Assembly (NCBI GenBank): GCA_017482205.1
Contig: JAFUNK010000013.1
Location: 1-64,000 of the forward strand
From: Lachnospiraceae bacterium
Lineage (GTDB): Bacteria; Bacillota; Clostridia; Lachnospirales; Lachnospiraceae
DNA length: 64,000 nt
Direction of reading: 5' to 3'
Shown: positions 1-64,000 of the stretch, in pieces
Numbering within the stretch: position 1 is the first letter of the stretch
Layout of the letters: each line of letters begins with the position of its first letter
The notes under the pieces: model-generated
The model's input: the letters and a program-made list of their open reading frames with translations, nothing else
Told to the model about the DNA's origin: nothing
Databases searched by the model: none
Position numbers and translations under genes: made by a program

Positions 1-1
1 A

Positions 2-469
2 GTAGAAAAAGTCCAATCCCTGTATACGGACCCGATAGGAATTGTGGACGTAACCCCGCCAGAGAGCACAAGCCCCTTGCAGGAAGAGGGAATAAGTGAG
101 ATACTGGATGTGGGGGATGGTGTGTTGCTGGATGAGGGTGGTACATCAGCTAAAGGATTAATTGGACATGACTTTGAGGATTATTTATCCAAGACTATTG
201 GTGGAGAAGGTTCTTTTAGTGTTGGAGGTAGAGATTTTGATGGCGGTATTGGCAATCGTTGGTGGGAAGCAAAATCCGGTAATTATTGGAGTATGTTGGA
301 AGAGAATCCTAACAAATTGGCGAAGTTTAAGTCTGATATGGGTGACAGATTGAGAATAGCAACTGAAAATGGTGCAACATACGAGTTATTTTCAAATACA
401 CCCATACCAGAATCAATAAAACAATGGCTTACCAAAAAAGGAATAACATTTACAGAATTATTAGATTAA
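2..469 (+). CDS. C-terminal toxin tip of a large polymorphic toxin (partial), PD-(D/E)xK-like nuclease domain
   Basis: The reading frame is open from the left edge of the window to the stop at 467-469, so the 5' part of the gene lies outside. A GTG at 44 is in frame, but no ribosome binding site precedes it, so it is probably not the start. A proline/glutamate-rich linker is followed by about 105 residues beginning at LIGHDFEDYL. Inside these, an acidic RDFDGG segment precedes WWEAKSG (Glu codon 266-268, Lys codon 272-274), giving the D-x(n)-ExK pattern of restriction-endonuclease-fold toxins. Polymorphic toxins of this kind are secreted and cleave nucleic acid in competing cells. The small acidic gene directly downstream fits an immunity partner. 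The toxin role is inferred from the motif and context; the exact toxin family is not identified. Confidence 0.65.
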   Translation, partial: VEKVQSLYTDPIGIVDVTPPESTSPLQEEGISEILDVGDGVLLDEGGTSAKGLIGHDFEDYLSKTIGGEGSFSVGGRDFDGGIGNRWWEAKSGNYWSMLEENPNKLAKFKSDMGDRLRIATENGATYELFSNTPIPESIKQWLTKKGITFTELLD

Positions 470-481
470 AGGAGCATGTGA

Positions 482-913
482 ATGGAAGCATTAATGACAT
501 TAGATTGCAGCAATTATTCAGAAAGTATAGTAGATGTTTTAAAGATATTTCAACAAATAGGATGGTATATATATAATCCACAAGGGAAGGTTGAATATTT
601 GCCAATTGGTGATGACGATGAGTATGATTGGCAGTGTAAAGAGATAGCAGAAATTGAGTTATATGATATCATTTCTGAAAAAATTGCTAAAAAAGAACAG
701 ATAGGTATAAATCTGTTTTATAGTAATGGTACTGAAGGGATTTCTTTAATGGCATATAATACGAGTCAAATTATGTTGAGTATAACAATAAATCGTAAGA
801 CTGTTAAGGGAAAGTATACAAATATGGCTTGGTATTTGGAGAACATTATATACAAGTTTTTGAATATTGATGTGAGGCTATTGTCCTATAAAATCGAAGA
901 ATATGAAGATTAA
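482..913 (+). CDS. Candidate immunity protein for the upstream nuclease toxin
   Basis: A 143-residue acidic protein rich in Ile, Tyr and Glu, with no signal peptide or membrane segment. It starts 12 bases after the toxin stop, with GGAGCATGTGA upstream acting as ribosome binding site. I do not recognise a named domain. Immunity proteins of polymorphic toxins are typically small, acidic, cytoplasmic and encoded immediately 3' of the toxin, so this position is the main evidence. Its expected job is to bind and block the nuclease tip encoded just upstream. It could also be an unrelated small hypothetical protein. Confidence 0.55.
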   Translation: MEALMTLDCSNYSESIVDVLKIFQQIGWYIYNPQGKVEYLPIGDDDEYDWQCKEIAEIELYDIISEKIAKKEQIGINLFYSNGTEGISLMAYNTSQIMLSITINRKTVKGKYTNMAWYLENIIYKFLNIDVRLLSYKIEEYED

Positions 914-1009
914 TAAGGAAAAAGTCTTAGATTTCAATAAAACACAGTAGTAGCTTCAATATTTATAAAACTTTAAAACACAACACGTAAAAAATCTGTA
1001 ACATTTTCC

Positions 1010-1065
1010 TTGACGATTTCCAAACGTCCATGTTACAATGGCACGCAAGAGGGGGTGTAAGGGGG
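1010..1065 (+). promoter_or_regulatory. Promoter and leader, copy 1 of a duplicated Rep-like leader
   Basis: TTGACG at 1010-1015 and TACAAT at 1034-1039, spaced 18 bases, then a G-rich ribosome binding site (two runs of five or more G ending at 1065) before an ATG at 1066. The ATG opens only a 7-codon frame ending at 1089. The block closely matches 4164-4218, which precedes an intact Rep-like gene. Copy 1 therefore looks like the remaining 5' end of a deleted Rep gene. Confidence 0.55.
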
Positions 1066-1104
1066 ATGAAAAGCCCTCGTAATACTTAAACAAAAGCACA
1101 TAAT

Positions 1105-1151
1105 GGGAGATGTTCCGCAGCTACTATGGTCTGTGGAGCATCTCCTTTTTT
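1105..1151 (+). terminator. Rho-independent terminator after the truncated leader
   Basis: Left arm 1106-1120 (GGAGATGTTCCGCAG) pairs with 1131-1145 (CTGTGGAGCATCTCC) across a 10-base loop, with minor mismatches, followed by a run of six T at 1146-1151. This would end transcription from the promoter at 1010-1039 after about 100 bases. Confidence 0.75.
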
Positions 1152-1620
1152 GGCTATATAGCGGAATTTGCAGATATAGGTAAAAGCATAACAGATTTCC
1201 AAACAGCAGAGAAAGTTATGCCATACCATATTTTTCCAACGGCTCTGCCGGTGGGTGTTCTCCTCATTATGCCGTCCTTGGGCGGCATAATGACTTTAAC
1301 CTGCACTATTTTCGACCCTACCATTTTTCTTATATTTTCTAAAAGTTCCTTCTTTCACATTTCCCCAACAAGGCTCAATAATTCCATTATGGGTAACCAC
1401 CTCGACTTCGCTCTTAAAATCGCACACAGGGGCAACACAGGCTCTCACAGGGGTAAGAGAAAGTTGTCTAAGGTGCCAGAAAAGTAAATTTGTGCATTAT
1501 TACTCGTTTTTCTCTGTTTTTGGTCTATGGCATAAAGCCGATTTTGCCCATTTTTAATGGATTTAAAAAAAATCTGCTCCTAAAACGAAAAATTGACTTG
1601 CAACTTTTTCTTTTCAGAGT
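1152..1620. other. Gene-poor stretch between toxin cassette and insertion sequence
   Basis: No convincing gene in 470 bases. A perfect 10-bp inverted repeat, CATTATGCCG at 1265-1274 and CGGCATAATG at 1283-1292, forms a hairpin. Forward frames here lack ribosome binding sites and have low-complexity, Phe/Ser/Leu-rich translations. A minus-strand frame (1296-1496) is open for 66 codons but has no start. The stretch may hold the IS110 left flank and decayed accessory DNA. Confidence 0.4.
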
Positions 1621-1821
1621 TAACATCACACACCAACGAGGGAGAGTTCTTCTGCTTCGTGTCCTGTGTTCTGCAGGGGTATCCTTAAATCCAAAACCAA
1701 GAAATGGATTGGCTGAGCCACCCGTGCCGACTCCGTTGCCCAGTGCGTAATTCGGGGATACTGGCTTATCAGTTGAGGTTGCCTGTGTTTTGAAGTCAAA
1801 AGATTTGGGAGGAAATGGTTT
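1621..1821 (+). ncRNA. Candidate IS110 bridge-RNA region upstream of the transposase
   Basis: IS110-group elements encode a bridge RNA in the non-coding end before the recombinase gene. This region has no ORF of its own and can fold: GTATCC at 1679-1684 pairs with GGATAC at 1756-1761, enclosing a smaller hairpin AATCC 1688-1692 / GGATT 1706-1710 and a large internal loop. A stem carrying internal loops is the layout of known bridge RNAs. The ends of the RNA and the guide loops were not resolved, so this is an inference from family and position. Confidence 0.4.
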
Positions 1822-3051
1822 ATGTACGACAAGACAAAATTTATTTATGTGGGTCTAGACTTGCATAAAGAACGACACACAGCAGTTATTATGGACTGCT
1901 TTAACGAGAAGCTCGGAGAGATTACGTTTCTAAACAAACCCTCCGAATTTTCAAAACTTTTAGTAAAAGCGAAGAGATATTGTACTGACGGTAAGGGAAT
2001 TGTCTTTGCCTTGGAGAATTCCTACGGTTATGGAAGAGCGTTAGCTGCATGGCTGATTGAACGGAATTACATCGTAAAAGATGTGAATCCTGCACTGTCC
2101 TACGCTTACCGAAAGAGTGTACCACAGTACAAAAAGAATGACAGTTACGATGCTCAATGTGTTGCAAGAGTAGCCATTAATGAACTGAATAAGTTACCCG
2201 ATGCCATGCCGGAAGATATGTACTGGACACTCAGTCAGTTGGTAAATCGCAGAGCGAATCTGAAGACACATCACATTCGACTTAAGAACCAATTACATGA
2301 GCAGGTCTGTGTAGCTTATCCAAGCTACAAGCAATTCTTTCAGGACATCGGCAGACCAACAGCACTTTACTTTTGGGAGCATTATCCTTCTCCAAGATTG
2401 CTGAGAGGTAAGACAGTGGACGAACTGGCAGAGGAATTAATACCGGTCAGTCACAATCAGTTTTCTACACGCAAGTGTCAGAAGATACTGGATGCAGTGA
2501 AAGCAGACGGAGATACTACAAGGGATTATCAGCCGGAGCGTGATGAAATCACAAGAGGATTGGTTAAGGATGTAAGACACTATGTTGCCCGGCTTGAGGA
2601 AGTTGACAAAGCTATCGCCGATTTTCTTCCAAGATTTGAATGTATCCTAAACACTATCCCCGGTGTCAGCGACACCACAGTTGCAAAACTGCTTTCGGAG
2701 ATTGGAGACATCAGAAGATTTCCTAACGCTGACAAATTGGCGAACTTTGCCGGAATCGCACCTGTAAATTTCTCATCCGCAGGAAAAGGGGATGATAAGC
2801 CATCCAAACAGGGAAACAGAAGATTGCAGGGAACTATATACTTTCTTGCGATTCAGATGATTCAATTATCATCAAAGGGATTACCAAGAAATCCTGCTTT
2901 TTATGCCTACTATCAGAGGCAACTGGCGAGAGGTAAGACCAAGCCACAGGCGTTGATATTGATTTCACGTAGGTTAATCAGTGTCATTTACGGAATGTTA
3001 AAAAACAAGACGGAGTATGTCATGCCAAAGGTGCAGGACAACAGGGATTGA
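1822..3051 (+). CDS. IS110-family transposase (DEDD recombinase)
   Basis: A 409-residue protein. The N-terminal RuvC-like DEDD domain shows D13 (VGLDLHK), E65 (ALENS), D107 and D110 (KNDSYD). The C-terminal Transposase_20 half carries the IPGVSDTTVAKLLSEIGD helix-hairpin-helix segment (about 279-296), the FSSAGKG motif with the presumed catalytic serine at 318/319, and KQGNRRLQ. All key residues are present and the frame is intact, so the enzyme could be active. The ribosome binding site GGGAGGAA lies 6-13 bases before the ATG. In this family the recombinase acts with an element-encoded bridge RNA that pairs with donor and target DNA. Lengths near 400 residues are usual. Confidence 0.93.
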   Translation: MYDKTKFIYVGLDLHKERHTAVIMDCFNEKLGEITFLNKPSEFSKLLVKAKRYCTDGKGIVFALENSYGYGRALAAWLIERNYIVKDVNPALSYAYRKSVPQYKKNDSYDAQCVARVAINELNKLPDAMPEDMYWTLSQLVNRRANLKTHHIRLKNQLHEQVCVAYPSYKQFFQDIGRPTALYFWEHYPSPRLLRGKTVDELAEELIPVSHNQFSTRKCQKILDAVKADGDTTRDYQPERDEITRGLVKDVRHYVARLEEVDKAIADFLPRFECILNTIPGVSDTTVAKLLSEIGDIRRFPNADKLANFAGIAPVNFSSAGKGDDKPSKQGNRRLQGTIYFLAIQMIQLSSKGLPRNPAFYAYYQRQLARGKTKPQALILISRRLISVIYGMLKNKTEYVMPKVQDNRD

Positions 3052-3168
3052 ACGTAATTTTTGTAGTAAAGATAGAGAAAATATGGTAAAATTTTAGGCA
3101 GTGAAAACCATTGCTTTGGAGAGTGTTGATTTTTTTCAAAGGGAATGGAACCGCCTGGAAAAACATGA

Positions 3169-3555
3169 GGGTTCAGACTCGATGTCAAGGGTGGTTTAGA
3201 TACTTTGTCAACACCAAGTTCAAAGGTATTACGCCAAAATCTGATAGATGCAGGTGTAGAAGTTCCTGATTATCCTAATGCGGCTCACCATATAGTTGCA
3301 GGAAGTTCACCTAAAGCGGCAGAAGCAAGAGCAATCTTGCAAAAATATGGTGTTGATATTAATGACGCAGCAAATGGAACATTTTTACCAACAGTGAAAG
3401 ATGTGGCAGAAGGAGCATATCATCCGAGTTTACATACGAATGCATATTATGATAAAATTAATAAATTGTTAAGTGAAGCAACTTGCAAAGAAGATGTTCT
3501 TGATATTTTAGAATTTATTGGTGATGAATTGAGTAGTGGAACATTTATGCAATAG
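3169..3555 (+). pseudogene. Orphan toxin tip, AHH-family HNH/endonuclease VII-like nuclease
   Basis: The frame opens after a TGA at 3166-3168 and runs to 3555. No ATG with a ribosome binding site exists; the first in-frame candidate is TTG at 3205, without a Shine-Dalgarno. Counting from 3205, NAAHHIVAG places the AHH motif at residues 27-29, followed by KAAEARAILQKYGVDINDAANG and HPSLHTNAYY, all typical of AHH toxin tips. The secretion and delivery portion is missing, so this is a C-terminal fragment, as seen in orphan cassettes stored behind a full-length polymorphic toxin. It becomes functional only if recombined onto an upstream toxin body. Its immunity gene follows after 11 bases. Confidence 0.75.
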
Positions 3556-3566
3556 GAGTGAAAAAT

Positions 3567-4109
3567 ATGAAAATATGGAAATTAAATTTCGAATTAGATG
3601 AATATGACAATTTAATACCCATAAGAGATTTTGCAGTTGAGGAAATTCAATCTTTTGATGGTAGAAGTCATTTGAGTCAATGGAAGCCCATTCAGGTCAA
3701 AAGAATGGAACCAGAGAAGGGGCTTGAGTTAAGTGATGCACCTGGATTTACATTTCCAGTATTTAGTAGAAGAGCATTGGAATGTTTAGAGCCACTGATA
3801 AGTAAAAATGTAGAAATATTACCATTAGATTTTAATGAAAAAGAATATTTAGGGATAAATATTATTACTGTTTTGGATGCCATAGATTATGAAAAATCAA
3901 TTTATAAAACATATAGGGATGGAAAAAGAATTATGGCATTTAAGAAGTATGTTTTTTTACCAAATGTAGTTGAGAATGTTTCCATATTCAAAATTTCAGA
4001 TGAAAAAACAAGATATGCATTTGTTTCAGATGAGTTTAAGCAAACTGCGGAGAAGAATAACTTATTAGGCTTTAAATTTAAATTGGTTTGGGATAGTGAA
4101 CAGGAATAA
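3567..4109 (+). CDS. Imm11-type immunity protein (DUF1629 family)
   Basis: A 180-residue cytoplasmic protein. The C-terminus, YAFVSDEFKQTAEKNNLLGF followed by KFKLVW, matches the closing motif of the Imm11/DUF1629 family, and the RRALECLEPLI segment is also typical. Members are found beside polymorphic toxins, including AHH nucleases. ATG 3567 is preferred over GTG 3558 because AGGAG at 3554-3558 lies 8 bases upstream of it and overlaps the GTG. It directly follows the AHH tip, so it most likely protects against that nuclease. It would be kept intact even though the toxin fragment lacks its delivery part, guarding against sibling toxins. Confidence 0.75.
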   Translation: MKIWKLNFELDEYDNLIPIRDFAVEEIQSFDGRSHLSQWKPIQVKRMEPEKGLELSDAPGFTFPVFSRRALECLEPLISKNVEILPLDFNEKEYLGINIITVLDAIDYEKSIYKTYRDGKRIMAFKKYVFLPNVVENVSIFKISDEKTRYAFVSDEFKQTAEKNNLLGFKFKLVWDSEQE

Positions 4110-4163
4110 TAATACACTGTCAAACGAATGAAAAGAAACGTAATGAACTCATGACATTTCCCT

Positions 4164-4221
4164 TTGACGATCTCATACACTCATGTTACAATGGCACTCA
4201 CCAGGGGGTATAAGGGGGAAA
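4164..4221 (+). promoter_or_regulatory. Promoter and leader, copy 2, of the Rep-like gene
   Basis: TTGACG at 4164-4169, 17-base spacer, TACAAT at 4187-4192, then AGGGGGTATAAGGGGG ending at 4218 as ribosome binding site for ATG 4225. The block matches 1010-1065 nearly base for base except one spacer base and scattered substitutions. Confidence 0.6.
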
Positions 4222-4224
4222 GTG

Positions 4225-4653
4225 ATGGATTTAATTCGCTGCAATGCCACAGACCCTGCCAAATGTAAGTGGCTAACTGTTACTTACGAAGAAGTGATGA
4301 CAAATGGAAATCAAGCCTATTTGGATTCAAAATTGTTCTTAGGAAGACTCAAGAGATATCTTGCCAAGCAGATTGACCTTACTGATGGGCAGAAATCATT
4401 TCAGTACATTACAGTAGCTGAACCTCAAGGGGAAAGTCATGGCAATTCGTGGCATCTGCACATCCTGCTTATATTTAAGGATACGGTAACATTTATTACA
4501 AATGAGACGATTACGGAACTCTGGAGTCATGGTATTACTTCCACTCATGCTGTTTATGATGCTGATGATATTGCATTGTATTTTAAAGCCTATTTAAGAG
4601 ATGTGGAGTATGAAGATGATAATACTGATAGCGAGGATAGCCTGCAACCGTAA
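4225..4653 (+). CDS. Short rolling-circle Rep-like protein (HUH-type), probably truncated
   Basis: A 142-residue protein with CKWLTVTYEE near the N-terminus and GNSWHLHILL about 75 residues in. The W-H-L-H-hydrophobic motif is the metal-binding HUH signature of replication-initiation proteins of rolling-circle plasmids and phages, and KW-LT-TY is motif 1 of the same family. Full-length relatives are usually longer and carry a catalytic Tyr region followed by a helicase or accessory domain. Here the protein stops soon after ALYFKAYLRDVEYEDD, so it looks truncated. ATG 4225 is chosen over ATG 4183 because the G-rich ribosome binding site ends 6 bases before it and 4183 overlaps the -10 box. Likely a remnant of a mobilisable or plasmid-like element. 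Confidence 0.6.
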   Translation: MDLIRCNATDPAKCKWLTVTYEEVMTNGNQAYLDSKLFLGRLKRYLAKQIDLTDGQKSFQYITVAEPQGESHGNSWHLHILLIFKDTVTFITNETITELWSHGITSTHAVYDADDIALYFKAYLRDVEYEDDNTDSEDSLQP

Positions 4654-4689
4654 TGTTAAAAAGATTACGTATTTAAATAGGAGACAATT

Positions 4690-5823
4690 ATGTTAAGTGC
4701 GAAAGAACTCAAAAAATACGATAAACAATATGAGAAAATAATTACAGACTTAAAAGCCGGTAAAGATAAAGCAAAATTAAGAAAGAAAATGGACAAACTG
4801 GCTCATGCGGGACATCCCAAAGCTTGTCTTTTTATCAGAGCCGCATTATTAAACGGTGTAGAACAGGTAACCTCCCAACAGGATAAAGCAAATTTTTTAA
4901 ATGCGGCCAACAATCTTTTAAAGATTGCAGCAGATAACGGAGATGTAGACTGTCAGTATGCAGTGGCGGCAAGGTACGAAAAAGGAGACGGTTTTCCTAA
5001 AAGTGACAGGGATGCGTTTTTTTATTATCACATGGCGGCACGAAACGGGGATGCAAAGGCACAAACCAATGTAGGCAGATATTATTCTTTGGGAATCGGT
5101 GCACAGCAGAATAGAAAAGAAGCCATATACTGGTTTGAACAGGCGGCAAATCAGGGGGAAACCATTGCTATGATAAATATGGCAAATGGCTATGAAAACG
5201 GCAAGGGTGTACCCAAAGATAATCAGAAGGCAATTGACTGGTATACAAAAGCATTGGAGAATGCAAGGCGTTTACTGGCTACGGGTGGACAGGGAATGAA
5301 GGAGTACAGTGAGACCAATGAGCAAAAGGGCATAGAACTGGCAACACAGGGACTCAGACGAATGGATATTCAGATACAGTGCGAAGAATACAGAGCGATG
5401 CAAAGTGAGTATCTGAAAGAAATTACCCTTAAAAAAATCAGGCAGTACGCAGATGAAGGTGAGTGGCGTGCCCAGTTTGAGATGGGGCTTATCAGTGAAA
5501 ATGAAAAGAATTATGAGGAAGCCATACGATGGTATACTCTTGCTTCGGACAATGGTTCGTCGGGAGCCATGAGAAATATCGGTCTGATTTATTATTATGG
5601 TAAGGGCAGAGCGGTGGACTATAAGATTGCTTATGAGTGGTTTATGAAAGCTATCCATCATGCGGCAAATACACATGCGATGTATATGGTTGGAGAAATG
5701 TATGAAAAAGGTTTATATGTGCCTAAGAATACAGATACAGCCATAAGCTGGTACAAAAAAGCAGATATGCAGGGCAGTCCGGAAGCAAGAGGACGTTTAC
5801 AGACACTTATAAACTACAAATGA
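4690..5823 (+). CDS. Sel1-like repeat (TPR-type) protein
   Basis: A 377-residue soluble protein built from Sel1-like repeats. Clear units include GDAKAQTNVGRYYSLGIGAQ, GETIAMINMANGYENGKGVP, SSGAMRNIGLIYYYGKGRAV and ANTHAMYMVGEMYEKGLYVP, each followed by a D...A--WY-KA helix. The N-terminus (about 1-50) is Lys/Asp-rich and helical, with no signal peptide. Sel1 repeats form alpha-solenoid scaffolds that bind other proteins. It starts at ATG 4690 with GGAGACAATT upstream. It lies alone between the accessory region and the ABC exporter; its partner is unknown. Confidence 0.85.
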   Translation: MLSAKELKKYDKQYEKIITDLKAGKDKAKLRKKMDKLAHAGHPKACLFIRAALLNGVEQVTSQQDKANFLNAANNLLKIAADNGDVDCQYAVAARYEKGDGFPKSDRDAFFYYHMAARNGDAKAQTNVGRYYSLGIGAQQNRKEAIYWFEQAANQGETIAMINMANGYENGKGVPKDNQKAIDWYTKALENARRLLATGGQGMKEYSETNEQKGIELATQGLRRMDIQIQCEEYRAMQSEYLKEITLKKIRQYADEGEWRAQFEMGLISENEKNYEEAIRWYTLASDNGSSGAMRNIGLIYYYGKGRAVDYKIAYEWFMKAIHHAANTHAMYMVGEMYEKGLYVPKNTDTAISWYKKADMQGSPEARGRLQTLINYK

Positions 5824-5874
5824 ACTGTAGTTTAAGGAAAAAGAGACAAATTTATCCTAGTTGCATGTGTGTAG

Positions 5875-5903
5875 TTGTGATAAGATTGGAGACAATGGAT
5901 AAT
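5875..5903 (+). promoter_or_regulatory. Candidate promoter of the ABC exporter gene
   Basis: TTGTGA at 5875-5880 and GATAAT at 5898-5903, spaced 17 bases. GTAGTT at 5871-5876 and AACTAC at about 5934-5939 form a distant inverted pair flanking it. Moderate match only. Confidence 0.4.
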
Positions 5904-5960
5904 AGTATATCGTTGTACATATATCGGACAATAACTACATAAACAGGAGATAAATTTCCA

Positions 5961-7766
5961 ATGAAGGATTTTCAGGCAAAAACTGCTCCACGTAAAAAAA
6001 TAGATACGGAAAGCTGGTTTATAGAATGTTATAGAAAACACAAGGGACATCCCATAAAAATACTGATGTCTCTGTATAAAGGCAATTATTATAAATTCAT
6101 AATGGCGGTAATCTGCTTTTTTATTAAGCATGCCTGTGTATGGGTATTACCCATTGTAACGGCAAATATCATCAATGATGTAACTACGAAAAATCCGGAT
6201 ACAACGCGAAATCTGCTTTTTTATACAGGATTGATGATAGGTTTAATTGCTATCAATATACCCATGAACTATTTGTATGTGTCCTACAAAAGTCTGGCAA
6301 CCCGTTATGCGGAAACAGGTCTTAGGAAGGCGTTGATACGTAAACTGCAGCAATTATCCATTTCTTATCATGTGGAAACCCAGTCTGGCAGACTGCAATC
6401 CAAAATCATGCGTGATGTAGAAGCAGTGGAAACGCTTTCTACGCAGATGTTTTTAAGTATTTTGAACATCGTTTTAAACATTGGTGTGGCATTGGTGGTA
6501 ACGGCTTCCAAAAGTAAGATGGTGTTTGTCTTTTTCCTACTTACGGCACCCATTGCAGCAGTCACCATGGTGACTTTCCGTACCGCCATGAAAAAGCGGA
6601 ACAACGAATTTCGTAAGGAAATGGAAGAGACTTCTGCGAGAGTCATGGAAATGGTAGAATTAGTGCCGGTTACCAGAGCACATGCCTTAGAGGACGAAGA
6701 GGTAGAAAAAATGAGCGGGCAGCTCTTTTCGGTAGCGGAGAAGGGATACAAGCTGGATTTGGTACAGGCTTTATTCGGCTCCGTAGGCTGGGCTGTTTTT
6801 CAGGTATTCCAGGTGGTTTGTCTGGTATTTACCGGTTATCTGGCATTTAAGGGAGATATTCTGGCAGGTGATATTACTTTGTACCAAAGCTATTTTGCTA
6901 CGGTAGTTAATCAGGTATCTGCAATTATTGCACTGTTGCCTACTATTACAAAAGGTATAGAATCCGTCAACTCCATCGGTGAGGTACTTTTATCCGAAGA
7001 TGTGGAAGAAAATGACGGTAAAGAACAGATGGGAGAAGTTAAGGGAGACTTTATATTTAAAGATGTTTCCTTCCATTACAACAATACAGAGCATAATGTA
7101 TTAAGAAATCTGAATTTGAATGTAAAACAGGGAGAAACCATTGCTTTGGTAGGAGAATCCGGTGCAGGTAAATCCACCATATTAAATCTGGTAATCGGTT
7201 TTAATCTGGCAGAAGAAGGGAAGGTTCTTATTGACGGTTATGACATGACAGAGATTGATTTACGCAGTTACCGCCGTCATCTGGCAGTAGTGCCCCAGAC
7301 CTCTATTTTATTCTCCGGCACCATCAGGGACAATATTACATACGGCTGTGAAAATGTAACGGAAGAAGAATTGCAGGCAGTAATTGAAGCCGCCAACTTA
7401 AAGGATTTGATAGATTCCCTTCCCAAAGGATTGGATACTACGGTGGGTGAGCACGGAGGTAAATTATCCGGCGGACAGAGACAGCGTATATCCATTGCCC
7501 GTGCGTTGATACGAAAGCCCAAAGTGATTGTACTGGACGAGGCTACTTCGGCATTGGACAGCATTTCAGAAAAGTTAATACAGCAGGCATTGGGTAATCT
7601 TACCAGAGGAAGAACTACCTTTATTGTGGCACACAGACTTTCCACCATTCGGGATGCTGATAAGATTGCAGTAATTGCAGACGGACATTGTGTGGAATAC
7701 GGCACCTTCGATGAATTGATGGAACTTAAAGGTGAGTTTTACAAAATGAAGGTTATCCAGAGCTAG
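5961..7766 (+). CDS. ABC exporter, fused permease and ATPase (MsbA/LmrA type)
   Basis: A 601-residue half-transporter. About 340 N-terminal residues hold six predicted membrane helices (first near 50-70). The nucleotide-binding domain has Walker A GESGAGKST near residue 398, Q-loop VVPQTS, signature LSGGQRQR near 502, Walker B VIVLDEATSALD near 520 and the H-loop in VAHRLST. Such proteins work as dimers and export lipids, drugs or peptides from the cytoplasmic membrane; the substrate cannot be read here. Start ATG 5961 has AGGAGA about 10 bases upstream. The gene appears monocistronic, with its own promoter candidate and a terminator at 7842-7881. Confidence 0.93.
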   Translation: MKDFQAKTAPRKKIDTESWFIECYRKHKGHPIKILMSLYKGNYYKFIMAVICFFIKHACVWVLPIVTANIINDVTTKNPDTTRNLLFYTGLMIGLIAINIPMNYLYVSYKSLATRYAETGLRKALIRKLQQLSISYHVETQSGRLQSKIMRDVEAVETLSTQMFLSILNIVLNIGVALVVTASKSKMVFVFFLLTAPIAAVTMVTFRTAMKKRNNEFRKEMEETSARVMEMVELVPVTRAHALEDEEVEKMSGQLFSVAEKGYKLDLVQALFGSVGWAVFQVFQVVCLVFTGYLAFKGDILAGDITLYQSYFATVVNQVSAIIALLPTITKGIESVNSIGEVLLSEDVEENDGKEQMGEVKGDFIFKDVSFHYNNTEHNVLRNLNLNVKQGETIALVGESGAGKSTILNLVIGFNLAEEGKVLIDGYDMTEIDLRSYRRHLAVVPQTSILFSGTIRDNITYGCENVTEEELQAVIEAANLKDLIDSLPKGLDTTVGEHGGKLSGGQRQRISIARALIRKPKVIVLDEATSALDSISEKLIQQALGNLTRGRTTFIVAHRLSTIRDADKIAVIADGHCVEYGTFDELMELKGEFYKMKVIQS

Positions 7767-7841
7767 CATATTAAAGTGCGAAATCAATCCAAAGAGTAAT
7801 TCCTAGAAGATAGGAAAGCAGACAAATTCATATGGATATTA

Positions 7842-7881
7842 AAAAAACCAAAGAGTTTCTTTAGAAATTCTTTGGTTTTTT
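7842..7881 (+). terminator. Rho-independent terminator of the ABC exporter gene
   Basis: AAAAAACCAAAGAGTTTC at 7842-7859 pairs with GAAATTCTTTGGTTTTTT at 7864-7881 over a 4-base loop, with one internal mismatch region, ending in a T run. The A-rich 5' arm makes it potentially bidirectional. Confidence 0.8.
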
Positions 7882-7946
7882 CTATGTAGGAACTTTCGAT
7901 TTGTTTTTTATACTAAGACCATCACAAAACACACCTGGAGGAGAAA

Positions 7947-8456
7947 ATGGATATCGCAGTTATTACAGAATATTTTACAAAATACGGAGCGGTGGCAATC
8001 TTTGTTATGGTTTTTCTGGAATATCTAAATTTACCGGGATTTCCCGCAGGAATTATTATGCCTCTGGCAGGCATATTTGCAAGGCAGGGAGCTATCAGCT
8101 TTCCGGTAGCGATGCTTTTAACCTTGGGGGCAGGGCTTTTGGGAAGCCTTATGCTTTACGGAGCAGGCTATCTGGGAGGAGACATGGTTTTGCGGTTTTA
8201 TACAAGAAAATTTCCCAAACAGAAACCGGTTATTGAAAAGCATATAGAGTGGCTAAGGGGAAAAGGCTGTATCGGTGTATTTACGGCAAAGCTTCTTCCC
8301 GCGGTCAGGACTTTGATTTCACTTCCGGCAGGAGCGATGAAAATGAATTTGTGGAAATATATCATAAGCTCTGCGGCAGGTATTTTTCTGTGGAATCTGG
8401 TGTTTATCGGAGCAGGATACTTCTTGGGTGATGCCGTGTTTACTTATCTTGGTTAA
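7947..8456 (+). CDS. DedA/VTT-family membrane protein
   Basis: A 169-residue integral membrane protein. It shows the DedA features FLEYLNLPGFPAGIIMPLAG near residues 25-44, the reentrant GAGLLGSLMLYGAGYLGG segment, and the second-half motif FTAKLLPAVRTLISLPAGAMKMN (about 110-132) with its conserved arginine. DedA proteins are polytopic membrane proteins, some of which flip undecaprenyl phosphate or phospholipids; the lipid used here is unknown. Start ATG 7947 follows GGAGGAG. It lies 72 bases before a GT4 glycosyltransferase, which suggests shared work on membrane glycolipids or wall precursors. Confidence 0.9.
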   Translation: MDIAVITEYFTKYGAVAIFVMVFLEYLNLPGFPAGIIMPLAGIFARQGAISFPVAMLLTLGAGLLGSLMLYGAGYLGGDMVLRFYTRKFPKQKPVIEKHIEWLRGKGCIGVFTAKLLPAVRTLISLPAGAMKMNLWKYIISSAAGIFLWNLVFIGAGYFLGDAVFTYLG

Positions 8457-8528
8457 AAACTGTGACAAAGTATGGAGATTGCAACTGAAGAAAAATATTT
8501 GAAAATATCTGAGTGAAAAGGAGATATC

Positions 8529-9770
8529 ATGAGAATTGCATTGATGACAAATAATTACTTACCCTTTGTGGGCGGGGTATCCATCAGTATTGAAAGACTG
8601 GCGGAGGGGCTTAAAAAAGAAGGACATGAGGTAGTAGTTTTTGCACCTTCCTATAAAGAATGTAAGGAAGAAGAAAGTACTGTCAGATATGCCGCACTGT
8701 ATACCGGTATTTGCGGCGGGGTATCCGTACCAATCCCCATCGACCCTCATATTGAGGCGGCATTTAAAGAAAAGCCAGTTGATATTATCCATGTACATCA
8801 TCCTATGCTAATAGGGAAAATGGCAGCGTATTTGTCAGCTAAGTACCGGGTGCCTTTAGTATATACCTATCATACACGATATGAGCAGTATGCCCATTAT
8901 GTATTACCGCGGAAGGTGTTGAACCATAGAAAAACAGTTTGTGTAACGGAAAAGTTAATAGCGGGCTATATGGCGCATTTTTTAAAGAAATGCCACTATG
9001 TATTTGTACCTACCAAAGGTATGGAAACGTATTTAACAGATAACTGCAACTATGATAAAGATAGGATTTCAACCCTGCCCACAGGACTTTCCCAAAACAG
9101 CTTTCTGATAGAAAAGAAAAAAGTACAGGAAATACATAAAAAATATGGGGCAGAAAACTGTCCCTTATTTATCAGTGTATCCAGGCTGGCAAAGGAAAAG
9201 AATATTCCGTTTTTGCTTAAAAGTATAAGCCGTTTTAAAGAAAAGTATCAAAAGCCTTTTAAAATGTTACTGGTAGGAGAAGGACCGGATAAAGAAATGC
9301 TAAGTGAACTGGCAAGCAATCTGGGGATTTCAGAGGAGATTGTTTTTACCGGAAAGATACCTAATGCAGAATTAAAGGACTATTACGGTGCGGCAGATGC
9401 TTTTGTATTTGCATCCAAGTCAGAAACCCAGGGAATTGTGTTATTGGAAGCCTTTGCAGCGGGAACACCGGCTGTCTGTGTAGAGGCAACTGGAATTTCG
9501 GATTTGTTAAAGGATAATAAAACCGGTTTTCTGGTAACGGAGGATACGGAACAGTTTGCGGATAAGTTAAAACAACTTGTAACACAGAATATGTTGAGAG
9601 AAAAAATGGCACAGGAAGCATTGCAGACGGCACAATGCTTTTCCCAAAACTATATTGCGAAGGAGGCGGTGAGACAATATAATAAAGTGGTAGCAGAATA
9701 TCACTGCGAGGCGGTTTTAGTGTATGACAAGAACAGATGGACAGAACAACCGTTGTCAGTAAAGTGGTAA
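8529..9770 (+). CDS. GT4-family glycosyltransferase, diacylglycerol glucosyltransferase-like
   Basis: A 413-residue GT-B enzyme. The N-terminal domain begins MRIALMTNNYLPFVGGVSIS, the acceptor-side Rossmann start of GT4, with VHVHHPMLIG further on. The C-terminal donor domain has FISVSRLAKEKN, LLVGEGPDKEML and the nucleotide-sugar motif SETQGIVLLEAFAAGTPAVC with its paired glutamates. The SETQG variant is common in 1,2-diacylglycerol 3-glucosyltransferases, which make membrane glucolipids and lipoteichoic acid anchors. Acceptor identity is inferred, not proven. Start ATG 8529 follows AAAAGGAGATATC. The response regulator starts 31 bases after its stop, so the two-component system may be co-transcribed. 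Confidence 0.85.
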   Translation: MRIALMTNNYLPFVGGVSISIERLAEGLKKEGHEVVVFAPSYKECKEEESTVRYAALYTGICGGVSVPIPIDPHIEAAFKEKPVDIIHVHHPMLIGKMAAYLSAKYRVPLVYTYHTRYEQYAHYVLPRKVLNHRKTVCVTEKLIAGYMAHFLKKCHYVFVPTKGMETYLTDNCNYDKDRISTLPTGLSQNSFLIEKKKVQEIHKKYGAENCPLFISVSRLAKEKNIPFLLKSISRFKEKYQKPFKMLLVGEGPDKEMLSELASNLGISEEIVFTGKIPNAELKDYYGAADAFVFASKSETQGIVLLEAFAAGTPAVCVEATGISDLLKDNKTGFLVTEDTEQFADKLKQLVTQNMLREKMAQEALQTAQCFSQNYIAKEAVRQYNKVVAEYHCEAVLVYDKNRWTEQPLSVKW

Positions 9771-9801
9771 GGTGACACAAAGCAAAAAGGAATGAAGAAA
9801 A

Positions 9802-10509
9802 TTGGAAAACAAATATAAAATTTTAATTGTAGAAGATGACAAGGAAATCAGGGAAGGTATTGAGATCTATTTAAAAAATCAGGGCTATGAGGTAGTACAG
9901 GCCGCAAACGGTAAGGAAGGTCTTTTAGCAGTGGAGGAAAACCACATTCATTTAGCCATTGTAGACATTATGATGCCGGTTATGGATGGTGTAACCATGT
10001 TGATGAAGCTTAGGGCAGAAGGAAAGGAATTTCCCGTCATTATGCTTTCAGCGAAGTCTGAGGAAGTGGATAAGATTTTAGGACTTAATATGGGAGCGGA
10101 CGACTATGTAACCAAACCCTTTACGCCTATGGAATTGTTAGCCAGAGTCAATTCCCACCTCCGCAGATATACCAAATATCTGCATGCAACAGGTGAGACC
10201 GAAAAGTCTCATATTTATACCATTGGCGGACTGGAGCTGAACGAAGAAACCGTGGAGGTTAGCGTAGATGGTAATCCGGTGAAAATGACGCCCATGGAGT
10301 TTAAGATTCTGCACCTTTTAATGAAAAATCCGGGACGGGTATTTTCAGCAGATGAAATTTACGAAAGAATCTGGAACGAAAAGGCAGTCAATACGGATAC
10401 CATTATGGTGCATGTGAGAAATATCAGGGAAAAAATAGAAATAGACCCCAAGAATCCCAAGTACTTAAAGGTAGTCTGGGGTGTTGGTTATAAGATTGAA
10501 AAGCAATAG
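9802..10509 (+). CDS. OmpR/PhoB-family response regulator
   Basis: A 235-residue protein. The receiver domain has the acidic pair EDD (11-13), phosphoacceptor D55 in IVDIMMPVMDG, and K in VTKPF. The winged-helix C-terminal domain shows MTPMEFKILHLLMKNPGRVF, DTIMVHVRNIREKIE and KYLKVVWGVGYKIE. The start is a TTG at 9802; an ATG 10 bases upstream is out of frame, and AAAAGGA lies at a suitable distance from the TTG. The histidine kinase follows after 63 bases and is its evident partner. It probably activates or represses envelope genes, perhaps including the upstream glycosyltransferase. Confidence 0.93.
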   Translation: MENKYKILIVEDDKEIREGIEIYLKNQGYEVVQAANGKEGLLAVEENHIHLAIVDIMMPVMDGVTMLMKLRAEGKEFPVIMLSAKSEEVDKILGLNMGADDYVTKPFTPMELLARVNSHLRRYTKYLHATGETEKSHIYTIGGLELNEETVEVSVDGNPVKMTPMEFKILHLLMKNPGRVFSADEIYERIWNEKAVNTDTIMVHVRNIREKIEIDPKNPKYLKVVWGVGYKIEKQ

Positions 10510-10572
10510 AAGAGGCCGGTATGCTCTTATTGATATGGTAAGAGGCATAAACAGCAAGAAGGAGTTAAATGT

Positions 10573-12816
10573 ATGAAAGAGAGACGTATACATAAAAGAG
10601 TCATATACTGGGTTCTTACTCTTATGATACCGCTTTTGGCAGCGGTGGCCATTATGAGTACCTACGGCTATGTGAAAAAACAGGCAGTAGAGAATTATGA
10701 AAATCCCATAGAGACAGAAGAAAATATTAAGAACTATTTTAAAGGCAATTATGTTTTATACAAGAGTCTGTATGAAAAGGTAAGTGGTGTAAGCATCGGA
10801 TATGCAGATTTATACTATCAGGACATGGAAAGTATTCTGGGTGAAGATTATGAATACTATACGTCCCATAGTCAGGCAGAACTGGATTTGTTCAAAAGCC
10901 GTATCGATGATGCAATAATAGAAGCGGCAGAACGGGAATTTAGTGCTTACAGTGAAATTCTGGATTATTATATCGAAGATACAAACAGCGGTATTGTGAT
11001 TAGTAATACTCAAAAGGATATTATAAACAATACAGACGGATATGTATTCAGGATTGAAATTGTATATGATGAAAAGGGAAACGCTTTTATCGGAGACATA
11101 AAAGCAGAGAATACTGAAAAAGTAAGAAAGTATGCAACGGATTTAGTTCTTGTCAAAAATAAATTTTTAAAAGATTTTGTAGAAAAATATATCAATGTGG
11201 AAGATGATGTGATACACCGTTTTCAACAATATGGAACGGGACCTGTCAATTGTCGTATTGTTTACGGTGTGACAAATGAAGTCTGGCAGCAATATCAGGC
11301 AGCCGGTTTGCGGGTTTATAGTTTCGGAGGGCTTTTTTCCACTGTTTATCACGACTATATGGCAACAGATGTGCTGGCTTATATTATGTGGGCATTTGTA
11401 GCAGTGGCACTCTTGGCATTATATCTGCCTCTCGCCAAATTGAATAAGAAGCCTTATAGCGAAGGTTTTTGGGGGAAAATTCCGGTAGAAATTCTGGCTT
11501 GTGCTATTACATGTGTAATGGCTTTGGCTTCAGAAATCAGATTTTCTATTGTAAAGCTTTTAGAAGGGCATGCGGCGGATGCACTCTATGAGTGGGCAGG
11601 ACTTCCCGATAAAAGCATGGCAACCTTTTTGGTGTGGAGTGGACATTTCCTGCTTTTATATTGTATCTTTTTACTGGCATGGTTTTGCGGTCTGGGTCTA
11701 AGAGTTTTTAGAGAAAAAGGTTTTAAGGATTACGTAAAAGAAAACTGGCTTTTCTATCGTTTCTGTGCTTTTTGTAAGCGACAGGTTTCTAAAGCATTTG
11801 AAGCATTGGAGCATATAGATGTTACTAGGAGTGCGAAGAAAACCATTTTAAAAATAGTGCTGGTGAATGCGTTAATCTTAATGATAATCAGCAGCATGTG
11901 GTTAGGTGGCTGGGGCTTTGTGGTAGTATATTCCTTCCTGTTGTATTTCGGAATGAAACTATACGTAAGCAAATTACAGACAAAGTATAATGTGCTGCTT
12001 CAAAAGATAGAGAAGGTTTCAGAAGGAAATCTCTCGGTGGACATGACGGAGGATTTGGGAATTTTTAACCCTATGAAAGAAAAACTTTCTCTTATTCAGA
12101 CGGGCTTCCGCAATGCGGTGGAAAAAGAGGTACAGAGTCAACGTATGAAAACCGAGCTGATTACCAATGTATCCCACGATTTAAAAACACCGCTGACAGC
12201 CATTATTACCTATGTGGATTTGTTGAAAGAGGAAAATCTTTCCGAAGAAAAGCGCAAAGAATATCTGGATACCTTAGAGAGAAAATCCCTGCGTTTAAAA
12301 GTTTTAATTGAGGATTTGTTTGAGGTTAGCAAAGCAAACAGTGGGAATGTAATCCTGAATTATATGGATGTGGATATTTGCAATTTAGTAAAACAGGTAC
12401 GTTGCGAACTGGCGGATAAGTTAGAACAGGCTGATTTGGATGTACGAATAGAACTGCCGGATAAAAAAGTTATGTTATCTTTGGACAGTCAGAAAACCTA
12501 TCGGATTTATGAAAATCTGTTTTCCAACATTGCAAAATACTCCATGCCGGGTACGAGGGTATATGTGCAGGGTGTTCTGACAGATAACGAAATCAGTATT
12601 TCCTTAAAAAATATTTCGGCACAGGAGATTATGGTCAATGCTTCTGAACTTGTAGAGCGGTTTGTGCGAGGCGACGAGTCCCGAAATACAGAAGGAAGCG
12701 GTTTGGGACTCGCTATTGCAAAGAGTTTTGTAGAATTACAGGGTGGTAAGTTTATCTTGGAATGTGATGGGGATTTGTTTAAGGTAACTACGGTTTTTCC
12801 CGTGAAGAGCATATAA
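10573..12816 (+). CDS. Large membrane histidine kinase
   Basis: A 747-residue sensor kinase. One membrane helix lies near residues 12-31, then an extracytoplasmic region of about 230 residues, then several hydrophobic helices between about 270 and 455. A HAMP-like linker (EKVSEGNLSVDM) precedes the H-box ITNVSHDLKTPL with phospho-acceptor H535. The ATPase has a NLFSNIAKYS N-box and the GSGLGLAIAKSFVELQGG box. The N-box carries I and Y where HA(V/I)KY is usual, a common Lachnospiraceae variant. Ribosome binding site AAGGAG precedes ATG 10573. It pairs with the response regulator just upstream. The signal is unknown. Confidence 0.9.
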   Translation: MKERRIHKRVIYWVLTLMIPLLAAVAIMSTYGYVKKQAVENYENPIETEENIKNYFKGNYVLYKSLYEKVSGVSIGYADLYYQDMESILGEDYEYYTSHSQAELDLFKSRIDDAIIEAAEREFSAYSEILDYYIEDTNSGIVISNTQKDIINNTDGYVFRIEIVYDEKGNAFIGDIKAENTEKVRKYATDLVLVKNKFLKDFVEKYINVEDDVIHRFQQYGTGPVNCRIVYGVTNEVWQQYQAAGLRVYSFGGLFSTVYHDYMATDVLAYIMWAFVAVALLALYLPLAKLNKKPYSEGFWGKIPVEILACAITCVMALASEIRFSIVKLLEGHAADALYEWAGLPDKSMATFLVWSGHFLLLYCIFLLAWFCGLGLRVFREKGFKDYVKENWLFYRFCAFCKRQVSKAFEALEHIDVTRSAKKTILKIVLVNALILMIISSMWLGGWGFVVVYSFLLYFGMKLYVSKLQTKYNVLLQKIEKVSEGNLSVDMTEDLGIFNPMKEKLSLIQTGFRNAVEKEVQSQRMKTELITNVSHDLKTPLTAIITYVDLLKEENLSEEKRKEYLDTLERKSLRLKVLIEDLFEVSKANSGNVILNYMDVDICNLVKQVRCELADKLEQADLDVRIELPDKKVMLSLDSQKTYRIYENLFSNIAKYSMPGTRVYVQGVLTDNEISISLKNISAQEIMVNASELVERFVRGDESRNTEGSGLGLAIAKSFVELQGGKFILECDGDLFKVTTVFPVKSI

Positions 12817-12836
12817 GGAGAGCGACAAACTGACAT

Positions 12837-12864
12837 TTATATTTGTTGCTTAATACAAATATAA
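12837..12864. terminator. Hairpin between convergent kinase and HEPN-like genes
   Basis: TTATATTTGT at 12837-12846 and ACAAATATAA at 12855-12864, perfect 10-bp stem and 8-base loop. It overlaps the last codons of the minus-strand gene. It is AT-rich and weak but could act in both directions. Confidence 0.45.
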
Positions 12865-13335
12865 CAATATAAGGAATATTGCTATTATAAATAATGCTAA
12901 AAATAATGCTACGAATATTGATTTTACAAATTGTTTTGTATCAGATTCATTACCTTCCAATTCGTGAGAATCTGCGGTAGAATGAGGAACTGATTGATAA
13001 TGTTCTTTTTGAATAGAGTCCTGATACAATAATGAAAGAGGGTCAGTCTGTTCCATAATTCGGGAATAGAAGTGTTCTAACCAAATAATATCATTTTGAG
13101 TAAGATGGACGTTATTATATGAATCAGGTTCATGAACAAGGCAGTTACGCATCCTGCGCAACTTCTTTAGATATTTAAAATCATCATTCCAGCCGGGAAC
13201 AGTTAAATGCCCTTGAATGTTAGTTTGCATTTGAACAATATATGTGGAAATACCGATATTGCTTGATAAAGTTTGCTTGCATAATATATCCAGTTTTTTG
13301 TACGCTTCTAAAAATTGTAAAATAGTATTGTCCAT
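12850..13335 (-). CDS. Membrane-anchored HEPN-like protein
   Basis: A 161-residue protein with a helical soluble N-terminal part (1-100), a polar linker and a single C-terminal membrane helix (about 138-160). The soluble part holds LRRMRNCLVHEP, where R63-N-x-x-x-H68 fits the RX4-6H catalytic motif of HEPN ribonuclease folds. HEPN domains are found in toxins, CRISPR RNases and abortive-infection proteins, but some relatives are non-catalytic. Its gene lies 17 bases after the LysR stop, with AGGAGTTATCTC before the ATG, so it is probably co-transcribed with that regulator. No nearby antitoxin-like nucleotidyltransferase is seen. Function unknown; RNase activity is a hypothesis from the motif. 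Confidence 0.55.
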   Translation of the reverse strand: MDNTILQFLEAYKKLDILCKQTLSSNIGISTYIVQMQTNIQGHLTVPGWNDDFKYLKKLRRMRNCLVHEPDSYNNVHLTQNDIIWLEHFYSRIMEQTDPLSLLYQDSIQKEHYQSVPHSTADSHELEGNESDTKQFVKSIFVALFLALFIIAIFLILLYLY

Positions 13336-13352
13336 GAGATAACTCCTAAAAA

Positions 13353-14297
13353 TTATTTTTCGGTAAGCATTAAAAATTTTTCCATGGCATTAGTAGGATT
13401 TGTCTGCTTTTTGTAGGCAAATCCTATTTTCCTTTTTGGGATAGGATCAGCCATGGGAAAAGGAATCAGAGTACCATCTGATAATTCTTTTTCTACAAAA
13501 TTGCTGATAACACAGGCAACGCCCATACCGATTTTCGCAAATTCAATCAGTAAATCCATAGTGGTGACTTCCAACTGTTGTTCGGGGGTAATATCTCTCA
13601 GTAATAAGTATTTTTCTACGTACTGACGGGTAATGTTCTTTTTATCCAACAAAAGAAGTGTGGACTGGGAGAGCAGGTTAGAGAAATTCATGTCTTCCGA
13701 TGTCATGAAATGTCTCCGGTCGTTACTGTCTGAAACCTCTTTCTGCACACGTTCCTTTAAATGTTCCATATATTCTTTGGTAGTCACAAACATATCCTGG
13801 ATTTCTTCCACGGGAGTAAAACATAAATCCCCCATACGGTCACTTTCACCTACCAAACCGATGTCTAACTTACCGCTTTCCAATGCAGCAATGGTCTCCA
13901 AAGAAGACTGACAGTAAATAGAGAGCTTCACATGAGGATTTTCTCTGATATAAGTCTGTAAATAGGGCAGAAGCATATACTTACAAAGTGTGGTACTGAC
14001 ACCAATAGAAAGTTGCCCCACACCCAATTGCTGATTTTTCAAAAGCTGGGCTTCACCCTGATTTATAGCATGAAAAGCAGTCTCAATCTGCTTAAAAAGC
14101 AATTCCCCTTCAGGAGTCAGTTTCACCCCTCGTGAACTCCTTAAAAACAAGGTAGTAGACAAATTACTCTCCAACTTAGAAATAGCCTTAGAAATCGCCG
14201 GCTGTGAAATAAATAAATTCCTCGCCGCCCCCGAAATATTCCCACAGCTCGCCACCTCATAAAAAATATGATATAAATTCAAATTCTGCTGATTCAT
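13353..14297 (-). CDS. LysR-family transcriptional regulator, probable leuCD regulator
   Basis: A 314-residue LTTR. The N-terminal helix-turn-helix (about 1-60) reads NLYHIFYEVASCGNISGAAR with SQPAISKAISKLESNLS and the usual TTLFLRSSRGVKLTPEG wing. The periplasmic-binding-like effector domain follows (about 90-300; KLDIGLVGES, ATMD-like TTMDLLIEFAKIGMGVACV). It is divergent from leuC with about 350 bases between the starts, the usual geometry for an LTTR controlling its neighbour. Ribosome binding site AAAGGAG lies before the ATG. The link to leucine synthesis is inferred from position; the effector may be a 2-isopropylmalate-type intermediate. Confidence 0.9.
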   Translation of the reverse strand: MNQQNLNLYHIFYEVASCGNISGAARNLFISQPAISKAISKLESNLSTTLFLRSSRGVKLTPEGELLFKQIETAFHAINQGEAQLLKNQQLGVGQLSIGVSTTLCKYMLLPYLQTYIRENPHVKLSIYCQSSLETIAALESGKLDIGLVGESDRMGDLCFTPVEEIQDMFVTTKEYMEHLKERVQKEVSDSNDRRHFMTSEDMNFSNLLSQSTLLLLDKKNITRQYVEKYLLLRDITPEQQLEVTTMDLLIEFAKIGMGVACVISNFVEKELSDGTLIPFPMADPIPKRKIGFAYKKQTNPTNAMEKFLMLTEK

Positions 14298-14387
14298 GGT
14301 TTCATGCTCCTTTTATGTATGTTTGAACAGGTGATTTAAACTGGTTAACCTTATCATAACGTTCAATCCCGCTACCACAACGCCTTT

Positions 14388-14552
14388 TATGGTAAGGTGC
14401 CTGGCTAACGATAAATTATTCTGTCAGAGACACTTTGGAAACGTCGGTACTTAGGCGGTGTATTTAACCGCCTTATGTACCGTTACGTTTTCAACTAGCG
14501 AGAGCGCGTCCCGGATAGAATAATTTATCGTTATACCACCCACCATACCATA
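14388..14552 (+). ncRNA. Structured element A: long-stem RNA or MITE with conserved core
   Basis: Basal stem: 14388-14399 with 14541-14552 (one mismatch) and a perfect 17-bp pair 14406-14422 / 14517-14533. Inside, GAC 14429-14431 faces GTCC 14508-14511. A central hairpin has AAACGT-CGGTAC on the left (to 14450), TTA, GGCGGT/ACCGCC with loop GTATTTA, then GTACCG-TT-ACGTTT (14477-14490) with a TT bulge. An AGC-GAGA-GC unit lies at 14497-14505. The same core recurs at 46580-46674 inside a stem of unrelated sequence. No ORF is present. It lies between the divergent LysR and leuC genes, upstream of the leuC promoter. The family is not recognised. Confidence 0.7.
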
Positions 14553-14586
14553 ACTCCAAATAATAGTAAATATAAATTATATATAT

Positions 14587-14615
14587 TTGAAGAATACACC
14601 AACTTGTGATAGAAT
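14587..14615 (+). promoter_or_regulatory. leuC promoter
   Basis: TTGAAG at 14587-14592, 17-base spacer, TAGAAT at 14610-14615. The start point would be near 14622, leaving a short leader before the ribosome binding site CGGAGG at 14636-14641. The -35 is imperfect, as expected for an activator-dependent LTTR target. Confidence 0.6.
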
Positions 14616-14649
14616 AGTTTCAAATGAAAGTTTTTCGGAGGATTTATTT

Positions 14650-15909
14650 ATGGGAATGACAATGACACAAAAGATACTGGCTGCCCATGCAGGGCTTGAA
14701 AGCGTAGAAGCAGGCCAGCTTATCGAAGCAGATTTGGATTTGGTACTGGGTAACGATATTACCAGTCCCGTTGCGATTAAAGAAATGGAAAAGATGCAGG
14801 TAGACGGTGTGTTCCATAAAGACAAGATTGCTCTTGTACCGGACCACTTTGTACCTAACAAGGATATTAAATCCGCAGAACATTGCAAATGCGTAAGAGA
14901 ATTTGCACGCAAAAACGACATTACCAACTACTTTGAAGTAGGTGAAATGGGTATTGAACATGCACTGTTGCCTGAAAAAGGTCTGACTGTAGCAGGCGAT
15001 GTGATTATCGGTGCAGATTCCCATACCTGTACCTATGGTGCGCTTGGTGCATTCTCAACCGGTGTCGGCAGTACGGATATGGCAGCCGGCATGGCTACCG
15101 GTAAGGCATGGTTTAAAGTACCTTCTGCACTTAAGTTTACTTTAACAGGCAAGCCTTCCAAATGGGTATCCGGTAAGGACGTAATTTTACATATTATTGG
15201 TATGATTGGTGTGGACGGTGCCCTTTACAAATCCCTTGAATTTGTAGGTGACGGTATTGCAAACCTTACGATGGATGACCGTTTCACCATTGCTAATATG
15301 GCAATTGAAGCCGGTGCAAAGAACGGTATTTTCCCCGTTGATGCTTTGGCAGAAGAATATATGAAAGAGCACTCAAACCGTGCTTACAAGATTTACGAAG
15401 CAGATGAAGATGCGGTATACGATGCAGAGTACACCATTGACTTGGCAACCTTAAAATCTACCGTAGCATTTCCTCATCTGCCTGAAAACACCCATACGCT
15501 GGATGAAATTGAGGATATCGCTATCGACCAGGTAGTTATCGGTTCCTGTACCAACGGTCGTCTGGATGACTTACGCATTGCGGCAGAGGTATTAAAGGGA
15601 CGTCACGTGGCAAAGGGTATGCGTTGTATTATTATTCCTGCAACACAGAAGATTTACATGGATGCCATGGAAGAAGGGTTACTTAAAATCTTTATTGAAG
15701 CAGGTGCAGTAGTCAGTACACCTACCTGTGGCCCCTGCCTTGGCGGTTATATGGGTATTCTTGCAGAAGGCGAGCGTTGTGTATCCACCACAAACCGTAA
15801 CTTTGTAGGACGTATGGGTCATGTAAAATCCGAAATTTACTTGGCAAGCCCTGCAGTAGCGGCAGCAAGTGCCATTACCGGTAAGATTTCCGGTCCCGAC
15901 GAACTGTAA
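14650..15909 (+). CDS. leuC: 3-isopropylmalate dehydratase large subunit (HacA/LeuC type)
   Basis: A 419-residue aconitase-family large subunit that, with LeuD, isomerises 2-isopropylmalate to 3-isopropylmalate in leucine synthesis. The cytoplasmic [4Fe-4S] cluster ligands are seen in GSCTNGR and in [26 protein letters not shown] is the substrate-binding segment. The length near 420 residues and the separate small subunit mark the archaeal/Clostridia-type form rather than the longer proteobacterial LeuC. ATG 14650 is chosen over an upstream in-frame start at 14587 because CGGAGG lies 8 bases before it and 14587 is inside the -35 box. leuD follows after 80 bases. Confidence 0.95.
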
Positions 15910-15989
15910 TTACAAAGATTAAGAAATTGGTTTAAGATAAAATATTGTTGCGACTCAAATTGTTGTAATGAAAAGATTGAGAGGTAATT

Positions 15990-16475
15990 ATGAAAGCAAA
16001 AGGTTTAGTTTTTAAATACGGAGACAATGTAGATACAGACGTTATCATTCCTGCAAGATACTTAAATTCCTCAGACCCTGCGGAACTGGCATTACACTGC
16101 ATGGAAGATATCGACAAGGATTTTGTAAAGAATGTAAAGAAGGGGGACATTATCGTAGCTGACAAAAACTTTGGTTGCGGTTCTTCCAGAGAGCATGCCC
16201 CCATCGCTATTAAGGCTGCCGGAGTCAGCTGTGTTATTGCAGATACCTTTGCACGTATCTTTTACCGCAACGCCATCAACATCGGACTTCCCATCATTGA
16301 GTGTCCCGAAGCGGCTGCTGGTATTGCAGCTGGAGATGAAGTTGAAGTAGACTTTGATTCCGGTGTTATCACCAACGTAACCAAAGGCACTTCCTTTAAG
16401 GGGCAGGCATTCCCTCCCTTTATGCAGAAGATTATTGCGGCAGAAGGATTGATTAACTATATCAATAATAAGTAG
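15990..16475 (+). CDS. leuD: 3-isopropylmalate dehydratase small subunit
   Basis: A 161-residue swivel-domain subunit that partners LeuC. It begins [20 protein letters not shown], and the [12 protein letters not shown] motif (about 57-68) is the family signature that forms part of the active site. The [17 protein letters not shown] segment is also conserved. The short length is that of the HacB/archaeal-type LeuD. GAGAGGTAATT precedes the ATG. Together with leuC it forms a two-gene operon; leuA and leuB are not in this window. Confidence 0.95.
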
Positions 16476-16522
16476 TGGAATCACTGCAACCGTCATAGGA
16501 AAAATGGGAGAAAAAGGTCCGA

Positions 16523-17581
16523 ATGAAAATGTATGCTAATAAAGATATTAAAAGAATGATAACCATATCATTTGTACTGCAAATGGTTTATTTGGGATAT
16601 ATCTGTTTTATGAATATTCTGCGTACACCGATTATAGCCATACTTATCAGTAGTAAAATTAAAAGTAAAGTTTTTCTGGATGTTCCTTATTTAGCGGGTG
16701 CTTTTTTGACAACATTATTGATGATTGTATGGTATTTTACGTTAGGAGATATCATAAATAAGAAAAAACAAATAACTTTTGTTCACGGATTTTTGCTTTT
16801 TCTTTCATTTTACTTTTTCCATAGATTTATACCAGCCGAAATGTCTGATTTTCAATATTCATATGTGCAAAGATGTTCACGGGAGATAGAAGAGTTAGAA
16901 AATTCTCCATTATATGCGAGCGTTTTTAGCGGATATGAAAAAATTGGAACTATATTGGTTTTGGGTTCGTTAATCTTTTTAGTTTGTGCGTTTTTGATTT
17001 ATTGGTCAATATGTAAATACGAAACAATAAGACCTAAACAATTTGAGGTAGGATTAATTACAGAGAATAATGACTGTAAAGAGGTTAAGTGTGTTTTAGC
17101 AATTTCCTTTATTTTGCAAATGATTTATATAGGGTTTGTTTGTTATATAAATCTGTTTCGAAAAATAGTTGGGGGTATGTATTATTTTAGTGGTGCAAAG
17201 ATTTTTCCCGATATTTCATATTTATTAGGTGCATTTGGAACGGCAGCCTTAATGTTATTGTGGCATCATTTCCTGAAAAAGGTAGTGTTAGGGAAAGCAA
17301 AAATTACCGTAGGCTATAGTATTTTATTAGGAGGCTCGTTAATTGCATTTTGTTATGTGATTCCATATGTTGCTTCATGGATACAGGTTACTGTAGTAGA
17401 AGCAATGAGTAGGAATGAAGTATTGGGTGCAACTTATAGATCCGTTGATTGTGCTCATACTTTAGCTAGGATACAAATTAGTACTACAGTATGGTTGCTG
17501 TATGCAAGTATTTGTCTAGTCGTTGCATATGTATTGTGTTGGGCAAAAACGAAATATGAACAACCCATAACAGAAAAATAA
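16523..17581 (+). CDS. Membrane protein of unknown function with internal duplication
   Basis: A 352-residue protein with about eight hydrophobic segments and no recognised domain. It consists of two similar halves: ITISFVLQMVYLGYICFMNI (from about 13) matches LAISFILQMIYIGFVCYINL (from about 192), and DVPYLAGAFLTTLLMIVW matches DISYLLGAFGTAALMLLW. Each half then has a third and fourth hydrophobic stretch. The halves are joined by a polar linker (about 172-188). This is a tandem duplication of a four-helix unit. It is not obviously tied to leuCD, although it lies 47 bases after leuD, and a terminator follows it. Confidence 0.7.
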   Translation: MKMYANKDIKRMITISFVLQMVYLGYICFMNILRTPIIAILISSKIKSKVFLDVPYLAGAFLTTLLMIVWYFTLGDIINKKKQITFVHGFLLFLSFYFFHRFIPAEMSDFQYSYVQRCSREIEELENSPLYASVFSGYEKIGTILVLGSLIFLVCAFLIYWSICKYETIRPKQFEVGLITENNDCKEVKCVLAISFILQMIYIGFVCYINLFRKIVGGMYYFSGAKIFPDISYLLGAFGTAALMLLWHHFLKKVVLGKAKITVGYSILLGGSLIAFCYVIPYVASWIQVTVVEAMSRNEVLGATYRSVDCAHTLARIQISTTVWLLYASICLVVAYVLCWAKTKYEQPITEK

Positions 17582-17588
17582 GCACTTG

Positions 17589-17613
17589 AAAAGGACGGTT
17601 TTCCGTCCTTTTT
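17589..17613 (+). terminator. Rho-independent terminator
   Basis: AAAAGGACGG at 17589-17598 pairs perfectly with CCGTCCTTTT after a TTTT loop (17599-17602), and the T run continues to 17613. It closes the leuCD/membrane protein unit and, with its A-rich 5' arm, could work on both strands. Confidence 0.9.
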
Positions 17614-17732
17614 ATATTGATATTGTTTCCTGTTAACATTTTAAATATATAGGTGTATAATACTTTCTTAGAGCAAAAGTTAGAAATATAACGATTCTCA
17701 ATTCTGAATTGTCTGAGAAAAGAGGGAATATA

Positions 17733-19094
17733 ATGCAACCATTGCAAAAAGATAAAAAGTACGAAATCGATATGTGTAACGGACCATTGCTGGGAAAGAT
17801 ATTATTGTTTGCACTGCCTTTAATGCTTTCCGGTATTTTGCAGCTATTGTTTAATGCGGCGGATATGATTGTGGTAGGTCGTTGGGCCGGCAGTAATGCA
17901 CTGGCAGCGGTTGGTTCAACAGGTTCACTTATCAATCTGCTTGTAAATGTATTTATCGGTCTTTCCGTGGGTGCCAATGTTTTGGTAGCAAGATATTACG
18001 GAGCAAATCAGGAAAAAGAACTTTCTGATATGGTACATACCGCTATGCTGACCTCTTTTATCTGTGGTGTGGTACTTATTTTTGTGGGATTTTTTGTAGC
18101 ACCGGTAGCACTGACGGCTATGGGCACGCCGCCAGAGGTGTTGGACCAGGCAGTACTTTATATCCGTATTTATTTTGCAGCCATGCCGGCGATGATGGTA
18201 TACAACTTTGGTTCTGCCATTCTGCGTGCGGTGGGAGATACCAGAAGACCTTTGTATTTCCTTTCGGTGGCAGGCGTTATCAATGTAATTTTAAATTTGA
18301 TTTTTGTTATTGGATTTTCTATGGATGTAGCAGGGGTAGCATTGGCTACTGCTATATCCCAGGTGGTTTCTGCCATATTGGTAGTGATTTGCCTAATGCG
18401 TTCAGAGGGACCGTATCGGTTACGGGTAAAGGAGTTACGCATTGTGCCGCACAAACTGGGAATGATGGCTAGAATCGGACTGCCTGCGGGATTGCAGGGG
18501 GCTATTTTCTCCATCTCCAATGTATTGATACAGTCGTCAGTCAACTCTTTTGGTGCAACAGCCATGGCAGGAAACTCGGCTGCAGGCAATTTGGAAGGCT
18601 TTGTATATACGGCAATGAATTCCCTGCATCAGACAGCTATCAGCTTTGTAGGACAGAATTTCGGTGCAAGAAAATATAGACGAATTGGTAAAATTTCCAT
18701 ATTATGTCTGGGTATTGTTACCGTTGTGGGACTGGTAATGGGAATAGGACTGTATTTTGTAAGTCCCTTGCTTTTACAGTTGTATGCAACAGAAAAGGAA
18801 GTTATTGCATATGGTATACGCAGGCTTTTATATATCAGTTGTCCGTATTTTCTTTGTGGTGTTATGGACACCTTGGTAGGGTGTCTGCGTGGTATGGGAC
18901 GTTCCGTGCTGCCTATGATAGTTTCCTTGAGCGGTGCCTGTTTATTCAGGGTAATTTGGATTTATACTATATTTGCAGCAAACAGGACAATGGATGTGCT
19001 GTATATTTCTTATCCCATATCATGGACAATTACTTCCTTAGTGCATCTGGGATGTTTTTTGATTATTTATCATAAATATAAAAAGAATGCTTGA
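17733..19094 (+). CDS. MATE-family efflux transporter
   Basis: A 453-residue, 12-helix protein of the multidrug and toxic compound extrusion family. The start region reads DMCNGPLLGKILLFALPLML followed by LFNAADMIVVGRWAG, the usual N-terminal MATE pattern, and the second half repeats it in AGLQGAIFSISNVLIQSSVN. Such pumps use Na+ or H+ gradients to export organic cations and other compounds. ATG 17733 is chosen over TTG 17709 because AGAGGG lies 6 bases upstream. It is bounded by a terminator upstream and the ruvAB promoter downstream, so it looks monocistronic. Substrate unknown. Confidence 0.92.
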   Translation: MQPLQKDKKYEIDMCNGPLLGKILLFALPLMLSGILQLLFNAADMIVVGRWAGSNALAAVGSTGSLINLLVNVFIGLSVGANVLVARYYGANQEKELSDMVHTAMLTSFICGVVLIFVGFFVAPVALTAMGTPPEVLDQAVLYIRIYFAAMPAMMVYNFGSAILRAVGDTRRPLYFLSVAGVINVILNLIFVIGFSMDVAGVALATAISQVVSAILVVICLMRSEGPYRLRVKELRIVPHKLGMMARIGLPAGLQGAIFSISNVLIQSSVNSFGATAMAGNSAAGNLEGFVYTAMNSLHQTAISFVGQNFGARKYRRIGKISILCLGIVTVVGLVMGIGLYFVSPLLLQLYATEKEVIAYGIRRLLYISCPYFLCGVMDTLVGCLRGMGRSVLPMIVSLSGACLFRVIWIYTIFAANRTMDVLYISYPISWTITSLVHLGCFLIIYHKYKKNA

Positions 19095-19119
19095 AACATA
19101 TGTTCGATTATGGTATGAT
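19091..19119 (+). promoter_or_regulatory. ruvAB promoter with overlapping LexA-type SOS box
   Basis: TTGAAA at 19091-19096, 17-base spacer, TATGAT at 19114-19119. GAAACATATGTTCG at 19093-19106 matches the Gram-positive LexA consensus CGAACATATGTTCG at 12 of 14 positions and overlaps the -35 box, so LexA binding would block transcription until DNA damage. Confidence 0.75.
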
Positions 19120-19210
19120 AAGACAATAACGGTGTGATTGTGTGGCGGAGGAAAGCCTGCAAACCAATCACAACATTTGTTAAAGTACTACACATGGAAG
19201 GAAAACGGAT

Positions 19211-19819
19211 ATGATAGCATATGTGAGAGGCGAAATTGCGGAAATTGCAGAGGATTATGTGGTTTTAGATGTGGGCGGTATCGGCTACAATATTCACATT
19301 TCGGGAAGAGTGGCGGAAAATTTGCCCTCAGTTGGATGTGAGATTAAATTACATACTTATACCTTGGTACGGGAGGACGCCTTTTCCCTGTATGGTTTTC
19401 TGACAAGGGCGGACTTGGATATTTTCAAGAAATGTATTACTGTAAACGGTATCGGACCTAAGGGGGCATTGGCTATTTTATCCATAATGGATGCGGATGC
19501 ACTTCGTTATGCCATTCTTTCCGGAGATGCCAAGGCAATTGCCAAAGCACCGGGAATCGGTGGCAAGACCGCAGAACGTCTGATTTTAGACTTAAAGGAT
19601 AAAGTTTCCTTCGATGATACCATGATAAATATGGAGATTGCGGGGCAGAGCACGGCGAGCGGCACAGTAGCGGAAGGCGCAGTCAAGGAGGCTGTGGAGG
19701 CACTGGTTGCACTGGGATACGGACAGACAGAGAGCTTAAAAGCTGTCCAACAGGTCGATGGTGCGGCAGATATGGACAGCAGTGCATTGTTAAAGGCTGC
19801 ATTAAAATATTTATTTTAA
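19211..19819 (+). CDS. ruvA: Holliday junction branch migration protein RuvA
   Basis: A 202-residue protein. The N-terminal OB fold begins MIAYVRGEIAEIAEDYVVLD, followed by the helix-hairpin-helix segments FKKCITVNGIGPKGALAIL and AIAKAPGIGGKTAERLILDLKDK that contact the junction. A flexible linker leads to the C-terminal domain (EAVEALVALGYGQTESLKAV) that contacts RuvB. RuvA tetramers hold the four-way junction while RuvB drives branch migration in the cytoplasm. ruvB follows 10 bases later. A LexA-type box at the promoter indicates SOS control. Confidence 0.97.
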   Translation: MIAYVRGEIAEIAEDYVVLDVGGIGYNIHISGRVAENLPSVGCEIKLHTYTLVREDAFSLYGFLTRADLDIFKKCITVNGIGPKGALAILSIMDADALRYAILSGDAKAIAKAPGIGGKTAERLILDLKDKVSFDDTMINMEIAGQSTASGTVAEGAVKEAVEALVALGYGQTESLKAVQQVDGAADMDSSALLKAALKYLF

Positions 19820-19829
19820 GGAGTAAAAA

Positions 19830-20828
19830 GTGGCAAGAACAATAGAAACCAATATCACAGCAGAAGATATTAAAATCGAGGGCTCCCTGCGTCCCCAATA
19901 CCTGACGGATTATATTGGACAGGAAAAGGTTAAAGCGAACCTGAAAATATATATAGAGGCGGCGAAGCAGAGAGGCGATGCACTGGACCATGCATTGTTT
20001 TATGGACCGCCCGGATTGGGTAAGACTACCCTTGCGGGCATTATAGCCAATGAGATGGGTGTCAATATGAAAGTTACCAGTGGACCTGCCATTGAGAAGC
20101 CGGGAGAGATTGCTGCAATTTTAAACAATCTGCAGGAAGGGGATATTCTCTTTGTGGATGAAATCCACCGTCTGAACCGACAGGTAGAAGAGGTACTTTA
20201 TCCTGCCATGGAGGATTTTGCCATTGACATTATGATTGGGAAAGGCGCATCAGCACGTTCTATCCGTTTGGATTTACCCAAGTTTACCTTAATAGGTGCA
20301 ACGACCAGAGCGGGTATGCTGACGGCTCCTTTACGTGACCGTTTCGGCATGATACACAGGCTGGAGTTTTATACCATTGCAGAATTAAAACTGATTATCA
20401 GACATTCAGCCAAAGTGTTAAATGTGGAGATTGATGACGGCGGTGCTTTGGAACTTGCACGCAGAAGCCGTGGTACGCCAAGACTGGCAAACCGTATTTT
20501 AAAGAGGGTCAGGGATTTTGCACAGGTAAAATATGACGGCAATATTACCGAAGAAATTGCCCGTACCGCATTGGATTTGATGGATGTGGACAAGTTGGGG
20601 TTAGACCATATTGACCGCAATATGTTATCCACCATGATTTTAAAATTCAAAGGAGGTCCCGTAGGTCTGGATACTTTAGCGGCAGCTATCGGTGAGGATG
20701 CCGGTACTATTGAAGATGTATATGAGCCGTATCTGATTCAGAACGGTTTGTTAAACCGTACCCCCAGAGGCCGTATGGTAACGGAACTGGCTTATAAGCA
20801 TATGGGACTGGAAACATTTATGGAGTAG
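19830..20828 (+). CDS. ruvB: Holliday junction DNA helicase RuvB
   Basis: A 332-residue AAA+ motor. [19 protein letters not shown] precedes Walker [12 protein letters not shown], Walker [12 protein letters not shown], sensor 1 GATTRAG, and the arginine finger segment APLRDRFG; the C-terminal winged helix ends [16 protein letters not shown]. The start is GTG 19830 with AAGGAG 6-11 bases upstream. It forms hexamers with RuvA and pumps DNA through the junction. No RuvC is present; Firmicutes use RecU, encoded here at 52732-53265. Confidence 0.97.
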
Positions 20829-20903
20829 CATCCCTTAAAGCCCTTGCATGATAAGCGTTTAGAAAATAAAATGAATATGAACGAAATATTCCTTAAAAAT
20901 CTC

Positions 20904-20932
20904 TTGCCTGTAATGTAATGTTAGGATATAAT
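20904..20932 (+). promoter_or_regulatory. zapA promoter
   Basis: TTGCCT at 20904-20909, 17-base spacer, perfect TATAAT at 20927-20932. The predicted start near 20939 gives a leader of about 135 bases before the zapA ATG. Confidence 0.75.
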
Positions 20933-20938
20933 ATATCT

Positions 20939-21060
20939 AGTATTGTAGTATTGTGAAGAGTAGCATATTTTGTATATTCAGGCAGACGGATGATGAATTT
21001 GGGGAAATAACCCGATAGCAATGCCTGTTATGTATTAGCGGATTCCGGATTTTACGGTGA
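20939..21060 (+). other. zapA 5' leader with stem-loop
   Basis: CAGGCA at 20979-20984 pairs with TGCCTG at 21022-21027, enclosing a GGGG 21001-21004 / CCC 21011-21013 hairpin. No ORF and no T run, so it is not a classical attenuator. Possibly a small structured leader; I recognise no riboswitch family. Confidence 0.35.
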
Positions 21061-21074
21061 GAGAGGAGAGGCAT

Positions 21075-21482
21075 ATGTCTTCTAAAACAGATACCGAAGT
21101 TATTATTGGAGGAAAGATTTTTACCTTGAGCGGATATGAGAGCGAAGAATATTTGCAGAAGGTAGCCTCTTATATCAACAACAAACTGGAAGAATACGGA
21201 AAGATAGACAGCTTCCGCAGACAGCCCATGGATACCCAGTCAGTGTTGATGCAGTTAAATATTGCAGATGACTATTTCAAAGCCAAGAAGCAGATTAGTC
21301 TTTTAGAAGAAGAATTGCAGGCAAAGGAAAAAGAACTGTATGACTTGAAACATGAACTGATTGCAGCACAGATTAAACTGGAATCCACAGAAAAGCGTGT
21401 CAAAGAAATGCAGTCCGAAATCAACGAAAACGGCAAGAAAATTGTTCGTCTGGAGACAGAATTAAAGGATTACAACAAGTAG
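21075..21482 (+). CDS. zapA: Cell division protein ZapA
   Basis: A 135-residue protein. The N-terminal globular domain (TDTEVIIGGKIFTLSGYESE, then EEYLQKVASYINNKLEE) is the ZapA head, and the rest (about 70-135) is a long charged coiled coil with KAKKQISLLEEELQAKEKEL. ZapA dimers crosslink FtsZ protofilaments at the division ring. ATG 21075 is chosen over GTG 21057 because GAGAGGAGAGG ends 3-5 bases before it and the longer form adds MREERH only. It has its own strong promoter and is followed by a hairpin at 21489-21510. Confidence 0.9.
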   Translation: MSSKTDTEVIIGGKIFTLSGYESEEYLQKVASYINNKLEEYGKIDSFRRQPMDTQSVLMQLNIADDYFKAKKQISLLEEELQAKEKELYDLKHELIAAQIKLESTEKRVKEMQSEINENGKKIVRLETELKDYNK

Positions 21483-21488
21483 AAAGGG

Positions 21489-21510
21489 CGCTGTCCGGTA
21501 ACGGACAGCG
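21489..21510 (+). terminator. GC-rich hairpin after zapA
   Basis: CGCTGTCCG at 21489-21497 pairs perfectly with CGGACAGCG at 21502-21510, loop GTAA. The downstream TTATTTGAT is a poor T run, so termination may be partial, leaving read-through to the U32 gene. Confidence 0.6.
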
Positions 21511-21536
21511 TTATTTGATGTATGGAGAAAGAACAA

Positions 21537-23969
21537 ATGGAGCAATTCAAACTAAAAAAAGTGGAGCTCTTGGCTCCTGCCGGAAATTATGAAAGTTTTA
21601 TAGGTGCGGTCAATGCAGGTGCGGATGCCGTGTATCTGGGCGGAGAAAAATTCGGTGCCAGAGCCTATGCTGACAATTTCACGGAGGAAGAAATCTGTAA
21701 GGCAATCCACTATGCCCATCTGTTTAACAGAAAAGTCTACCTGACAGTGAATACGCTGATTAAAGAAACTGAGTTTGTAGAACTGATACCGTATCTTACC
21801 CCTTTCTATGAAGCTGGATTAGATGGTGTTATTGTGCAGGATATCGGCGCTTTTCTGGCAATCAGGGAGGCGTTTCCCCACTTAAAACTCCATGTCAGCA
21901 CCCAGATGACTGTAACCGGTTCTTATGCTGCAAATATGTTAAAGGAAATGGGGGCGGTACGGATTGTGCCGGCAAGAGAGTTGTCCTTAAAAGAAATCCG
22001 TTCAATGAAAGAGGAAACCGGTTTGGAATTGGAGACCTTTATTCATGGTGCTATGTGTTATTGTTATTCGGGACAATGCTTATTCAGCAGTATTTTGGGA
22101 GGCCGCAGCGGTAACAGAGGACGTTGTGCCCAGCCTTGTCGTCTGCCTTATCAGGCAGAACTTCCCAACAGGGAAAATAAGAATATGTCCGGTAAAAATA
22201 GTAAAGTGCAGACACAAACCGCAAAAGAGCAATATCCTTTAAGTTTAAAAGATATGTGCAGTATTGCCTTTCTGCCCAAACTGATTGAAGCGGGGATTGA
22301 CTCCTTCAAAATCGAAGGGCGTATGAAAAAGCCTGAGTATGCGGCTGGTGTGACAGCCATTTACCGAAAATATATAGATTTGTACTATGAAAAAGGTGTG
22401 GACGGATACAAAGTAGCACAGTCAGATATAGACAAGCTTTCTTCTCTGTATATCCGTTCCGGCATTCAGGACGGTTACTATTTTAAGCATAATGGTGCAG
22501 ATATGGTAACGCTGTCTTCACCGGCATACAACGGCAGCGATGAAAAACTGTTAGAAAGAATCCGCAGACAATATATAGAGAATCCTATAAAACGAGAAAT
22601 ATGTATTGAGGCGGTTTTTGAAATAGGCAAAGAAGCTCTTTTGACAATAAAGAGCGAAAATACACAGGTAACTGTCAAAGGTGCCATGGTGCAGGCTGCC
22701 GCAAAGCAACCCATTACAGATGAAAATATAAAGACCAGTCTTTTGAAACTGGGAAATACTGCTTTTACTACAAAAGAATCGGATATTATCCTTCGTCTGG
22801 ATGAGGGCGCCTTTTATTCCTTAAAAGCATTGAATGAACTGCGCCGTATGGGGGTGCAGGCATTAGAAGAAGCTATTTGTAACGAGTATGGCAAAAAAGA
22901 ACAGGAAACAGAAAATTCTTTAACACTGTGTAAAGAAATGCTTTTGCAAGAAAGCGAAAGACAGTCACCGGAAATCGTAAATCGGGTATTATACACTGCC
23001 GAAACAGATACAACGCATGCGGATAACGAAGCAAAAAATAATCTGCATATAAGTGTAAATACCTGTGAACAGTTGGAAGCCCTGCTACAAAGTGGTTTGG
23101 TTCCTGATATTTTATACATGGATTCTGCATTGGCAGAGATAACGCCTGCTTTTATTAAAGAAATCAGGGAGAGGTTTGGGACAGAGGCGGAAATGCGGGT
23201 AGATACTGCCAAAGGAGAAAGACGGCGGCAAAGACCGGCTCTTTATATAGCCCTGCCTTACATTGTACGCCAAAAAGATTTAACGTATCTGGAAACACTG
23301 TTACCTGCATTACAGGTAGCGGATGGTGTACTGGTACGAAATACGGAAAGCTATTACTGGCTTATAAGCAAAGGTTATCAAGGGAAAATCAATACGGATG
23401 CAGGGATTTATACCTTTAACAGACGTAGTCTGGCTTTCTGGCAGAAAAAGGCGGATATTTGTTGCCTTCCTTATGAATTAAACAAAAAAGAGCTTCGTCG
23501 GTTAATAGAAGGTAAAGAACAGAACGGATATCAACGGAATACAGAAGGTGTATTGGTAGAACAGACCGATTTACAAATTAAGGATAGTCAGACGGAACAG
23601 ATTGTATACGGCAGGATTCCGCTGATGCTTACGGCAAACTGTGTTGCAAAGACATTGGGCGGATGCAGAAAAGGAAGCAGAGAGGAAAAGAAAGGGATAT
23701 TATTGACAGACAGGTATCGCAAGCAATTTCCGGTAGAAACCCGCTGTGAGCAGTGTTACAACATCATTTATAATACAGTACCTTTGTCATTACATGAAAA
23801 AGTTACAGTAGCCAATCTGAGATGTCCCGTAAGAGTACAGTTTACTGTGGAAAGTGCAAAAGAAACGAGGGAAGTACTTGGTTTCTGGAAAAATGTTTTG
23901 GAGGGAAATGCGGTCAAACCACCTTATGCGGAATATACGTTGGGACATGAAAAACGAGGGGTAGAATAG
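21537..23969 (+). CDS. U32-family protein with DUF3656-type extension (RlhA-like)
   Basis: An 810-residue protein. The N-terminal U32 domain begins KKVELLAPAGNYESFIGAVN and contains the cysteine cluster GAMCYCYSGQCLFSS ending in GRCAQPCR, the family signature. The middle holds a DUF3656-like region, and the C-terminus has a further cysteine pair ETRCEQCYN. Long U32 proteins with DUF3656 resemble E. coli RlhA, which hydroxylates a 23S rRNA cytidine, rather than true collagenases, so rRNA or tRNA hydroxylation is the best guess. ATG 21537 is preferred because GGAG at 21524-21527 serves it; an in-frame ATG at 21522 has no ribosome binding site. Confidence 0.82.
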   Translation: MEQFKLKKVELLAPAGNYESFIGAVNAGADAVYLGGEKFGARAYADNFTEEEICKAIHYAHLFNRKVYLTVNTLIKETEFVELIPYLTPFYEAGLDGVIVQDIGAFLAIREAFPHLKLHVSTQMTVTGSYAANMLKEMGAVRIVPARELSLKEIRSMKEETGLELETFIHGAMCYCYSGQCLFSSILGGRSGNRGRCAQPCRLPYQAELPNRENKNMSGKNSKVQTQTAKEQYPLSLKDMCSIAFLPKLIEAGIDSFKIEGRMKKPEYAAGVTAIYRKYIDLYYEKGVDGYKVAQSDIDKLSSLYIRSGIQDGYYFKHNGADMVTLSSPAYNGSDEKLLERIRRQYIENPIKREICIEAVFEIGKEALLTIKSENTQVTVKGAMVQAAAKQPITDENIKTSLLKLGNTAFTTKESDIILRLDEGAFYSLKALNELRRMGVQALEEAICNEYGKKEQETENSLTLCKEMLLQESERQSPEIVNRVLYTAETDTTHADNEAKNNLHISVNTCEQLEALLQSGLVPDILYMDSALAEITPAFIKEIRERFGTEAEMRVDTAKGERRRQRPALYIALPYIVRQKDLTYLETLLPALQVADGVLVRNTESYYWLISKGYQGKINTDAGIYTFNRRSLAFWQKKADICCLPYELNKKELRRLIEGKEQNGYQRNTEGVLVEQTDLQIKDSQTEQIVYGRIPLMLTANCVAKTLGGCRKGSREEKKGILLTDRYRKQFPVETRCEQCYNIIYNTVPLSLHEKVTVANLRCPVRVQFTVESAKETREVLGFWKNVLEGNAVKPPYAEYTLGHEKRGVE

Positions 23970-24006
23970 GCGCTGACTTGCATAGTCAATAAGTAAAAAA
24001 TAAAGA

Positions 24007-24052
24007 TTGACAAATAAAAACAGTTGCGTATAGTGCTTGTTTGGACTATACT
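24007..24052 (+). promoter_or_regulatory. Two overlapping promoter candidates of the NUDIX gene
   Basis: TTGACA 24007-24012 with TATAGT 24029-24034 (16-base spacer), and TTGCGT 24024-24029 with TATACT 24047-24052 (17-base spacer). The -10 of the first overlaps the -35 of the second. Confidence 0.55.
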
Positions 24053-24097
24053 AAATACAGGTCATCTGTTTGACACACCAATAGCGGAGGTATTGCA

Positions 24098-24550
24098 ATG
24101 ATAGAAGCAACCAGTTGCGGCGGTGTGGTTATTTTCCGGGGAAAAATTCTCCTTTTGTATAAGAATTTCAAGAATAAATACGAAGGATGGGTATTACCCA
24201 AAGGAACTGTGGAGGAAGGCGAAGAATTTAAGGATACGGCACTCAGGGAAGTAATGGAAGAGTCCGGTGCAAAAGCCTCCATAATCAAATACATCGGGAA
24301 AAGTGAGTATACCTTTAATGTGCCTGAGGATATAGTGGAAAAAGAAGTCCACTGGTATCTGATGATGGCAGACAGTTACTACAGCAAACCACAACGCGAA
24401 GAGTATTTTGTAGATTCCGGATTTTACAAGTACCATGAGGCATATCATCTTTTAAAATTTGCCAATGAAAAGCAGATTTTGGAAAAAGCATATGCGGAAT
24501 ATCTGGAATTAAAAAGGAACAATATGTGGGGAACCCGCAAGCAGTATTAA
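24098..24550 (+). CDS. NUDIX hydrolase
   Basis: A 150-residue protein with a complete Nudix box, GTVEEGEEFKDTALREVMEE followed by SG, at about residues 36-58; GX5EX7REUXEEXGU residues are present. WVLPKGT before the box is typical of Ap4A- and diphosphoinositol-type NUDIX enzymes, so cleavage of a dinucleoside polyphosphate is possible but not shown. The protein is soluble. ATG 24098 follows GCGGAGG at a 7-8 base distance. It has its own promoter and ends at the bidirectional terminator at 24605-24634. Confidence 0.9.
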   Translation: MIEATSCGGVVIFRGKILLLYKNFKNKYEGWVLPKGTVEEGEEFKDTALREVMEESGAKASIIKYIGKSEYTFNVPEDIVEKEVHWYLMMADSYYSKPQREEYFVDSGFYKYHEAYHLLKFANEKQILEKAYAEYLELKRNNMWGTRKQY

Positions 24551-24604
24551 GAATATTATGGGTATTAGTATTCAGGTGTTCAAAAAGTGTATTAGAAAAG
24601 CATC

Positions 24605-24634
24605 AAAAAAGACCGTCATTGAGGCGGTCTTTTA
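24605..24634. terminator. Bidirectional terminator between convergent genes
   Basis: AAAAGACCG at 24607-24615 pairs with CGGTCTTTT at 24625-24633 around a 9-base loop. A and T runs on both sides suit termination of the NUDIX gene (plus) and the HD-GYP gene (minus). Confidence 0.85.
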
Positions 24635-24707
24635 ATTTGTTAAAAACTTATAAGAAAGTTCTCCAAATATCTTTGGACGGCATTCTATATGTAAATCTTT
24701 TGTAGTA

Positions 24708-25772
24708 TTAGTAGATGGCTACAATTTTTAAGCTTGATTTGCTTAAATCCAGTAGTTCGATACCACCGATACCTTCACGTTTCAGTGTGGGTTTAGAGAA
24801 ACGTATCTGATTGGGCAAAAAGATTTCCCATATAGTATCATCGCTTAATTTAACGGTCATGCCAAGCTGGGTATCTGCAATACGGCTCATAATAGGCTTT
24901 AAAATCTCATGGTCATACTGCATAAAGCCGGTATCTTCAAAACGTTCCACCACTTCTAAGGGCGTCAGAGATTGTCTGTATGCACGGGGAGAGGTCATGG
25001 CCTCGTATGCATCAATAATGGAAATATGACGGGCATAAAAATCAATCTGCTGCATTTTCAGACGGGAAGGGTAGCCTTTACCGTCACAACGCTCATGATG
25101 CATTAAGATGCTTTTGAGAATGTGGGGGTCTAAATCCAGGTCTTTTACAATTTCATAGCCTAAAAACGGGTGAGTTTTAATTTGGGCAAATTCTACATCA
25201 GTTAATTTGCCGGATTTCCACAAAAGTGAATTGGGCAACTTCAGTTTACCGATGTCATAGAAGTAGGCACAGAGTATAAGCGTTTCTTTTTCATGAGGTT
25301 TCATGCCCAGCCAGTCGGCAAAAACACCGGCTATCAATGCAGAGTTCATACTGTGCGTATGGGTCAGCTCGTCCTCACTGGGAACCATATTGTAAAGGAA
25401 GTCCAAAAGCTGTCTGCCGGAAACTACCTTTTCTGTCAGAATATGATAAATCTGTAGTAAAATACTGGTATCAACAGGAATTCCTTTTTCCACCAGATTG
25501 TTCATCATTTCTTTGTATTGAGGGAAAAGATGATTGTACAATTGCTCAAAGTTTTTAAACGCCTGAGAAAGGCGTACCTTTTCAAAATGTGTGGTGGCGT
25601 AATCAATTTCATCCAAAATGGAAACTGCCATAACAGAGTGACGTTCCAGTCGGGAAATAACGGTAGCGTCCACGATGGTATGAGCAGGAACGATAACCTC
25701 GCCGCGGCTGTTTAAAACATCTTCACCGATTTCCATACCGGGTTTGAGAACTAATCTGGCAATTGTTTTCAT
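24708..25772 (-). CDS. HD-GYP domain protein with altered HD motif (Tyr-Asp)
   Basis: A 354-residue soluble protein. A short N-terminal region (1-60) carries LVLKPGMEIGEDVLN with REVIVPAHT-like features, common at the start of such proteins. The HD-GYP domain covers about 120-310, with THTHSMNSAL (H140), AYFYDIGKLKLP, HPFLGYEI (H201), LMHHERCDGKGYP (H225, H226, intact GYP) and IIDAYEAMT (D254). The canonical HD pair is Y172-D173 here, so one metal ligand is lost and phosphodiesterase activity against cyclic di-GMP is doubtful. ATG 25772 is chosen because AAGGAG lies 6 bases before it; an upstream longer frame starts with a hydrophobic tail and no ribosome binding site. Confidence 0.85.
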   Translation of the reverse strand: MKTIARLVLKPGMEIGEDVLNSRGEVIVPAHTIVDATVISRLERHSVMAVSILDEIDYATTHFEKVRLSQAFKNFEQLYNHLFPQYKEMMNNLVEKGIPVDTSILLQIYHILTEKVVSGRQLLDFLYNMVPSEDELTHTHSMNSALIAGVFADWLGMKPHEKETLILCAYFYDIGKLKLPNSLLWKSGKLTDVEFAQIKTHPFLGYEIVKDLDLDPHILKSILMHHERCDGKGYPSRLKMQQIDFYARHISIIDAYEAMTSPRAYRQSLTPLEVVERFEDTGFMQYDHEILKPIMSRIADTQLGMTVKLSDDTIWEIFLPNQIRFSKPTLKREGIGGIELLDLSKSSLKIVAIY

Positions 25773-25836
25773 AGCACTCCTTCTTATTTGTACTGTTGTG
25801 TACAAATAAACATACAAATTATAATCATATATAACA

Positions 25837-25865
25837 ATAATATAAAATATTTGTGTACTCGTCAA
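25837..25865 (-). promoter_or_regulatory. HD-GYP gene promoter
   Basis: On the minus strand, TTGACG (25865-25860) and TATTAT (25842-25837) are spaced 17 bases. The start point would lie near 25830, about 58 bases before the ATG at 25772. Confidence 0.65.
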
Positions 25866-25949
25866 TATTTTGCTTTGGAAAAAGAACAAAATATGATATG
25901 ATAATACACAGGAGATTCAGATAAAGAAACAGAAAGGAAGAGGACATTT

Positions 25950-26261
25950 ATGGAAATGTATCCGCGTTTATATGTTGGGGAAACAGTCAATAATCCCGAT
26001 AAGCTGATACATAAGCTGAAAAGGCATGCAAAAAGAGTGGATGCCTATGTGATTACGTTGTCCAAAAATCCTTATGACCAGCTTGAAATTTATGAAGCAA
26101 AATATCTTGTACAGAAGTATTACCAAAAGAACCCGCCTTATATTATAGGCATTGCGGGTAACTATGAAGAAGCAGTAGGTATTATAAGACAGATTGCAGA
26201 AGAAACTGTGGCGGCACAGGGGAATGGCTGTATAAAGGAGTATTTAAAATGTTACATGTAA
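25950..26261 (+). CDS. Conserved hypothetical protein
   Basis: A 103-residue soluble protein with a YVITLSKNPYDQLEIYEAKY segment and no signal peptide or recognised domain. GGAAGAGG precedes ATG 25950. It overlaps the following DUF2953 gene by 13 bases (its stop is at 26259-26261, the next ATG at 26249), so translation is probably coupled. Position before DUF2953-gerW suggests a sporulation or envelope link, but this is inference. Confidence 0.65.
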   Translation: MEMYPRLYVGETVNNPDKLIHKLKRHAKRVDAYVITLSKNPYDQLEIYEAKYLVQKYYQKNPPYIIGIAGNYEEAVGIIRQIAEETVAAQGNGCIKEYLKCYM

Positions 26262-27271
26262 TACTGCAAATATTAGCCGTAATCGGCGTTATCATATTGT
26301 GCATATTGGGGATTAGCCTGTTGTTGATACTACTGGTATTATTTGTTCCCATCAGGTATCGTGCAAACGGTAAACGCGAAGGTGAAGTAATGGAGTTTGC
26401 TGCAAAAGCAACTTATCTGCTTCATATGCTGACTGTGAAGTTTGTATATCCCGAACCGGGAAGCGTGATAGTCAGGTTGTTCGGTATCAAAATTTTTGAT
26501 TCTGCCAAAAGTAAGGACAAAGAAGGCGGAGATGTAAGCCCAAATACTGATAAGGTGAAAGACAAGCAGGCAGAGGGAGCAACTGAAACAGAAGGGACCA
26601 TAGAAACAGAAGCAACGGCTGAAACAGAAGGGAACACAGAAACAGAAGCAACGGTCGAAACAGAAGGGAACACGAAAACAGAAAGAATCGCTGAAACAAG
26701 TAAAACTACAAACACAGGAGTTCAAAGCGGGGAAAAAGCAGAAGTTGTTGTAAATACGGAAAGTACGGAGGGAAAAACCTCACAAAATGACGAAACTTCT
26801 CAAAAAGAAAAAAAATCACTGATAGATAAAATTCAGTACACATTCAATACAATCTGTGATAAGATAAGAAATATTATTGCAAAGATAAAGGGGATTTTTT
26901 CAAATATTTCTTATTACAAAGAAGTGTTGACCAAAACGGAGAACAAAAAACTTTACGGACGGCTTAAGGACAGGCTGTTAAAGGTTTTAAAGAGCATCCG
27001 TCCGAGGGTGATAAAAGCAGACGTGCGTATCGGAACGGGTTCGCCCGATACCACAGCATATATTTACGGTATTTATGGTATGTTAATGCCCGTTTTAGGG
27101 AAGAATGTTAAAAATATCAATATTGATTTGGACTTTGAAAATACGGTCTATGAAGGAGAAGTATTTTTGAAGGGGCGGATTACACTCTTTACCATTCTGG
27201 TACAGGCAGTGAAGGTACTTTTAGACAAACAATTGCATGTATTTCTGAAACAGTTAAAAAGGGAGGAATAG
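26249..27271 (+). CDS. DUF2953 domain membrane protein with acidic tandem repeat
   Basis: A 340-residue protein, ytfI-like, that sits before gerW as in Bacillus. An N-terminal membrane helix covers about residues 5-32, followed by the DUF2953 part (FVPIRYRANGKREGEV, FVYPEPGSVIVRLFGIKIF). A low-complexity Glu/Thr segment (about 108-150) interrupts it, encoded by the 36-base repeats at 26585-26692. The conserved C-terminus (VIKADVRIGTGSPDTTAYIYG) follows. ATG 26249 overlaps the preceding stop and has AAAGGAG 9-15 bases upstream. Expected to be made with GerW during sporulation; the function of DUF2953 is unknown. Confidence 0.85.
   Translation: MLHVILQILAVIGVIILCILGISLLLILLVLFVPIRYRANGKREGEVMEFAAKATYLLHMLTVKFVYPEPGSVIVRLFGIKIFDSAKSKDKEGGDVSPNTDKVKDKQAEGATETEGTIETEATAETEGNTETEATVETEGNTKTERIAETSKTTNTGVQSGEKAEVVVNTESTEGKTSQNDETSQKEKKSLIDKIQYTFNTICDKIRNIIAKIKGIFSNISYYKEVLTKTENKKLYGRLKDRLLKVLKSIRPRVIKADVRIGTGSPDTTAYIYGIYGMLMPVLGKNVKNINIDLDFENTVYEGEVFLKGRITLFTILVQAVKVLLDKQLHVFLKQLKREE
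26585..26692 (+). repeat. Three in-frame 36-base tandem repeats
   Basis: Units at 26585-26620, 26621-26656 and 26657-26692, each starting GAAACAGAAGGG, differ at a few bases (the third more). Each encodes 12 residues of the type ETEGxxETEATx, and the reading frame is kept, so length change would only shorten or lengthen the acidic linker. Confidence 0.9.
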
Positions 27272-27274
27272 AAA

Positions 27275-27676
27275 ATGGCAGATCAGTTTAGCGGAGTAGT
27301 AGATTCTTTATTAAAAGGTATGGATACAGTGCTTTCTACCAAAACAGTAGTAGGAGAAGCAACTCAGGTCGGAGACACTATTATATTGCCCTTGGTGGAT
27401 GTATCCTTTGGTGTGGCTGCCGGTGCAGGTGCCAACGGTGAAAAGAAATCTCACAATGGTGCCGGTGGTATGGGTGGTAAGATGACTCCCAGTGCAGTGC
27501 TGGTTATTAACAAAAACGGCTCTACCCGTCTGGTAAATATTAAAAATCAGGATACTGTAACGAAGCTGCTGGATATGATTCCTGATTTGGTTGACAGATT
27601 TACCACTAAAAAGGAAGACAGGATTTCTGATACGGAAGTGGTTGATGTAGCATTTCCCGAAAGAAACGAAAAATAA
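27275..27676 (+). CDS. gerW: GerW (YtfJ) family spore protein
   Basis: A 133-residue protein. It starts MADQFSGVVDSLLKGMDTVL, and TVVGEATQVGDTIILPLVDV followed by SFGVAAGAG is the family core. It continues with the glycine-rich GGAGGMGGKMTPSAVLVI segment. In Bacillus subtilis GerW (YtfJ) is a spore protein needed for normal germination. It follows DUF2953 after 3 bases, the same order as B. subtilis ytfI-ytfJ, which supports both calls. GGGAGGAAT lies before ATG 27275. The charged C-terminal tail (TTKKEDRISDTE) is variable in the family. Confidence 0.93.
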   Translation: MADQFSGVVDSLLKGMDTVLSTKTVVGEATQVGDTIILPLVDVSFGVAAGAGANGEKKSHNGAGGMGGKMTPSAVLVINKNGSTRLVNIKNQDTVTKLLDMIPDLVDRFTTKKEDRISDTEVVDVAFPERNEK

Positions 27677-27776
27677 CAATGATAAATTTTAACGGCAATA
27701 AATCAGGCAAAAGAAGTACATTTTCCCGAAAACGGGCATATTCTGTAATAAGAAGAGTGCAATCGGAGGAAGGATT

Positions 27777-27923
27777 ATGGAACCGAAGAAACTGGCAGGA
27801 CTGCTGGCGTTTTTTGTGGCAATAGGAATGTTGATTATGCTGTTTCTTCACAACGATTTTGTTGGGATTATCATTATTGCCTTGCTTTTATTTATCGGAT
27901 ACAGTTGTTGTATTTGTGATTGA
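27777..27923 (+). CDS. 48-residue membrane peptide
   Basis: A small ORF, MEPKKLAGLLAFFVAIGML to IGYSCCICD, with a strong ribosome binding site GGAGG at 27765-27769, 7 bases before ATG 27777. Two hydrophobic stretches (about 6-24 and 28-43) flank a polar HND turn, and the C-terminus ends in a Cys-rich SCCICD. It lies between gerW and the J-domain protein. Real translation is likely from the ribosome binding site and hydrophobic pattern; the function is unknown. Confidence 0.6.
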   Translation: MEPKKLAGLLAFFVAIGMLIMLFLHNDFVGIIIIALLLFIGYSCCICD

Positions 27924-27947
27924 TGATGTGATGCAGGAGTGGGCATT

Positions 27948-28469
27948 ATGGATATAGAAGCGATTCTGGCGGCTGAGGATGATGAAGCCTTAAAAGAATT
28001 GAAACTGTTTTTGTTCAAAGAGAATATCCGCTTGAAAAATGAGCAGAAAGAGTTGGCTGAGTACAAAGAGAAGCTGTTGCGGGAACGTGCTCAGTTCAGA
28101 ATGGAAATGGACATGCTTCATCATAAGGCTGTATTGGAGCAGAAACGGATTAAAGATGACAATCTGTTTTTTGAAAAGAAAATGGATATATTAAAAGAAG
28201 GTTATCGCCAGTTGGAAACGGACAAGCGGAAACTGGAAAAAGAACGTGCCCGTTTCAATTTGGAAAAAGAACTCTGGGAAGGTGAGAGCAGGGTTTCCGG
28301 TATGGGCGATGTGGCATCGGCTTTATTTAGAGGTGTGACCAATCCGTTAGCGCTTCGTAAACGTTACAAAGATTTGTTGAAGATTTTTCACCCCGACAAT
28401 CTTTGCGGAGACGGAGAATTGGTGCAGATGATTAACAGAGAGTATGAGCGCAGAAAAAAAGCAGAATAA
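27948..28469 (+). CDS. Coiled-coil protein with C-terminal J-domain-like HPD motif
   Basis: A 173-residue protein. Residues about 18-115 are strongly charged coiled coil (KNEQKELAEYKEKLLRERAQ onward). The last 40 residues read LRKRYKDLLKIFHPDNLCGD followed by GELVQMINREYERRKK, which fits helices II-III of a J domain with the conserved HPD. J domains stimulate Hsp70 (DnaK) ATPase, so it may recruit DnaK. The J domain is minimal and lacks a clear helix I, so activity is uncertain. ATG 27948 is preferred to GTG 27939, since AGGAG at 27935-27939 is 8 bases before the ATG and overlaps the GTG. Confidence 0.65.
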   Translation: MDIEAILAAEDDEALKELKLFLFKENIRLKNEQKELAEYKEKLLRERAQFRMEMDMLHHKAVLEQKRIKDDNLFFEKKMDILKEGYRQLETDKRKLEKERARFNLEKELWEGESRVSGMGDVASALFRGVTNPLALRKRYKDLLKIFHPDNLCGDGELVQMINREYERRKKAE

Positions 28470-28498
28470 AAAGACGGTGTCAAAACACCGTCTTTTTT
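28468..28498. terminator. Bidirectional terminator between the J-domain gene and rpmB
   Basis: AAAAGACGGTGT ending at 28480 pairs with ACACCGTCTTTT from 28485 across loop CAAA, with T and A runs on either side. The convergent neighbours (plus strand J-domain gene, minus strand rpmB) can both end here. Confidence 0.9.
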
Positions 28499-28523
28499 AA
28501 TCAATTGTTATGTCTGTAAAGCA

Positions 28524-28709
28524 TTAAGCTCTTTCAACAGTACCGGACTTTAAACATCTGGTACATACATGCATTCTCTTGGAACCGCCGTTAACTTTGC
28601 ACTTTACGCTTCTGATGTTGGAATTCCAGATTCTGTTGGATCTTCTATGAGAATGGCTTACGTTGTTACCGAAATGAACGCCTTTACCACAAATATCACA
28701 TTTAGCCAT
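28524..28709 (-). CDS. rpmB: Large-subunit ribosomal protein bL28
   Basis: A 61-residue ribosomal protein with MAKCDICGKGVHFGNNVSHS followed by HRRSNRIWNSNI, the bL28 signature. Cysteines in CDIC and CTRC form the zinc-ribbon type, so this is the C+ paralogue. It sits in the 50S subunit. A strong ribosome binding site (GAGGAGGTG) precedes the ATG on the minus strand. A hairpin at 28759-28787 lies in its upstream region. Confidence 0.97.
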   Translation of the reverse strand: MAKCDICGKGVHFGNNVSHSHRRSNRIWNSNIRSVKCKVNGGSKRMHVCTRCLKSGTVERA

Positions 28710-28758
28710 CTTGACACCTCCTCAAAATGCATTCGCATTAGTCTCTTTTTTTCATAAA

Positions 28759-28787
28759 TCAATAGCGAGATATGCTCGCAACATTGA
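28759..28787 (-). other. Hairpin in the rpmB upstream region
   Basis: On the minus strand, TCAAT-GTT-GCGAG-CATAT-CTCGC-T-ATTGA spans 28787-28759. It has two perfect 5-bp stem segments separated by an asymmetric internal loop, and a 5-base loop. It lies 50-78 bases before the rpmB ATG. It could be part of an rpmB leader or a terminator remnant; no known L28 leader was recognised. Confidence 0.4.
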
Positions 28788-28940
28788 TATATTAACAGAA
28801 ATATTTTCGGATTGCAAGCAAAAAGTAAAGTTTTTTGAAATTTTAAAAATTTTTGTTTCATTTTTTATGGAAAGCAGTTATAATACGATTATATATGTGC
28901 TGTTGTGATTATACGGCAGCGTGCAAGAAGGAGGTTTTTT

Positions 28941-29300
28941 ATGAAAGGTTCTTCTATGACTACCCATATGGGTAACATTACAATTGACAATGATGTGATT
29001 GCCCAGTATGCAGGAAGTGTGGCAGTGGAATGTTTCGGTATTGTTGGTATGGCTGGCTATTCTGCTAAGGACGGTCTGGCAAAATTGCTTAAAATGGACA
29101 ATCTGGCAAGAGGTATTTCCGTGTCCATTGAAAATAATAAACTGATATTGGATTTTCATGTAATAGTAGCGTATGGCGTCAGCATCCGTGCTGTTTCTGA
29201 CAATCTGATTGATAATGTAAAATACAAGGTAGAACAGTTTACCGGTATTGAAATAGAAAAAATAAACATCTTTGTCGAAGGTGTTAGAGTGATTGATTAA
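28941..29300 (+). CDS. Asp23/Gls24-family envelope stress protein
   Basis: A 119-residue protein. The family core reads GNITIDNDVIAQYAGSVAVE, CFGIVGMAGYSAKDGLAKLL, and DFHVIVAYGVSIRAVSDNLI, ending IEIEKINIFVEGVRVID. Asp23/Gls24 (YloU in Bacillus) proteins lie at the membrane and respond to envelope stress. It precedes fakA by 12 bases, the same order as B. subtilis yloU-yloV-recG. ATG 28941 is chosen over the upstream in-frame start because AAGGAGG at 28928-28934 lies 6 bases before it. Confidence 0.92.
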   Translation: MKGSSMTTHMGNITIDNDVIAQYAGSVAVECFGIVGMAGYSAKDGLAKLLKMDNLARGISVSIENNKLILDFHVIVAYGVSIRAVSDNLIDNVKYKVEQFTGIEIEKINIFVEGVRVID

Positions 29301-29312
29301 GGAGGATTTATC

Positions 29313-30998
29313 GTGGCTTTAAATACGATCGACGCTAAGATGCTTGCAAAGATGTTCTTAGCCGGTGCAAAGAATTTGGAATCTAAAAAGGAATGGATTA
29401 ACGAGTTAAATGTCTTTCCTGTTCCCGATGGGGATACCGGTACCAATATGACGCTGACTATTATGTCTGCGGCAAAAGAGGTTCTGACGCTGGGAGATGA
29501 CGTGACTATGGAGACTCTGTGCAAAGCAATCTCCAGCGGTTCCCTGCGTGGTGCGAGAGGAAATTCCGGTGTTATTCTGTCACAGCTTCTTCGTGGATTT
29601 ACCAGAAGTATTCGTGAATTGGAGACTATTGACCTTCCGGCACTGGTAAATGCTATGGATAAGGCAGTAGAAACTGCATACAAGGCTGTTATGAAACCCA
29701 AGGAAGGTACTATCTTAACCGTAGCCAGAGGTGCAGCGGAAAAAGCCCGCGAACTTATGGAAGACGGCGCTGAGGACATGGAAAAGTTTATCGGTGATGT
29801 GATTGAACATGCACGTTATGTGTTGAGTCAGACACCTGAACTATTACCTGTATTAAAGCAGGCAGGTGTGGTAGACTCCGGCGGACAGGGGCTTGTAGAA
29901 GTACTTTCCGGTGCTTTCGATGCATTCCTCGGCAAAGAAATTGACTATACCATTGAAGCAGCGGCAACACCGTCTGTCAGCATGAAGGTGGATCCTCAGT
30001 TAGAAGCTGACATTAAATTTGGTTATTGTACAGAATTTATTATTTTGTTAAGTAAGACCTTCAATATTAAGCACGAGATGGATTTTAAAGAATTTTTGGA
30101 ATCCATCGGTGATTCCATTGTCTGCGTGGCGGATGATGACGTGGTTAAGGTACATGTGCATACTAATGATCCCGGGCTTGCAATCCAGAGAGCATTGAAA
30201 TACGGTCAGCTCTCCAATATGAAGATTGACAATATGCGTCTGGAGCATCAGGAAACCTTGTTTAAGAAAGCGGAAAAGCAGAATGAAACAAAGGAAGCGG
30301 TTGCTGAGGAACAGACAGAGGCTCCCGCGGCAGAAAGAAAAGACGCCGGATTTGTAGCAGTATCCATTGGTGAAGGTATGAATGAAATTTTTAAAAGCCT
30401 TGGTGTGGATTATATCATTGAAGGCGGTCAGACCATGAACCCTTCAACTGCTGATATGCTGGATGCTATTGAAAAGGTAAATGCAGATACCATATACATT
30501 CTGCCGAACAACAAAAACGTTATTCTGGCAGCAAATCAGGCAGCTGATTTGGTAGAGGATAAAAAAGTAATTGTGATTCCTACTAAGACCGTACCTCAGG
30601 GTATTACCGCAGTTATTAACTTTGTGCCGGATTTATCCGCAGAAGAAAATACAGAAGTGATGACTGCTGAAATCGGCAATGTAAAGACCGGTGAAGTAAC
30701 TTATGCAGTAAGAGATACCCAGATTGATGACAAGGTGATTAAGCAGGGTGATTATATGGGTATCGGTGATGCGGGTATTTTGACCGTAGGTACAGATTTG
30801 AATGAAATCACATTAGGTATGGTAGATGCTATGGTAAGTGAGGATGCTGAGCTTATCAGTATTTATTATGGTAGTGATGTAAATGAAGAAGATGCAGAAA
30901 AAATCAGAGCTGCAGTAGCGGATAAATACGGTGACTGTGATGTGGAACTGCAGTGTGGCGGTCAGCCTATTTACTACTATGTGATTTCAGTAGAATAA
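29313..30998 (+). CDS. fakA: Fatty acid kinase catalytic subunit FakA (DAK2/DhaL and FakA_C domains)
   Basis: A 561-residue protein. The N-terminal DhaL/DAK2 domain has FPVPDGDTGTNMTLTI, the nucleotide and Mg2+ site, with GARGNSGVILSQLLRG. A middle domain and a C-terminal FakA_C part (GEGMNEIFKSLGVDYIIEGG, then LPNNKNVILAANQAADL) follow. FakA phosphorylates fatty acids bound to a FakB (DegV-family) protein, feeding phospholipid synthesis. The start is GTG 29313 with GGAGG upstream. A DegV-family gene lies at 33252-34133, after recG, and may be its partner. The Asp23-FakA-RecG order matches Bacillus. Confidence 0.93.
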   Translation: MALNTIDAKMLAKMFLAGAKNLESKKEWINELNVFPVPDGDTGTNMTLTIMSAAKEVLTLGDDVTMETLCKAISSGSLRGARGNSGVILSQLLRGFTRSIRELETIDLPALVNAMDKAVETAYKAVMKPKEGTILTVARGAAEKARELMEDGAEDMEKFIGDVIEHARYVLSQTPELLPVLKQAGVVDSGGQGLVEVLSGAFDAFLGKEIDYTIEAAATPSVSMKVDPQLEADIKFGYCTEFIILLSKTFNIKHEMDFKEFLESIGDSIVCVADDDVVKVHVHTNDPGLAIQRALKYGQLSNMKIDNMRLEHQETLFKKAEKQNETKEAVAEEQTEAPAAERKDAGFVAVSIGEGMNEIFKSLGVDYIIEGGQTMNPSTADMLDAIEKVNADTIYILPNNKNVILAANQAADLVEDKKVIVIPTKTVPQGITAVINFVPDLSAEENTEVMTAEIGNVKTGEVTYAVRDTQIDDKVIKQGDYMGIGDAGILTVGTDLNEITLGMVDAMVSEDAELISIYYGSDVNEEDAEKIRAAVADKYGDCDVELQCGGQPIYYYVISVE

Positions 30999-31076
30999 TT
31001 TGGTGATGTGCAAAAATTACAAGAAATAAGTTAGTTTGATTAAACACATAATATTGTGGTATTTTGGAGAATTGGA

Positions 31077-33191
31077 ATGCATTTACAATCAGATATTACC
31101 ACTATAAAAGGAGTGGGGGAGAAATCCGCCACTCTTTTTCATAAACTGCATATTGAGACGGTAAAGGATTTATTGTTTTTCTTTCCAAGAGATTATGAGA
31201 CCTTTGAAGAACCGGCAACCATTGCAGATATACAGGCGGGAGAGCTTTGTACGGTCAGGGGCATGGTAACCGGTCAGCCTTTGGTAAAACAGGTTCGTAA
31301 TCTGAAAATCCTGACGGTAACGGTAAGAGATGCTACGGGCAGTATGCAGCTTACTTTTTTTAATATGCCTTTTTTAAAGAATACGTTAAAGAGCGGACAG
31401 TTTTATCTGTTCAGAGGCACAGCACAGGTAAAAGGGCAGCGAAAAAAGGCAGGCATAGAAATGCAGCCGGCAGGTCTGCAAGGCAGTCCCTTGGGAATGC
31501 CGGCATTGGTTATGGAGCAACCCCGTATCTATAAAGAAGATGAATACAAAAATCTGATGGCGTTTATTCAGCCCAGATATTCTTTGACAAAGGGCTTAAC
31601 CAATTTAGCAGTAACCAAAGCCGTAAAACAGATATTAAGCCTTTGCCCCATGCCGGAGGATATTTTGCCTAAGGAATTGCTAGAGAAGGAAAACCTGATG
31701 TCTTATAAAGAGGCACTTTGTGCCATTCATTTTCCGGAAAGCAGGGAACAGCTTATAAAAGCAAGGGAGAGACTGGTATTTAACGAGTTCTTTTTCTTTT
31801 TGCTGCTTTTACGGGATTCCAAAGCCGCTACCATGCAGGAAAAGAACCATACTCCCATGCTGGAAACGGCGGAAACGGTGCGTTTTATAGAAGCATTACC
31901 CTATAAACTTACCAATGCCCAGTTAAAAGTAATTGAAGAAATAAAAGCAGATATGACCGGGGAACATGTAATGAGCCGTCTTGTGCAGGGGGATGTAGGT
32001 TCCGGTAAGACCATAGTGGCATTCTGGGCGTTGCTTTTAAGTGTTACAAACGGCTATCAGGGAGCATTGATGGCACCTACGGAAGTGCTTGCCGTACAGC
32101 ATTATGAAAATATTTTGTCTTTGACTAAAAAATATAATCTGCCCTTTAAAACCGTGCTTTTGACAGGTTCCCAGACTGCATCGGCAAAAAGAGAAGCATA
32201 CAAAGCATTGGAGGAGGGCAGTGCCAATCTGGTTATCGGTACACATGCAGTTATTCAGGATAAAGTACATTTTAAGAATCTCGCACTGGTGGTGACGGAC
32301 GAGCAGCATCGTTTTGGTGTCAGACAAAGGGAAAATCTGAAATCAAAAGGAAATCATCCCCATGTACTGGTTATGAGTGCGACCCCTATTCCACGTACTT
32401 TGGCTATTATCCTGTATGGAGATTTGCAGATATCCATTATCGATGAACTTCCCAGTGGCCGAAAAGCCATTAAAAACTGTGTGGTGGGACCTTCATACAG
32501 ACCAAAAGCCTATGAATTTATTGCAAAGGAAGTAAACGCGGGCAGGCAGGTGTATTGTATTTGTCCCATGGTGGAAGAGGGGGAAATGGATGATTTAGAG
32601 AATGTAGTGGAATACACCGAAAAGCTTAGGGCTGCTTTACCGGCCTCCATACAAGTGTCTTATTTACATGGTAAGATGCGTCCGGCAGATAAAAACCGGA
32701 TTATGGAGTCTTTCGGTGCGGGAGAAATAGATGTGTTGGTGTCCACTACGGTTATAGAAGTTGGTATCAATGTACCCAATGCCACAGTTATGATGGTAGA
32801 AAATGCAGAACGGTTTGGTCTGGCACAGCTTCATCAGTTAAGAGGTCGTGTAGGACGTGGCGAACATCAAAGCTATTGTATTTTTATAAACACCAAGGAA
32901 AATAAGGAAACAAAAGAGCGTCTGGAAATTTTAAACCGCTCTAATGACGGTTTCTTTATAGCCGGCGAAGATTTAAGACTGCGTGGTCCGGGGGATTTGT
33001 TCGGTATCCGTCAAAGCGGCGATTTGGCATTTAAATTAGGGGATATATATACAGATGCAGGAATCCTTAAAAGGGCATCGGAAGCAGCCGAAAAATGGGC
33101 ACATACATTAAGAGAAAACGGTGTTGTGGAAAGGTATCTTACACAGGCAGAAAATGGCTTGTTAGAATGTGTTGACTTTACCACTATTTAA
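31077..33191 (+). CDS. recG: ATP-dependent DNA helicase RecG
   Basis: A 704-residue protein. The N-terminal wedge/OB domain opens LQSDITTIKGVGEKSATLFH. The SF2 motor has Walker A VQGDVGSGKT, motif II VVTDEQHRFGVRQRE (DEQH), motif III MSATPIPRTLA, and motif VI QLRGRVGRGEHQSYC. RecG remodels stalled replication forks and branched DNA. ATG 31077 is preferred over GTG 31056 because TTGGAGA lies 6-12 bases before the ATG. It lies in the fakA-recG-degV run, probably a shared operon with short spacers. Confidence 0.95.
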   Translation: MHLQSDITTIKGVGEKSATLFHKLHIETVKDLLFFFPRDYETFEEPATIADIQAGELCTVRGMVTGQPLVKQVRNLKILTVTVRDATGSMQLTFFNMPFLKNTLKSGQFYLFRGTAQVKGQRKKAGIEMQPAGLQGSPLGMPALVMEQPRIYKEDEYKNLMAFIQPRYSLTKGLTNLAVTKAVKQILSLCPMPEDILPKELLEKENLMSYKEALCAIHFPESREQLIKARERLVFNEFFFFLLLLRDSKAATMQEKNHTPMLETAETVRFIEALPYKLTNAQLKVIEEIKADMTGEHVMSRLVQGDVGSGKTIVAFWALLLSVTNGYQGALMAPTEVLAVQHYENILSLTKKYNLPFKTVLLTGSQTASAKREAYKALEEGSANLVIGTHAVIQDKVHFKNLALVVTDEQHRFGVRQRENLKSKGNHPHVLVMSATPIPRTLAIILYGDLQISIIDELPSGRKAIKNCVVGPSYRPKAYEFIAKEVNAGRQVYCICPMVEEGEMDDLENVVEYTEKLRAALPASIQVSYLHGKMRPADKNRIMESFGAGEIDVLVSTTVIEVGINVPNATVMMVENAERFGLAQLHQLRGRVGRGEHQSYCIFINTKENKETKERLEILNRSNDGFFIAGEDLRLRGPGDLFGIRQSGDLAFKLGDIYTDAGILKRASEAAEKWAHTLRENGVVERYLTQAENGLLECVDFTTI

Positions 33192-33251
33192 AGGTAAAAT
33201 AACGATACGCTTTGTGATAAAATTTTGTGAAAAAAGGATGAGGGAGAAATT

Positions 33252-34133
33252 ATGTCGCGTATAGCCGTTATAACGGATTCCAACAGTGGAATTACACAGG
33301 CACAGGCCAAGGAACTTTCTGTTTTTGTGATACCTATGCCTTTTATGATTAACGAAGAAACCTATTTTGAAGATATTAATCTGACACAGGAAGAGTTTTA
33401 CAAGAGGCTGGAGGAGGGGGCAGACATTTCCACCAGTCAGCCTTCCCCGGAAGAGGTTATGAATCTGTGGAAGGAAAAACTGGCAGAGTATGATGAAATT
33501 GTGCATATCCCCATGAGCAGTGGACTGTCCGGCTCCTGTCAGAGTGCCATGATGCTGGCCGGAGAATCCAAATTTGAAGGAAAAGTACATGTAGTCAATA
33601 ATCAGCGCATTTCCGTAACCCAGAGACAGTCTGTATTGGATGCTCTGAAAATGGCAGAAAACGGTATGACCGGTGCAGAGATCAAAGAAGCACTGGAAGC
33701 GGATAAATTTAACAGCAGTATTTATATTATGTTAGATACTTTATATTATCTGAAAAAAGGCGGTCGTATTACTCCGGCAGCGGCAGCGTTGGGAACCTTG
33801 TTGCGTTTAAAGCCTGTTTTACAGATTCAGGGAGAAAAACTGGATGCTTTTGCTAAAGCCAGAACCTCAAGTCAGGGCAAATCTATTATGATTAATGCCA
33901 TTAAGAATGATATTAACAACCGTTTCGGTGGTTTTACAGAGGAAAAGGGTATCTGGTTACAGATGGCTTATACCGGTGACAGAGAAGCGGCGGAGGAGTT
34001 TAAGGCAGAGGTTATGGAGGCTTTTCCCGGATATGAGATTCAGATGGATCCTTTGTCATTGAGTGTTGCCTGTCACATAGGACCGGGTGCCTTAGCAGTG
34101 GCTTGCTGCAAGAAGATGGATATCTGGAAATAA
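33252..34133 (+). CDS. DegV-family fatty-acid-binding protein (FakB type)
   Basis: A 293-residue EDD-fold protein. It begins MSRIAVITDSNSGITQAQAK, the DegV signature, with EETYFEDINLTQEEFYKRLE, the DISTSQPSPEEVMNLW motif, and the IHIP-like IVHIPMSSGLSGSCQSAMM that contacts the fatty-acid carboxylate. The hinge YYLKKGGRITPAAAALG is also conserved. DegV/FakB proteins hand a fatty acid to FakA for phosphorylation. Start ATG 33252 follows GAGGGAG. Several DegV genes per genome are usual, so pairing with this fakA is inferred from proximity. Confidence 0.92.
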   Translation: MSRIAVITDSNSGITQAQAKELSVFVIPMPFMINEETYFEDINLTQEEFYKRLEEGADISTSQPSPEEVMNLWKEKLAEYDEIVHIPMSSGLSGSCQSAMMLAGESKFEGKVHVVNNQRISVTQRQSVLDALKMAENGMTGAEIKEALEADKFNSSIYIMLDTLYYLKKGGRITPAAAALGTLLRLKPVLQIQGEKLDAFAKARTSSQGKSIMINAIKNDINNRFGGFTEEKGIWLQMAYTGDREAAEEFKAEVMEAFPGYEIQMDPLSLSVACHIGPGALAVACCKKMDIWK

Positions 34134-34153
34134 GATATCGGGGAGAAGAATAT

Positions 34154-36010
34154 ATGTTGCAAAAGAGATGCAAAACCAATACTGTGTGTAAGCAGATTAT
34201 AAAAAGTATTTTTGTTTCATGGGCACTTATGCAGGCTTTCAGATTATCGGGAAAGCATATACTGTCTTTGGTTTTATTTCTGTTTTCCTATCTTTTATTA
34301 TCGGTTGTAAAAGAAAAGGCAGATGGAATTACCATTTTAAAGAAAGAGAAACGGACAGCAGCTTTCTTGAGCGGTGTTTTCACCTTTCTGTATTTGTGTG
34401 GCGATATGGAAGGACTTACTTCAGGACTTACAAATCTTGCTTTTCAGTTATGTATTCTTACAGTATGCGTGATTGGCTTTTTTATTCTTTTTTATGAAAT
34501 ACTGCGTTTCCTTTTCATTATTCGAAAAGGAAACGTTTTATCTTGCAACAACAGTAATACCTTTATCAATAAATGTTCCCCTAAAAAGGTGGCAATCGGT
34601 AGTTTTTTATTGTGTCTTTTGGGATGGACTCCGCATTTGTTGATAAGTTTTCCGGGAAATATAACGATAGACAGTGTACATCAGTATGCGCAGATTCTTG
34701 GAATATATGAGCAGAGTAATCACCATCCCTGGATACACACACAATTGATTAAGCTGTTTTATAATATAGGTCTGCTATTTACGGATGACCCATCATATGC
34801 AATTAGTCTGTATACAATATTCCAGATGGTATTTATGGCCGTTTGTGTAGCGTATTTAATGGTCTTTCTACATCGCAAGAAATTAAAAGACTGGGTGTAT
34901 TGGGCTGTTATTATTTGTTATGCGTTTATTCCTTACAATGGGGCATTTTCTGTTGCCATGATAAAGGACGTATTGTTTGCAAACTTTGTTATGTTGTATA
35001 CGCTGGCAACCTTTAACATGTTGACACTAACACGTGATAAAGAAAAATGGCTGTTTAGAAAAAGCATTCCCACATTGATATTGTATGTTTTTTCAGGAAT
35101 CGGTATGTGTTTGTTCAGAAGTAACGGATATTATGCGTTTCTGTTTATGATACCCTTTACGATATATACATTTAGAAAGCATTTATTAAAGATACTGATA
35201 TTGCAAAGTATGATTCTGGCAATGGTGTTAGGCTTTAAAGGACCGGTACTGGAGGCTAATAATGTGGTTTCTCCTGATTTGGTGGAGCATTTATCCATTC
35301 CGGGACAACAGATTTCGAGGGTTTTAATCAACGAAAGAGAACTTACTGCAAAACAGGATGCTTTCTTAAACAGTATTATGGATGTTTCCAGGATAGAAGA
35401 AGGTTACAAACCTGATGTTTCGGACTGGTTTAAAAAACTGGTCAGAATGGGAAATCAGGAATATCTGAAAGAGAATTTTAGTGAATTTATAAAAATATAC
35501 GTTGAAATCGGTTTGAAGTATCCACAAGACTATTTAGTTGCGTTTAGAGATCAGTCAAGAGGATACTGGTTTCCGATGTTGGAATTGGAGCATATTGTAG
35601 GAAATGACGGAGTGGCCGAAAATGAATTTGGTTTGGCATACAAACCGGTTTTTAAGGGACCTGTTGCAATCAAGATAAATGAGATATTATTTAAGTTGCA
35701 GAATATAGTTCCGTTTTACGGAATTTTATGGAGTATAGGAACTTATTTCTGGGTATTGCTCATTTGCATGGCAATGGTATTTTTGTACGGAGAAAAAAGA
35801 AATCTGTTATTGTATATGCCTGCAATCGGTATTTTTTTGACATTAGTAATTGCAACGCCTGTAGCGTATGATTTCCGGTATGCATACGGATATATATTTT
35901 CAATGCCGTTGTATCTGGTTATAAGTTGTCTCCCGACTATAAACGACAGCCGGAAGGAAAAAAAGGAAGAGACAACGGAAACTACAACAAAATCACCGGA
36001 AATCCACTAG
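34154..36010 (+). CDS. DUF6020-family polytopic membrane protein
   Basis: A 618-residue protein with about 12 hydrophobic segments. The SFPGNITIDSVHQYAQILGI with SNHHPWIHTQL stretch (about 182-215) matches the first-loop aspartate region of GT-C-fold glycosyltransferases and DUF6020 members. The ITIDSVHQ Asp is a candidate catalytic residue. The C-terminal tail is Lys/Glu/Thr-rich. Such proteins may transfer sugars or handle lipid-linked substrates, but the reaction is unknown. ATG 34154 follows GGGGAGAAG; the longer upstream in-frame start lacks a ribosome binding site and would overlap the DegV stop. A hairpin at 36023-36078 ends the unit. Confidence 0.75.
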   Translation: MLQKRCKTNTVCKQIIKSIFVSWALMQAFRLSGKHILSLVLFLFSYLLLSVVKEKADGITILKKEKRTAAFLSGVFTFLYLCGDMEGLTSGLTNLAFQLCILTVCVIGFFILFYEILRFLFIIRKGNVLSCNNSNTFINKCSPKKVAIGSFLLCLLGWTPHLLISFPGNITIDSVHQYAQILGIYEQSNHHPWIHTQLIKLFYNIGLLFTDDPSYAISLYTIFQMVFMAVCVAYLMVFLHRKKLKDWVYWAVIICYAFIPYNGAFSVAMIKDVLFANFVMLYTLATFNMLTLTRDKEKWLFRKSIPTLILYVFSGIGMCLFRSNGYYAFLFMIPFTIYTFRKHLLKILILQSMILAMVLGFKGPVLEANNVVSPDLVEHLSIPGQQISRVLINERELTAKQDAFLNSIMDVSRIEEGYKPDVSDWFKKLVRMGNQEYLKENFSEFIKIYVEIGLKYPQDYLVAFRDQSRGYWFPMLELEHIVGNDGVAENEFGLAYKPVFKGPVAIKINEILFKLQNIVPFYGILWSIGTYFWVLLICMAMVFLYGEKRNLLLYMPAIGIFLTLVIATPVAYDFRYAYGYIFSMPLYLVISCLPTINDSRKEKKEETTETTTKSPEIH

Positions 36011-36022
36011 GAATAGTATAAA

Positions 36023-36078
36023 AATCTTTGCACACCCACTAAATCTATGATATACTAGACGGTGTGTAAAGATTTTTT
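36023..36078 (+). terminator. Terminator hairpin with the topoisomerase promoter nested inside
   Basis: Left arm AAATCTTTGCACACC (36023-36037) pairs with GGTGTGTAAAGATTT (36061-36075), one mismatch, followed by T to 36078. TTGCAC at 36028-36033 lies in the left arm, and TATACT at 36051-36056 lies in the loop, with an exact 17-base spacer. So the end of the DUF6020 transcript and the start of the next operon overlap. Confidence 0.75.
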
Positions 36079-36163
36079 GTTTGCAAAGAAATCTTATACA
36101 GGCAGCCTGAAACGCAGGCATATTGGAAACTTGTTTTCTATACAAAGACAGGAGTATGGATAA

Positions 36164-38086
36164 ATGGCGAAAGCAAATAATTATGATGCATCGAGTATTA
36201 CCGTCTTAGAGGGATTGGAAGCGGTCAGAAAAAGACCCGGTATGTATATCGGCAGTGTGTCCACTAAAGGTTTAAATCACCTGATTTATGAAATCGTGGA
36301 TAATGCAGTGGACGAGCATTTGGCGGGATATTGCGATATTATCAAGGTAACCTTGGAGGCTGACGGTTCGGCAACCGTGGAGGACAATGGACGAGGTATT
36401 CCGGTAGGTATGCATGAAAAAGGTATCAGTGCAGAACGACTGGTATTTACCACCCTTCATGCCGGCGGTAAGTTTGATAATTCCGCATACAAGACCAGTG
36501 GTGGTTTACATGGTGTAGGTTCTTCCGTAGTAAATGCACTTTCCAATAGATTGACCGTGCGGGTCAAAAGTGGCGGGCAGATTTATGAAGATAAATATGA
36601 AAAAGGTATTCCTGTCATTGATTTAATTGATGGGCTTTTGCCGGTTGTGGGAAAGAGTAAAGAAACCGGAACCATTATCAATTTCCTGCCCGATGATACC
36701 ATTTTTGACAAGACCCGATTTAAGGAAGAAGAAGTAAAGAGCAGGCTTCATGAAACAGCGTACTTAAATCCCAAGCTGACCATTCAGTTTGAAGACAGAA
36801 GAAAAGAAGTTATTGAACATATAGATTTTCATGAGCCGGAGGGAATCATTGGATTTATTAAAGATTTGAACAAATCCATGGATACCGTGCATGATGTGGT
36901 GTATTTTACCGGCGAGAGTGAAGGCATTACCGTAGAGGTGGCATTCCAATACATAAACGAATTCCATGAAAATGTATTGGGATTCTGTAACAATATCTAC
37001 AATGCAGAAGGTGGTACTCATCTAACCGGTTTTAAGAGTGCTTTTACCAATGTGATTAATACATATGCAAGAGAACTGGGCATTTTGAAGGAAAAGGATG
37101 TAAACTTTACCGGTGCGGATGTGCGAAACGGTATGACCGCGGTAGTTTCCATCAAACATCCCGATCCCAGATTTGAAGGTCAGACCAAGACTAAATTGGA
37201 CAATCAGGATGCGGCCAAGGTAGTCAGCAAAGTAACAAGTGACGAAGTTATCCGTTTCTTTGACCGTAACTTGGAAACCTTGAAAAATGTAATTTCCTGT
37301 GCGGAAAAAGCAGCTAAAATTCGTAAGACAGAGGAAAGAGCCAAGACCAACATGCTGACAAAGCAGAAGTTTTCCTTTGATTCTAATGGAAAACTGGCAA
37401 ACTGTGAATCCAAGGATGCCTCTAAGTGCGAAATCTTTATCGTGGAAGGTGATTCTGCGGGCGGTAGTGCTAAAATGGCAAGAAACCGTATGTATCAGGC
37501 TATTTTACCTATCAGAGGTAAGATTTTAAACGTAGAAAAAGCAAGCATTGACAAGGTACTTGCCAATGCGGAAATCAAAACCATGATTAATGCTTTCGGC
37601 TGTGGTTTCTCAGAAGGTTATGGTAACGATTTTGATATTACCAAGCTCCGATATGATAAGATTATTATTATGACCGATGCGGACGTGGACGGTGCGCATA
37701 TCAGCACCCTGCTTTTGACATTGTTCTATCGGTTTATGCCGGAACTGATTTATGAAGGACATGTTTATCAGGCTATGCCCCCTCTTTATAAGGCAATGCC
37801 TACCAAGGGCGAAGAAGAATATCTCTATGATGATAAGGCTCTTGAAAAATACAGAAAAACTCACAAAGGTCCCTTTACTTTACAGCGTTACAAAGGTCTT
37901 GGTGAAATGGATGCTTCCCAGCTTTGGGAAACAACTCTTGACCCTGAAACCAGATTGCTTAAGCGGATTGAAATTGAGGATGCCCGTATGGCTTCCGATA
38001 TCACCAGTATGTTAATGGGTACTGAGGTGCCGCCCAGAAGAGCATTTGTACATGAACATGCACATGATGCAGAACTGGATATATAG
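36164..38086 (+). CDS. Type IIA DNA topoisomerase subunit B (GyrB/ParE type)
   Basis: A 640-residue ATPase subunit. The GHKL site shows VLEGLEAVRKRPGMYIGSVS, EIVDNAVDEHLAG (catalytic Glu, Mg2+ Asn) and GRGIPVGMHEKG; GGLHGVGSSVVNALS follows. The transducer and TOPRIM parts have IVEGDSAGGSAKMARNR and MTDADVDGAHISTLLLTLF with Mg2+ ligands DADVD. Length matches GyrB/ParE. It is followed after 11 bases by subunit A. The pair lies away from any dnaA-dnaN-recF gene, and the A subunit lacks a GyrA box, so topoisomerase IV-like (ParE) is favoured, but gyrase-type function cannot be excluded. ATG 36164 has a weak GGAG upstream. Confidence 0.9.
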   Translation: MAKANNYDASSITVLEGLEAVRKRPGMYIGSVSTKGLNHLIYEIVDNAVDEHLAGYCDIIKVTLEADGSATVEDNGRGIPVGMHEKGISAERLVFTTLHAGGKFDNSAYKTSGGLHGVGSSVVNALSNRLTVRVKSGGQIYEDKYEKGIPVIDLIDGLLPVVGKSKETGTIINFLPDDTIFDKTRFKEEEVKSRLHETAYLNPKLTIQFEDRRKEVIEHIDFHEPEGIIGFIKDLNKSMDTVHDVVYFTGESEGITVEVAFQYINEFHENVLGFCNNIYNAEGGTHLTGFKSAFTNVINTYARELGILKEKDVNFTGADVRNGMTAVVSIKHPDPRFEGQTKTKLDNQDAAKVVSKVTSDEVIRFFDRNLETLKNVISCAEKAAKIRKTEERAKTNMLTKQKFSFDSNGKLANCESKDASKCEIFIVEGDSAGGSAKMARNRMYQAILPIRGKILNVEKASIDKVLANAEIKTMINAFGCGFSEGYGNDFDITKLRYDKIIIMTDADVDGAHISTLLLTLFYRFMPELIYEGHVYQAMPPLYKAMPTKGEEEYLYDDKALEKYRKTHKGPFTLQRYKGLGEMDASQLWETTLDPETRLLKRIEIEDARMASDITSMLMGTEVPPRRAFVHEHAHDAELDI

Positions 38087-38097
38087 GAGAAATCTAA

Positions 38098-40344
38098 ATG
38101 AACATGGACGATAATCGAATTATAAGAACAGAATATTCTGACCTGATGCAGAAATCCTTTATTGATTACGCTATGAGTGTTATTATAGCCCGTGCACTGC
38201 CGGATGTGCGCGATGGTTTAAAGCCTGTACAACGTCGTACCTTGTATGATATGTATGAGTTAGGCATTCGTTATGACAAGCCTCATAGAAAGAGTGCTCG
38301 TATTGTCGGAGATACCATGGGTAAATATCATCCTCACGGTGACAGTTCCATTTATGAAGCACTGGTTGTAATGGCACAGGATTTTAAAAAGGGATTACCC
38401 TTAATTGATGGGCACGGTAACTTCGGTAATATCGAAGGTGACGGTGCTGCGGCAATGCGTTATACTGAGGCAAGGCTGGAAAAGATTACCCAGGAAAACT
38501 TCCTTGCAGACTTAGACAAGGATGTAGTGGATTTTGTACCCAACTTTGATGAGACCGAAAAAGAGCCCTCCGTATTGCCGGTTAAGATTCCCAACCTGTT
38601 AATTAACGGTTCTGAAGGTATTGCAGTAGGTATGGCTACCAGTATTCCTCCGCATAATCTGGCTGAGGTGATTGATGCTACCAAGGCATATATGAAGGAT
38701 GAGAATATTTCCACCAGAGAATTGATGCGTTATATGCAGGGACCGGATTTCCCTACGGGCGGTATCGTTATCAATAAAGACGATTTGCTGGAAATCTACG
38801 AAACCGGCATGGGTAAAATCAAAATCCGTGGTAAGGTAGAAGTAGAAAAGGCAAAGGGTGGCAAATTAAATCTGGTGATTACAGAAATTCCCTACACCAT
38901 GATTGGGGCCAATATTGCTAAGTTTTTATCAGATGTGGCAGCGTTGTCAGAAACTAAGAAAACAACTGACATAATTGATATTTCCAACCAATCCTCCAAG
39001 GAAGGAATCCGTATTGTCATTGAACTGCGTAAGGATACGGATGTAGAGAATTTTACCAATATGCTCTACAAGAAGACCCGCCTAGAGGATACTTTCGGTG
39101 TGAATATGTTAGCTATTTCTGACGGACGTCCCGAAACCATGGGCTTAAAGCAGATTATTAAGGCTAATGTAGACTTCCAGTTTGAGATTGCGACACGTAA
39201 ATATACTACATTGTTGCAGAAAGAACTGGAAAGAAAAGAAATTCAGGAAGGTCTTATTAAAGCCTGCAACGTTATTGATTTGATTATTGAGATTTTGCGT
39301 GGTTCCAAGGACCGTGCCATGGCAAAGGCTTGTCTGGTAGAGGGTAAGATTGACGGTATCCGTTTTAAATCCAAAGAATCCAAGATTATGGCTACACAGC
39401 TGCAGTTTACGGAAAAACAGGCCAATGCCATTCTGGAGATGCGGTTGTATAAGTTAATCGGTCTGGAAATTGAAGCCCTGATTAATGAGCATGAAGAAAC
39501 CATGGCAAATATTTACCGTTATGAAGATATTTTAGCCAGAAAAGATTCCATGGCGCAGGTAATTATAAATGAACTGGATGCGGTAAAGAAAGAATATTCC
39601 CGTCCCCGCAGAACGGTAATTGAAAATGCGGCGGAAGCTGTCTTCGAAGAGAAGAAGATGGAAGAAATGGAAGTCATGTTCTTAATGGACCGTTTCGGTT
39701 ATGCAAAGACTGTTGATCTTGTAACGTATGAGAGAAACAAAGAGGCGGCAGACGCAGAAAATAAATTTGTAGTAAAATGTAAAAACACAGGCAGGATTTG
39801 TCTCTTTACCAATATGGGACAACTGCATACCATTAAGGTGGTGGATTTACCTTTCGGCAAGTTCCGTGATAAAGGTACACCCATTGATAACGTAAGTAAT
39901 TACAGTTCCGATAAAGAGCAGATTTTATGTGTGGCAAGCCAGACAGAATTGAATTTATACCGTATTCTTTTTGTTACAAAGCAGGCAATGGTAAAAGTTG
40001 TAGATGGTGGTGAATTTGACGTAAGCAAACGTCTGGTAGCGGCAACCAAATTAAATGATGACGACGAAGTGGTTAGTGTTGCCATTTTGAATGAACAGCG
40101 TAATATAGTATTACAATCCAAAGAAGGCTATTTTTTACGTTTCCCCATCGAAGAAATTCCCGAAAAGAAAAAGGGTGCTATTGGTGTAAGAGGTATGAAA
40201 CTGGGTGACAAGGATATGATAGAAGAGGTATACTATACCAGAAACGCAGTAGAAGCCACCATTAAGTACAAGAATAAGAATTTGGTACTCAACAGTTTAA
40301 AACCCGGCAAACGTGATTCTAAGGGAACGAAAGTGAGGACATAA
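38098..40344 (+). CDS. Type IIA DNA topoisomerase subunit A (ParC/GyrA type)
   Basis: A 748-residue cleavage subunit. The breakage-reunion domain shows SYAMSVI-like [40 protein letters not shown] (quinolone region; Ser and Glu at the usual 83/87 places, as in sensitive enzymes), MRYTEARL with the catalytic Tyr, and IPTTIP-like [12 protein letters not shown]. The C-terminal beta-pinwheel (about 510-748) lacks the QRRGGKG GyrA box. The missing box and short length favour ParC or a nontypical Clostridia enzyme. AGGAGA precedes ATG 38098, and rsmD overlaps its stop by one base. Confidence 0.88.
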
Positions 40345-40895
40345 TGAGAGTAATTGCAGGAACGGCACGCAGTCTGCCTTTAAAATGCCCGGAGGGAATG
40401 GATACCAGACCTACCACTGATAGAATCAAAGAAACACTTTTTAATATGCTTCAGCCTTATACGCAGGGAAGTGTATTTGTAGACTGTTTCAGCGGAAGCG
40501 GCGGCATCGGTATTGAAGCATTAAGCAGAGGGGCAAAAAAAGCCTATTTTATTGAAAATGCATCACCTGCATTAAAATGTATTCAGGAAAATCTGATTTT
40601 TACCCGCTTTGCGGACAAAGCGGTAGTCTTAAAGCAGGATGCATTAAGTGCACTAAACGGTATTTTTGAAAAAGAAATTGATGTTTTCTTTATGGATCCG
40701 CCCTATGAGAGCGGCTTGGAAAAGCAGATGCTTTCTGCGCTAAAAGGGTATCGCTATATCACAGAAGATACATTAATCATTGTGGAGGCATTGTTGGATG
40801 CGGATTTTGCCTATGCAGAAGATTTAGGGTATACCATCGAAAAAGAGAAGAAATACAAGACCAACAAGCATGTATTTTTGCGTATTGGGAAATAA
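40344..40895 (+). CDS. rsmD: 16S rRNA guanine-N2 methyltransferase RsmD
   Basis: A 183-residue Rossmann-fold SAM methyltransferase. [20 protein letters not shown] then TRPTTDRIKETLFNML is the family N-terminus, VFVDCFSGSGGIGIEALSRG is the SAM site, and FMDPPYESG is the catalytic (N/D)PPY motif. RsmD methylates G966 of 16S rRNA (E. coli numbering). It overlaps the topoisomerase stop by one base and is followed 12 bases later by coaD, as ylbH-coaD in B. subtilis. Confidence 0.93.
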   Translation: MRVIAGTARSLPLKCPEGMDTRPTTDRIKETLFNMLQPYTQGSVFVDCFSGSGGIGIEALSRGAKKAYFIENASPALKCIQENLIFTRFADKAVVLKQDALSALNGIFEKEIDVFFMDPPYESGLEKQMLSALKGYRYITEDTLIIVEALLDADFAYAEDLGYTIEKEKKYKTNKHVFLRIGK

Positions 40896-40907
40896 GGAGA
40901 AGAAACC

Positions 40908-41408
40908 ATGAAAAAAGCTGTTTATCCCGGAAGTTTTGACCCTGTAACATATGGACATTTGGATATTATTAAGAGAGCAGCCTCTATTTTTGATGAGCTT
41001 ACTGTAAGTGTTCTTAACAATAAAGAAAAGAAACCGTTGTTTTCAGTAGAAGAACGTGTTAAGATATTAGAAGAAGCCACAAAAGATTTACCCAACGTAA
41101 AGGTAGATTCCTTTAGCGGTCTGTTGATAGATTATACCAAAAAGAACGATATTCCCGTAGCAATCCGCGGACTTAGGGCGGTTACGGATTTTGAGTATGA
41201 GTTACAGATTGCACAGACCAACAGAGCACTGTCGAAGGAGCAGCTGGATACCATGTTTTTTACAACCAGTCTGGAATATGCATACTTAAGCTCTTCCAGT
41301 GTAAAGGAAATTGCCAGCTTTGGCGGTGATATTGCCATGTGTGTACCGGATTTTGTGGCAGAACAGGTATATGAAAAATACGGTATAGACCGCAACCAAT
41401 TTAAATAG
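40908..41408 (+). CDS. coaD: Phosphopantetheine adenylyltransferase
   Basis: A 166-residue nucleotidyltransferase of the penultimate step of coenzyme A synthesis. It opens [20 protein letters not shown] with the GHxDII variant of the HxGH motif. [20 protein letters not shown] and the [14 protein letters not shown] (ISSTxVR) motif follow, all as in CoaD. It forms hexamers in the cytoplasm. AAGGAGAAGAAACC lies before the ATG. It follows rsmD by 12 bases and precedes a coiled-coil gene by 16. Confidence 0.95.
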
Positions 41409-41424
41409 ATAGAGGAGATTTCAG

Positions 41425-42024
41425 ATGAGCAGCCGAATCGAACAGTTAATTGATGAAATAGAAGAATATATTGACAACTGTAAGCCGCAGCCTTTTTCCA
41501 GTACTAAGATTATTGTAAATAAAGATGATATCGATGAACTTCTGCGTGAACTGCGTATGAAGACTCCTGATGAAATTAAACGTTATCAGAAAATCATCAG
41601 CAATAAAGAGGCTATTTTGAATGATGCCCGTGCAAAAGCGGAAGCGTTGATTAATGAGGCTACGATTCAGACTAATCAGTTAATTAACGAGCATGAAATT
41701 ATGCAGCAGGCGTATGCACAGGCAAATGAAGTAGTTACCATGGCAACCAGACAGGCACAGGACATTTTGGACAATGCTACTATGGAAGCCAATGCTGTTC
41801 GTATGTCAGCCATGCAGTATATGGACGATATGCTGGCAAATTTGGAAAATATCATTGCGGCATCTTCCCAGACTGCCAAGGCGGACTATGATACATTGCT
41901 TGGCAATTTAAATCATTACCATGACATTATCCAGTCTAACCGTGCAGAGTTAAATCCTGCGGAAGATGAACTGGTGGAAGTAGATTTAAATGACGATTCC
42001 CAGGAAGGGATTGAAGTGATTTAA
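41425..42024 (+). CDS. Coiled-coil protein next to coaD, function unknown
   Basis: A 199-residue protein. It is helical and charged from about residue 50 to 165, with a coiled-coil core (ALINEATIQTNQLINEHEIM, QQAYAQANEVVTMATRQAQD). An N-terminal block (RIEQLIDEIEEYIDNCKPQP) and a C-terminal acidic tail flank it. Such proteins are sometimes annotated as V-type ATPase subunit H-like, which is only a coiled-coil resemblance, or as DivIVA-like. No membrane helix. A terminator at 42066-42107 ends the coaD run. Function not assigned. Confidence 0.7.
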   Translation: MSSRIEQLIDEIEEYIDNCKPQPFSSTKIIVNKDDIDELLRELRMKTPDEIKRYQKIISNKEAILNDARAKAEALINEATIQTNQLINEHEIMQQAYAQANEVVTMATRQAQDILDNATMEANAVRMSAMQYMDDMLANLENIIAASSQTAKADYDTLLGNLNHYHDIIQSNRAELNPAEDELVEVDLNDDSQEGIEVI

Positions 42025-42065
42025 GTAACAGTGACTTAGATAAAAATAATCAGGTAGTACATAGG

Positions 42066-42107
42066 AACCGGTTTCCGGAAAACATTTTGTTACCGGGAGC
42101 CGGTTTT
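42066..42107 (+). terminator. Rho-independent terminator after the coaD run
   Basis: AACCGGTTTCCGG at 42066-42078 pairs with CCGGGAGCCGGTT at 42093-42105 with one mismatch, followed by TTGTTTT. The 14-base loop is larger than usual. Confidence 0.75.
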
Positions 42108-42195
42108 GTTTTAAGGTATCGGTTCAGCTCTTTGTTTTGGTTTTGATGTGCTTTAAGTGATATTGATATAGGAAATAGGATAAGGGGAAGGTAGC

Positions 42196-43593
42196 TTGAA
42201 GAATAAAGCGATAAAGAAAAATAAGGATATATCCAAGATAAGCTCAAAAGTTTTTATATGGATGCAGGTAACTGTACTATTGCTATGCGGAATATTTTTT
42301 GCTCCACCCTTGCAGGTGATGGCGGAAGGGTTTAGGTATACCTTAGATACGGACGGTGAGCTTATTATTGTAATTGACCCGGGACATGGAGGGGGCAATC
42401 TGGGTGCGGATTATAATGGCTTTTTGGAAAAAGAAATGAATATGACTGTGGCAAATGCCATGTATGAGGAATTGTCTAAATATGAGGATATTACGGTTTA
42501 TATGACACATACAGATGTCGAAACCGATATGAGTATTAAGGAGAGGGCGGAATTTGCAAACTCTGTCAATGCAGATTTTGTATTCTGTCTGCATTTTAAT
42601 ATGTCGCCCGACAATAAATTGTTTGGTTCGGAAGTATGGGTATCTGCCTTTGGAGAGGAAAACAGAGAAGGTTACCGATTTAGTTGTGTGCAGATGGAAA
42701 CCATGAAGGAGATGGGACTGTTTCTGCGAGGGGTAAAGACCCGTTTTAATGATAAGGGAACTGACTATTATGGGATTTTACGGTACTGTGAGGAGTATGA
42801 CATTCCGGCAGCGTTGATTGAACATTGTCATATTGACCATGCCACGGATGTAGAATTTTGCGATTCGGAAGAAGATTTAATTGCATTTGGTATAGCAGAT
42901 GCCACTTCGGTTGCAAAATATTTCGGGCTTTCCAGTGAGGAACTGGACGTAGATTACAGTGATTATGAACTGGTGACTTTAACACCCGGCAGCCTTTATG
43001 TACAGGCAGATACCTCAGACCCGGATATTTGTATGATTGAAAAGAATTATGAGGATATGGACAGGGATGTAATAGGTGTGACGGTAACTGCGGTAGATTA
43101 TGATTCGCCTATGCTTTATTATTCCTACAGTATTGACGGCGGACTGACTTATACGCCCTATCTGTCATGGCCGGAAACGGATGTTATGGCAGGAAAGTCA
43201 CCGGATACCTTTACTTTTGAAATAGAAGTACCGGATGGAGTCAGCCCGGCAGTTAAGATGCGAGCCATCAACCAGTACGACCGTTATACAGAGAGTAATC
43301 TTTTGGAAGGATATCCGGTATTTGTACATACACCGCAGGAAGTACCCGTTGAAGATACCCTGGTGTCGGAAGAAACGACTGAACTAGAAGATGTTTCCCA
43401 GGGGGATGCGTCAGGTAACGGTGGATTTAAAGCACCTGAAAGACCTGTGAAGGAAGAGGAGGGTATAGCCTTTGGCAACTTTCTAAAGCTTTGTTTGATA
43501 GTAGTTATATTGATAGTAGTTTTTCTTTTAATAAGCAATCTGATAACTTCATTCAGACGCAGTCAGAGAAGAAAAAAACGTAAAAGGAAATAA
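42196..43593 (+). CDS. N-acetylmuramoyl-L-alanine amidase, membrane anchored
   Basis: A 465-residue protein. A signal/anchor helix (about 17-38) precedes an Amidase_3 domain: IVIDPGHGGGNLGADYNGFL (zinc His), EKEMNMTVANAMYEEL (Glu), VFCLHFNMSPDN (zinc His), and ALIEHCHIDHATD (catalytic Glu). The long central and C-terminal part (about 215-420) is beta-rich, a linker or Big-like region, followed by a second membrane helix (about 434-456) and a basic RRSQRRKKRKRK tail. The start is TTG 42196 after AAGGGGAAGG. It cleaves peptidoglycan stem peptides at the cell surface. Its 3' end overlaps the opposite ylbJ-like gene by 31 bases. Confidence 0.88.
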   Translation: MKNKAIKKNKDISKISSKVFIWMQVTVLLLCGIFFAPPLQVMAEGFRYTLDTDGELIIVIDPGHGGGNLGADYNGFLEKEMNMTVANAMYEELSKYEDITVYMTHTDVETDMSIKERAEFANSVNADFVFCLHFNMSPDNKLFGSEVWVSAFGEENREGYRFSCVQMETMKEMGLFLRGVKTRFNDKGTDYYGILRYCEEYDIPAALIEHCHIDHATDVEFCDSEEDLIAFGIADATSVAKYFGLSSEELDVDYSDYELVTLTPGSLYVQADTSDPDICMIEKNYEDMDRDVIGVTVTAVDYDSPMLYYSYSIDGGLTYTPYLSWPETDVMAGKSPDTFTFEIEVPDGVSPAVKMRAINQYDRYTESNLLEGYPVFVHTPQEVPVEDTLVSEETTELEDVSQGDASGNGGFKAPERPVKEEEGIAFGNFLKLCLIVVILIVVFLLISNLITSFRRSQRRKKRKRK

Positions 43594-44519
43594 TACCCCG
43601 CAGTAAGTAAGGTCTGGACTACTTTATGGAGCAGGTAGGTAATCATAGATAAATCCGTGTTTTTAATCATGCTCTTAGTTTGGGCCAGACAGGAAAGACC
43701 TCCTATGGGTAACAGTAACAGACTGCAAAAGGGTGCGGTTTGCCCCATTAAGGATAAACCACCGGTAATTTCAAAAAGACAATTTGAAAAAGCCATAAAA
43801 AAAGTATTTTGTTCAATGGAAAATAATTCGCAAAAAATATAAGGGTATAAGTTTAAGAGGTTACAGAGTATCATATAGCCTCCCAGTGTAGTGATACCGG
43901 CAATAGCGGACTCCATGGCATGGTCCAGACTATCCTGAAAGGATTCGTGATTCTTTTTGTGGAAATTTATGAGCGTGTCTGCATCTGTTTCTTTTTTGGG
44001 AAGAAACAGACCTGTGTATCGGATAAGCAGACCGTAAAGCAGAGGAATACCGTACATACCGAATAACAGAAAGGGCATGTCAGAAAGGCTTGTAAGTCCT
44101 GTTACAGGCAGGAAAAAACTGATATAATAAACGGGACCGATATTATTACAGAAAGCTAACAGAAAGGCTGCCTCCCTGCGGGAGATTTTTTTCTGTCCAT
44201 ACATTTCACCAATGGTTCTGGCACCCATGGGAAAACCGCACAAAAAGCCTAACATCAGACAGTACACACCGTTTTTGCTGATACGGTACAGTTTTCCGAA
44301 GATGGGATATAAAAAGTCGGCAAAGGCTTCTGTCAGATTTTGTCTGATTGTCAGAGTGGAAAGTATCATAAAGGGAAAAAGTGTAGGTACCATGCGGTCA
44401 AACCAGAGTTTCAGTCCGGTTGCGGCATAGAGAAGACTGACCTGAGGGCGGGAAAGAATCAGTGCAAACAGACTTAAAAACAGCAGGGTAAGAAATACCT
44501 TTTTAAAAAGTGATTTCAT
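43563..44519 (-). CDS. YlbJ-like sporulation integral membrane protein (nucleoside recognition Gate domain)
   Basis: A 318-residue polytopic protein with about eight membrane segments. KLWFDRMVPTLFPFMILSTL, CLMLGFLCGFPMGARTIGEM and AFLLAFCNNIGPVYYISFFL are the Gate-domain motifs of nucleoside-recognition and YlbJ proteins. In B. subtilis ylbJ lies next to rsmD-coaD (ylbH-coaD-ylbJ), as here with two genes between, and YlbJ is a sigma-E sporulation protein. The substrate or partner is unknown. The gene is convergent with the amidase and overlaps its 3' end by 31 bases. Confidence 0.8.
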   Translation of the reverse strand: MKSLFKKVFLTLLFLSLFALILSRPQVSLLYAATGLKLWFDRMVPTLFPFMILSTLTIRQNLTEAFADFLYPIFGKLYRISKNGVYCLMLGFLCGFPMGARTIGEMYGQKKISRREAAFLLAFCNNIGPVYYISFFLPVTGLTSLSDMPFLLFGMYGIPLLYGLLIRYTGLFLPKKETDADTLINFHKKNHESFQDSLDHAMESAIAGITTLGGYMILCNLLNLYPYIFCELFSIEQNTFFMAFSNCLFEITGGLSLMGQTAPFCSLLLLPIGGLSCLAQTKSMIKNTDLSMITYLLHKVVQTLLTAGYYFLLRFFLL

Positions 44520-44639
44520 ATAGGTTTCCGGGGATAGTCCTTATTGTAATGTATGAAGTTAGGAAGTTGAAAATGATATGTTTTACACTGTCATATGGAT
44601 GTTTTAAGTATTTTTATAACAGAGAGGAAGGAATGTAGT

Positions 44640-45074
44640 ATGAAGGGTTTTTTATACGAACGTAAGGTGTTTTATTATGAAGTGGATCAGATGGGAATTG
44701 TACACCATTCCAATTATATCCGCTGGATGGAAGAAAGCAGACTGGCATTATTGGAAATGCTGGGATTATCCTATGCAGAAATGGAGAAAAGCGGATTATT
44801 GATTCCGGTGCTTTCGGTTTCCAGTGAATACAAGCTGCCCTTTCAATATGGAGATACCTTTAAGATACAGGTTTATCCCCGTGTATTTAACGGTGTAAAG
44901 TTTGAATTCGGTTATAATATGTATGGAGAAGACGGTAAAATTCATAACAAAGCCACTTCTTCTCATTGTTTTACGGATAGTTCCTTAAAACCGATGATTT
45001 TAAAGAAAGAATATCCCGATATTTATACAAAGATGAAAAAATGGGCGGATGAAAATCAGGTGGAAGAAGCATGA
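44640..45074 (+). CDS. Hotdog-fold acyl-CoA thioesterase (YbgC/4HBT family)
   Basis: A 144-residue hotdog protein. FYYEVDQMGIVHHSNYIRWM then EESRLALLEMLG carries the family active-site pattern, with Asp in EVDQMG and the conserved HHSNYIRWMEE. Such enzymes hydrolyse acyl-CoA thioesters. ATG 44640 has GAGGAAGGA 7-15 bases before it; an in-frame start 45 bases upstream lacks one. It overlaps the following RsuA-type gene by four bases (ATGA), so the two are translationally coupled. Confidence 0.88.
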   Translation: MKGFLYERKVFYYEVDQMGIVHHSNYIRWMEESRLALLEMLGLSYAEMEKSGLLIPVLSVSSEYKLPFQYGDTFKIQVYPRVFNGVKFEFGYNMYGEDGKIHNKATSSHCFTDSSLKPMILKKEYPDIYTKMKKWADENQVEEA

Positions 45075-45790
45075 TGCGTTTAGATAAGTTTTTGTGTGAA
45101 ACAGGAGCAGGAACGCGCAGTGAGGTAAAACAGCTTTTGAAAAAAGGACTGGTAACGGTAAACGGCAATACTGAAAAAAGTCCCGATAAAAAAATTGACG
45201 AAAAGGAAGATGTTGTGACCCTGCGCGGAGAACGACTTTCCTTTGCAGCATTTCATTACTATTTACTGCATAAACCTGCAGGTGTGATTACTGCTACAGA
45301 GGATAATAAACAGGAAACGGTAATGAGCCTTTTAAAGGATGTTAAGGATGTCTCTTTGACGAAACTTTTTCCGGTAGGCAGACTTGATAAGGACACGGAA
45401 GGTTTGCTTTTAATTACCGATGACGGGGATTTGGCACACAGGCTGTTATCTCCCAAAAAGCATGTGGATAAAACCTATTTGGTAAGGCTTAAAACACCGA
45501 TTTTTGATGAAGATATCACCAAGTTGGAAGCAGGGGTGGATATTGGGGACGAAACTCTTACCATGCCTGCAAAGGTAAAGAAAATTCATGGTACGGAAAT
45601 AGAACTTACCATAAAAGAAGGCAGGTATCATCAGGTAAAACGGATGTTGCTTGCGGTAGGCAATGAAGTGGTTTATTTAAAGCGTTTGTCCATGGGAACG
45701 TTAAAACTGCCTGCTGATTTGGAGAAAGGCACATACAGACCTCTTTTACCGGAAGAACTGGAGCAGTTAAAGAAGAGTGGGCTTTTGTAG
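45071..45790 (+). CDS. 16S rRNA pseudouridine synthase, RsuA family
   Basis: A 239-residue protein. The N-terminal S4 RNA-binding domain (MMRLDKFLCETGAGTRSEVK) precedes the synthase domain with KPAGVITATED, PVGRLDKDTEGLLLIT (catalytic Asp in GRLDKDT) and HQVKRMLLAVGNEV. RsuA-type enzymes make pseudouridine 516 in 16S rRNA; substrate here is inferred. The start overlaps the preceding thioesterase stop by four bases. Length is usual for the family. Confidence 0.92.
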   Translation: MMRLDKFLCETGAGTRSEVKQLLKKGLVTVNGNTEKSPDKKIDEKEDVVTLRGERLSFAAFHYYLLHKPAGVITATEDNKQETVMSLLKDVKDVSLTKLFPVGRLDKDTEGLLLITDDGDLAHRLLSPKKHVDKTYLVRLKTPIFDEDITKLEAGVDIGDETLTMPAKVKKIHGTEIELTIKEGRYHQVKRMLLAVGNEVVYLKRLSMGTLKLPADLEKGTYRPLLPEELEQLKKSGLL

Positions 45791-45843
45791 AAAAGGTCGG
45801 AAAAGAGTTTACAAAATTGATAGGTAAAACAGGAGAAAATTTT

Positions 45844-46518
45844 ATGAACCGGAAAAATAATCCCCTGAAACAGAAAATTCTGCAATTTAAAGCAGTTATT
45901 TTTGATTTGGACGGTACTTTGGTAGATTCCATGTGGATGTGGGAGAAAATAGACATAGAGTATTTGGGACGCTTCGGTATCCCGTTACCCGAAAAATTGC
46001 AGGAATCCATTGAAGGCATGAGTTTTTCGGAAACAGCGGTGTACTTTAAAGAACGTTTTTCCTTAAAAGATGAATTAGATAAAATAAAATCGGACTGGAA
46101 TGCCATGGCATGTGATAAATACCGGCACGAAGTGCCTTACAAAGAAGGTGCGGAAAACTTTTTACAGTTTTGTAAAGCTAATGGTATTAAACTGGGTGTA
46201 GCTACCAGCAATTCAAGGAAACTGGTAGAGCATGCCGCCGAAGCACTGCGTTTGCATTCTTATATGGACTGTATTATGACGGCCTGCGAAGTACAAAAGG
46301 GAAAGCCTGCACCGGATATTTATCTGGCAGTAGCAGACAAACTGGGCGTATCACCTTCTGATTGCCTTGTCTTTGAAGACATTCTGCCCGGTATTATGGC
46401 AGGAAAAAACGCCGGAATGACTACTTGTGCCGTAGCAGATGCCTACTCAGAAAAGGTCAGAACTGAAAAGATAGCATTAGCAGACTACTTTATAGAAGAT
46501 TATAGCGAATTATTATAA
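45844..46518 (+). CDS. HAD-family hydrolase, beta-phosphoglucomutase-like subfamily
   Basis: A 225-residue protein with all HAD motifs: FDLDGTLVDSMWMW (Asp nucleophile and Asp acid), GVATSNSRKLVEHAAE (motif II), CEVQKGKPAPDIYLAVADKL (Lys of motif III) and CLVFEDILPGIMAGKNAGM (motif IV). An alpha-helical cap follows motif I (about residues 20-90), as in beta-phosphoglucomutase and phosphoglycolate-type phosphatases. Substrate unknown. ATG 45844 follows AGGAGA by 7 bases; an upstream in-frame ATG has none. Element B starts 14 bases after the stop. Confidence 0.85.
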   Translation: MNRKNNPLKQKILQFKAVIFDLDGTLVDSMWMWEKIDIEYLGRFGIPLPEKLQESIEGMSFSETAVYFKERFSLKDELDKIKSDWNAMACDKYRHEVPYKEGAENFLQFCKANGIKLGVATSNSRKLVEHAAEALRLHSYMDCIMTACEVQKGKPAPDIYLAVADKLGVSPSDCLVFEDILPGIMAGKNAGMTTCAVADAYSEKVRTEKIALADYFIEDYSELL

Positions 46519-46531
46519 ATAATATTATCTT

Positions 46532-46716
46532 TTGATGAAGGCTTTTTCTGTATTGGAGGATGGTATTATTTCCCACAAAGGACCTTTGTACAACGTCGGT
46601 GCTTAACGAAAATACCTCGAAGAGGTAATTTGAGTTTAGCAGCCGTTACGTTGTGCAGGAGCGGAAGCGAGTCCGTGTGGGAAATAATTCCATCCGTAGG
46701 ATATAAAGACTTCAAC
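46532..46716 (+). ncRNA. Structured element B: same core as element A, different stem
   Basis: Basal stem GGATGGTATTATTTCCCACA (46558-46577) pairs with 46676-46695 with a single mismatch. Looser pairing extends outward (46532-46545 against 46705-46716). GGAC 46580-46583 pairs with GTCC 46671-46674. The central hairpin has ACAACGT-CGGTGC-TTA (to 46605), a CCTC/GAGG stem with GAA loop, then TTTAGCA-G-CCG-TT-ACGTTGT (to 46653). An AGC-GGAA-GCG unit lies at 46660-46669. GGAA and the GAGA of element A are both GNRA tetraloops. No ORF. The 3' arm reaches to 4 bases before the ribosome binding site (46721-46726) of the next gene. Confidence 0.7.
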
Positions 46717-46733
46717 AAAAAGGAGGAAGTTGT

Positions 46734-48725
46734 TTGTATAACGGATTTTTACCTGTCAGCAGACAGGATATGGAAGAAAGAAATATCGAACAATTGGATT
46801 TTGTATATGTGACCGGTGATGCCTATGTGGATCATCCTTCTTTCGGACACGCCATTATCAGCCGTATTTTGGAGGCACATGGTTACAGCGTGGGAATTAT
46901 TGCCCAGCCGGATTGGAAGGACGATAAAAGTATTACCGTGTTAGGTCGTCCCAGACTTGCATTTTTAATCAGTGGCGGTAATATGGACAGTATGGTAAAT
47001 CATTATTCCGTCTCGAAGAAACGAAGAGCCACAGATGCTTATACGCCCGGAGGGGAGAGCGGAAAGAGACCGGATTATGCCACGGTAGTGTATGGGAACT
47101 TAATCAGACGCACTTACAGGGATGTGCCCATTGTAATAGGAGGTATTGAAGCCAGCCTGCGCCGTATGGCACATTATGATTACTGGTCTGATAAATTCAA
47201 ACGTTCCATTCTGTTAGACAGTCAGGCGGATTTAATTTCTTACGGTATGGGGGAAAAGAGTATTGTAGAAATTGCAGATGCCTTAAACAGCGGTATTGAT
47301 GTAAAAGATATTACTTTTATTCCCGGTACGGTTTATAAGACCAAAAATCCGGAAAACATTTATGATGGGCAGATGTTGCCGGACTATGACTCCATGAAAG
47401 AAGATAAAAGGAAATATGCCGAGAGCTTTGCCATCCAGTATGCCAGCACGGACCCCTTTACGGGAAAGACTCTGATAGAAGGGTATCCCGGTGGTGTTTA
47501 TGTGGTACAAAATCCGCCCCAACCGCCTCTTACAACAGAGGAAATGGACGAGGTATATGCATTGCCTTATATGCGTACCTATCATCCGTCTTATGAGGAA
47601 AAAGGCGGTGTCCCTGCCATTGCAGAAATTAAGTTTTCCCTGATTAGTAACCGTGGTTGTTTCGGCGGTTGCAGCTTTTGTGCACTGACCTTTCATCAGG
47701 GACGTACCATACAGGTACGAAGCCATGAATCCATCATAGAAGAAGCAAAACTTTTAACCGAAGATAAAGACTTTAAAGGATATATCCATGATGTAGGCGG
47801 TCCCACTGCCAATTTCAGACATCCTTCCTGTGAAAAACAATTGCAATACGGTGTCTGTAAAAATAAGCAGTGTCTGTTCCCGAAGCCCTGCCAAAACTTA
47901 AAGGTAGACCATTCGGATTATCTGGCACTTTTACGTAAGTTGCGTGAATTGCCCAAGGTAAAGAAGGTGTTTGTGCGTTCCGGTATCCGTTTTGATTATA
48001 TGATGGCAGATGCAGACGATACTTTTTTTAGAGAACTGGTTAAGCATCATGTCAGCGGGCAGTTAAAAGTAGCACCGGAGCATATTTCCGATGCAGTATT
48101 AAAACGTATGGGCAAGCCCGAAAATGCAGTGTATGAGAAATTTACCGCAAAGTATAAAAAACTCAATGAACAGTTGGGATTAAAGCAGTATCTGGTGCCT
48201 TATCTGATGTCTTCCCACCCGGGTTCGACTTTAAAGGAGGCTATCGAACTGGCAGAATACTTAAGGGATTTGGGCTATATGCCGGAGCAGGTACAGGATT
48301 TTTATCCTACACCTTCCACCATATCCACCGTTATGTATTACACGGGATTAGACCCCAGAGATATGAAACCGGTTTATGTATGTAAAAACCCCCATGAAAA
48401 GGCAATGCAGAGAGCTCTTATCCAGTATCGTAATCCCAAGAACTATGAACTGGTATGTGAGGCCCTAAAGGCAGCGGGAAGAGAAGATTTAATAGGCTTT
48501 GACAAGAAATGTCTGGTTCGTCCCCGTCAACTTTCTATGGAGAGAAATAAACATTCCCAAGAAAAAAAGACTGACTTGGTCAGTCAACGTGAGAAAGGTA
48601 ATTTTAAAGCAGGCCAATCGGGAAATAGGACAACGAACAGTAAGCAAACTAAGGGAAAGTCTAATCAAACTCCAAATAAGCCTAAAAAAACCATTCGAAA
48701 TGTACACAAAAAGAAAACCAAATAA
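46734..48725 (+). CDS. YgiQ-family radical SAM protein
   Basis: A 663-residue protein. The radical SAM core has [20 protein letters not shown] with the CxxxCxxC cluster (C-FGG-C-SF-C), preceded by the N-terminal domain ([14 protein letters not shown]) and followed by [17 protein letters not shown] and [20 protein letters not shown]. The C-terminus is basic and low-complexity. YgiQ proteins are widespread radical SAM enzymes of unknown reaction. The start is TTG 46734, 7 bases after AAGGAGG. Element B lies directly upstream and could influence its translation or transcript processing. Confidence 0.9.
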
Positions 48726-48806
48726 GTTTTGGCAGGCAGAAACAACGTAGAAAAACAATCAGACATGAATAAAAAATGAAGCAGAAAATAGCAGAAAGGC
48801 GGCAAT

Positions 48807-49571
48807 ATGAAGAATATTATTATCATTACCGGAGCGTCATCCGGCATTGGACAGGAATTTGCATTACAGATTGATACAGCTTTTTCCAATATTGATGAAA
48901 TCTGGCTGATTGCCAGAAGAGAAGAGAGACTTGCAGAAGTGGCAAAGGTAATGGAGCATGCCACCAGACTGATTCCCATGGACGTAACGGATGAGTATGC
49001 CATGGATGATTTGGAAATGCTTTTAGAGGAAGAACAGGTAGTGGTACGCATGTTAATCAATGCGGCAGGCTTTGGCCTGATGGGAGAATTTGATGATATT
49101 CCCTTGGAAGAGCAGACAGATATGCTTTTAACAAATTGTGAGGCATTAACAAAGCTGACCCATATTACCTTGCCTTATATGACAAGAGGTAGCCGTATTA
49201 TTCAGATGGCATCCGCTGCGGCATTTTTACCCCAGCCCGGTTTTGCCATTTATGCAGCAACCAAATCTTATGTATTAAGTTTTTCCAGAGCTCTAAACAG
49301 GGAACTGGCATACAGAGGTATTTATGTAACAGCAGTTTGTCCGGGACCGGTAAATACGGAATTCTTTGAGGTGGCAGAGCAATATGGGAAAACCCCGATG
49401 GTCAAGAAATTGACAATGATTACCTCTGAAAAATGCGTGAAAGCTGCTTTACGGGCTTCCTACTACAAAAAATCAATGGTGGTGCCGGGCATATCCATGA
49501 AGACCTCCCTGTTGGCAACAAAACTGCTTCCCCATGAGTTGGTTTTAAGCATTACAAGCCTTTGGAAATAA
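48807..49571 (+). CDS. Short-chain dehydrogenase/reductase
   Basis: A 254-residue NAD(P)-dependent oxidoreductase. IIITGASSGIGQEFALQ is the TGxxxGxG dinucleotide site, NAAGFG and IQMASAAAFLP (Ser region) follow, and YAATKSYVLSFSRALN carries the YxxxK catalytic pair. The substrate is unknown. AAAGGCGG lies before ATG 48807. It stands between the YgiQ gene and the CBM/HD-GYP gene, which has its own promoter at 49608-49636. Confidence 0.92.
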   Translation: MKNIIIITGASSGIGQEFALQIDTAFSNIDEIWLIARREERLAEVAKVMEHATRLIPMDVTDEYAMDDLEMLLEEEQVVVRMLINAAGFGLMGEFDDIPLEEQTDMLLTNCEALTKLTHITLPYMTRGSRIIQMASAAAFLPQPGFAIYAATKSYVLSFSRALNRELAYRGIYVTAVCPGPVNTEFFEVAEQYGKTPMVKKLTMITSEKCVKAALRASYYKKSMVVPGISMKTSLLATKLLPHELVLSITSLWK

Positions 49572-49607
49572 ACTCCTTAAACGTTTAAGAAAACATGCGG
49601 ATAGTAA

Positions 49608-49636
49608 TTGCTTTTTATAAACAGGTACGGTATAAT
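49608..49636 (+). promoter_or_regulatory. Promoter of the CBM2-like/HD-GYP gene
   Basis: TTGCTT at 49608-49613, 17-base spacer, perfect TATAAT at 49631-49636. The ribosome binding site GGAGGG lies just before ATG 49691. Confidence 0.75.
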
Positions 49637-49690
49637 ACTGTTTTGGGAAGTTAAAGTAATGATGTGTAAAAGTTCTTATGGAGGGAATTC

Positions 49691-51016
49691 ATGTTTCGCA
49701 AGGTAAGCAAGATTTTAATTTTTAATATTGCATCCTTATTGCTTGCAGGGCTTGTTACAATAGGATTTATAAAGTATCTGGAGGAAACAGAAAACCGACC
49801 TATTTGTGCGGTTTGTGAAAATGACAGCCTTTCCGGATATATGCAGCCGTCCAATTCACCCAAGGATGATTATTCTGATAGTCTTTATATTGACGGCATG
49901 CCGGATGGAATGAACGGACAAGTTGCACAGGCTACATATGATATTCCTCAAAATGCCCGTCATATTACTTCCCTGGATTGTTCTTTTGTGGTGGACATTA
50001 CCAAAGAATGGTTGGAAAATCCGGAGTTTATGATAACCGGAGCACAGTACGACATTACCTTTCAAAATAATACTATAAAAGAAATGTCTGACTGGGTAAT
50101 ACAATTTACTGTTCCAAACGGCAGTATGTTAGACAGTTCATGGAGTGGCGAATATACATATAAAAATGCAGTAGTTACGGTAAAGCCGCTGGATTATAAC
50201 CGTGAAATTTTACCCGGTGAAAATATTACTTTTGGTTTTATTATGCATACCCCCGGTTCTGCGTATAGAATACAGGATTGTACCATTGTATATTATTGTG
50301 AAAATGAAATCTGGCAGTATCCTTTGTTCTGGGTTATTATTGTTTTCCTGTTTGCATTGCTTGTTGGAGATGTGGCGTATATGATTGCTGGTCTTCGTAT
50401 CCGAAAATATAAGCAACGCCGAATTGCAGACTTGCGGATTATAGAACAGTCCCTAAGCACTTTTGCAAATATTATTGATGCCAAAGATGAATATACCAAG
50501 GGACATTCCCTCAGAGTGGCTTATTATTCACGTGAAATTGCTAAACGTATGAATATGGATGAAGAAACCCAGCAACAGCTTTATTACATAGCACTTTTAC
50601 ATGATATTGGTAAAATCGGTATTTCCGATAATATTTTACAGAAACCCGGTGCACTGACACCGGATGAAAGAGTCAACATTCAGCAGCATGTTACCATCGG
50701 CGGAGAAATTTTGAAGGATTTTTCTTCTATTCCCGGTATTGCAGAGGGGGCCATGTATCATCACGAAAGATATGATGGCAAGGGATATGCAACAGGCTTA
50801 AAAGGAAAAGAAATTCCTCTTTTTGCAAGGATTATCTGCGTAGCTGATGCATTTGATGCCATGAGTAGTGCAAGATGTTATCGTGGTAAATTAAACAATG
50901 ATTTTATTATCAATGAATTAAAAGAACATTCCGGTTCACAGTTTGATCCGGAGATTGCAGAATATATGTTGGATATGATAAGAGAAGGAGTTGCACCGGC
51001 AGTAGATATTGCCTGA
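49691..51016 (+). CDS. Transmembrane HD-GYP protein with extracytoplasmic CBM2-like domain
   Basis: A 441-residue protein. A signal-anchor helix (about 9-29) and a second helix (about 212-235) enclose an outer domain. Residues about 114-190 read ITGAQYDITFQN, DWVIQFTVPNG, SSWSGEY and ILPGENITFGFIMHTPG, the spacing of CBM2-type carbohydrate-binding modules (W135, W151, PG 175-176, FGF 181-183). The inner HD-GYP domain (about 255-430) is intact: H272, H304-D305 (LLHDIGKIG), H334, H357-H358, D387; the GYP triplet is GYA. It likely degrades cyclic di-GMP in response to a surface polysaccharide. The ligand is inferred from the fold resemblance only. Confidence 0.82.
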   Translation: MFRKVSKILIFNIASLLLAGLVTIGFIKYLEETENRPICAVCENDSLSGYMQPSNSPKDDYSDSLYIDGMPDGMNGQVAQATYDIPQNARHITSLDCSFVVDITKEWLENPEFMITGAQYDITFQNNTIKEMSDWVIQFTVPNGSMLDSSWSGEYTYKNAVVTVKPLDYNREILPGENITFGFIMHTPGSAYRIQDCTIVYYCENEIWQYPLFWVIIVFLFALLVGDVAYMIAGLRIRKYKQRRIADLRIIEQSLSTFANIIDAKDEYTKGHSLRVAYYSREIAKRMNMDEETQQQLYYIALLHDIGKIGISDNILQKPGALTPDERVNIQQHVTIGGEILKDFSSIPGIAEGAMYHHERYDGKGYATGLKGKEIPLFARIICVADAFDAMSSARCYRGKLNNDFIINELKEHSGSQFDPEIAEYMLDMIREGVAPAVDIA

Positions 51017-51039
51017 CCGTGGCAGAATAACAGGAACGC

Positions 51040-51648
51040 ATGAATTTGAAACGCTTATTTACAACAGAAGGGGTAAAAGGAAAAAAAGATTATCTGGACA
51101 GTCAGAAGAAGTATGAGATTATCCGGACTGTGATTTTTTTTGGTATTTCCATTGCTCTTTTTGTGGCTGGTTTTGTTACCACCGGTGACCGCAACAACCT
51201 TTTAACCATTGTGGCGGTACTGGGATGTCTTCCTGCCAGTAAAAGCATGGTAGGTGCCATTATGTATTGCAGACAAAGCAGTCTGGCAAAAGAAGATGCC
51301 GACAAGATAGAGGCACATACAAAAGATTTGACCTGCCTTTATGATATGGTGTTTACTACAAGGGAAAAGATTTATCCGGTATTACATATGGCAGTGTGCG
51401 GCAACACCATAGCAGGCTACATGCCGATGAAAAAGGCACCTAAAAATCCTAAAAAGGCATTGTCGGAAAATGCCTGTGCCGAACATTTGGATACCTTTTT
51501 AAAGGTGGATAATTATAAGGATGTGACCATAAAAATATTTACGGATTTGGGCAAATATATCACACGTCTTTCCCAGTTGCAGGAGTTGACAACAGAGGAT
51601 AAGCATACAGAAGGAATTTGTAACACATTAAAGAGTATTGCATTATAA
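51040..51648 (+). CDS. Conserved membrane protein of unknown function
   Basis: A 202-residue protein. Two hydrophobic segments lie near 29-47 and 52-70 (FFGISIALFVAGFVTTG, LLTIVAVLGCLPASKSM), followed by a soluble C-terminal half. No named domain is recognised. It starts 23 bases after the HD-GYP stop. The ribosome binding site is weak (AGGAACGC). It may be co-transcribed with the HD-GYP gene and the RluA-type gene. Confidence 0.6.
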   Translation: MNLKRLFTTEGVKGKKDYLDSQKKYEIIRTVIFFGISIALFVAGFVTTGDRNNLLTIVAVLGCLPASKSMVGAIMYCRQSSLAKEDADKIEAHTKDLTCLYDMVFTTREKIYPVLHMAVCGNTIAGYMPMKKAPKNPKKALSENACAEHLDTFLKVDNYKDVTIKIFTDLGKYITRLSQLQELTTEDKHTEGICNTLKSIAL

Positions 51649-51677
51649 GTGCAGTGCCGAATGGCACGGAGGAAGAT

Positions 51678-52760
51678 ATGCAGACTTTTCAGATTAAAGA
51701 AAATCAGGCTGGGCAGCGACTGGATAAATTTTTACATAAGTTTATGCCTGAGGCCGGCACCGGATTTTTATATAAAATGCTTCGCAAGAAGAACATTGTA
51801 CTAAACGGAAAAAAAGCAGAAGGAAAGGAAATGCTGGCAGTAGGTGATACTGTCTCTTTCTTTTTTTCAGACGAGACTTTTTTTAAGTTTACAGGCAAGA
51901 GTACCAATGGAACCGATAAAAGTAATATAGCATACAGAGAGGCATATAAAGCCTTAAAAGGACTTGCAGTTCTTTATGAAGATGACCATATTTTGGTTTT
52001 AAATAAGCCTGCCGGTATTTTAACACAAAAGGATGACAGCGGACTTTTTTCTGCAAATGAGTGGATGATAGGATATCTGTTGGAAAGCGGAAAGATTACA
52101 GAGGAAACCTTAAAAACCTATAAACCTTCCGTGCAGAACCGATTGGACCGAAATACAAGCGGTATTGTACTATGCGGCATATCTTTGGCAGGCAGCCAGT
52201 TGCTGGCACGCTTAATCCATGACAGAAGTGTGAGAAAGTATTACTATACAATTGTGAAGGGAAACGGTCTTGAGGAAACAAAGCTGGAAGGGTATCTGGT
52301 AAAAGATAATAAGACCAATTCCGTTCGGATTTCGGATAAAAAAGAGGATGAAAGCAGTGCCATCCGCACTTATTACAGGCCGGTGACTACCGGAACGGTT
52401 TGTTTTGAAGAATCCGGAATGGAAAAAAATGCAAAGGCTTATTTAAAGAAAAAATCAGGTATGGATATTACCTTATTAGAGGTTGAACTGATTACCGGAA
52501 AAACCCATCAAATAAGGGCACATATGGCAAGTACAGGGCATCCGGTACTGGGTGATTATAAATATGGTGACAGACAGTTTAATGCAGCTTTTAAAAAGAA
52601 GTATGGTATCGACTCTCAGCTTTTACATGCGGCAAGAATAGAGTTTCCCGGTTTGGAGGAACCTTTTACGCAATTGAGTAACAAGGTTTTTACAGCAGAC
52701 CTGCCCAACGTTTTTGAGGAGGTTTTAAAGGATGGCAACATGGAATTCCAGAGGTCTTAG
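51678..52760 (+). CDS. RluA-family 23S rRNA pseudouridine synthase
   Basis: A 360-residue protein. An S4-type N-terminus (FQIKENQAGQRLDKFLHKFM) precedes the synthase domain: VLNKPAGILTQKDD, VQNRLDRNTSGIVLCG with the catalytic Asp (RLDRNTSG), and LITGKTHQIRAHMASTGHPV ending GDYKYGD. Substrate base not assigned (RluC/RluD-like length). ATG 51678 has GGAGGAAG 5-12 bases before it; GTG 51654 does not. It overlaps recU by 29 bases. Confidence 0.92.
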   Translation: MQTFQIKENQAGQRLDKFLHKFMPEAGTGFLYKMLRKKNIVLNGKKAEGKEMLAVGDTVSFFFSDETFFKFTGKSTNGTDKSNIAYREAYKALKGLAVLYEDDHILVLNKPAGILTQKDDSGLFSANEWMIGYLLESGKITEETLKTYKPSVQNRLDRNTSGIVLCGISLAGSQLLARLIHDRSVRKYYYTIVKGNGLEETKLEGYLVKDNKTNSVRISDKKEDESSAIRTYYRPVTTGTVCFEESGMEKNAKAYLKKKSGMDITLLEVELITGKTHQIRAHMASTGHPVLGDYKYGDRQFNAAFKKKYGIDSQLLHAARIEFPGLEEPFTQLSNKVFTADLPNVFEEVLKDGNMEFQRS

Positions 52761-53265
52761 AGGTTCCACATTAGAGGATTTAATCAATAGGACCAATGAA
52801 AAGTATGCAGAAAACGGGCTGGCATTGATACAGAAAATTCCCACCCCCATTACTCCTATTAAAATCGATAAAGAGCACAGACATATTACTCTTGCTTATT
52901 TTGAACAGAAGAGTACCGTAGACTATATCGGTGCGGTGCAGGGGATTCCGGTCTGTTTTGATGCAAAGGAATGTGCGGTGGATACCTTTTCGCTGCAAAA
53001 TATACACGAGCATCAGGTGGAATTTATGGGGCAGTTTGAACAACAGGGAGGCATTGCTTTTTTTCTGATTTACTATACCGCAAGGGATGAATTTTATTAT
53101 TTACCTTATGAAATGCTTCGGTTTTTCTGGGACAGAGCCAAAGAGGGCGGCAGGAAGAGCTTCCGCTATGAGGAGCTGAATCCGGACTATATTGTTCCAA
53201 AGAAACACGGTGTTTTAGTACCATATTTGGAAGTTCTGAAAAAAGATTTAGAAGACAGGGAATAA
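52732..53265 (+). CDS. recU: Holliday junction resolvase RecU
   Basis: A 177-residue protein with the RecU fold. The N-terminus MATWNSRGLRGSTLEDLINR then TNEKYAENGLALIQKIPTPI is the family start. The nuclease centre shows STVDYIGAVQGIPVCFDAKE (Asp, then D-A-K-E), and MGQFEQQGGIAFFLIYY with AKEGGRKSFRYEEL follows. RecU resolves Holliday junctions in Firmicutes in place of RuvC, working with RuvAB (19211-20828 here). It starts inside the RluA-type gene, overlapping by 29 bases, with GAGGAGG about 10 bases before the ATG. Confidence 0.93.
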   Translation: MATWNSRGLRGSTLEDLINRTNEKYAENGLALIQKIPTPITPIKIDKEHRHITLAYFEQKSTVDYIGAVQGIPVCFDAKECAVDTFSLQNIHEHQVEFMGQFEQQGGIAFFLIYYTARDEFYYLPYEMLRFFWDRAKEGGRKSFRYEELNPDYIVPKKHGVLVPYLEVLKKDLEDRE

Positions 53266-53306
53266 GCAGCATGGATATAGTTAGGCTTTAAAATAATAAT
53301 AGTAGC

Positions 53307-53335
53307 TTGACAAAAATGAGGCATTTCAGTATACT
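53307..53335 (+). promoter_or_regulatory. his operon promoter
   Basis: Perfect TTGACA at 53307-53312, 17-base spacer, TATACT at 53330-53335. The start point is expected near 53342. Confidence 0.85.
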
Positions 53336-53352
53336 ACATATAGTTTCATCTG

Positions 53353-53393
53353 CTAATTTGCTAATTTGGTAGCACGTTAATGTGTTAAAGTGC
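53353..53393 (+). promoter_or_regulatory. Candidate his operator: tandem octamer and dyad
   Basis: Two adjacent CTAATTTG units (53353-53360 and 53361-53368), then GCAC-G-TTAA-TGTG-TTAA-A-GTGC (53372-53393), a 22-base dyad with one mismatched pair. Both lie between the start point and the hisZ ribosome binding site, where a repressor or RNA hairpin could act. The leader is too short for a T-box. Confidence 0.5.
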
Positions 53394-53411
53394 AGAATAA
53401 GAGAGGTTTCT

Positions 53412-54527
53412 ATGAATAAGAATTTATTACATACACCGGAAGGTGTGAGAGATATTTATGGTATGGAATATGCCAGAAAACTGGCGGTGGAAGAGAATAT
53501 CCGCAAAAAGTTGTTTTCCTTCGGCTATGAGGATATCCAGACCCCCACATTTGAATATTTTGATGTATTTTCCAGAGAGGTAGGTACTACCACCTCCAGA
53601 GATTTGTACAAATTCTTTGATAAAGAAGGCGATACATTGGTACTCAGACCTGATTTTACGCCGTCCATTGCCAGATGTGCCGCTAAATATTTTATGGAAG
53701 AAAATGTACCTATCCGTTTTTGTTATTTAGGTAATACCTACACCAATACCTCCAATTTGCAGGGCAAATTAAAGGAAGTCACACAGATTGGTGCAGAGCT
53801 TATCGGAGAACCTACCGTAGAAGCGGATGCCGAGATGATTAATTTAGTGATTGAAACACTGCTTAATACCGGTCTTGAAAATTTCCAGGTGAGCATCGGG
53901 CAGGTGGAGTATTTTAAAGGACTGTGCGAAGAGGCCGGACTGGATGAAGAAACGGAACTGCATTTGAGAGAATGTATTTCTGCCAAGAATTATTATGCAG
54001 CCGAGGATATTTTACTGGTGGCAGGAGTATCCGAAGAAAACAGAAAGCTGTTACTGACTACAACTGATGTATTCGGCAGCATTGATGCACTTAGAGAAGC
54101 CAAGAAAGCTATTAAAAATGCACGTTCTTTAAAAGCCATTGAGCGTTTGGAAAGTTTGTATGAAGTACTTTCTTTGTATGGTACGGAAAAGTATGTTTCC
54201 TTCGATTTAGGTATGCTGAGCAAATACAGATATTATACCGGTATTATTTTTAAAGCATATACTTACGGTATCGGAGATGCTATTATCAAGGGCGGACGTT
54301 ACGATGCATTATTGCAGCATTTCGGAAAGGAAGCTCCAGCTATTGGTTTTGCGGCAGTTGTGGACGATATTTTAGAGGCTCTTTCCAGACAAAAGGTAGA
54401 AATTGCCGTTCCTGCACGCAAGCAGGTGCTTACTTATACACAGGCAGATTATGCCGAGGTTTTGGCAAAGGCACAGGCTATGCGAAAAGAAGGCATTGCC
54501 GTTGAAATGGTAAGAAAGGAAGTTTAG
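53412..54527 (+). CDS. hisZ: ATP phosphoribosyltransferase regulatory subunit HisZ
   Basis: A 371-residue histidyl-tRNA-synthetase-like protein. It shows LHTPEGVRDIYGMEYARKLA, TRPDFTPSIAR-like VLRPDFTPSIARCAAKYF, FCYLGNTYTNTSN, and YTGIIFKAYTYGIGDAIIKG ending GRYD. It lacks the HisRS anticodon-binding domain, as HisZ does. HisZ is required by short HisG. ATG 53412 has GAGAGG 5-6 bases upstream; the longer in-frame start is inside the leader without a ribosome binding site. It is the first gene of the operon and ends 2 bases before hisG. Confidence 0.93.
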   Translation: MNKNLLHTPEGVRDIYGMEYARKLAVEENIRKKLFSFGYEDIQTPTFEYFDVFSREVGTTTSRDLYKFFDKEGDTLVLRPDFTPSIARCAAKYFMEENVPIRFCYLGNTYTNTSNLQGKLKEVTQIGAELIGEPTVEADAEMINLVIETLLNTGLENFQVSIGQVEYFKGLCEEAGLDEETELHLRECISAKNYYAAEDILLVAGVSEENRKLLLTTTDVFGSIDALREAKKAIKNARSLKAIERLESLYEVLSLYGTEKYVSFDLGMLSKYRYYTGIIFKAYTYGIGDAIIKGGRYDALLQHFGKEAPAIGFAAVVDDILEALSRQKVEIAVPARKQVLTYTQADYAEVLAKAQAMRKEGIAVEMVRKEV

Positions 54528-54529
54528 GC

Positions 54530-55189
54530 ATGAGCAAGGACAGATATTTGACTTTTGCGTTAGGAAAAGGGCGTCTTGCCAAGAAAACGTTAGAGTTGTT
54601 TGAACAAATAGGAATTACCTGTGAGGAAATGAAGGATAAGGATTCCAGAAAGCTTATCTTTGTAAATGAGGAGTTGAAACTGCGTTTCTTTTTGGCAAAG
54701 GGACCTGATGTACCTACCTATGTGGAATACGGTGCCGCAGATATCGGTGTGGTAGGTAAGGATACGGTTCTGGAAGAAAACAGAAGAGTTTATGAAGTAT
54801 TGGATTTGGGCTTTGGAAAATGCCGTATGTGTGTATGTGGTCCGGAATCAGCAAAAGAACTGTTGCAGCACCATGAAAGAATCCGTGTTGCCAGCAAATA
54901 CCCCAATATTGCAAAGGATTATTTTTACAACAAAAAGCACCAGACCGTGGATATTATTAAATTAAACGGTTCTGTGGAGTTAGGACCTCTGGTAGGACTT
55001 TCCGATGTGATTGTAGACATTGTGGAAACCGGTTCTACCTTAAAAGAAAACGGATTGACAGTTTTGGAAGAAATCTGCCCCTTATCTGCACGAATGATTG
55101 TAAATCAGGTAAGTATGCAGATGGAGCAGGAGCGTATCATGCACCTGTTAAATTCTTTGAGAGCAGCATTACAGGAGAACAACAACTAA
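54530..55189 (+). CDS. hisG: ATP phosphoribosyltransferase, short form
   Basis: A 219-residue HisG_S catalytic subunit of the first step of histidine synthesis. LTFALGKGRLAKKTLELFEQ opens it; FLAKGPDVPTYVEYGAADIG and IVDIVETGSTLKENGL (PRPP site) follow. The short form lacks the C-terminal regulatory ACT-like domain and depends on HisZ, encoded 2 bases upstream. The start ATG 54530 has AAGGAAG a few bases before it, inside the hisZ 3' end. Confidence 0.95.
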   Translation: MSKDRYLTFALGKGRLAKKTLELFEQIGITCEEMKDKDSRKLIFVNEELKLRFFLAKGPDVPTYVEYGAADIGVVGKDTVLEENRRVYEVLDLGFGKCRMCVCGPESAKELLQHHERIRVASKYPNIAKDYFYNKKHQTVDIIKLNGSVELGPLVGLSDVIVDIVETGSTLKENGLTVLEEICPLSARMIVNQVSMQMEQERIMHLLNSLRAALQENNN

Positions 55190-55271
55190 CAGTCTGAAAA
55201 TACAGTGCCTGCACGGTGTATCTATCCAAAGGGAATGCATTGGTATGCAGGTATAGAAAGGCAGAGTTATT

Positions 55272-56567
55272 ATGAGAATCATACAATTAACAGATACTAC
55301 CAAAAAGGACATTTTAACGGATTTGTTAAAGAGAAGTCCTTCCAGCTACGGTGAATATGAAGCTACGGTAGCTGAAATTATTGAAAATGTAAAAACTAAT
55401 GGTGATGAGGCAGTTTTTGCGTACACCAAACAGTTTGACAAATTTGACTTAAATGCAGAAAACATCTGCGTTACAAGGGAAGAAATCGAGGAAGCTTACA
55501 AGCAGATTGATGCAGATTTAATCGAAGTTTATAAGCGTTCCGCGGAAAATGTCCGTGTATTCCACGAAAAACAGCTTCGAAACAGTTGGTTTGATCCGAA
55601 GCCGGACGGCACTATTTTAGGACAGCGTATGACCCCCATTTCCCGTGCAGGTGTATATGTACCCGGTGGAAAGGCAGCTTATCCCAGCAGTGTGTTGATG
55701 AATATTATTCCTGCAAAGGTAGCCGGTGTGGAGCAGATTATTATGACTACCCCCTGTAATGCAGAGGGTAAAGTAAATCCCGGTACTTTGGTAGCGGCTG
55801 ATATTGCAGGAGCAGATTTGATTTTCAAAGTGGGCGGTGCACAGGCAATTGCAGCACTGGCATTTGGTACGAAATCTATTCCCAAGGTGGACAAAATCAC
55901 AGGTCCCGGAAACATTTTTGTTGCGCTTGCAAAAAAGGCAGTTTACGGACATGTAAGCATTGATTCCGTGGCAGGGCCCAGTGAAATCCTGGTACTGGCT
56001 GACGAAACCGCAAATCCCCGTTATGTGGCGGCTGATTTACTTTCCCAGGCAGAACATGACGAACTGGCTTCTGCAATCCTGATTACCACTTCTAAGGAGT
56101 TGGCAGAACAGGTTTCCAAGGAAGTAGATGCCTTTACAGCCGAACTTTCCAGAAAAGAGATTATTCAGAAATCCTTAAACAATTATGGATATATTTTGCT
56201 GGCAGAAAGCATGGAAGATGCAGTGGATGCAGCTAATGAGATTGCTTCTGAGCACTTAGAAATCCTTACCAAGAATCCTTTTGATACCATGACCCGTATC
56301 AAAAATGCAGGTGCAATTTTCTTAGGAGAATATTCTTCTGAGCCTTTAGGAGACTATTTTGCAGGTCCTAACCACATTTTACCTACAAACGGTACCGCAA
56401 AATTTTTCTCTCCCTTAAATGTGGATGACTTTATGAAGAAGACCAGTATCATTTCTTACTCAAGAGAAGCCCTTGAGAAGGTACATAAGGATATTGAAGC
56501 ATTTGCAGAAAGTGAAGGATTAACCGCACACGCAAATTCCATTAAGGTACGTTTTGAAAGGAGCTAA
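55272..56567 (+). CDS. hisD: Histidinol dehydrogenase
   Basis: A 431-residue enzyme that oxidises histidinol to histidine in two NAD-dependent steps. PISRAGVYVPGGKAAYPSSV, GGAQAIAALAFGTKSIPKVD, GPGNIFVALAKK, DSVAGPSEILVLAD and SQAEHDELASAILIT are all present, with the zinc and catalytic residues in the SQAEHD and EHLEI blocks. It follows hisG after 82 bases, where a CCTGCA/TGCAGG hairpin lies (about 55209-55255). Its stop is one base before the hisB ATG. Confidence 0.97.
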   Translation: MRIIQLTDTTKKDILTDLLKRSPSSYGEYEATVAEIIENVKTNGDEAVFAYTKQFDKFDLNAENICVTREEIEEAYKQIDADLIEVYKRSAENVRVFHEKQLRNSWFDPKPDGTILGQRMTPISRAGVYVPGGKAAYPSSVLMNIIPAKVAGVEQIIMTTPCNAEGKVNPGTLVAADIAGADLIFKVGGAQAIAALAFGTKSIPKVDKITGPGNIFVALAKKAVYGHVSIDSVAGPSEILVLADETANPRYVAADLLSQAEHDELASAILITTSKELAEQVSKEVDAFTAELSRKEIIQKSLNNYGYILLAESMEDAVDAANEIASEHLEILTKNPFDTMTRIKNAGAIFLGEYSSEPLGDYFAGPNHILPTNGTAKFFSPLNVDDFMKKTSIISYSREALEKVHKDIEAFAESEGLTAHANSIKVRFERS

Positions 56568-56568
56568 T

Positions 56569-57156
56569 ATGGCAAGAGAGAGCAAATTGATCCGTCAGAC
56601 CCAAGAAACCGATATCGCAATAAGTCTTTCTTTAGATGGTAGCGGAAAAGCAGATATTAACACCGGTATCGGATTTTTTGACCATATGTTAAACGGTTTT
56701 GCAAGACATGGTCTGTTTGACCTAAATTGTGAAGTAAAAGGCGATTTAGAGGTGGACGGACATCACACCGTGGAAGACACCGGTATTGTCTTGGGCAATG
56801 CCATTAAAGAAGCAGTGGGAGATAAAAAGGGTATCAAAAGATATGGTTCCTTTATTTTACCTATGGATGATGCACTTTGTCTTTGTGCCATCGACCTTTG
56901 CGGCAGACCCTACTTTAACTATGAGTGTAATTTTACCACTGAACGCATCGGGGAACTGGATACTGAGCTTATCAGGGAATTCTTTTATGCGGTATCTTAC
57001 AGTGCGGGCATGAACCTGCACATTAAGATGATTTCCGGTATTAACAACCATCATATGGCAGAAGCGATGTTTAAGGCATTTGCCAAGGCTTTGGATGAAG
57101 CAACCGGATTTGATGCACGTATTACCGATGTATTAAGTACAAAAGGAACCCTGTAA
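56569..57156 (+). CDS. hisB: Imidazoleglycerol-phosphate dehydratase
   Basis: A 195-residue monofunctional HisB without the phosphatase domain of E. coli HisB. GIGFFDHMLNGFARHGLFDL, DGHHTVEDTGIVLG, and SGINNHHMAEAMFKAFAKAL carry the manganese-binding HHxxE motifs. It catalyses dehydration of imidazole glycerol phosphate. ATG 56569 is one base after the hisD stop, with AAAGGAG 5 bases before it inside hisD. The histidinol phosphatase and hisC, H, A, F lie outside the window. Confidence 0.97.
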   Translation: MARESKLIRQTQETDIAISLSLDGSGKADINTGIGFFDHMLNGFARHGLFDLNCEVKGDLEVDGHHTVEDTGIVLGNAIKEAVGDKKGIKRYGSFILPMDDALCLCAIDLCGRPYFNYECNFTTERIGELDTELIREFFYAVSYSAGMNLHIKMISGINNHHMAEAMFKAFAKALDEATGFDARITDVLSTKGTL

Positions 57157-57213
57157 GGGAAATCGACAGAGCACGGATGCTTCAGCCGTTCGTGCATCAG
57201 AATGAGGAGAATT

Positions 57214-58500
57214 ATGAATACTAAGAAATTTACTGCCTGCATTTATTTATATCATACCCATGCGGTTAAGAATTTGCAGGATATGACAATCGTAGATACG
57301 GATCCGGTACGTCTGGCGAAGTATTACAGTGACAATAATATTGATGAACTGATTGTTTTTGATATGTCCACCGGTGATGCGGAGCATGAAGAAGCATTGG
57401 ATATTATCAAAGAAATCTGTGCTGCGGTAGAAGTGGATGTTTACGGTGCAGGTAATGTACACCGCATGGAGGATATTAAGAAATTACTTTATGCAGGATG
57501 TAAGAAAGCGGTTTTAAATTACAGTAAGCCTGAGAATATTGCCATTACCGAAGAAGTATCCTTAAAGTTCGGTAAAGATAAAATTATTGCTGCTTACAAT
57601 GATTATCAGGTTATTGCAGATAATAAAGAACTGGTAGAAAAGTATGTGTCACTTTTGCTTTTAATGAATGCACATATGATTAGAGAAACAGCTGCTATAA
57701 CAGCACTTCCTGTTATGGTACAGATAAACCAGTTAGCTCTTAATAAATTACTGGAAGTCTTTGCATATGATACGGTTGCAGGCGTTACCGGCAACACCAT
57801 CAATGAAAATGTAAAGGAGATTCTGGCATTGAAGGATTTGTGTAAGGAAAACGGTATCCGTGTAGAAAGTTTAGAGGCGGCATTTAAGTGGTCTGACTTT
57901 AAATTAAACAATGATGGTATGGTACCTGTGGTTGTGCAGGATTATATTACTTCTGAAGTTTTAATGGTAGCCTATATGAACGAAGAAGCTTATGAAAACA
58001 CTTTAAGAACCGGCAAGATGACTTATTACAGTCGCAGCCGCAATGAATTGTGGTTAAAAGGTGCTACCAGCGGACACTTCCAGTATGTGAAGTCCCTTAC
58101 CGCAGACTGTGATATGGATACCATTTTGGCAAAGGTTTCTCAAGTTGGTGCAGCCTGCCATACAGGAGCCCGTTCCTGCTTCTTTAATGAAGTGGTTAAG
58201 AAGGATTATGAAGAAAACAGTAACCCATTAAAGGTATTTGAAGAGGTATTTGCAGTTATCAAAGACCGTAAAGTAAATCCTAAGGAAGGTTCTTATACCA
58301 ATTATTTATTTGATAAGGGTATTGATAAAATACTTAAGAAATTGGGTGAAGAGGCTACCGAAATCGTTATTGCAGCTAAAAATCCCAATGCCAACGAAGT
58401 AAAATATGAAATTTCCGACTTCTTGTATCATATGATGGTACTGATGGCGGAAAAAGAAGTAACTTGGGAAGAAATTACCGAGGAACTGGCGAAGAGATAA
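57214..58500 (+). CDS. hisIE: HisIE with N-terminal HisF/HisA-like pseudo-domain
   Basis: A 428-residue three-part protein. Residues about 5-215 resemble His[21 protein letters not shown] then VFDMSTGD follow the HisF pattern. The first catalytic Asp region (CLDVKDG in HisF) is [12 protein letters not shown] here, and the glycine-rich phosphate loop reads YGAGNV, so catalysis is doubtful. Residues 225-328 are PRA-CH HisI (CDMD at 299-302, C315-H316, C322). Residues about 340-428 are HisE ([20 protein letters not shown] and [11 protein letters not shown]). It does steps 2 and 3 of histidine synthesis. ATG 57214 follows GAGGAG by 4-5 bases. Confidence 0.9.
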
Positions 58501-58570
58501 TTTTACGAATGAAGGTTTTTGACAAAATAAAGTTTGTCAGAAAAGTTAAAACAGAACATATTTTAGACAT

Positions 58571-58622
58571 AAAGAGCAGGAAGTTGACATAAAAATATTA
58601 TGTAGACTACCTGCTCTTTTTT
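58571..58622 (+). terminator. his operon terminator
   Basis: AAAGAGCAGG at 58571-58580 pairs with CCTGCTCTTT at 58610-58619 followed by T to 58622. Inside, ACATAA/TTATGT forms a second stem across an internal loop, giving a long two-part hairpin. Confidence 0.85.
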
Positions 58623-58675
58623 ATTGTAAAAGCCTGACAAAAAAAAGAGCATATCGGCATAAGGAGAAAATATTT

Positions 58676-59101
58676 ATGGGAGACATTACCGCTGAAAGAA
58701 GACTGGAACTGGTCCGTTATGTCAGGGAAGAAAATAATCGTAACCGTATGCGAATGAGAACCAGAGAGAATATTTTATACGGAAAACGAAAAGACACTTT
58801 AACAGACAGTTATGCAGGTCATTATGAAGAAAACAGTTATGATGCGAGGCACCCCTTAACAGAAGAAGATACAGCTCCTGCCTCCGGTAAGGTGTTTTCC
58901 GGTTTGTGGGTACGGACTTTACTGGCAACGGTTTTGTTTGCGATTTATATTATTTTAGATTTCTCGGGTGGAAGCGTTCTTTCTGTAAATTCCGATGCCA
59001 TCCATGCCCATATCAGTGAAAATTACACTCCGAATGTCATTGATTTTATGCAGGAAATCACGTATACTTTAAACGATGCGGAAAGTAATTCAGACCGCTA
59101 A
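58676..59101 (+). CDS. Small membrane protein of unknown function
   Basis: A 141-residue protein. The first 75 residues are charged and Arg-rich (RRLELVRYVREENNRNRMRM). One membrane helix lies near 79-99 (WVRTLLATVLFAIYIILDFS), and the rest is an outer tail with AHISENYTPNVIDFMQEI. No recognised domain. AAGGAG precedes ATG 58676. It lies 15 bases before the radical SAM gene, so it probably shares a transcript with 59117-63185. Confidence 0.6.
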   Translation: MGDITAERRLELVRYVREENNRNRMRMRTRENILYGKRKDTLTDSYAGHYEENSYDARHPLTEEDTAPASGKVFSGLWVRTLLATVLFAIYIILDFSGGSVLSVNSDAIHAHISENYTPNVIDFMQEITYTLNDAESNSDR

Positions 59102-59116
59102 AAGAAAGGAATACTT

Positions 59117-61012
59117 ATGAACAAACTGGCTCTATCAGATGATATTTTAATGAAAATAGAAAAACCGGCCCGTTATATCGGCGGAGAAGTCAATTCTGTA
59201 GTGAAAGACAAAAGCGAAGTGGATATGCGTATTGCCATGTGCTTTCCTGATGTGTATGAAATCGGTATGTCTCATTTAGGCATTCAGATTTTATATGATA
59301 TGTTTAATAAATTTAAGGGTGTCTGGTGCGAGAGAGTCTATTCTCCCTGGGTGGATTTGGATGCAGTCATGCGTAAGGAAAATATTCCATTGTTTGCATT
59401 GGAGTCACAGGATCCTATTAAGGAATTTGACTGGCTTTGTATTACCATCCAGTATGAAATGTGTTATACCAACATTTTACAGGTATTGGATTTATCAGGT
59501 ATCCCCCTGCTTTCTAAACAGAGAGGGGAAGATTGTCCCATTGTAATCGGTGGCGGTCCCTGTGCGTACAATCCGGAGCCTATTGCGGACTTTTTTGATA
59601 TTTTTTATATTGGAGAGGGTGAGACCCAGTATGAGGCTTTAGTGGCCTTGTACAGAGAATGCTGTGACAGTGGTTTGGGACGAAAAGAATTTTTAAGACG
59701 TGCAGCAAAACTGCCCGGTATGTATGTACCTGCTTTTTATGAAGTAACATACAAGGAAGACGGTACAATTGAGGCATTTACGCCTACGGAAGAAGGGATT
59801 CCAAAAACTGTTTTAAAGGAAATTGAAAAAGAGGTTTCCAATACCTATTATCCTGAAAAACCGCTGGTGCCTTTTATGAGGGTTACACAGGACAGAGTGG
59901 TACTGGAAATTATGCGTGGCTGTATCAGAGGGTGTCGTTTCTGTCAGGCAGGGCAGATTTATCGTCCTGTCAGAGAACGTGATATTGAGATGTTAAAAGA
60001 GTATGCGGTCAAGATGCTCAAAAACAGCGGTCAGGAAGAAATATCTTTAAGCTCTTTAAGCTCCAGTGACTATAAAAAGTTACCTGAGCTGATTGATTTT
60101 TTAATTGAGGATTGCAGTAAGAATCATGTAAATATATCCTTACCGTCCCTTCGAATTGATGCATTTTCTTTAGATGTTATGAGCAAGGTACAGGATGTAA
60201 AGAAGACAAGCCTTACCTTTGCACCGGAAGCAGGAAGCCAGAGATTAAGAAACGTTATCAATAAAGGCTTAACAGAAGAGGATATTATCAACGGTGCCAC
60301 CCTTGCTTTTGAAGGTGGTTGGACAAGGGTAAAACTTTACTTTATGCTGGGTCTTCCTACCGAAACGGAAGAGGATATCAGAGGACTTGCAGAATTGTCC
60401 AACAAGATTGCAGCAACTTTCTTTGATACCGTACCGAAAGACAAGCGCGTCAACGGCAAGGTGCAGATTGTGACAAGTACGTCATTCTTTATCCCGAAGC
60501 CTTTTACCCCCTTCCAGTGGGCAAAACAGTGTACTAAGGAAGAGTTTTTGGACAAGGCATATATTACAAAAAAGGCTATCAGCGAACAGTTAAATCAACG
60601 AAGTATCAAATACAACTGGCACGAGGCAGACACCTCCGTATTAGAGGGTGTGCTGGCAAGAGGGGATCGACGTGTGGGAGAAGCTCTTTTGAAGGTATAT
60701 GAAAAGGGAGCCATCTATGATGCGTGGAGTGAGTATTTTGACAATGCAAAATGGTTGGAAGCTTTTGATGAGTGCGGCCTGGACATCGGTTTTTATACCA
60801 CTAGAGAAAGAAGCCTTGACGAAATCTTCCCTTGGGATTTTATTGACTGTGGCGTAACCAAAGAATTCTTAAAGAGAGAATGGTTAAAAGCACAAAAAGA
60901 AGAAATCAGCTACAATTGTCGCAAACAGTGTCAGGGCTGTGGTGCCAACCGGTTTGAGAGTGGTGTCTGCTTTGATGAACATTATGACGATAATACCCCT
61001 TGTTGGTCATAA
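59117..61012 (+). CDS. B12-binding-type radical SAM protein (TIGR03960 family)
   Basis: A 631-residue protein. A B12-binding-like N-terminal domain (MCFPDVYEIGMSHLGIQILY, GGGPCAYNPEPIADFFD) precedes the radical SAM core with LEIMRGCIRGCRFCQAGQIY (CxxxCxxC) and the C-terminal Cys cluster CRKQCQGCGANRFESGVC. It is always found next to DUF2344 (TIGR03936), as here. The reaction is not known; roles in ribosome or tRNA modification have been suggested for such clusters. ATG 59117 follows AAAGGAA. Confidence 0.92.
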   Translation: MNKLALSDDILMKIEKPARYIGGEVNSVVKDKSEVDMRIAMCFPDVYEIGMSHLGIQILYDMFNKFKGVWCERVYSPWVDLDAVMRKENIPLFALESQDPIKEFDWLCITIQYEMCYTNILQVLDLSGIPLLSKQRGEDCPIVIGGGPCAYNPEPIADFFDIFYIGEGETQYEALVALYRECCDSGLGRKEFLRRAAKLPGMYVPAFYEVTYKEDGTIEAFTPTEEGIPKTVLKEIEKEVSNTYYPEKPLVPFMRVTQDRVVLEIMRGCIRGCRFCQAGQIYRPVRERDIEMLKEYAVKMLKNSGQEEISLSSLSSSDYKKLPELIDFLIEDCSKNHVNISLPSLRIDAFSLDVMSKVQDVKKTSLTFAPEAGSQRLRNVINKGLTEEDIINGATLAFEGGWTRVKLYFMLGLPTETEEDIRGLAELSNKIAATFFDTVPKDKRVNGKVQIVTSTSFFIPKPFTPFQWAKQCTKEEFLDKAYITKKAISEQLNQRSIKYNWHEADTSVLEGVLARGDRRVGEALLKVYEKGAIYDAWSEYFDNAKWLEAFDECGLDIGFYTTRERSLDEIFPWDFIDCGVTKEFLKREWLKAQKEEISYNCRKQCQGCGANRFESGVCFDEHYDDNTPCWS

Positions 61013-61087
61013 AATGTATTTCGTTACAAAGCATTAAAACACAGATTGACAATCCAGACGTTTGTTATGAAGGAGCTCAGATAATAC

Positions 61088-61831
61088 ATGAAAATCAGAA
61101 TCAAATTCCGAAAGTACGGAAATCTTAAATTTATAGGACATTTGGATGTACAGCGTTTCTTTCAGAAATGCGTAAGAAGAGCAGGGATTGATGTGGCTTA
61201 TACCACCGGTTTTTCACCGCACCAGATTATGTCCTTTGCAGCCCCTTTAGGTATCGGCTTAGAGAGTGGCGGCGAGTATATGGATATGGAGGTTAATTCC
61301 TTTAGTGGCAGCGAAGATACCGTAAAACGCTTAAATGAAGCTGGAGCGGAGGGTATTGAAATTTTATCCGCTAAGGTTTTACCTGAAGGTGCAGGGAATG
61401 CCATGGCAAGCGTGGCAGCCGCAGGGTATACCATCCGTTTCAGGGAAGGCAGGGAGCCGGATTTTGACTGGAAAGAAAAACTGGCGGATTTTTTTGCAAA
61501 AGAAAGCATTATGATTACCAAAGAGACCAAAAAGAGTACCATGGAAATGGATATCCGCCCCGGTATTTATGAATGGAGCCTGAAAGACGAGGCGTTGTAT
61601 CTTTTAGTGGATGCCAGCAGTTCCGGCAATATTAAGCCGGGTATGGTTGTAGAAGCATTTCTTTCAGAAAATGGCGATGCCCTTAAGGAAAATGCCTTAT
61701 TGATTTACAGGGAAGAAACTTATATGGAAGCACCCACAGATTTAAATAATGAGGCACTTGAAACGGCTATAACCGTGCAAACCTGTAATAAAAAGCTGGT
61801 GCCGCTGGATGCAATTGGTGAAGTGATATAA
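61088..61831 (+). CDS. DUF2344 protein (TIGR03936), radical SAM partner
   Basis: A 247-residue protein. It begins MKIRIKFRKYGNLKFIGHLD then VQRFFQKCVRRAGIDVAYTT GFSPHQIMSFAAPLGIGLES, the TIGR03936 signature. It is encoded 75 bases after the radical SAM gene and just before RNase G, a conserved order in Firmicutes. It is probably the second half of one functional protein, split from the radical SAM enzyme; many species fuse them. Function unknown. ATG 61088 follows AAGGAGCTC. Confidence 0.9.
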   Translation: MKIRIKFRKYGNLKFIGHLDVQRFFQKCVRRAGIDVAYTTGFSPHQIMSFAAPLGIGLESGGEYMDMEVNSFSGSEDTVKRLNEAGAEGIEILSAKVLPEGAGNAMASVAAAGYTIRFREGREPDFDWKEKLADFFAKESIMITKETKKSTMEMDIRPGIYEWSLKDEALYLLVDASSSGNIKPGMVVEAFLSENGDALKENALLIYREETYMEAPTDLNNEALETAITVQTCNKKLVPLDAIGEVI

Positions 61832-61895
61832 TTTGAAGAACTGATGCGGGCAATATATGAGCATATCTTTACACAGTTGTAGATTGGAGCGCTCT

Positions 61896-63185
61896 ATGCA
61901 TGATAACAAACTTTTACTGACACATTATCAAGGTAAGCTGTTGGCATTGCTTATGGGTAATAACCGCTTGCTTTCCGTAAAGGTCTACGAAGAAGAACAA
62001 GCTTCTTTGGTAGGAAATATTTATGTGGGAAAAATTCAGAGTATGGCAAAGGGAATTGCCGCCGCTTTTGTGGAGATTGCAGACAAACAGATTTGTTTTC
62101 TGCCTATGGAGGACTGTAAAAACCCATTTCTTCTGCACCGAAAGTATGACGGGAAGTTAAAGCAAGGGGATGAATTGCTCGTACAGGTAACACGGGATGC
62201 CATTAAGACGAAGCAACCCGTTGTAACCACGCAGATTTCATTGGCAGGAAAGTACCTTGCTATGTCCTTGGGCAATGATAAATTAGGCATATCTTCCAAA
62301 ATGCCTTCCCATAAAAAGCAGGAAATCACTGCCTTTTTACAAAAACAGGGCTTGGTGGATGAAAAGAAAAAATGTGTACCTCAAGTAGATAGCTGTGTGA
62401 ATGAGGAAACGGTATCAGCGGATTCAAATACGTTAAATCCTGTGATGGGGGCTGTCATTCGAACCAATGCACAGGAATTGACGGATTTTGCACCTCTTAT
62501 GCAGGAATGGAAGACCTTGGGAGAGGCGTTAAAAAATATTTTCAAAACAGCACCTTACAGAACGGCTTTCAGTCCCCTAAAAAAGAGTAACCGCCCTTAT
62601 TTAGAGGATTTAAAAAGCTATTACATTAAGGAATTTGATGAAATTCTGACGGACGATGAAAATATATATAAAGAACTGCGGGCATATATGACAGAGCAGA
62701 AGCAAGCTCTTGATATTGAGAATGTGCCGGTGAGATTTTATGAAGATGAATATCCTTTAGAAAAACTGTACAGTATAAAAACGCGTATAGAAGAGTCGTT
62801 AGGAAGCCGTGTGTGGCTTAAATCGGGCGGTTATCTTGTGATTGAGCCTACGGAAGCCTTAACGGTAATAGATGTAAATACGGGCAAATATGAAGCTTCT
62901 AAAGGCAAAGACAGCGAGGATACCTTCTTTAGTATCAATATGGAGGCAGCACAGGAGATTGCCTTGCAGTTACGACTTCGCAATGTGTCCGGTATTATTA
63001 TTGTGGATTTTATCAATTTGGAGTCAGAAGAAAAGAAAAAGAAGTTATTGGAATATTTAAAACAATTGCTGGCAAAGGATGCTGTGAGAACCACAGTAAT
63101 AGATATGACCCCCTTAGGACTGGTGGAGATTACCAGGAAACGGGTAAACAGACCCTTAAGGGAATTGTTAAGCTCCGTTAAATAA
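61896..63185 (+). CDS. rng: Ribonuclease G (Rng/Rne family)
   Basis: A 429-residue endoribonuclease. An N-terminal S1-like domain (GNIYVGKIQSMAKGIAAAFV) with DAIKTKQPVVTTQISLAGKY precedes the catalytic domain: GGYLVIEPTEALTVIDVNTG ending KYEASKG, and GIIIVDFINLESEEKKKKLL, with the Asp ligands in VIDVNTG and IIVDFI. RTTVIDMTPLGLVEITRKR closes it. The missing C-terminal scaffold distinguishes it from RNase E. ATG 61896 is chosen since GGAG at 61886-61889 is 6 bases before it; an upstream ATG at 61857 has none. rplU usually follows rng but is absent here. Confidence 0.92.
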   Translation: MHDNKLLLTHYQGKLLALLMGNNRLLSVKVYEEEQASLVGNIYVGKIQSMAKGIAAAFVEIADKQICFLPMEDCKNPFLLHRKYDGKLKQGDELLVQVTRDAIKTKQPVVTTQISLAGKYLAMSLGNDKLGISSKMPSHKKQEITAFLQKQGLVDEKKKCVPQVDSCVNEETVSADSNTLNPVMGAVIRTNAQELTDFAPLMQEWKTLGEALKNIFKTAPYRTAFSPLKKSNRPYLEDLKSYYIKEFDEILTDDENIYKELRAYMTEQKQALDIENVPVRFYEDEYPLEKLYSIKTRIEESLGSRVWLKSGGYLVIEPTEALTVIDVNTGKYEASKGKDSEDTFFSINMEAAQEIALQLRLRNVSGIIIVDFINLESEEKKKKLLEYLKQLLAKDAVRTTVIDMTPLGLVEITRKRVNRPLRELLSSVK

Positions 63186-63238
63186 AATATTCAGGTTTTG
63201 CTCTTGAATCAGAATATGCAGCTGAGACTTTAATCGTT

Positions 63239-63264
63239 CCTAAGATGCCAGGTGGCATTTTAGG
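63239..63264 (+). other. Perfect-arm hairpin between rng and the NUDIX gene
   Basis: CCTAAGATGCC at 63239-63249 pairs with GGCATTTTAGG at 63254-63264, loop AGGT (one G-T mismatch at the centre). No T run follows, so it is not a classic terminator. It lies 40 bases before the NUDIX ATG and could be part of its leader or a processing site. Confidence 0.5.
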
Positions 63265-63303
63265 TCGAAAGTGAAACTAATTATCAAAAAAGGAACTTAT
63301 ATC

Positions 63304-63855
63304 ATGAAACTGTTGCAGTTAAAAAAAGTAAAAGACGGTAAGTATTTGAAAAATTATGAGCTGATTTACTTAAACAAGGCAGGCAAAGAAAAGACCTATG
63401 AAATCGTCAGCAGAAAAGAATTAAAAGAACCCTCTGATTTGGGAAAAAGAGTCAGCGGGCTTTCTATTGTGGCAACCTGTGAAGGAAAGCTGCTTTTGTT
63501 GGAAGAATTCCGCATGGGCGTAAATAAAAAAATTTATAATCTTTGTGCGGGAATGTTAGAAGAAGGCGAAAGTATAGAAGAATGTGTTAAGAGAGAGCTA
63601 TATGAAGAAACAGGTCTTACCTTAAAGACGATTAAGAAGGTATTGCCGGCTTCTTATGCGGCTGTGGCAATTTCCGACTTAAAAACCTATATTGTGTTTG
63701 CAGAGGTCTGCGGGGAACTTGCGGATCATACTTCCGACAACGAAGAAATACGAGCAGGACTTTATTCACAAGAAGAAGTCAAAGCTCTTTTAGAAACGGC
63801 AGAATTCAGCTCCAGAGCCCAGATGGCAGCATACTTTTTTTCACTTGGACAATAA
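63304..63855 (+). CDS. NUDIX hydrolase, ADP-sugar pyrophosphatase-like
   Basis: A 184-residue protein. The Nudix box is complete: CAGMLEEGESIEECVKRELY then EETGL. The preceding STATC-like SIVATCEGKLLLLEEFRMGV then NKKIYNLCAGMLEEGE matches ADP-ribose pyrophosphatase (NudF) layout, and the ISDLKTYIVFAEVCG after the box fits it. Cleavage of ADP-sugars to AMP and sugar phosphate is inferred. ATG 63304 follows AAAAGGA; a GTG at 63271 is in frame but is inside the hairpin region. Confidence 0.88.
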   Translation: MKLLQLKKVKDGKYLKNYELIYLNKAGKEKTYEIVSRKELKEPSDLGKRVSGLSIVATCEGKLLLLEEFRMGVNKKIYNLCAGMLEEGESIEECVKRELYEETGLTLKTIKKVLPASYAAVAISDLKTYIVFAEVCGELADHTSDNEEIRAGLYSQEEVKALLETAEFSSRAQMAAYFFSLGQ

Positions 63856-63869
63856 TAAAAAAGGTACTT

Positions 63870-64000
63870 ATGATGAAAAAACATTTCTCAACTTTTATAA
63901 AAATTACATTCTGCATTTACTGTCTCTTGATGCTCTGGCTCTTATTCGGTCAGCGGATAGGAGTGGATGTGCCGGGCAGTTATGCAGAACGTCTTGCAGT
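63870..64000 (+). CDS. VanZ-like membrane protein (partial)
   Basis: The gene runs off the window; 43 residues are visible. MMKKHFSTFIKITFCIYCLL then MLWLLFGQRIGVDVPGSYAE is a first membrane helix followed by an outward segment, which resembles the N-terminus of VanZ-like proteins. AAGGTACTT lies before ATG 63870 (a second ATG at 63873 would serve as well). The assignment rests on this N-terminus only. Confidence 0.5.
   Translation, partial: MMKKHFSTFIKITFCIYCLLMLWLLFGQRIGVDVPGSYAERLA

Follow-up and report, generated by a model that had tools for sequence, protein, structure and literature searches.

Two elements, A and B, in a window from a Lachnospiraceae draft genome (the window being the whole 64-kb stretch of DNA analyzed) are probably copies of a non-autonomous mobile palindromic element of about 170-220 nt, REP- and MITE-like in character, that has spread through Lachnospiraceae-type genomes. 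They apparently belong to a large family of small mobile elements without an earlier description. If so, bacteria of the gut and rumen would commonly carry this mobile element, which lies outside Rfam and is present in 62 or more copies in some genomes.

Anatomy and distribution of the family

From its ends inward, the element has a pair of inverted arms, then an inner stem about 20-30 bp long and finally a core of ~100 nt (Table 1). A sequence-only reading of the window had placed a pair of structured elements here, and their positions and long inverted arms were confirmed by the sequence itself, by self-matches between the strands and by comparison of the predicted folds with shuffled sequences. 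The strands of A match each other at 14387-14553 with 70% identity. Its fold reached -81.3 kcal/mol (z -11.49) and that of B -82.7 kcal/mol (z -8.34), with 0 of 200 dinucleotide shuffles as good in either case; the reverse strand of A also folded well (-79.7, z -9.06), as expected of any long palindrome. In the predicted fold of B, pairing of the arms continues outward to about 46530-46720. The core motifs which that reading had called common to A and B are present in both the sequence and the alignment, and the basal arms are indeed unrelated in sequence. The replacement of GAGA by GGAA, which it had also pointed out, is variation within a GNRA loop found by eye in 21 of 21 aligned copies from the same genome. 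The window holds only these two copies. The LysR-type and aconitase-family genes diverge around A, and the neighbors of A and of B are unrelated to each other according to Pfam.

Table 1. Parts of elements A and B and their neighboring genes (positions in the window).
Feature	Position	Strand	Basis
Element A, 5' inverted arm	14387..14425	+	Local alignment to reverse complement of 3' arm
Element A, conserved core	14419..14516	+	Covariance model R1 match, 85.2 bits; predicted fold
Element A, GC-GAGA-GC (GNRA) hairpin	14498..14505	+	Sequence; aligned columns 101-108
Element A, 3' inverted arm	14514..14553	+	Local alignment
Element B, 5' inverted arm	46558..46577	+	Local alignment; predicted fold
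Element B, conserved core	46571..46679	+	Model R1 match, 106.5 bits; predicted fold
Element B, GC-GGAA-GC (GNRA) hairpin	46661..46668	+	Sequence; alignment
Element B, 3' inverted arm	46676..46695	+	Local alignment
LysR-type regulator gene, neighbor of A	13353..14297	-	ORF; Pfam HTH_1, LysR_substrate
Aconitase-family gene, neighbor of A	14653..15909	+	ORF from 14587, read from ATG at about 14651; Pfam Aconitase
HAD-type hydrolase gene, neighbor of B	45817..46518	+	ORF; Pfam
Radical SAM protein gene, neighbor of B	46734..48725	+	ORF; Pfam

DNA searches with A and B as queries revealed further copies in the genome that contains the window. The covariance model R1 was built on an alignment (A1) of 21 copies from this genome, leaving out L019, which carries a long insert, as well as L002, L020 and L023. 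This own genome is a draft of 2,160,243 bases in 28 contigs, 73.7% complete, and its closest relative among those searched is about 75% identical over long stretches; most of the compared genomes are likewise drafts. The homolog search suggested by the sequence-only reading gave 63 R1 matches when 150 of 439 candidates of the own genome were scored: 62 reached at least 55 bits, and the last is a fragment at a contig end. No near-identical copies were seen among 22 aligned ones. Together with relatives, 26 of 61 genomes had matches, all of them in the same genus (26 of 37 genomes, own included), as against 0 of 24 from other genera of the order. Copy number among congeners ranged from 0 to at least 63, and two genomes, G012 and G017, may hold more than the 63 found in each, since 63 candidates were scored per genome. 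Across the order, with at most nine candidates scored per genome, 63 of 392 genomes matched R1 at E <= 1e-6, representing 31 of 173 genera, and all 63 positive genomes fall in one family.

A pattern scan of genome records gave at least 117 stretches, mostly Lachnospiraceae among the titles listed; other depositor titles among the matches listed were Blautia, Eisenbergiella, Mediterraneibacter, Acetatifactor, Lachnoclostridium, [Clostridium] symbiosum, Clostridia and Muribaculaceae. The Muribaculaceae-titled records (L090, L117, L149) belong by name to another phylum and reflect either mislabeled drafts or spread beyond the family. Element B had no blastn match at E 1e-3 in plasmid and phage collections, and one viral contig gave a single pattern match to the element. 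The Rfam check, also suggested beforehand, yielded no match on the element, either for the window at the gathering score or for 15 loci at a permissive E-value, the weak matches falling elsewhere. Among the listings, abstracts and passages of open-access literature that we searched, none described the family.

Pairing in the core and in the arms

The core is a helix junction with a basal GAC/GUC helix, a long arm containing the near-invariant helix AACGYCGG/CCGYURCGUU with a two-base bulge, an apical hairpin that occurs in at least two exchangeable forms, and a GC-GNRA-GC minihairpin. The covariation suspected from A and B held up in the family alignment: of the 28 core pairs predicted by RNAalifold, 19 changed on both sides while remaining paired, giving a covariation score of 0.492 versus 0.192 in shuffles, and 94.0% of cells were paired versus 78.7% (0 of 500 shuffles as high for both measures). 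Slid controls reached at most 0.126 for covariation and 44.4% for pairing; the measure of further pair types was not significant for the core (53 of 500 shuffles). Among 103 distinct rows from 105 matches in other genomes, a search pattern for the minihairpin loop gave GNRA in 85, another four bases in 11 and neither in 7, and the long-arm helix was almost unchanged.

We then compared G-U with A-C cells in these 103 rows, which are not independent events and come from an alignment fitted to the model. The basal columns of the core contained 40 G-U versus 12 A-C cells (26 versus 2 in the two columns adjacent to the junction), helix P2 9 versus 6, and the apical part 64 versus 49, with 38 of those A-C cells from one column of other architecture. 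Within a G017 subfamily (26 of 27 distinct copies, from 28 selected of which one was identical), P2 comprised 205 Watson-Crick, 3 G-U and 0 A-C cells, and copies differing at one P2 column showed 42 compensated versus 22 uncompensated differences. From these patterns we read the core as a strand-specific fold, as RNA or single-stranded DNA (ssDNA), the G-U excess in parts of it making a role for its folded single strand possible. At one locus orthologous between G017 and the genome G027 (L204 404-499 and L205 363-461, respectively), the arms are near-identical and the apical hairpin type differs, as if that hairpin had been swapped as a block with another copy. The apical loop of L055 (1501-1638; C2:47543-47680 in the own genome) contains an additional long hairpin, with runs of A and T, that resembles a two-way terminator.

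Inverted arms flank the core in 22 of 22 own-genome copies examined. In a set of 33 of the 62 own-genome copies (the 30 best-scoring plus three), inverted similarity measured against swapped partners was significant at 20-40 nt (p = 1.5e-16) and 40-60 nt (p = 7.2e-10) from the core and at no distance beyond 60 nt, so that the arms end ~60 nt from the core. The arms of different copies are often unrelated in sequence yet self-complementary, and similar cores can be accompanied by outer arms that appear unrelated by eye (for example L013, L014, L015 and L018). Many own-genome arms contain AAAAAG...CTTTTT. Near-perfect arms were seen in L092 (1563-1825, 80 nt) and L147 (7590-7828, 68 nt); palindromes of such length are unstable in many bacteria.

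The G017 subfamily has its variable stem between conserved ends, and its 26 copies comprise 543 Watson-Crick, 16 A-C, 8 G-U and 4 other stem cells. One stem column is G-C in 14 copies, T-A in 11 and C-G in 1, with the intermediates absent. Copies differing at one to three stem columns nevertheless showed 123 uncompensated versus 83 compensated differences, the ratio turning at four or more columns, and this prevalence of uncompensated differences among the most similar copies argues against pure one-step rewriting of the stem. At the L204/L205 locus the few arm changes are all uncompensated. Though a single locus, it favors change while the element propagates, or swapping between copies, over continual repair on site. 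Selection for RNA pairing on the element strand would predict many more G-U than A-C cells among arm mismatches; the counts were 30 to 24 in the own genome (G000; 30 copies) and 14 to 25 in G017 (up to 40 copies). This lack of an excess speaks against selection acting on the RNA of a single strand, and such selection on the basal stem is unsupported. Judged from sequence patterns, arm pairing is probably kept at the DNA level, or on two strands, for which an RNA role is conceivable. Covariation alone, accordingly, is no proof of RNA.

Two mechanisms are left that could keep the stem paired, namely selection of the folded form as the element propagates and template switching, which can create and mend hairpin stems according to the available text of PMC8794818. 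Like the present hairpins, those described there show coupled changes in the two arms, among them double transversions that lack intermediate states; in that text they are shown for RNA genes, whereas here many differences among the most similar copies are uncompensated. The family is a natural test case of whether selection or template switching keeps hairpin stems paired as their sequence changes. In L045 (1433-1666) and L055 (1442-1695), the inverted arms extend into the 3' ends of neighboring genes (19 and 20 nt of ORF), where either the element supplied the gene ends or the arms are inverted copies of host sequence. Arms unique to their locus in many own-genome copies, along with these overlaps, would fit acquisition of arms from the target at insertion. 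We did not adopt that reading because in the G017 and G352 subfamilies the variable stem sits between subfamily-conserved parts, and because stop codons supplied by the element explain the overlaps equally well.

Core and arms together bear on the idea that the family spreads via an RNA copy, as SINEs do, with the core bound by a reverse transcriptase (a group II intron enzyme, for instance) and self-primed copying as the origin of the arms. The prevalence of the GNRA loop in other genomes and the G-U excess next to the junction fit such a route, as do variable ends and direct repeats of 9-11 bp. The arms, however, have no G-U excess and are inherited within subfamilies, and GC-GNRA-GC forms very stable hairpins as DNA too; we regard this route as quite improbable.

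Insertion, subfamily ends and head-to-head neighbors

Mobility was assessed by matching G017 loci to G027, a genome about 92-97% identical to it along long aligned stretches; one of the comparisons covered 11 loci in full and one in part. The second site of L225 (17301-17506) carries the element in G017 and lacks it in G027, and a sequence that is single in G027 occurs twice in G017, the two copies differing slightly (ACATTACTG / ACATCACTA). The L211 element is likewise missing in G027. At the second site of L222, G027 lacks a stretch of about 350 bases that holds the element and another hairpin; at L226 the element is missing, and what remains is a hairpin of a second type that has its outer ends in common with it. 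G027 keeps only a short relic at L232, and the second element of L224 is partially deleted there, leaving one arm tail. The L204/L205 pair is present in both genomes. The remaining, less clear-cut sites comprised L228, where G027 has about 2.3 kb of other sequence; the first site of L225 and the first element of L224, absent together with other sequence; L209 and L229, with only one flank matched; and L212/L222 first and L227, with contig ends or a single flank.

Direct repeats were found at the expected place in one G017 subfamily, where 3 of 26 copies had exact repeats over 10-11 bp (0.0 expected) and the mean score was 2.77 versus 0.84 for swapped pairs (p = 0.0008); the element ends in this subfamily vary by a few bases. 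With no fixed place required, 3 of 72 copies reached 10 bp (about 0.9 expected), all three in G017, and 0 of 33 own-genome copies had 10-bp direct repeats. In another genome, G352, six copies at unrelated places have one core in common and are near-identical over the 35-55 nt that flank it, representing a recent burst of the element; no clear target duplication was seen among these six. Several G352 copies (L277, L281, L283, L284) abut another repeat ending in AGTGACAAAAATC, as if mobile hairpins stacked on each other's ends.

Shared ends were detected only inside subfamilies (GGTAATTGCG...CGCAATTACC in G017 and TATACTTTATTG...CAATAAAGTATA in G352), and a terminal inverted repeat common to the whole family was not found. 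G017 also contains a second repeated hairpin with the center ACGGGCTCCGAAGCAGTGGCAAGTCGCCCTTA, a stem of about 30 bp and outer ends in common with the main family, which it often adjoins (L266 884-1039, L265 about 1990 on the minus strand, and the left flank of L226); many matches to it occur in G027. A search with the G017 end motifs, which is a weak test (14 places, 8 regions examined), revealed neither an autonomous parent nor a mobilizing enzyme.

These ends raise the alternative of ordinary MITEs, in which a transposase reads the fixed terminal inverted repeats of a subfamily, the core is a passenger or host-related, and pairing is a by-product mended by template switching. Common ends within the two subfamilies and on the second hairpin type would follow from this, as would direct repeats of ~10 bp; the double stem changes without intermediates (G-C in 14 copies, T-A in 11) agree with it as well, given the capacity of template switching to make and repair stems (PMC8794818, available text). 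Yet the core persists across 31 genera although the ends change from one subfamily to the next, the near invariance of AACGYCGG/CCGYURCGUU over 103 distinct rows is not what a passenger core would show, and the one shared locus (L204/L205) shows no compensated arm change. We consider ordinary MITEs unlikely.

Neighboring copies follow an orientation rule. Within 600 bp, the pairs listed comprise 27 distinct head-to-head, 2 same-direction and 0 tail-to-tail pairs. A first survey gave 24 pairs, all minus-then-plus with the 5' sides facing; 22 are distinct, as two stem from contigs that appeared a second time, and one pair of loci represents orthologs in G017 and G027. The 392-genome survey added, among the matches listed, five more head-to-head pairs, one plus-plus and one minus-minus. 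Both same-direction cases are tandem duplications in G357 (L290, L291), each duplicated stretch holding one element. Plus-then-minus neighbors lay 943 and 1147 bp apart, and none was seen within 600 bp; in the own genome, no two copies of any orientation are neighbors at this distance. The genes flanking pairs show all orientations, indicating that the rule is not imposed by gene context. Partners may come from different subfamilies (L233), and the partner L231 has its own direct repeats; the pairs therefore look like separate landings. The rule provides a testable handle on the target choice of such elements.

The mobile-element reading that we favor draws on presence and absence between close relatives, the spread in G352 and the ~10-bp direct repeats of some copies. 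In the process we envisage, an enzyme encoded elsewhere would recognize the folded core as an ssDNA hairpin, a cruciform or, less likely, RNA, and would need the stem paired with its sequence free. Both stem arms would then drift together through selection for pairing during propagation, template switching between arms, or both. A copy landing beside an old one would adopt the head-to-head orientation, and old copies would survive in intergenic positions. Those of the own genome often lie between convergent genes, where the long hairpin could serve as a barrier to transcription from both sides. Counting against this explanation are the end-motif search in G017, which found no enzyme or autonomous relative, direct repeats that are clear in few copies, and variable ends, along with the uncompensated stem changes (G017 subfamily, L204/L205), a convergent excess confined to the own genome and the G-U excess of the core. 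Tentatively, and with rather more doubt than belief, we also consider a transposon recognized by structure, whose enzyme reads a folded single strand (the GNRA hairpin, the junction and the two-base bulge of the near-invariant helix) and whose copying can rewrite both arms from one template. This would explain stems that drift yet stay paired as well as strict head-to-head landing; we know of no such mode for REP, MITE or IS200-type elements.

Gene context and comparison with known repeats

Using mechanical ORF calls, the same 33 own-genome copies lay between convergent genes in 14 cases, between codirectional genes in 16 (8 in the same and 8 in the opposite orientation) and between divergent genes in 2, with 1 unclassified. 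The convergent share, 14 of 32, compares with 3 of 59 adjacent ORF pairs of the window (p = 1.4e-5). The excess was not seen in other genomes, where 9 of 60 classified copies were convergent, 17 divergent, 16 same and 18 opposite (copies at edges, 13 in number, and those belonging to pair loci were left out), against a background of 30 convergent, 39 divergent and 149 codirectional gene pairs.

The own-genome copies could be old, immobile and selected as 3'-end hairpins of genes, acting as two-way terminators or mRNA stabilizers. The convergent excess fits, as do the lack of near-identical copies among the 22 aligned and the many arms with AAAAAG...CTTTTT, and the missing G-U excess would likewise follow if pairing were required on both strands. 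Against it, other genomes lack the convergent excess, and scanning for terminator patterns gave no hit at A and, on both strands of B, just a six-pair hairpin of the apical loop; a terminator at either element was rejected on these grounds. We take this role seriously as a possibility while doubting it, and it is compatible with mobility.

A family of cis-regulatory RNAs or sRNA genes would account for the covarying core with its GNRA hairpin. The orientation to codirectional genes is balanced, however, both in the own genome (8 versus 8) and elsewhere (16 versus 18), which argues against a riboswitch; the neighbors of A and B are unrelated, copy number varies from 0 to at least 63 among congeners, and copies are present or absent between close relatives. 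The balanced orientation and variable copy number disfavor a riboswitch, leader or sRNA, and we judge this explanation very improbable indeed. The earlier proposal of a structured ncRNA or RNA-bearing MITE thus survives as regards a real family with MITE-like mobility, while its ncRNA part, as gene or cis-regulator, finds no support, in view of the balanced orientation and the arms without G-U excess.

By the tests run, the element resembles REPs and MITEs in behavior and is probably not a REP and only partly a MITE. REPs of the GTAG and CGTC super-families, as described in the available text of PMC3733652, are multi-copy intergenic palindromes that measure 20-40 bp, have a simple stem and bear a tag, either GTAG or CGTC. 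Their dimers have opposite orientation, predominantly head-to-head in the CGTC and most GTAG families, and partner types may differ (PMC3733652). Our family shares the multi-copy intergenic palindromes, the head-to-head neighbors (assuming that "head" is equivalent) and the partners of mixed type, but is 170-220 nt long with a junction core of ~100 nt and arms of about 60 nt, outside the REP size and simple-stem definition. The Y1 transposase (PF01797) was absent from five of six element-bearing drafts (73-99% complete) and present in G016, for which reason mobilization of the RAYT/IS200 type was rejected; size, stem and Y1 enzyme together set the element apart from REPs. In the same available text, CGTC REPs have no known enzyme, and neither Firmicutes nor Clostridia is named.

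With MITEs, whose traits are partly described in PMC3733652 (available text), the element shares its short, non-coding, intergenic nature, terminal inverted repeats within subfamilies and ~10-bp direct repeats in some copies. It differs in having a conserved center instead of conserved ends and no family-wide terminal repeat, and the G017 end-motif search found no parent transposon; the partial assignment rests on these ends shared within subfamilies only and on the missing parent. MRSC-65-2, in the text available from PMC11109978, is a single long stem with the repeat UYCCGG found in diverse phyla, and its authors allow that the structure acts as DNA. Both families have dozens of copies, a covarying fold and inconsistent gene orientation, whereas ours has a junction core with a GNRA hairpin and occurs in one family of the order examined.

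In 93 of 105 hits from other genomes (those near sequence ends excluded, some by hand), CGTCC follows the stem in 26 copies versus 0 in a far window; it is absent at the stem ends of A and B. As GCGTCC, it lies 10-50 nt past the core in many copies of other genomes (e.g. L087, L103, L111, L124 and L140), reminiscent of the CGTC tag of some REPs.
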